DNA of 23,040 bases from Fusobacteriota bacterium (lineage in GTDB: Bacteria; Fusobacteriota; Fusobacteriia; JAPLKR01). Below are positions 1 through 23,040 of this stretch, piece by piece (the stretch's first letter is position 1; every line of letters begins with the position of its first letter). A program made the position numbers and the translations under genes. Below the pieces are notes generated by a model that had not been told where the DNA came from, did no database searches, and saw only the letters and a program-made list of their open reading frames with translations. The stretch lies in contig JAPLKR010000055.1 in NCBI GenBank assembly GCA_026387965.1, positions 1 to 23,040 on the forward strand, written 5' to 3'.

Positions 1-145
1 TTTCGCTTCACGAAATGGGTATTCCCATTTCTGCTATTTGTAACAAATTTACCCAAATATCCGCTTAGCTTGTTTAAGCATAAACAACTTGGTTGTGTCT
101 CGTAACGCAATTTAACTCATGCGTTTCGCACAACTCGAGTAATTC
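1..145. other. Hairpin-rich non-coding block, possible structured RNA or element end
   Basis: No convincing reading frame on either strand. The block holds a run of inverted repeats: GAAATGGG/CCCATTTC (12-19 and 24-31, four-base loop), ATTTGT/ACAAAT (around 36-48), GCTTA/TAAGC (63-79), ACAAC/GTTGT (84-88 and 92-96) and AACGCA/TGCGTT (104-109 and 120-125). It looks richer in G+C than the AT-rich DNA that follows. This could be the 3' part of a structured RNA, the end of a mobile element, or an rRNA-flanking repeat that begins outside the window. I cannot assign it to a named family. The hairpins are visible; the function is unknown. Confidence 0.35.
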
Positions 146-217
146 AGATAGCGCTGGAAAAGAAAGGTAGAAAAACAACAGTATTTCAATAATTTTTTTA
201 GTAAATGGAAAAACTCA

Positions 218-246
218 TTGAAAAAAGTTGATAAATAGTGTAAACT
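218..246 (+). promoter_or_regulatory. Sigma-70-type promoter of the luxS-metH operon
   Basis: The -35 is TTGAAA (218-223) and the -10 is TAAACT (241-246), with a 17-base spacer. It lies just upstream of the SAM-I riboswitch, so transcription would start near 253 and include the whole aptamer. No other promoter-like sequence is evident before luxS. Confidence 0.65.
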
Positions 247-264
247 AATCTTAATTGAATAAAA

Positions 265-347
265 TTATCAAGAGTAGGGGAGAGATTTAGCTCGATGAAC
301 TTACACCAACCGGCAATTTGCATGGTGGTCCAACTAAACTCGATAAG
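265..347 (+). promoter_or_regulatory. SAM-I (S-box) riboswitch
   Basis: This matches the S-box core: TTATCAAGAG at the 5' side, then a GATGAAC segment, then CCAACCGGC and GGTGGTCC (the conserved CAACC and GGTG positions), closed by CTCGATAAG. Stem P1 pairs TTATC (265-269) with GATAA (342-346). The 3' P1 strand TCGATAAG (340-347) can instead pair with CTTATCGA (357-364), which overlaps the 5' arm of the terminator that follows. That gives the classic choice: SAM bound means P1 forms and the terminator folds; no SAM means the antiterminator forms. The genes downstream (luxS, metF, metH) are methyl-cycle genes, as expected for this class. Confidence 0.9.
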
Positions 348-380
348 AAAAGACCTCTTATCGATATAAGAGGTCTTTTC
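348..380 (+). terminator. Riboswitch-controlled intrinsic terminator before luxS
   Basis: A perfect 14-bp hairpin AAAAGACCTCTTAT (348-361) / ATAAGAGGTCTTTT (366-379) with a CGAT loop, ending in four T. It shares bases 357-364 with the antiterminator of the SAM-I riboswitch. It precedes the luxS ribosome binding site (GAAGGAGA near 396-403) and so acts as an attenuator for the operon. Confidence 0.85.
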
Positions 381-408
381 ATATTTATTAGAAAGCGAAG
401 GAGAACAC

Positions 409-891
409 ATGGAAAAAATAGCAAGTTTTACAATTGATCACAATAAGTTACTGCCAGGTATTTATGTTTCAAGAAGAGATATTTTTAAAGATGTAGTCAT
501 TACTACTTTTGATGTGAGAATCACAAGGCCAAATTTAGAGCCAGTTATCAATACAGCAGAACTACATGCTATCGAGCATATAGCAGCAACTTACCTTAGA
601 AATCACCCAGTTTGGAATAATAAAACAGTTTACTTTGGACCTATGGGGTGCAGAACAGGCGTATATGCAATTTTTGAAGGGGAGTTAACGTCAAGAGATG
701 TTGTTCCTATTTTGAAGGAGATGTTTAATTTTATTGCCAAGTATGAGGGAGAAATCCCAGGAGCGAGTGCAAAAGATTGTGGTAATTTTTATGATATGAA
801 TCTTCCAATGGCAAAATATATAGCTCAGAAATTTTTAAGTGAAGTGCTTAATAATTTAAAAGAGGAAAATTTAATCTACCCAAAGAATTAA
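409..891 (+). CDS. luxS: S-ribosylhomocysteine lyase LuxS
   Basis: LuxS cleaves S-ribosylhomocysteine to homocysteine and 4,5-dihydroxy-2,3-pentanedione, the precursor of autoinducer AI-2, in the cytoplasm. The 160-residue length is normal for the family. The metal site is intact: HAIEH (His53, Glu56, His57) with the later Cys124 in AKDCGNFYDM. The catalytic Cys81 lies in GPMGCRTGVY. The ATG is preceded by AAGGAG at good spacing. It is the first gene of a four-gene operon behind a SAM-I riboswitch, so its product homocysteine feeds MetH encoded in the same transcript. No pfs/mtn gene (SAH nucleosidase, which makes the LuxS substrate) is present in the window. Confidence 0.97.
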   Translation: MEKIASFTIDHNKLLPGIYVSRRDIFKDVVITTFDVRITRPNLEPVINTAELHAIEHIAATYLRNHPVWNNKTVYFGPMGCRTGVYAIFEGELTSRDVVPILKEMFNFIAKYEGEIPGASAKDCGNFYDMNLPMAKYIAQKFLSEVLNNLKEENLIYPKN

Positions 892-951
892 TTGAGTATT
901 GTGAATAAGCGCATAAATCAATGGCAAAGTAAATATATAAAGGAGAGTTAA

Positions 952-1266
952 ATGAAATTTAGAAAAAATGAAACCCAATTGGTATGTATCGCAAAGTTTT
1001 ATGCAGTAGAAGGAAAAGAGGAACAACTGTTAGAGAAACTACATGCACTTTCAGAACAAAGCCATCTTGAGGGAGCATGTCTTCGCTACGAACTGAATCA
1101 AAATGTAAAAGATCCAAGAGATATTACCTATATTGAGAAGTGGTATGACCAAGTGACATTCGATGCACATTGTGCTAAACCATATATTGTTGAGTTTTTT
1201 AATGGTGGAAAACCAGAATTTGTAGAAAAATTTGATGTATCACTTCATAAAGAGATTTTACGTTAA
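952..1266 (+). CDS. Antibiotic biosynthesis monooxygenase (ABM) domain protein
   Basis: This 104-residue protein has the ABM/dimeric alpha-beta-barrel pattern: a first strand (LVCIAKFYAVEGKE), a helix (EQLLEKLHALSEQS), a strand around ACLRYELNQN, then YIEKWYDQVTFDAHCAKPY and a final helix. The EKW...H spacing is typical of ABM proteins such as YgiN, HmoA-type proteins and LsrG. It starts at an ATG behind AAAGGAGAG, about 60 bases after luxS and 15 bases before metF, inside the SAM-regulated operon. LsrG, a known ABM protein, acts on phosphorylated AI-2, so the luxS neighbourhood suggests a role in DPD/AI-2 chemistry. That role is inference; the sequence alone fixes only the fold. Confidence 0.8.
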   Translation: MKFRKNETQLVCIAKFYAVEGKEEQLLEKLHALSEQSHLEGACLRYELNQNVKDPRDITYIEKWYDQVTFDAHCAKPYIVEFFNGGKPEFVEKFDVSLHKEILR

Positions 1267-1281
1267 TAACTAGGAGAAAAT

Positions 1282-2193
1282 GTGAAAATAAAAAACCTTT
1301 TTGAAGAGAAAAAGACGCCGGTGATATCATTTGAGGTATTTCCCCCAAATGAAAAATTCACCTTAGATTCTCTTTACGAGACGATAGAAGAGCTTTCAAA
1401 GCTCTCACCGGATTTTATCAGCGTAACCTATGGGGCAGGGGGAAGCACGCGTTCAAGAACTCTTGAGATTGCAACGCATATTCAAAAACATTACTCGATT
1501 CCTACGCTTGCACATCTTACCTGTATTGGAGCCACCACTCAAGAGATCAATTCATTGTACTGTGACCTGAGTAAAAATGGAATACAAAACATTTTAGCTC
1601 TACGTGGGGATATGCCACATGAGATGAGTCAAGAGACACTAGATAATAGTGATTTTGGTTACGCCAGTGATTTAGTGGAGCATATTCGTAGCCAAGATAA
1701 AGAGTGTACCATAGCGGGTGCATTTTACCCTGAAGGGCATAAAGAAAACAATGACTTAATGGATTTGCTTCATTTGAAGCATAAAGTGGAAGCTGGAAGT
1801 GATTTTTTGATTTCACAAATATTTTTTGATAATGACATCTATATGGACTACGTTGAAAAGATGCATAAAATCGGGATAAATCTGCCCATTATGGCTGGAA
1901 TTATGCCGATAGTGGACGCTAAACAGATTAAACGTATCTGTAGCCTTTGCCACTGCTCTCTTCCTCCAAAAGTAGAGCGCATGTTAGAGAGATTTTCTGA
2001 GTCACCAAGTGCATTAAAAGAGGCAGGGATTTCCTATGCGGCAGATCAAATTATTGATTTAATCTCAAGAGGGGTCAGTGGAATTCATCTCTATACAATG
2101 AACAAAGTTGATGTGACTAAAGAGATACTTCGTCGTATTGAACATATTAGAGCGTCAGAGAAAAATTTAAGTGGTGTAGAAGGTGAAGTATGA
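1282..2193 (+). CDS. metF: Methylenetetrahydrofolate reductase MetF
   Basis: MetF is a flavin (FAD) TIM-barrel enzyme that reduces 5,10-methylene-THF to 5-methyl-THF, the methyl donor for MetH encoded directly downstream. Family motifs run along the whole 303 residues: SFEVFPP near the N terminus (with the catalytic Glu), [59 protein letters not shown] and the C-terminal [11 protein letters not shown]. Length is normal for a bacterial MetF and no gap is evident. The start is GTG at 1282, behind AGGAG (1272-1276). An out-of-frame ATG overlaps it at 1280. The last four bases overlap the metH start (ATGA), indicating translational coupling. Confidence 0.96.
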
Positions 2194-5100
2194 GAGCAAA
2201 ATTAACACAATTGTTAAAGGAACGTATTTTGCTCTTAGATGGTGCCATGGGCACAATGATTCAAACTTACCATCTTGAGGAAGAGGACTTTAAGGGAGAG
2301 CAATTTAAAAGCTCTCCTTTTTTGCAAAAAGGAAATAATGATATTTTATGTATCACAAAACCAGAGATTATTCAAAAAATTCATGCAAACTTTTTAGAAG
2401 CCGGGGCTGATATCATAGAGACAAATAGTTTTAACTCAAATGCCATCTCCATGGTAGATTATGGACTTGAAAAGCATGTATTTCAGCTAAATTTTGAGGC
2501 AGCAAAGTTAGCAAGAGAGGTTGCTAATCGCTTTTCAACGCCAGAAAAGCCAAGATTTGTTGTTGGTTCAATGGGACCGACCAACAAGTCCTCATCCATG
2601 TCACCTTCAGTTGATGACCCAAGTTTTAGGTCTGTGACATTCCAAGATTTGGTAAACGCTTATTTTGAACAGGCAGAAGGGTTAATAGCTGGGGGAGCAG
2701 ACTTTCTCCTTGTGGAAACAATTTTTGATACTCTTAATGCCAAGGCCGCTATCTATGCCATTGAAAAACTTTGTGCAAAACTCAACAAAGATATCCCTAT
2801 TATGGTATCGGCGACCCTTTCAGAGAGTGGGCGAGTACTATCAGGACAAACAATTGAAGCATTTATCCATACAATGAATAGTCCACGCATTTTATCAATA
2901 GGATTTAATTGTTCATTTGGGGCTAAAGAGCTAACCCCTTTCATGGAAAAATTATCCAAAATAGAGTCAAGATTTATCAGTGTATACCCAAATGCAGGAC
3001 TCCCAAATCAATTCGGTGATTATACCGAAGATCCAAAAGTGACCGCTGATTTTATTGAAAAGTTAGTGAAAGATCGTATGATAAATATCGTGGGTGGATG
3101 CTGTGGAACAACGCCACATCACATTAAAGCCATTGCTGAAAAGATAATAAGTGCATTTCCAAGAATACCACAAGTAAAAGAGAGAGTGAGTAATTATACA
3201 GGACTTGAACTTTTAGAAATTAACCTGATATCGAATTTTATCTATGTGGGAGAAAGAGCCAATGTGGCTGGATCTAAAATATTTTTAAAGCATATTCAAA
3301 ACAAGGAGTACTCAAAAGCCGTTCAAATTGCCCAAAATCAAGTTGAGAATGGGGCTCAAATCCTTGATATCAATATGGATGATGCTTTGCTTGACAGCAG
3401 TTATGAGATGATACATTTTTTAAATCTCATTATGAGTGAGCCGGAGATATGTAAAGTGCCAATTATGATTGATTCTTCAAAATTTAAAGTGATTGAAAAT
3501 GCACTTAAAGTGATTCCTGGAAAATCGATTGTAAACTCAATTTCACTAAAAGATGGTGAAAAGAGTTTTTTAAGTAAAGCGAGAGTGATTCAAGAGTATG
3601 GGGCTTCAGTGGTTGTCATGGCTTTTGACGAGTTAGGGCAAGCGGATAGTTATCAAAGAAAAATTGATATTTCAAAAAGAGCTTATCAACTGTTAACAGA
3701 AAAGCTTCAATTTTCACCAGAGGATATTATTTTTGATGTAAATGTCCTATCTATTGGAACAGGTATCGAAGCTCACAACCGTTACGGTATAGATTTTATT
3801 GAAGCGGTGCGATGGATAAAAGGCAATTTACCTTATGCAAAGACTAGCGCGGGGGTAAGTAATCTTTCATTTTCCTTTAGAGGAAATAATGCGATAAGGG
3901 AAGCTATTCACACGGTATTTCTTCACCACGCTATTCAAGCGGGGTTAGATATACTAGAACGTGTAGAAAACCTAATTTTCGATAAAATTTCAACGGCCAC
4001 AGATGAACTCATTAATTATTGCGTAGTAAACAATGAAGGCAGTAAAAAAGAGGAAAAAGAAAAAACGTGGAGAACACTAGAATTAACAAAACGCCTAGAA
4101 TATACACTCATAAAAGGAAATACGGAGTATTTAAGTCAAGATATTGAAGAGGCTTTGACCCAGTTCTCACCAATGCAGATTATTGAAGTGATACTTCTTG
4201 ATGCGATGAAATACGTTGGTGTCCAATTTGGTGAAGGAAAAATGTTTCTTCCACAAGTGGTGAAGAGTGCGAGGGTAATGAAGTCGGCGGTAACACTTTT
4301 AGAGCCCTACATGAAGAATGTTGGGGAAAGTGAAATCAAAAAAGAAGGAAAGATTCTTTTTGCCACTGTAAAAGGTGACGTTCATGATATTGGAAAAAAT
4401 ATTGTTTCCATTGTATTGGCTTGCAATAATTTTGAAATTATCGACCTTGGTGTTATGGTAGAGAGTGAAGTGATATTAAAAAGAGCACAAGAGGAACAAG
4501 TGGATATTATAGCGTTAAGTGGTTTGATTACACCATCACTTGAAGAGATGACGCACGTAGCTAAACGCATGAAAGAGATGAATTTAAGTATTCCACTCAT
4601 AATTGGAGGTGCTACCACGTCAAAGCTTCATACGGCACTCAAAATCGAGCCACTATACCCAGGAAAAGTATTTCAAGTGAGCGATGCTTCGGCGGCCGTT
4701 CCAATTGTAAAAGGGATACTTGGGAAAGAGTCAAAAAAAGTTTTTGAAAAAAATAGTCAAGAGCTAGAAAATTTTAGAAAACTTTATTTAGAAAAAAATC
4801 AAAATAGAAATATTTCATTTAGCACAGCTCAAACACTCAAACCTCAACTTAGTTTTGACGATGTTAAAGTTCCAAACAGATTAGGAAGACATGTGTATGA
4901 AAAGCTTGACATAGAAAAGATTTCTCCTTATATTGATTGGAGATTCTTTCTCACTGCTTGGGGCATTCAGCAAGAGAATAGTCCGGAAGGAAATGAACTC
5001 ATAAGTGAAGCTAAAAAAATGCTTCAAAGTATTCAAAATTACCCAGCATATGAAGTAAAAGGGGTAGTAGGAATTTTTCCGGCTATAAGCGAAAGTGAAA

Positions 5101-5717
5101 GCATAGAAGTGACAGGAGAAGAGGGGAGTACATTTTTTCATCTGTTAAGACAGCAAAATAGTGAAAAAACCAATATTTCTTTAGCGGATTATATTGCGTC
5201 TAAAGCATCTAAAGTTCAAGACTATATCGGCGGGTTTGTAACAACCGTTGTAGGGGCGCAAGAGATGATTTTAAATGCTAAGCTTGATGAGTACCAATCT
5301 TTAATGATAAAAATTCTTTCGGATAGATTGACTGAAGCGGCTGCAGAGTATCTTCACTGTGAAGTTCGTAGAGATATTTGGGGCTATGAAAACCAAGAGT
5401 ATTTTGTAGGTGAATTATTCAAAAAGCATTATAGAGGGATACGCCCTGCAATTGGCTATCCATCACTGCCACTTCATAGCGATAAGGCTAAACTTTTTCA
5501 ACTTCTGAAAGTTGAAGATTCTATAGGCGTAGTGCTTACAGAGAGTTTTGGGATGAATCCAGCCTCGTCCACGGCAGGGCTATATTTTGCTCATAGCGAG
5601 GCAAAATACTTCGATGTAGGCAGAGTGTCAGTGGATCAGTTAGAGATTTTTGCTCATAAAAATGCATTATCACTGGAAGCGTGTAAAAAAGCTTTAGTAG
5701 GCAGAGTAGTAGAGTAA
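2190..5717 (+). CDS. metH: Cobalamin-dependent methionine synthase MetH (internal segment missing)
   Basis: MetH transfers the methyl group of 5-methyl-THF to homocysteine through cobalamin. All four modules are present in order: the homocysteine domain (1-320; zinc ligands Cys241 and Cys304-Cys305 in VGGCCGTT), the pterin domain (about 345-590; [21 protein letters not shown]), the B12 cap and Rossmann domains (about 640-850; [17 protein letters not shown], and [10 protein letters not shown] with His732 as the cobalt ligand), and the AdoMet activation domain (about 870-1175; [20 protein letters not shown]). At Asp587/Ile588 (around 3950), about 18 residues that normally contain the near-invariant MGIVN segment are absent, in frame. 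The region after [11 protein letters not shown] (near 4965) is also about nine residues shorter than E. coli MetH. The 1175-residue length is slightly short, and activity is therefore uncertain. It overlaps metF by four bases. Confidence 0.93.
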
Positions 5718-5861
5718 ATTATTAGCCACGACTACTTTTAGAAACGGCAAAAAAATTCTTTTAGGCATGTGCAAAAGTCGAAATATAAAAAAACAACTGA
5801 GTTTTCTAAAACACAGTTGTTTTTTTATATTTAGCATGTGCACTGCGTACCCGTGGTTAAA
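5718..5861. repeat. Convergent spacer with nested inverted and direct repeats
   Basis: Non-coding DNA between the ends of metH and thrS. Besides the central terminator it shows a near-inverted pair at its edges (TTAGCCACG near 5720 and CGTGGTTAA near 5850, one mismatch). It also has a direct repeat GCATGTGCA on each side of the terminator (near 5765 and 5834). This nested arrangement could be a small MITE-like or other dispersed repeat, or coincidence in AT-rich DNA. The repeats are seen; the classification is a guess. Confidence 0.3.
5783..5830. terminator. Bidirectional intrinsic terminator between metH and thrS
   Basis: A perfect 17-bp inverted repeat: ATAT, seven A and CAACTG (5783-5799), mirrored by CAGTTG, seven T and ATAT (5814-5830). 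An inner GTTTT/AAAAC stem lies in the loop. The A-run on the 5' side and T-run on the 3' side give a U-tract in both directions, so it can end both the metH operon (+) and thrS (-), which converge here. Confidence 0.85.
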
Positions 5862-6570
5862 TTATTTTACCGTCTTCAACTCCTCTTGAATAGATGCCAT
5901 AAACTCATCAAAACTCACTACAGTATTTGCTTGTGAGCCATGACGGCGTACAGTGAGTTTTTTTTCTTCCATTTCAGTTTTACCTAAGATGATTTGAATA
6001 GGTGTTTTACTCATGTTAGATTCTCTAATTTTCAAGCCCAATTTCTCGTTTCGAAGATCCGCCTTTACACGCAGTTCTTGAGACTCGAGATAAGCGATAA
6101 CTTCCTTAGCATACGGGTGTTGTTCTTCGGAAACTGTAGAGACATTGATTTGAACAGGGGCAAGCCAAAGGGGAAAAAGTCCCGCATAGTGCTCAATCAA
6201 AATACCTATAAAACGTTCAATGCTTCCATATACCACACGGTGAATCATGATTGGTCGGTGTTTTTCACCATCAGCGCCAATATAGTAAAGATCGAAGCGC
6301 TCAGGAAGGTTTAAGTCAAGCTGAATGGTTCCACACTGCCAAGTTCTTCCGATACAATCTTTAATGACAAAATCGATTTTTGGGCCATAAAAAGCCCCGT
6401 CGCCTTCGTTAATAGTGTACTTCAACCCCTTATTATCAAGAGCCGCTTTCAGACCTGCAGTAGCTTTTCCCCATATTTCATCACTACCAATGGCCTTTTC
6501 AGGTTTAGTAGATAGGAAAATACTGTATTCAAAACCAAATATTTGTGAGTAAAATTTATCGATAAGGTTC
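5862..6570 (-). pseudogene. thrS: Threonyl-tRNA synthetase, C-terminal part, out of frame with N-terminal part
   Basis: This is the C-terminal 235 or so residues of ThrS, from NLIDKFYSQ onward, in a different reading frame from the N-terminal part. It keeps class II catalytic elements (STKPEKAIGSDE, INEGDGAFYGPKIDF, WQCGTIQLDLNLPERFD), motif 3 with the third zinc ligand (IHRVVYGSIERF) and the complete anticodon-binding domain (LAPVQINVSTVSEEQ to the end). The open frame runs back to a TTG at 6623, but residues encoded between 6570 and 6623 are an out-of-frame reading of the N-terminal part, not ThrS. No ribosome binding site fits a separate start, so it is probably not translated. Confidence 0.85.
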
Positions 6571-7632
6571 TCCCATACGAATTGGAAGCTCTCTGTATGA
6601 GTGTAAGCCTTCTTTGTAAACAAGCATTCCTCCAGGGCAGTTCATAGGTTTGATGGCAAAATCCTCTTCATCGACTTTAGTTGTATACATGTTCTCTTTA
6701 TAGTTGAACCAGTGTCCTGAAGTCTCCCAAAGGGTTCTGTTCATGATGATAGGTGTTTGAACTTCGATATATCCTGCTTTTGTATGTTCTCTTCTCCAAA
6801 GGTCTAAAAGGGTATTTTTAATAATCATTCCATTGGGAAGAAAAATAGGGCAACCTGGTGCATACTCAGACATGGTAAAGATGTTGAGCTCTTTTCCAAG
6901 GCGACGATGGTCGCGTTTCTCTGCCTCTTCTAAAAATTTCAAGTGAGCGGCAAGATCTTTTTTACTTGCAAAGGCAAATCCGTAAATTCTTTGAAGCATT
7001 TTATTTTTAGAGTCACCTCTCCAGTATGCGCCGGCAACAGATTTTAGCTTAAAAGCACCTAAAAATTTTGTCGATGGAACATGAGGCCCTCGGCATAAAT
7101 CTGAAAAATCACCTTGACGATAAACAGATACCATATCATCAGAGATGCTTTCAATAAGCTCTAACTTATAGAGTTCTCCCTCTGCTTCAAATTCACTACG
7201 TGCTGTATCTTTTGAGACAACTTCTTTAGAAAAAGGCTTGTCTGCTGCAATAAGAGTGTTCATCTCCCCTGTGATTTTAAATAAATCCTCATCAGTAAAG
7301 GCAATAGGGGTGTCAAAATCATAGTAAAAACCATTATCTATAGCAGGTCCGATGGCAATTTTTGTATCAGGGAAGAGATTTCTTACTGCTTCAGCCATAA
7401 CGTGCGCTGTGGAGTGTCTTATAATTTCGTCTGCTTCAGGAGCGTGAATGGTAATGATTTCAACCTCTCCATTCTCCGTAACTGCGTCACGAATATCCTT
7501 TAACTGCCCGTTGAATTTATAGGCAATAGCACGTCCATTAAAGGTCTTAAGTTCACCTTCTAACTGCTCTAAAATAGAGAGAGAGTTGTCAAAAGCTATT
7601 ACTTTTTTGTTGTTGATAACATTGATTTCCAT
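6556..7632 (-). pseudogene. thrS: Threonyl-tRNA synthetase, N-terminal part, truncated by deletion/frameshift
   Basis: ThrS charges tRNA-Thr. This part encodes the TGS domain (about 1-60), the editing domain (HSTAHVMAEAV near residue 75; DLCRGPHVPSTK) and the start of the class II catalytic core (PIIMNRTLWETSGHW, then PMNCPGGM with the first zinc Cys). It then runs into a stop after RELPIRMGE plus four wrong residues. The family would continue with about 44 residues holding motif 2 (HRHE...GLFRVR) and FTQDDAHIF with the second zinc His. These are missing in both frames, so a simple single-base frameshift cannot explain it. The ATG is preceded by AAAGGAG. ThrS is essential, so either an intact copy exists elsewhere or the assembly is wrong here. 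Confidence 0.92.
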
Positions 7633-7666
7633 GATATCTCCTTTCGTTAAAATAAAGTGTTCTTAT

Positions 7667-7695
7667 ATTATAGCTTTTTTTGTAGTGAATGTCTA
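7667..7695 (-). promoter_or_regulatory. thrS promoter
   Basis: On the minus strand the -35 is TAGACA (7695-7690) and the -10 is TATAAT (7672-7667), with a 17-base spacer. It gives a leader of only about 28 bases before the thrS ATG, too short for a T-box. Confidence 0.65.
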
Positions 7696-7700
7696 CAAAA
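7678..7700. promoter_or_regulatory. Operator-like inverted repeat over the thrS -35
   Basis: A perfect inverted repeat TTTTGTAG (7678-7685) / CTACAAAA (7693-7700) with a seven-base centre covers the spacer and -35 of the thrS promoter. The position suits a repressor site. No regulator can be named. Confidence 0.35.
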
Positions 7701-7832
7701 CAAACCGAAAGAAAATAATTTGAAGCGTATAAATAGAGTGTTAGTGAGAAAGAAAACTGCAGTTTTCTTAGTGTGTTCGGCGGTAAAAAAATAATTTGAA
7801 TGTTCGCACTACCACCCACATCGCAAAACTTT

Positions 7833-10800
7833 CTAAAGTCCCATATGAAAATCTCGTTGGCCACCATTTTGAGTAAATCCAATCCCTTTTTCTCCGAAAG
7901 CTAAAATATTAAAACTTAAACTAATAATATCGGCATTTTGTTGCAGCGTATAGTTCCAAGTCTTCTCATAGGCTAGCGTCCACTCAACCGCACGTACTCT
8001 GTGAATGATTCCGATACCTAAATCACTCCAACCAATAGGTTGAGTGGTATTATTCGGATTAGGTGCCCAGTCGTAAGCGGTCATGGTAGTTAGCCAATAT
8101 CCATAGTCGGTTGGACCAAGTTGAAATTTAAAAGTAGAACCGAGTGCCGCTTGTGTAGCAGTTAGCCCAGCGGCTGGACGTGTCATAGTAATGAAGGGTT
8201 GCATTTCAAAATACGTTTGTTGCTTCATATCGAACTTAAGTGCATAATTTGTATAGCTATTCATATAGTTAATCGGGGTAAATGCGTTGGCATAAGCATA
8301 ATTCATATCTCGAGAGCTTGAAAATTGGAGCGTATAAGAGCGATATTTTGATTTTGTGACAGAATCAATCATGCTATCTTGATACGTTTCACCAACAGTC
8401 TGGAGGTTAAAAGGCTTTTGCACGCTATCGTCTTTAGTAAGTAGATAATTCACCTCTGATTTTTCATCTGGAAAAAGAGAATCACTACTTTTTTTTGAAG
8501 GGTTAATGTTGCTCATATCATCTTTACTCGGATTGTCTTGATCGACATACCCATTCCTTTTATCAATGAAACCGAGCTCTATCGTGGCTGACGTTGCACC
8601 TGGATTATTGGTAATATAGTTATAACCGTAGCCGTAAGTAACTTTAAAATATCGACTGAAATTTTTGTTTTTTTGATCGTCGAGAACCCCTGTCCAATAG
8701 TGATTCAATTGATTCACAAGAATTGCATTTGTCCCGGGAGTAGGATTATTTTGAACGCCATATAAAGAGGTTGTTTGATAACCCAGGGCACATAAGTTAT
8801 TGGCATAGTTGTAATTATGGATTGTATTGTTTGCGACTGGAATGTTTTGCCCAGATAGAAGTTGGGCATAGTCGGTATCTGTTTCATAGATATATTGATA
8901 CATCTCTGAAGGATTTGAATTGTATGTAAGGGTGTACTTGTCTTTTTTTTCAGTTGGGATTTGTTGTTGATCTAGTTGCTGCACCGTATGAATTTGAAAA
9001 GCTAATTTTGAATTTTTCACACCAAAAGCAGTATACCAATCAGTTGTTTTTTGAGATAACCAATCAGCTTGAAAAGGAGAATAAAGTAGTTGTTGTACAC
9101 TATTTATCCATGTAAGATTTCCAAGTTCAGTGGTAATTTTATCTCCGGCTCCTTTGAGAGTAGTAAATTCATTGTTTTGATTGTCATAAGCAACCAAATC
9201 AGAAGGTACGTTTCCCTCGGTAAAACGGTATTGCATAGGGATTTCATTGGTGATTTTCAAACCAAAATTACTGAGCTTGTCTTGGGTATTGTCATATAGT
9301 GGCGTCGTAACGGTATAGGAATTTTTATATGTTACAGCAGTCATGTTGGTGCTTTGAGTGGCAGCCCCCCCGCTAGAGGGAAGATTTCCAAAAAAGTTTT
9401 TATAAGTAGTAGTACTTTCCCAATTTCCATTTCCAATAGTTCCCATGGGAATAGTAGCATTCCCAAAAGTAAGCGAGGTGGAACGGTTATTATTAATTAA
9501 GTTGTATTCAGTATAACCTCCAGCGGCGTTGTACTTATAGATGTTATCTTCATCATTTGTATAGCCAACAGTGAAACCATAATAAAAATCGGTCTCATTT
9601 AAGCCATAATTTCCAAATTTAATTTTAAATTCCTCATTTTTAAGAAGAGGCGCCACCACTCTGTTTTGAGTCGGATTGAGTGGGTTGATTTGTAGCTGAT
9701 CTTGATCTAAATAAGTGTAAGTGGTATTAATTTTTTCTTTTTTCAAATTATAATTAAACGCGTAATTATTTTTAAAAGTAAAAGGGATACCTAGTTTTTG
9801 AGTATTTAAATACTGTTGGCGATCAACGCCAAAATAAAGTCGATAATAAGGATTATCCTTATCTAAAGATAGTTTTGTCCAAAGTTGAATATCTCTATTA
9901 TCAGGCAGATTATTCTGCGCACTCCCTTGTTCAGGTTTAATAAGCTGTTGAATAATAGACTGAACAGACTGAGAAACATCGGCTTTTACTGTCGTATCAT
10001 TTTGAATCTTTTGTTCACCTTTAAGTTGAACTTTCCAGAGATTTTTTTGATAAATTTGATAGTAGCTTTGTTCATTTGTTATAGGTTGCCCATCTGGAGC
10101 ATAGAGAAGGTTAGTAGAGATATTTTGATAGTATAAATCCCATGAATTCGCTCTTAAAAAATTATTTTGAAAAGTTGTGGAGCTATCGGTATTAGAGTGG
10201 AGTTTTGTTTCGAAATTCCACTGCATTTGTGTATTAGCTCTTGGAAAATTCAAATCAGTAACGGCAACTGTTCCGTAGGTGTTTTTTGAAAATTTCAAAT
10301 TATCCTCCCAGTTAACAAGCAGTCCGAGAAGAGAACTGTATCTAAAATCAAGATAACCTGTACCATAGTCATAGGGAAGTGTCTTATAATTAAATCCCCA
10401 GATAACATAACTTCCGTAGCGTGTACTAGATCCGAAGCGTGGAAACAGAGTATTTCTACCCCCATTATCTGTTAATGCAGTAGCGTAATAAGGAAACCAG
10501 AGGACCTTATAGGGACCTCCGTAAAAACTTACGTTTGTGGCTTCTATTTTATTTCCCGGTTCTATTTTCATATTTTCGGCAGTAAATCGATATGTGGGAG
10601 TTTCTAAATTAGGATCTGTTGTGAAATAAGAGTCTTTAACCGTGGCTTGTTTAGGAAATTCGGCTAAAAAACTTTTACCACCAAAAAAGAATTTATCACT
10701 AAAAGATTGGCCATTAATAACTTCAGCTTTTTGAGTATTCAGATTGACTGTAACTTTATCAGCTTGTATAGTAGTTTTCTCTTGCTTGAAAATAACGTTT

Positions 10801-11027
10801 CCCTGGGCAATTATAATAGGCTGATTGGGAACTTTCGTTATTTCATCAGCCTGAATTTGTATGTTTTTGTAACTCATTCTAATGCCACCTTCAGCACTAA
10901 ATGATTCATCTTTAAAGTTAACTTGTGCATTGTCAGCAACAGCTTGAATATCAATGTTATCATTTGCGACTATTCGAAAAGATGCAAGTAGGAGTACAAA
11001 AGCCCCAATAAGTAAACGTTTTTTCAT
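7833..11027 (-). CDS. lptD: LPS-assembly protein LptD / OstA-type outer-membrane protein
   Basis: LptD is the outer-membrane barrel that inserts lipopolysaccharide. The chosen ATG at 11027 follows a strong GGGGCGG ribosome site and opens with a signal peptide (MKKRLLIGAFVLLLASF, cleavage after about Ala21). The frame is open 34 codons further upstream, but that extension lacks an RBS and spans the promoter. Residues about 24-110 form an OstA/LptA-like domain (DNAQVNFKDESFSAEGG, IQADEITKVP, AQGNVIF). The LptD signature FPYYATALTDNGGRNTLFPRFG follows, then a long stretch rich in Tyr, Asn and Thr that fits beta strands to the C terminus. At 1064 residues it is longer than proteobacterial LptD (about 780). 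It has its own promoter and is transcribed toward thrS. No LptE gene is nearby. Confidence 0.87.
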   Translation of the reverse strand: MKKRLLIGAFVLLLASFRIVANDNIDIQAVADNAQVNFKDESFSAEGGIRMSYKNIQIQADEITKVPNQPIIIAQGNVIFKQEKTTIQADKVTVNLNTQKAEVINGQSFSDKFFFGGKSFLAEFPKQATVKDSYFTTDPNLETPTYRFTAENMKIEPGNKIEATNVSFYGGPYKVLWFPYYATALTDNGGRNTLFPRFGSSTRYGSYVIWGFNYKTLPYDYGTGYLDFRYSSLLGLLVNWEDNLKFSKNTYGTVAVTDLNFPRANTQMQWNFETKLHSNTDSSTTFQNNFLRANSWDLYYQNISTNLLYAPDGQPITNEQSYYQIYQKNLWKVQLKGEQKIQNDTTVKADVSQSVQSIIQQLIKPEQGSAQNNLPDNRDIQLWTKLSLDKDNPYYRLYFGVDRQQYLNTQKLGIPFTFKNNYAFNYNLKKEKINTTYTYLDQDQLQINPLNPTQNRVVAPLLKNEEFKIKFGNYGLNETDFYYGFTVGYTNDEDNIYKYNAAGGYTEYNLINNNRSTSLTFGNATIPMGTIGNGNWESTTTYKNFFGNLPSSGGAATQSTNMTAVTYKNSYTVTTPLYDNTQDKLSNFGLKITNEIPMQYRFTEGNVPSDLVAYDNQNNEFTTLKGAGDKITTELGNLTWINSVQQLLYSPFQADWLSQKTTDWYTAFGVKNSKLAFQIHTVQQLDQQQIPTEKKDKYTLTYNSNPSEMYQYIYETDTDYAQLLSGQNIPVANNTIHNYNYANNLCALGYQTTSLYGVQNNPTPGTNAILVNQLNHYWTGVLDDQKNKNFSRYFKVTYGYGYNYITNNPGATSATIELGFIDKRNGYVDQDNPSKDDMSNINPSKKSSDSLFPDEKSEVNYLLTKDDSVQKPFNLQTVGETYQDSMIDSVTKSKYRSYTLQFSSSRDMNYAYANAFTPINYMNSYTNYALKFDMKQQTYFEMQPFITMTRPAAGLTATQAALGSTFKFQLGPTDYGYWLTTMTAYDWAPNPNNTTQPIGWSDLGIGIIHRVRAVEWTLAYEKTWNYTLQQNADIISLSFNILAFGEKGIGFTQNGGQRDFHMGL

Positions 11028-11045
11028 CACCGCCCCTAATGGATA

Positions 11046-11074
11046 TTGAAATTGGAAAAAATTAGTGGTATTAT
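11046..11074 (+). promoter_or_regulatory. Promoter of the tcdA-amn operon
   Basis: The -35 is TTGAAA (11046-11051) and the -10 is TATTAT (11069-11074), with a 17-base spacer. It lies within the transcribed leader of lptD, so the two divergent transcripts overlap by a few tens of bases. Confidence 0.5.
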
Positions 11075-11088
11075 GATAGTATATAATT

Positions 11089-11117
11089 ATTATATAGAGA
11101 ATAAAAACAAATAGCAA
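11089..11117 (-). promoter_or_regulatory. lptD promoter
   Basis: On the minus strand the -35 is TTGCTA (11117-11112) and the -10 is TATAAT (11094-11089), with a 17-base spacer. It faces away from the tcdA promoter in the same 139-base intergenic region. Confidence 0.5.
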
Positions 11118-11166
11118 TAACTTTTTCACAATAAATTCATATTAAAAAATGATAAAGGTTGGTAAA

Positions 11167-11871
11167 ATGAGTTATCCTCTTTTTAGAACAGAATTACTTT
11201 TAGGAAGTGAAAATTTAAGTAAAATTAAGGCGTCTAGAGTTATTGTTTTTGGTGTGGGTGGTGTGGGTGGATATGCTATTGAAGCCATTGCAAGATGTGG
11301 TGTTAGAAAACTCACGTTAGTGGACTTTGATACAGTGGATATTACGAATTTGAATCGCCAAATTATTGCGCTTACAGATACTGTTGGACGGTATAAAACA
11401 GAGGTAATGAAGGAGCGTATTTTAGCCATTTCACCAGAAATTGAGGTTGAAATTTTTTCAGAGATGCTTACGGCAGAAAATATTTCAAAATTTGATATAA
11501 AAAAATACGATATGGTGATTGATGCCATTGACATGTTTGATTCAAAAATGGCGCTGATAGAATATTCGAGCAAAATGGGAATTAAAATCATATCGGCTAT
11601 GGGAGCGGGCAATCGAATTCACCCTGAAAAATTAGAAATAACTGATATTTACAAAACATTCAATTGTCCACTAGCAAGAAAGGTGAGATTGGAGTGTAAA
11701 AAGAGACGTATTAAGAGGTTAGAAGTGGTTTTTTCAACTGAAAATCCGGTGGTAGAAAAGGCAAATCGCCAAGTGGGGATTCCAAGTATCTCATTTGTGC
11801 CAGCCGCAGCGGGTCTACTGATGGCATCACGGGTTATACAAAAAATTATTATGAAAGATATGAGTGTATGA
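11167..11871 (+). CDS. tcdA: tRNA threonylcarbamoyladenosine dehydratase TcdA (YgdL/CsdL type)
   Basis: This is an E1-like, ThiF/MoeB-superfamily ATP-binding protein of 234 residues. TcdA cyclises the t6A37 base of ANN-decoding tRNAs to ct6A. The sequence starts with the family opening FRTELLLG, followed by the nucleotide-binding loop GVGGVGGYAIEA (about 29-40), the acidic strand LVDFDTVDITNLNRQ (51-65), VIDAIDMFDSK, and the TcdA hallmarks SAMGAGN, DIYKTFNCPLARKVR and SFVPAAAGLLMAS. The ATG at 11167 is chosen because AAAGG sits eight bases upstream; an in-frame ATG at 11149 has no RBS. It is the first gene of the second operon and overlaps the next gene by four bases (ATGA). No csdA/csdE partner is in the window. 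Confidence 0.9.
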   Translation: MSYPLFRTELLLGSENLSKIKASRVIVFGVGGVGGYAIEAIARCGVRKLTLVDFDTVDITNLNRQIIALTDTVGRYKTEVMKERILAISPEIEVEIFSEMLTAENISKFDIKKYDMVIDAIDMFDSKMALIEYSSKMGIKIISAMGAGNRIHPEKLEITDIYKTFNCPLARKVRLECKKRRIKRLEVVFSTENPVVEKANRQVGIPSISFVPAAAGLLMASRVIQKIIMKDMSV

Positions 11872-12821
11872 GATTTAGAATAGTTTATATGTATCTCGTC
11901 ATTTTTATGGGAGTTATTTCGTCACATGCGTTAGCAAGTCAACCAGTTCAAAATTTTATTTTTATTGGTGGAGACGGTATAAACATTTCAAAATATCAAA
12001 AATATATTGATGATCCGAGTATTGTAGGGGTGCAAGTGTCATATAGTTGGAAACTTTTACAACCAGCAAAAGGAATATATAATTTTCAGCCGATACAATA
12101 TGATTTAGATTATTTAACTGCACATCATAAAAAATTATTTATCCAAATACAAGATAGATTTTTTATGCCAAATGCAAAAAATATCCCAGCTTATTTAATG
12201 AGCGATCCAATCTATGGTGGTGGAATTGTGCCTCAAATGGATAATTCAGGAGAAAATAAAGCTCAGGTAGAGGGCTGGGTGGCTATGCAATGGAATATGA
12301 ATGTTCGAGAGCAATATCAATCATTACTTCAAGCCTTGGCAAAAGAGTATGATGGAAAGATATATGGAATTAATTTACCAGAAACTGCCATCGATGTTGT
12401 AAATACCAAGCAAAATGGATTTTCAAATAGTGGCTATTTTCAAGCAGAAATAGATAATATGTTAGCGGCAAAAAGGTTTTTCAAAAAAAGTGTTGTTGTG
12501 CAATATGTTAATTTTTTCCCAGGCGAGTGGGATAATGACAAAGGGTATATGTCAACTCTTTTTAGTACAGCCATTGCAAATGGAGTAGGGCTTGGAGGAC
12601 CGGATGTGGTGCCGTATAAAAACGGTCAAATGCACAATAGTTACCCATTTTTTAATCGATATCACACAAAACTAGACGTAGTAGCGATGGCTATTCAACT
12701 TCCAGACTATACTTATATTAATCCAAACACGAAAAAACCGTTTACAAAAACAGAACTGATAGATTTTGCAACCCATTATTTAGGGGCAAATATTTTATTT
12801 TGGGAAGTCGATGGAGATTAA
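11868..12821 (+). CDS. Secreted glycoside-hydrolase-like TIM-barrel protein
   Basis: This protein of 317 residues has a clear signal peptide (hydrophobic 5-20, cleavage after ALA at about 23). The mature part resembles clan A glycoside hydrolases. VGVQVSYSWKLLQPAKGIYNF is typical of the second strand of such barrels (a 'W..LEP..G.Y.F' pattern). Glu172 in YGINLPETA and Glu313 in ILFWEVDGD sit where acid/base and nucleophile residues would be. No specific GH family can be named and the substrate is unknown. The location would be periplasm or cell surface. It is translationally coupled to tcdA (four-base overlap) although the two have no obvious common function. The chain ends only four residues after the second candidate catalytic Glu, which is early for a barrel, so C-terminal truncation is possible. 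Confidence 0.6.
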   Translation: MRFRIVYMYLVIFMGVISSHALASQPVQNFIFIGGDGINISKYQKYIDDPSIVGVQVSYSWKLLQPAKGIYNFQPIQYDLDYLTAHHKKLFIQIQDRFFMPNAKNIPAYLMSDPIYGGGIVPQMDNSGENKAQVEGWVAMQWNMNVREQYQSLLQALAKEYDGKIYGINLPETAIDVVNTKQNGFSNSGYFQAEIDNMLAAKRFFKKSVVVQYVNFFPGEWDNDKGYMSTLFSTAIANGVGLGGPDVVPYKNGQMHNSYPFFNRYHTKLDVVAMAIQLPDYTYINPNTKKPFTKTELIDFATHYLGANILFWEVDGD

Positions 12822-12848
12822 ATTAGAAACTATACAGAGGAGAGAATT

Positions 12849-13298
12849 ATGACAAATAGTTGCTCAATATTTAAAAGAGAGATAACACAAGAAGAGGAGA
12901 ACGTGATAGAAAGAGCTGTAAAGGGGAGTAAAACTCTTGCAATACTGGGACTTTCACCAAAACCGGATAGAGTAAGCTATCATGTGGCTGAAAAATTGCA
13001 AAAAATGGGCTATAAAATTATTCCTGTTTATCCAAGAGAAGAGGAGATTCTAGGCGAAAAAGTGTACAGAAATTTTAAAGAGATCCCTGTGAACGTAGAT
13101 ACTGTTATTTTATTTATCAGTGCAGATAAGATGGTTGAGTTTGTTAAAGATGCTGTAGAAATTTCTCCAAAATGTATTTGGGGACAAGAGAGCGTTATCG
13201 ATGCTGAAGCTTATAAAGCAGTAGAGGGAACAGAAATTGACTTAGTGATGGATGTTTGCTTCTATAAAAAGGCAGTTGCATATGGTATTAGTAAATAA
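12849..13298 (+). CDS. CoA-binding domain protein (YccU/YneT family)
   Basis: A Rossmann-like CoA-binding protein of 149 residues. The dinucleotide-type loop LAILGLSPKPDRVSYHVA (about 30-47) and the strand YKIIPVYPREEEILGEKVY (55-73) are typical. Further C-terminal parts VDTVILFIS, IWGQESV and LVMDVCFYK match the family, in which the last Cys precedes a short tail. The molecular role of the family is not established beyond CoA or nucleotide binding. It starts at an ATG behind GAGGAGAG. Its end overlaps the following S4 gene by 17 bases, so the two are probably translated together. Confidence 0.82.
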   Translation: MTNSCSIFKREITQEEENVIERAVKGSKTLAILGLSPKPDRVSYHVAEKLQKMGYKIIPVYPREEEILGEKVYRNFKEIPVNVDTVILFISADKMVEFVKDAVEISPKCIWGQESVIDAEAYKAVEGTEIDLVMDVCFYKKAVAYGISK

Positions 13299-14061
13299 AC
13301 AGAGTTTCTTAGCACTTTTTAAAGGCATTGCTGTGCAAGAAGGGGCGAAGCTCTTTGACCTTTTAGAAGCGACACTAGAATATGGCTATACGACCTTTTC
13401 TAGTGATTTTTTAACGCCGAATGTGTGGAAGAAACTTCCAGAAAAATTCTTTGATGTGACTATTGAAACATATGGTGGATTTGAGAAAAGTGATAGAAAA
13501 ATGATCTGCTTTTATAAAGGTTTAAGTTTGAGAGAGCCCTTTCCTATAAAAATGGTGAAGGTAACTGCAACATCAAAATTTCATACATTGAGGCATAAAG
13601 ATTTTATGGGAAGTATTTTATCGTGTGGCGTTCGCCGTGAGAAATTCGGTGACTTAATGCAGGTGGAAAGTGAACTTTATGTACCTATTGTAGAAGGTAT
13701 TGAACCAGTATTAATTAAAGAGGTGACATGTATTGGGAAATCCCCATGTAAAATTGAGGTAGTTGACCCAAAGAGTGTATATTTTGTTGAGAATAATTTT
13801 AAAGAGAGTGTTGTGATTGTCTCAAGTTTAAGACTAGATGCAGTTGTATCGGAGTTGAGTAAACTACCCAGGGAAAAAGGAGCGGGACTTATTGAGGCAG
13901 GGCAAGTAATGGTTGATTATGAAATTGAGAAGAGCAAAAGTAAAGAGATTTCAGAAGGTACAACGCTTACCATTCGTCAGTTTGGAAAATTCAAATTTGA
14001 TGTAGTACTCGGTAAAACAGGAAAAGAACGGTTAAAATTAAGAATAAAAAGGTATGAATAA
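13282..14061 (+). CDS. S4-domain RNA-binding protein, YlmH-like
   Basis: A 259-residue protein matching YlmH of Bacillus subtilis over its full length: a central region with GGFEKSDRKMICFY and the conserved HKDFMGSILSCGVRREKFGDL, then a C-terminal S4 RNA-binding domain (VSSLRLDAVVSELSKL, then LIEAGQVMVDYE, and a final FGKFKFDVVLGKTGKERLKL). YlmH proteins bind RNA and have been linked to ribosome rescue and division-locus functions. ATG 13282 is chosen because AAGG precedes it by eight bases; the frame is open ten codons further to a TTG without an RBS. It overlaps the upstream gene and abuts the TPK gene (stop and start directly adjacent). Here it is not in a division gene cluster as in Firmicutes. 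Confidence 0.85.
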   Translation: MVLVNKQSFLALFKGIAVQEGAKLFDLLEATLEYGYTTFSSDFLTPNVWKKLPEKFFDVTIETYGGFEKSDRKMICFYKGLSLREPFPIKMVKVTATSKFHTLRHKDFMGSILSCGVRREKFGDLMQVESELYVPIVEGIEPVLIKEVTCIGKSPCKIEVVDPKSVYFVENNFKESVVIVSSLRLDAVVSELSKLPREKGAGLIEAGQVMVDYEIEKSKSKEISEGTTLTIRQFGKFKFDVVLGKTGKERLKLRIKRYE

Positions 14062-14700
14062 ATGGCAAAAATAGCAGTGGTAGTACTTAACGGGTATGAA
14101 ATAGAAGATAGGGATGTTTTAAAAGAATATGTGGATAAAAAGTTTGATATTTACGCGTGTGATGGCGGAGCAAATCTATTATATCAAGATAAAATCGTTC
14201 CTAAAATAATTCTTGGAGACCTTGATTCTATAAAAATTGAGAGTTTGGATTGGTTTGAAAAACAAGGTGTTGCAATTGAAAAATACAGTGTAGTAAAAGA
14301 TAGCTCAGATGCAGAAATTCTTTTTGAAAAGATATCTGCAAGTTATGAAGAAATATGCGTAATTGGTGGTCTTGGTAAACGATTTGATCATGCTCTGGTG
14401 AATATTTTTCTTTTAGAAAAATTTTCAAAACTCCGTTTTGTTTCAAAAACTGAAGAGATTTTTTGTGTAAAAGATCATAAAAAAATTAGTGGGAAGAGTG
14501 GAAAAATTATTTCGATTTTATCATTATCCGAAGAGAGTAGACTAACTTTACAGGGGCTTATCTATCCACTTCAAAGTGAAGTGTTATACCGTTCAAGTTC
14601 AAGGGGACTTAGTAATGTAATAGCTCAAGATATAGCTCAAATTGATGTAGAACGTGGATGTGTTATGTGTATAATCAATAACAGGGAGGAGAAAGAATGA
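14062..14700 (+). CDS. thiN: Thiamine pyrophosphokinase
   Basis: This enzyme converts thiamine to thiamine pyrophosphate with ATP. The 212-residue sequence has the family landmarks: YACDGGANLLY (31-41), the metal/ATP motif ILGDLDSI (50-57), KDSSDAEILFEK (79-90) and the second signature VIGGLGKRFDHALVNIFLL (100-118). The C-terminal half carries the thiamine-binding SLLP-like strand region (IISILSLSEESRLTLQG) and SRGLSNV. Length and order are normal and all motifs are intact. It starts right after the S4 gene stop and overlaps the next gene by four bases (ATGA). There is no TPP riboswitch before it; it is simply carried in the long operon. Confidence 0.88.
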   Translation: MAKIAVVVLNGYEIEDRDVLKEYVDKKFDIYACDGGANLLYQDKIVPKIILGDLDSIKIESLDWFEKQGVAIEKYSVVKDSSDAEILFEKISASYEEICVIGGLGKRFDHALVNIFLLEKFSKLRFVSKTEEIFCVKDHKKISGKSGKIISILSLSEESRLTLQGLIYPLQSEVLYRSSSRGLSNVIAQDIAQIDVERGCVMCIINNREEKE

Positions 14701-16259
14701 TATTTAGGGCTTTTTGGTTTGGTCTTACTCAAATGCTTAAACAAATTAAGCATGTTATTGTGTTTGTCATTGCGTTTGCCGTCGTAAAAATAATTTTTTC
14801 AAAACTCAGACACTTGATTCAAATAGAAAAGCCGACACTGGGAGAAGTAATTAAAAAGCTAAGTTATGATGCACTTCTCTTTGTCATATTAGCTCTTATC
14901 ATCGCCGCTATTATGGTCTGTATTATTAAGCTTTTTTTGGATGTGTATGATAATAAACCGACGCGGTTAAAAAATATGCTTATCTGCTTATATCGATTTT
15001 ATCTAAAATATGTAGTAGTTGTAGTTCTTTTGGATGTTTTTTATCTGATTTTGTTTATATTTGGAACTACATTTTTTGGCCTTTTTATATGGTCTGTAAA
15101 AATAAATCAGTTTTATTTCGTTTGGTTTTTTGGCTTTTTGTTTCTGTGTGTTATCATATATGCATTATATACGTTTTCATTTCTTATATTTTCAAACTAT
15201 ATTTTAATCGATGAGGAGCGTACGCCATTACAAGCAATTTATCAAACGATTCATTTTTCACGGGAAAAGCGTCTAAAACTCTTTTGGTTTTTGATTCGCT
15301 ATATTATCTTTTTTACCATAATTTATTCTCTCTATCTAACTCTTTTTACTTATCTTAGAGGTATGGAGGTTCACTGGAAGAATGCGTATTATTATATAGA
15401 ACCACTTAGAATGATTGCTCTCGCGCTGATATATTTTGTTGGACTAAGTATGTATGTGTATACTTATAAAAAATTAGTTGATAAAAAAAATGTTGATGAT
15501 GAGGTACCTTCTTGCCTATTTTCGGGTGTTAATACAGTTGAAGAGGTCACAAAAGATCAAATGTATGAGAGAAAAATTGAAAATGTTGAAGTAAATATGG
15601 AACTGGAAAAAAAAAAAGTTGTGTATGATTTTGATAAAACACTCTATTCAAAAGAGACGGGAACAAACTTTTATTTTTCACTTATAAAAGAGCACCCTTT
15701 TATGCTTTACGCTCTGCCTTTGCATCTAATAGGAATTATACTTTATGTGGCTAAAATGATTTCGCTTGAAAAACTCAAATCCATCTACTTTATTTTTTTA
15801 GAGGGAAAAAGTCTTGAAGAGGTTCAAGCGTTGGTTGAGAATTATTGGGTAGAAGAGTGTAAAAATCTCTACAGTGAAGTTTTGAAAACTGTTGAAGAGA
15901 ATAAAGAAATGTATGAACTCATTTTAATTACTGCGAGTCCAAGAATATTGGTAGAACCTTTAGGGATAAAATTAGGCTTTACTAAGGTGATAGGGACAGA
16001 GTTTCAAGAGAAAAAAGGAAAATTCATCTCAAAGCTTGTTGGAAAAAATTGTAAAAAAAGTGAAAAAGTTAAAAGACTTCGTGAGTATCTTGAAATTTTA
16101 GAGAGTGATATACTTGAAATTGAGAAATTTTATTCTGATAGTGCAGCTGATATGCCACTTTTTGACCTAGCAAAAGAGAAGTATTGGATTAACAACGGAA
16201 GTGTGGTAGAGGGCTTGCCTCAACGGGTGACAAAAGCCGAAAAAATGTTTAATAGATAA
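14697..16259 (+). CDS. Polytopic membrane protein fused to HAD-IB phosphatase
   Basis: A 520-residue two-part protein. Residues 1-265 hold about six hydrophobic segments (near 18-35, 58-80, 103-130, 138-168, 192-218 and 235-255) with no family I can name. After an unstructured linker (about 265-305), a HAD-superfamily domain begins with motif I VVYDFDKTLY (Asp311 and Asp313). It has the IB-type cap with a hydrophobic stretch (YALPLHLIGIILYVAKM), motif II LILITASP and motif IV YSDSAADMPL. HAD-IB enzymes are typically phosphoserine or lipid-phosphate phosphatases; the substrate is unknown. A run of 11 A (15607-15617) marks the domain junction, and an in-frame ATG at 15597 could start a free HAD domain, though without a good RBS. 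It overlaps the TPK gene by four bases. Confidence 0.72.
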   Translation: MIFRAFWFGLTQMLKQIKHVIVFVIAFAVVKIIFSKLRHLIQIEKPTLGEVIKKLSYDALLFVILALIIAAIMVCIIKLFLDVYDNKPTRLKNMLICLYRFYLKYVVVVVLLDVFYLILFIFGTTFFGLFIWSVKINQFYFVWFFGFLFLCVIIYALYTFSFLIFSNYILIDEERTPLQAIYQTIHFSREKRLKLFWFLIRYIIFFTIIYSLYLTLFTYLRGMEVHWKNAYYYIEPLRMIALALIYFVGLSMYVYTYKKLVDKKNVDDEVPSCLFSGVNTVEEVTKDQMYERKIENVEVNMELEKKKVVYDFDKTLYSKETGTNFYFSLIKEHPFMLYALPLHLIGIILYVAKMISLEKLKSIYFIFLEGKSLEEVQALVENYWVEECKNLYSEVLKTVEENKEMYELILITASPRILVEPLGIKLGFTKVIGTEFQEKKGKFISKLVGKNCKKSEKVKRLREYLEILESDILEIEKFYSDSAADMPLFDLAKEKYWINNGSVVEGLPQRVTKAEKMFNR

Positions 16260-16271
16260 AAAGGGGGTGAA

Positions 16272-17462
16272 ATGCTTTCAAAAGAGTTGATATTAAAGTT
16301 ATTTGATCTATTTAATATGAAAAGGTGGAATGATTACGTAACACCAGTACCACTGATGGAGATGGATAAGCAAGCCCATAAGATGATTATTGCCTATTTA
16401 ATTGCCAAAATTGAAGAGGAAGAGTTTGGACAAACTGTTGACTATGAAAAACTCATCGAAGGAGCAATTATTGAGACACTGCATCGTTCACTTCTCACAG
16501 ATTTAAGACCGAGTGTATCTTATCAATTAATGAAAGAAAAAAAACACGAGCTCAATATTTGGATAGTTAAACAATTAATGCCTCTTTTAGTGGAGAAAAG
16601 TATCTCAAAAGAGCGCGTAATGCAATATTTAGGGCAAGAGGAGTTCGCTACAAAAGAAAAAGAAATTCTTGCGAGTGCCCATTTTCTTTCGACACATTGG
16701 GAATTTCAAATTGTAGAAGCAACCAACCAATTTTCAACAAGGTTAAAATCGGCTAAAAAGGAGATAGATAGAAAATATATCGAATTTTCATCGATTCCAA
16801 GTGTAAAGAAAATCCTTCTTGATAGCAAGCTTATGGAATTTATAGGTATAACGGCAGAACTGCGTTTTCAAGAGAGATGGGCTCAAGCTATGAGGGTGCC
16901 AAAGACCAATGTACTCGGCCATATGTATTTTGTGGCAATGGAAAGTTTTTTTCTTTCAAAAAAGATGAATTTTTGTAAAAAACGAACGTATAATAATTTT
17001 TTTACTTCACTTTTTCATGATCTACCTGAAGTTATGGTGCGAGATATTGCGTCTCCTATTAAAGCGGGCATTGAAGGGCTAGAACATATCGTGAAAGAGC
17101 AAGAAAAACGTGAGATGGAAGAGAATATTTATCCACTGCTTCCCCCATATATGCTTCCAGAATTTAAATATTTTATTGAAGATGAATTTTCAAATCGTGC
17201 CATAATTAACGGCGAAGTGCAGAAAATGACACTTGCGGATTTAGAAAAAGCAGAGTATAACCTAGATAAATACTCCGTGGTAGATGGAAAACTCTTGAAA
17301 TGGTGTGATGATGTTTCAGCTTACCTTGAAGCAACCCTCTCAATTGAATATGGTATCACCTCTAAACAGTTAAGAATGGCTAAACAAAAGATAGAGCGAA
17401 AGTATGAAGCAGTTGTATACAAAACTGAAAAATTATCAGATTTTTTTGAACTTTTCGAATAA
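16272..17462 (+). CDS. HD-domain protein with C-terminal YfbR-like nucleotidase domain
   Basis: This 396-residue protein appears to have two helical HD-like halves. The N-terminal half has MDKQAHKMIIAYLIAK (His36) and a conserved ETLHRSLLTDLRPSVSYQ block. The C-terminal half matches YfbR-type HD phosphohydrolases, with RFQERWAQAMRVPKTN, His217 in LGHMYFVAMES, and the metal-binding LFHDLPEVMVRDIASPIK (His249-Asp250, second Asp258). YfbR enzymes remove phosphate from deoxynucleoside 5'-monophosphates. Its neighbour is an AMP nucleosidase remnant, so a role in nucleotide turnover is plausible but inferred. The ATG follows AAGGGGGTG. No gap against the family is evident. Confidence 0.75.
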   Translation: MLSKELILKLFDLFNMKRWNDYVTPVPLMEMDKQAHKMIIAYLIAKIEEEEFGQTVDYEKLIEGAIIETLHRSLLTDLRPSVSYQLMKEKKHELNIWIVKQLMPLLVEKSISKERVMQYLGQEEFATKEKEILASAHFLSTHWEFQIVEATNQFSTRLKSAKKEIDRKYIEFSSIPSVKKILLDSKLMEFIGITAELRFQERWAQAMRVPKTNVLGHMYFVAMESFFLSKKMNFCKKRTYNNFFTSLFHDLPEVMVRDIASPIKAGIEGLEHIVKEQEKREMEENIYPLLPPYMLPEFKYFIEDEFSNRAIINGEVQKMTLADLEKAEYNLDKYSVVDGKLLKWCDDVSAYLEATLSIEYGITSKQLRMAKQKIERKYEAVVYKTEKLSDFFELFE

Positions 17463-17479
17463 ATTAGGAGGAAGAATTT

Positions 17480-17962
17480 ATGGGATTTGATACTAAAGAA
17501 GCAATCGCAAAAAACTGGTTACCAAGATATACAGGAATGGAACTTAGTGAATTTGGAGAGTATATTTTACTTACTAACTTTCATCAATATCTCGATATGT
17601 TTTCAGAACGATTTGGTGTAGAAGTAAAAGGTAGAGGTAATCCGATGCAAGCTGCCACGAGCCAAAATGGCATTACCATGATAAATTTTGGCATGGGCTC
17701 AGCTAATGCGGCCACCATAATGGACCTTTTGGTGGCAATTCAACCTAAAGCGACTATTTTCTCGGTAGGCCATGTTAATAAAATTCCTAGAGGTGCATTG
17801 CTTCTTGTATCCGATGTTCCTATGATGGAAAATGGCATTAAAACGCGTGAATCAGATAAAAAAGTAAATAAAGAGTATGTGGATATGCACCTTCAAATAG
17901 GAATTGAAGCGATAACGGAGCTTAAAGTAAATAATGAGTTTATTAAGCACTATGTATATTGA
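17480..17962 (+). pseudogene. amn: AMP nucleosidase remnant with central catalytic region deleted in frame
   Basis: AMP nucleosidase splits AMP to adenine and ribose 5-phosphate. Both ends match the short (about 258-residue) form of the enzyme. The start NWLPRYTGMELSEFGEYILL runs to MINFGMGSANAATIMDLL, and the end runs from VNKIPRGALLLVSDVPM through GIKTRESDKKVN to the C terminus. At Ala91/Thr92 (17752/17753), about 95 residues are missing in frame: the family continues FLGKCGG..., then the substrate-binding centre and the catalytic MET motif (DMETAT). The remaining 160-residue frame is open but should be inactive. Strong RBS (AGGAGG) before the ATG. It is the last gene of the operon. It may be translated, but I treat it as a broken gene. 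Confidence 0.85.
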
Positions 17963-17965
17963 TTC

Positions 17966-18002
17966 AATAAAGCATTGTTGCGGACAATTGCATCGCTTTA
18001 TT
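17966..18002. terminator. Hairpin after the amn operon, weak terminator candidate
   Basis: AATAAAGC (17966-17973) pairs with GCTTTATT (17995-18002), with an inner ATTGT/ACAAT stem (17974-17978 and 17984-17988). It lies just after the amn stop but has no T-run on the + strand, so it may stabilise the 3' end rather than terminate. Confidence 0.35.
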
Positions 18003-18015
18003 AAAAACAAATAAT

Positions 18016-18044
18016 TTGAAAAACGTCGAAAGATATGTTAGTAT
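18016..18044 (+). promoter_or_regulatory. Promoter of a candidate small RNA
   Basis: The -35 is TTGAAA (18016-18021) and the -10 is TAGTAT (18039-18044), with a 17-base spacer. No gene starts downstream before a strong terminator at 18082, so this promoter would drive only a short RNA. Confidence 0.5.
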
Positions 18045-18050
18045 GACATT

Positions 18051-18113
18051 ACATCTTTACAGAGACTAATATAGTCTTATTGGGCAGGACATAGAGTCCT
18101 GCCCTTCTTTTTT
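18051..18113 (+). ncRNA. Candidate small non-coding RNA of about 63 nt
   Basis: Between a promoter (18016-18044) and a strong intrinsic terminator lies a stretch without a reading frame. It forms two hairpins: AGACTA/TAGTCT (18063-18068 and 18072-18077, three-base loop), then the GC-rich terminator stem. This is the classic layout of an independent sRNA gene. It is not part of the following FMN riboswitch, which has its own promoter at 18126. I do not recognise the RNA. It could also be an attenuated leader whose gene was lost. The expression is inferred. Confidence 0.45.
18082..18113 (+). terminator. Strong intrinsic terminator
   Basis: Perfect nine-bp GC-rich stem GGGCAGGAC (18082-18090) / GTCCTGCCC (18096-18104) with an ATAGA loop, followed by TTCTTTTTT. 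It ends the candidate small RNA and any read-through from the amn operon before the FMN riboswitch promoter. Confidence 0.88.
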
Positions 18114-18125
18114 AAAATTTTAGGG

Positions 18126-18154
18126 TTGACGAGAGTGTATAAATTTGTTAAGAT
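18126..18154 (+). promoter_or_regulatory. Promoter of the FMN riboswitch transcript
   Basis: The -35 is TTGACG (18126-18131) and the -10 is TAAGAT (18149-18154), with a 17-base spacer. It starts transcription just before the RFN aptamer at 18164. Confidence 0.75.
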
Positions 18155-18163
18155 GAACATGTT

Positions 18164-18283
18164 ACTTCAGGGCAGGGTGAAATTCCCGATCGGCGGTAGA
18201 GTCCGCGAGCATTTTGCATGAACTGGTGAGTTAGAGAAACTAATCATTCCAGTACCGACAGTTAGAGTCTGGATGAAAGAAGT
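18164..18283 (+). promoter_or_regulatory. FMN (RFN) riboswitch
   Basis: All RFN landmarks are present in order: the closing stem ACTTC (18164-18168) / GAAGT (18279-18283), CAGGGCAGGGTGAAATTCCC, GATCGGCGGTAGAGTCCGCGAGC, the AACTGGTGAG...ATTCCAGTACCGAC arms, and AGTCTGGATGAAAG. It is followed by a terminator hairpin before the transporter gene, indicating repression by FMN through premature termination. Confidence 0.96.
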
Positions 18284-18315
18284 GTATAGCTTTGCTATGT
18301 CAATTTTTATCTTTT

Positions 18316-18342
18316 AGTCTTGAAGAAATTCAAGACTTTTTT
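18316..18342 (+). terminator. Riboswitch expression-platform terminator
   Basis: The stem AGTCTTGAA (18316-18324) / TTCAAGACT (18329-18337) with a GAAA loop is followed by a T-run. It lies 33 bases after the FMN aptamer and directly before the RBS AAGGAG (18347-18352) of the transporter gene. Confidence 0.88.
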
Positions 18343-18356
18343 ATTTAAGGAGAAAA

Positions 18357-19265
18357 ATGGAAAAAAATCTATTTGGCAGTATTAGTATTATGATTTCAGC
18401 AGCCCTTTGGGGAGCTTCAGGAATTCTCTTTATTCCTCATCTATCTAATCTTTCGGCTTCATTTGCTTCACTGCTTCAAGGTATTCTTTCGCTACTTATT
18501 TTAACTGTTTTATTTTCAAACAAACTGCATAAGATTCTACGTGTAAGATGGAAAGATTTCTCGATTTTGCTTTTAATAGCTCTATTCGCGGGTTTTTTGG
18601 GAAGTGTTGCTATTGTTAAGGCACTTTTCTTGACTGGTTTTTCAGGACTTTCAATTGTTGTACTTCTTCAAAAATTGCAGCCTCTATTTGCTGTGCTTCT
18701 TGCTATGATTTTTTTGAAGGAGCGGCCCTCTAAAAAATATTTTATATGGTTTGCTATTGTTCTGATTTCTGGATATTTTTTGGCTTTTGGATGGCATATA
18801 CCGGAATTTAGCTTGAAAAATAAAATGCTTGTGGCTGATTCATTGTCTGTTTTTGCAGCCTTTTGCTTTGCGAGTAATACCGTGTTCGGAAGGTACCTTT
18901 CTCAAGAAATAGCCTTTGAAACCATTAGTTATTACCGCGCATTTTTGAGTACTATCATGATACTTGTATATTGTATGGTCTTACCCCATTCTTTTTTTTG
19001 GAGTGGCATAACCCTTACAAATATTAAGATATTACTACTGATCGTTTTTTTTGCAGGACCATTTACTCTACTACTTTATTACCACGCTTTAAAGTATGTG
19101 AAAGCATCTATTGCCACTCTGTGTGAACTTTCTATGCCTATTACGGCAGTGGTGTTAGATTATATAGTAAATCATGCCCACTATAGCTGTATACAATGGA
19201 CAAGTGCTATCATTATGGTCGTGGGATTATATTTTATTACACGAATTCAATTAAAAAGTCGATAG
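18357..19265 (+). CDS. impX: FMN-regulated riboflavin transporter, ImpX/RibN-like (EamA/DMT family)
   Basis: A 302-residue inner-membrane protein with about ten hydrophobic segments in two EamA repeats. The first opens with ISAALWGASGILFIP; the second begins near LSVFAAFCFASNTVFGRYLS. The signature VLLQKLQPLFAVLLAMIFLKERPSKK (end of the first repeat) and LCELSMPITAVVLDYIV (end of the second) are typical of drug/metabolite transporters. The substrate is inferred from the FMN riboswitch directly upstream. ImpX, a putative riboflavin transporter, was predicted on the same basis in Fusobacterium and Desulfitobacterium. The ATG follows AAGGAG at five bases. It is transcribed alone. Riboflavin biosynthesis genes are not in the window. 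Confidence 0.85.
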   Translation: MEKNLFGSISIMISAALWGASGILFIPHLSNLSASFASLLQGILSLLILTVLFSNKLHKILRVRWKDFSILLLIALFAGFLGSVAIVKALFLTGFSGLSIVVLLQKLQPLFAVLLAMIFLKERPSKKYFIWFAIVLISGYFLAFGWHIPEFSLKNKMLVADSLSVFAAFCFASNTVFGRYLSQEIAFETISYYRAFLSTIMILVYCMVLPHSFFWSGITLTNIKILLLIVFFAGPFTLLLYYHALKYVKASIATLCELSMPITAVVLDYIVNHAHYSCIQWTSAIIMVVGLYFITRIQLKSR

Positions 19266-19292
19266 ATGCTTTTCAAACTCTTAAAAATTTGA

Positions 19293-19298
19293 TATAAT
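19293..19298 (+). promoter_or_regulatory. -10 box of the tRNA-Ser promoter
   Basis: TATAAT at 19293-19298, ten bases before the mature tRNA. The matching -35 (TTTTCA at 19270-19275, spacer 17) is weak. Confidence 0.45.
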
Positions 19299-19307
19299 TA
19301 TAAAGTT

Positions 19308-19398
19308 GGAGAGATGTCCGAGCTGGTTTAAGGAGCACGCCTGGAAAGCGTGTATACAGGAAACTGTATCGGGGGTTCGAATCCCCCTTTCTCCGCCA
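19308..19398 (+). tRNA. tRNA-Ser (anticodon GGA)
   Basis: A 91-base class II tRNA with CCA encoded. The acceptor stem GGAGAGA pairs with TTTCTCC (one G-T pair) and G is the discriminator. The anticodon stem-loop CACGCCTGGAAAGCGTG reads anticodon GGA (serine UCC/UCU). A long variable arm (TATACAGGAAACTGTA) is typical of serine tRNAs, and the T-arm has GGGGGTTCGAATCCCCC. It decodes UCU and UCC. Confidence 0.97.
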
Positions 19399-19428
19399 TA
19401 AAAGTTATAATTTACATTTATATTTACA

Positions 19429-19458
19429 TAGACAAAAAGTTAAATTAAATGATATAAT
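19429..19458 (+). promoter_or_regulatory. Promoter of the DUF1904 gene
   Basis: The -35 is TAGACA (19429-19434) and the -10 is TATAAT (19453-19458), with an 18-base spacer. The leader to the ATG at 19494 is about 28 bases and contains a GGAGAGGAGAGG ribosome site. Confidence 0.5.
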
Positions 19459-19493
19459 ATATTAAATAGATCAACGACGGAGAGGAGAGGAAA

Positions 19494-19823
19494 ATGCCAC
19501 ATATTAGATTTAGAAAAATTGAAACGCATCATGTGAAAACGCTTAGTGAGACATTGCTCAAACCACTAGCCACTGAAATCAAGTGTGCAGATGATTGGCT
19601 TACTTTCGAACACATTCAATCAACAGGATTTTGTCATGGAAAGAGCCACGCTGGTAATCCTTTTGTAGAAGTCTTATGGTTTGAACGTGAAAAAGAAGTC
19701 AAAGATAATGTCGCAAAGCTGATTACAAATGAGATAAAAAAATTAATAGATTCAAAGGAAATTACCGTAATATTTGTGCCTCTTCAGGAGGTGAATTATT
19801 ATGAAAATGGAGAGCATTTTTAG
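19494..19823 (+). CDS. DUF1904 / tautomerase-like small protein
   Basis: A 109-residue protein that begins MPHIRFR, continues with LSETLLKPLATEIKC and a central FCHGKSHAGNPFVEVLWFERE, and ends with ITVIFVPLQEVNYYENGEHF. This matches the DUF1904 family, which shares the MIF/tautomerase fold. Proline directly after the initiator Met would become the N-terminal catalytic Pro used by tautomerases. The activity and substrate are unknown. It is a single-gene transcription unit with its own promoter and a strong terminator that begins inside the stop codon. Confidence 0.8.
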   Translation: MPHIRFRKIETHHVKTLSETLLKPLATEIKCADDWLTFEHIQSTGFCHGKSHAGNPFVEVLWFEREKEVKDNVAKLITNEIKKLIDSKEITVIFVPLQEVNYYENGEHF

Positions 19824-19850
19824 AGCCTAGTTTTCTAGGCTCTTTTTTTT
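19822..19850 (+). terminator. Intrinsic terminator after the DUF1904 gene
   Basis: Perfect stem AGAGCCTAG (19822-19830) / CTAGGCTCT (19835-19843) with a TTTT loop, followed by a run of eight T counted from 19843. Its 5' arm overlaps the stop codon. Confidence 0.92.
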
Positions 19851-20041
19851 AGAGTTTCAAGGAATATTGTTATGATGGTGTCACATTTTATCTTCTTCAT
19901 ATTATTCTTCTTAACTTAGTATAAGTACGAAGGAAATAATGGGCAAAAAAAGTCTTACTGATACCTAATTCAGGGGTTTCGGTCTCTCTCTTTGATAATT
20001 TTTAAAAATATAGATATCTCAAATAGAAAAGAGGTGAGTGA
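19851..20041 (+). other. Leader region of the corA-like gene, with possible nine-codon ORF
   Basis: These 191 bases have no confident promoter or known riboswitch; I looked for M-box features and found none. A tiny ORF at 19939-19968 (ATG GGC AAA AAA AGT CTT ACT GAT ACC TAA, encoding MGKKSLTDT) sits behind AAGGAAAT and could be a leader peptide. A short CTGA/TCAG stem overlaps its end. The ORF is seen; its translation is speculative. Confidence 0.3.
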
Positions 20042-21052
20042 ATGCAAATACTTCAATATTTCAAGCCAAAATCAATGATATATACTGGTGTACATAAGGA
20101 AGATAACACAAAGATTATCCATTACCAGTATGATTCTTCAAGTTATGAAATTTTAGACAGCATTGTTTCAACGAAATCGTGCAAGCACTACCTACAAGTT
20201 ATCGGATTGGCAAACGTAGAAAAAATTCAGGAAATATGCAATTATTATGCTATTGATCCTTTGATTAATGAGGATATCTTGAGCGTCAATCAACGAAACA
20301 AGTTTGAAGTTAAGGAAAATTACATTTTCGGTACTTTTTCTTTTTCATATTTAAATAGCAAGAAAATTAATGAAGATTACATAAGTATTGTGATGCTTGA
20401 AAATGTCATTTTGACATTTCATGAAACGACCCCTGTATATTTAGAACCGCTTAAGATATTGATACAAGATCATGAGGAAGTACGTGAGCGTTCCATCGAT
20501 TATTTGTTTTACCAGATACTTGATATCATAACCGACGGACATTTGGAAATTTATGATATCTTAGAGAGCAATGTAAATGAATTTGAAGAACTACTGCTTG
20601 AAACGAAAAATATGGAACAAGATGGTTTTTATCTGGTCCGTAAGCAGCTTTTAAAATTAAAAAATAACGTAACACCAGTCCATGAACAATTGGAAAAGCT
20701 TTTATTTAAGAAGCATGGACTGTTTAATCAGGAGAATGCGAATTATTTTGAAGACTTGAAGGATCATTTGAATCGATTAGATAGTAGGTTGAACCAATGC
20801 AACCAGCTGACAAGAAACCTTTTGGATCTGCATATGAACAATCAATCTACCAAAATAAATAGGATTATGTCAACGCTTACTCTCTTTTCTGCAATTTTTA
20901 TTCCGTTATCGTTTTTAACAGGCGTATTCGGTACGAATTTTGTTGATTTCGGAATTTTACAGTATCCGCACGCAGTTTTATATTTTGTGGGGTTATGTAT
21001 AACCATTGCAGTTTCAATGTTTCTGTTTTTCAAGAGTAGGAAGTGGTTTTAA
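20042..21052 (+). CDS. corA: CorA-family divalent metal transporter, GTN variant
   Basis: CorA proteins are pentameric inner-membrane channels for Mg2+ (some for Co2+, Ni2+ or Zn2+). This 336-residue protein has the long cytoplasmic domain (1-265, with the family helices around EDILSVNQRNKFEVKENYIF and the long stalk helix LLKLKNNVTPVHEQLEKLL). It ends with two membrane helices (about 275-296 and 308-329) and the basic tail FKSRKWF. The normally invariant GMN at the end of the first helix reads GTN here (residues 297-299, bases 20930-20938); ATG to ACG would be one transition. ZntB-type relatives use GIN, so altered ion preference is possible. A change of function, a natural subfamily, or a base error are all open. 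ATG follows AGAGGTG. Confidence 0.87.
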   Translation: MQILQYFKPKSMIYTGVHKEDNTKIIHYQYDSSSYEILDSIVSTKSCKHYLQVIGLANVEKIQEICNYYAIDPLINEDILSVNQRNKFEVKENYIFGTFSFSYLNSKKINEDYISIVMLENVILTFHETTPVYLEPLKILIQDHEEVRERSIDYLFYQILDIITDGHLEIYDILESNVNEFEELLLETKNMEQDGFYLVRKQLLKLKNNVTPVHEQLEKLLFKKHGLFNQENANYFEDLKDHLNRLDSRLNQCNQLTRNLLDLHMNNQSTKINRIMSTLTLFSAIFIPLSFLTGVFGTNFVDFGILQYPHAVLYFVGLCITIAVSMFLFFKSRKWF

Positions 21053-21200
21053 CCATTAAGTCTTCAACTCGCACTTTAAGTGAAGCATTTTTCAATATTA
21101 GTAAAACAACAATATTATACTGTACTTTATATAGATAATAACTAAAGAAAATATCTTGAAAAACTTTAGGGAATATCCATATTTTTTGAAATGGAGTAAA

Positions 21201-22571
21201 ATGAACGATTTAACAGTAGGGAGTATTAGAAAACATATTATTCAATTTGCCATTCCTGTTCTTGTAACAAATATGATTCAACTTGTGTATATATTGATTA
21301 ACCGTATTTGGGCAGGAAAAATTTTAGGAAATGATGCCATTGCCGTGGTCACCATAGCATCTGTCATCATATATGCAATGTTCTCTTTTTCAATAGGGCT
21401 TTCAATAGGTGTGAGTACTATTACCGGGCAGTATTTCGGAGCAAAAAAAATGGCTCGGGTAAAAAGAACAGTGGGCACTGCCTTTTTGCTAACGACGATA
21501 CTAGCTATCATTATGACTGTCGTCATACAGATTTTAAATAAACCTATACTTGAACTACTACAGACACCGCAATCTATTATGGCAACGACTCAAAGTTATA
21601 TGAATTGGATTAGCTATGGATTTATTTTTCTTTTTTTGCAACTTTTAATTACATTTCTATTTAGATCGATAGGAAATACAAAATACCCCCTTATTGCGTC
21701 AACCATCTCAATGGTTGTGAATGCGGCATTAGACCCTTTTTTAATGCTAGGAATTGGCCCGTTCCCCAAAATGGGTGTAGATGGCGCAGCGTTAGGTTTT
21801 GTCACAGCAAATTTTGTCGCATTTGCTATTGGTCTATATCTTTTGAAAAAGCATGGGAAGGTATTGGATATTTCGTGGAAAAGATTTTTCAAAATTGACC
21901 CACCAATGATTAAAGCGATACTGAAAATAGGAGCACCTACAGGATTTCAAAATGTAATTATTAGTTTAGGACTCACTATTGGGCAGTTTTTTATTGATAA
22001 GAGCGGAACAGATGCTGTAGCTGCCTATGGAGCAGTCTCAATGGTGGCTAATATTGTACTTTATTACTCCTGGAGCATCTCAGCAGCTATCTCAGCTATT
22101 ACAGCGCAAAATATTGGAGCAGAGAAGATCAAACGGGCGGTAAAAGCTCTAAGGCAAGGGTATGCACTGATGTTTTACTTTACCTTGATAGTGGTACTTA
22201 TTTCTATGATTAAACCAGAATGGTTATTGGTACTATTTTTAAAAGAAAATGGAAATCAAGCTTTTGAAATTGGAAAAATTGGACTAAGAAGTGTGTCCGT
22301 ATCATATTTATTTATGATCATGTTGATCTCTTATGATAGTTTTTATAATGGCGCAGGAGATACAATGGCAGCGATGATGATAACGATGATAACGCTTTTT
22401 GGAACATGGGTGATTCGTATTCCAATGATGTGGTATTTAGATAAATTTTACGGAGTAGAGGGAATATGGTTAGCGCTCGGACTCAGCAATATCGTTTCAG
22501 GAGTAGTTTCATTTTTCTATTTTAGGTCAGGTAGATGGAAAAACAAAAGTGTGATGAGGCAGAAAAATTAA
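21201..22571 (+). CDS. MATE family multidrug/sodium antiporter
   Basis: A 456-residue inner-membrane exporter with about 12 membrane helices in two homologous halves. Typical features are the opening DLTVGSIRKHIIQFAIPVLVTNMIQ (shown only in part here), the GQYFGAKKMARVKR loop after helix 3, RSIGNTKYPLI, NAALDPFLMLGIGPFPKMGVDGAA, and in the second half AQNIGAEKIKRAVKAL and SFYNGAGDTMAAMMI. It belongs to the NorM/DinF-type broad family; the substrate is unknown. The ATG at 21201 has GGAG just upstream and gives the usual MATE N terminus. The frame is open 15 codons earlier to a TTG (21156) without an RBS. No linked regulator is seen. Confidence 0.92.
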   Translation: MNDLTVGSIRKHIIQFAIPVLVTNMIQLVYILINRIWAGKILGNDAIAVVTIASVIIYAMFSFSIGLSIGVSTITGQYFGAKKMARVKRTVGTAFLLTTILAIIMTVVIQILNKPILELLQTPQSIMATTQSYMNWISYGFIFLFLQLLITFLFRSIGNTKYPLIASTISMVVNAALDPFLMLGIGPFPKMGVDGAALGFVTANFVAFAIGLYLLKKHGKVLDISWKRFFKIDPPMIKAILKIGAPTGFQNVIISLGLTIGQFFIDKSGTDAVAAYGAVSMVANIVLYYSWSISAAISAITAQNIGAEKIKRAVKALRQGYALMFYFTLIVVLISMIKPEWLLVLFLKENGNQAFEIGKIGLRSVSVSYLFMIMLISYDSFYNGAGDTMAAMMITMITLFGTWVIRIPMMWYLDKFYGVEGIWLALGLSNIVSGVVSFFYFRSGRWKNKSVMRQKN

Positions 22572-22596
22572 TTTGACATTAAAAATGGCAAATTAA
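22568..22596. terminator. Inverted repeat at the end of the MATE gene, weak terminator candidate
   Basis: TTAATTTG (22568-22575) / CAAATTAA (22589-22596) with a 13-base loop overlaps the stop codon. It is AT-only apart from one G-C pair and lacks a T-run, so termination would be weak. Confidence 0.25.
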
Positions 22597-22631
22597 ATTG
22601 CATTCGATATTAAAATAAATTAAAAAAACAA

Positions 22632-22660
22632 TTGACAAAATGTATAAAACTAAGTAAAAT
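22632..22660 (+). promoter_or_regulatory. Strong promoter of the small membrane protein gene
   Basis: The -35 is a consensus TTGACA (22632-22637) and the -10 is TAAAAT (22655-22660), with a 17-base spacer. Because the -10 ends at 22660, an ATG at 22661 cannot be the start; the real start must lie downstream. Confidence 0.8.
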
Positions 22661-22690
22661 ATGACATATATAAGACTGATTGGAGAAGTT

Positions 22691-22846
22691 ATGTCAATTA
22701 TGGAAGATTTTATGATCTTAATATGTGCAATATTAATTTTTGGTATACTTTATAAAGCATATAAAATACGAAAGAGTATAATGATGAGGGAAGATATTGA
22801 AGAAGAAGTATTAGAACGTGAAATGAATGGACGTAAGAAAAAGTAA
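22691..22846 (+). CDS. Small single-span membrane protein, 51 residues
   Basis: A hypothetical protein with one hydrophobic helix (about residues 7-22, MILICAILIFGILYKA) and a highly charged C-terminal tail (MREDIEEEVLEREMNGRKKK), probably cytoplasmic. I do not recognise a family. The start is set by the promoter: the frame is open to 22661, but transcription should begin near 22667. The ATG at 22691 has GGAGAAGTT directly upstream. It is a complete one-gene unit with a consensus-like promoter and a terminator whose stem includes the stop codon, which argues that it is a real, expressed gene. An IS30-type element starts just beyond it. Confidence 0.7.
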   Translation: MSIMEDFMILICAILIFGILYKAYKIRKSIMMREDIEEEVLEREMNGRKKK

Positions 22847-22865
22847 CCTGTGTTACTTTTTCTTA
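22834..22865 (+). terminator. Terminator-like hairpin at the end of the small membrane protein gene
   Basis: Perfect stem TAAGAAAAAGTAAC (22834-22847) / GTTACTTTTTCTTA (22852-22865) with a CTGT loop. The T-rich 3' arm and A-rich 5' arm make it usable in both directions. Confidence 0.75.
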
Positions 22866-22873
22866 TATAAGGT

Positions 22874-23040
22874 GGATTGTATAATTAAGTGCAACAGGAA
22901 AAAATAAAGGTAATAAAAAAGCCCATAAGAAGGAAGTCTGTTATAATGTAGGTTACGATCAAACATTAAGGAGACTTTAACTTATGAGCTATACCCATAT
23001 TACCATAGAAGAGCGCGAAAGTATACAGATGATGCTTGCC
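22874..23040 (+). mobile_element. Left end of an IS30-family insertion sequence (partial)
   Basis: From about 22874 the DNA reads as an IS30-like terminus: ATTGTATAATTAAGTGCAAC, whose complement GTTGCACTTAAT is a common IS30-family end motif. About 90 bases of leader and the transposase start follow. The exact boundary cannot be fixed because the right end and target duplication lie outside the window. Confidence 0.6.
22984..23040 (+). CDS. IS30-family transposase, N-terminal fragment cut by the window edge
   Basis: Nineteen codons are visible, reading MSYTHITIEERESIQMMLA. This is the typical N terminus of IS30-family DDE transposases, which begins the helix-turn-helix that binds the terminal repeats ('HIT..ER..I..L' pattern). 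An AAGGAG ribosome site lies about ten bases before the ATG, and a TATAAT at 22942-22947 could be its -10. The rest lies beyond 23040, so intactness is unknown. Confidence 0.8.
   Translation, partial: MSYTHITIEERESIQMMLA

Follow-up and report, generated by a model that had tools for sequence, protein, structure and literature searches.

The window analyzed here, 23,040 bp long, is a complete contig (C24) of a 1.79 Mb draft genome that comprises 141 contigs and has an estimated completeness of 95.5%. On its minus strand, the gene for threonyl-tRNA synthetase (thrS) is present as two parts in different reading frames. The N-terminal part is an open reading frame of 358 amino acids (6556..7632) with the N-terminal domains, the second additional domain, and the catalytic core from its start as far as CPGG...RELPIRMGE; it matches PF07973 in full, PF00587 at positions 1-39 only, and TIGR00418 at positions 1-288. 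The C-terminal part (5862..6569, also minus strand) matches positions 334-564 of TIGR00418 and holds the remaining catalytic core, from NLIDKFYSQ onward, and the anticodon-binding domain, with its stop at 5862.

The two parts meet at 6567..6570. The last matching codon on the N-terminal side is GAA at 6570-6568 (E355, in RMGE), and the first matching codon on the C-terminal side is AAC at 6569-6567. The N-terminal frame continues for three more residues (PYR) and ends at TAA (6558-6556). This is as described in an initial annotation of this DNA, in which the frame reaches RELPIRMGE, soon stops, and resumes at NLIDKFYSQ. The interval given there, 6556-6623, corresponds to the overlap of the two open reading frames, while the junction itself lies at 6567-6570. 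With scores against TIGR00418 of 327 and 283 bits for the two halves (cut-off, 383.65), a chance match is not an issue, and no single open frame covers the model above the cut-off. Both halves are otherwise undamaged, with 60-66% identity to relatives, and the sequence that might be shared at the junction amounts to only about 2-6 nt.

The nearest relatives that we could search share only the class with this genome, and among named matches, the best for the N-terminal part of thrS is from an uncultured Fusobacteriaceae genome (55% identity). The lineage forms a family of its own among the genomes compared. We rejected the idea that the contig is foreign to the genome: its tetranucleotide profile is ordinary (index 10 of 49 by distance to the median) and its GC content is 35.3%. 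Recoded stop codons were also rejected, as ordinary genes here end with TAA, TGA, and TAG alike.

Elsewhere in the window, an FMN riboswitch (18159-18288, plus strand) lies directly upstream of an EamA-family transporter gene (18357-19265), a position that makes riboflavin a possible substrate of the transporter. A putative exported protein of 317 amino acids (11868-12821, plus strand) has no match in NCBIfam or Pfam.

The stretch missing from thrS

The distance from E355 to the asparagine at which the match resumes is 44 residues in all 51 of the aligned ThrS proteins. With these 44 residues missing and a 2-nt overlap between the two frames, the gene is short by 134 bp, and tblastn with the best-matching relatives also gave a loss of 134 nt. 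The earlier estimate of an out-of-frame loss of around 130 bp, as opposed to a single-base error, thus holds, as does the claim that about 44 residues are absent, including motif 2 and a zinc-binding histidine. The consensus of the missing stretch is fGsvHRhEpSGaLhGlmRVRgFtQDDaHiFctedQikdEiiafn; it contains motif 2 (HRHE...RVR) and the zinc histidine of QDDAHIF, and the H, E, RVR, QDD, and H are nearly invariant across the 51 proteins. The class II motif 2 is absent from all three frames read across the junction, which bears out the statement that the intervening bases are not there in any frame, and the rest of the searchable genome yielded no thrS match that contains it. We take the zinc ligands of ThrS to be those of the E. 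coli enzyme, namely the Cys of CPGG, the His of QDDAH, and the His of MIHR. The first and the last are present and the middle one is gone. With motif 2 and the zinc histidine lost, a lone thrS in this state would indeed be lethal, as had been proposed.

Could the gene work as it stands? The two halves are well conserved and adjacent, which would suit a working two-piece ThrS, or a type of ThrS that naturally does without this stretch. We consider this hardly conceivable, as each of the 51 aligned proteins has the stretch, with its key residues nearly invariant; moreover, neither piece contains motif 2, and the active site would not be regained if they were joined. A natural subfamily lacking the region, an outcome that the initial annotation had raised against its own reading, was not found among the 51 aligned proteins.

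A search of the genome itself with the TIGR00418 profile (141 contigs, 1.79 Mb) matched thrS at positions 1-288 and 334-564 only; the other hits were weak ones to proS and serS. The second full-length thrS that the initial annotation had suggested looking for was not present in the searchable genome. All 40 of the related genomes have an intact thrS above the cut-off.

Other broken genes in the draft

We surveyed the draft for other breaks with tblastn, covering 0.91 of its 1.79 Mb (part of it as N). The queries were proteins from 1.2 Mb of one near-complete relative, which belongs to another family, and from loci that carry thrS; together they gave 227 conserved places. As the survey reached about half of the draft and relied on so distant a reference, the count of breaks should be taken as a minimum. 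Some of the genes besides thrS were examined because they came up broken, and the breaks do not give a rate.

The survey identified three clean deletions that change the frame: in thrS (134 nt), in secY (137 nt when measured against this reference), and in lon (197-206 nt). The secY gene (L194 908-2045, contig C55) matches its profile at positions 1-230 and 282-412 only, in two frames, with an internal loss of about 137 bp; no other copy of secY was found in the genome, and the gene is complete in all 20 relatives examined. Similarly, lon (L185 16698-18795, contig C46) is in two frames with an internal loss of about 200 bp, and no other copy of lon was found in the genome. Other genes are broken in different ways. 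In serS, the match breaks off mid-contig at profile position 383 of 418 (the last 35 positions are lost); it reaches position 418 in 19 of 20 relatives and position 403 in the remaining one. In proS (L117 5783, contig C93), a single in-frame TAG sits between KAVVC and SEKGFVLV (KAVVC*SEKGFVLVMIRGD); the gene is otherwise full length, and the family profile finds it in two open frames. The adjoining GDPD-family gene (L117 6878-7984, contig C93) has one in-frame TAA at 7547.

A second deletion lies in the same contig as thrS. An AMP nucleosidase-like gene of 160 amino acids (17480..17962, plus strand) is missing 99 internal codons (297 bp), with the frame kept, at 17750-17761, where its matches to positions 6-94 and 190-258 of NF005500 meet on the same 12 nt, which code for ATIF.

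Several candidates were not counted. A break at locus L129 was not a deletion, as two neighboring genes there are fused in the reference. A fragment of EF-Tu with a TAA (contig C20) comes from a tuf copy cut off by the end of the contig, and an intact tuf is on C55. Most of the candidate truncations from the survey were low-identity matches to paralogues.

These breaks bear on whether the thrS deletion might be fixed and tolerated thanks to a further threonyl-tRNA synthetase gene in an unassembled or unsearched part of the genome. The draft is 95.5% complete and some contigs were read as N, and a copy could be missed in this way. We think this very unlikely, given that thrS is intact in all 40 relatives and that hidden copies would be needed for secY, serS, and proS as well.

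The origin of the thrS gap

We conclude that the 134 bp missing from thrS most likely reflect an error in the assembly or its consensus, in a short-read draft, and not a feature of the organism, whose own thrS is most likely single, ordinary, and full length. If the assembly is at fault, then other indispensable genes of the draft should be broken in similar ways, and several single-copy genes of this kind are: secY, serS, and proS, plus lon and AMP nucleosidase. Also, the broken gene is the only thrS found in a nearly complete genome, all 40 relatives have an intact one, and its two halves are otherwise undamaged. In real gene decay, dispensable genes go first, and translation and secretion stay intact. 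The breaks in this draft do not spare indispensable single-copy genes, which argues strongly for an assembly error over decay. The reading of a broken thrS as the state of the organism is thus unsupported, given the breaks in secY, serS, and proS, in lon, and in the AMP nucleosidase gene of this very contig, which point to an assembly or consensus error.

The contig ends offer some indications of how the draft was made. Exact overlaps of 141 bp occur between them, which suggests a short-read de Bruijn assembly with k=141, of the kind that MEGAHIT makes; 141 is the largest default k of MEGAHIT, and our tentative identification of the assembler relies on that. The draft is probably a metagenome assembly with 141 as its largest k. 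The right end of this contig (22858-23040) is a repeat; up to about 180 bp of it recur, with 87-99% identity, in several further contigs and there for the most part terminally.

Two pieces of a single gene may have been joined by the assembler, or through chimeric reads, with loss of the intervening sequence. Collapse in the de Bruijn graph is an unlikely route, as no long repeat is shared at the junctions, a point that weighs against an assembly error: at thrS, the 2-6 nt that may be shared are too short for k-mer collapse, and at AMP nucleosidase the profile matches overlap by 12 nt. Chimeric reads, read merging, or local gap assembly at low depth would be likelier routes, although these are guesses. 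Trimming of a 141-bp overlap twice was rejected, because a loss of 141 would preserve the frame and the observed loss is 134.

Alternatively, the thrS deletion could be real in some cells (or arise during DNA amplification) and be absent from others, with the assembler taking the shorter allele. The clean junction and undamaged flanks fit a very recent event, and the 12 nt shared by the ends of the AMP nucleosidase deletion are what slippage between short repeats would leave. This seems unlikely to us: in each of thrS, secY, lon, serS, and amn, a loss allele would need to have arisen independently and to outnumber the functional one, and cells without ThrS or SecY do not grow. We give little credence to a broader version, in which a lineage of Fusobacteria is gathering deletions of 100-300 bp even in thrS, secY, and serS and survives on intact alleles that a polyploid or mixed population retains. 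If true, this would be an unusual population with many lethal alleles.

Under the assembly error that we favor, the loss of an essential gene should not be read from a single draft, and a handful of other core genes from the same assembly suffices to expose the draft's unreliability at this scale.

Comparison with known systems

Cooley and Wright (2024) reported that the choice of assembler and the coverage cause spurious pseudogenes (PMC11017572). Of the four assemblers in their controlled comparison, MEGAHIT yielded the largest number of pseudogenes; low coverage also gave rise to spurious ones, and they advised that pseudogenes in public assemblies not be trusted without other evidence (PMC11017572). 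Our case resembles theirs in that core genes are broken by frame changes or internal stops in a draft with the k=141 signs of a MEGAHIT-type assembly. It differs in that they counted frameshifts and internal stops in isolate genomes, and their study included neither deletions of 100-300 bp nor metagenome assemblies.

As compared to ordinary threonyl-tRNA synthetases (thrS, TIGR00418; class II aminoacyl-tRNA synthetases), the gene described here has the same domain order, is single copy, and has both halves 60-66% identical to relatives from the same class. What sets it apart is the absence of 44 residues plus 2 nt, with the frame broken and with motif 2 and one zinc ligand gone.
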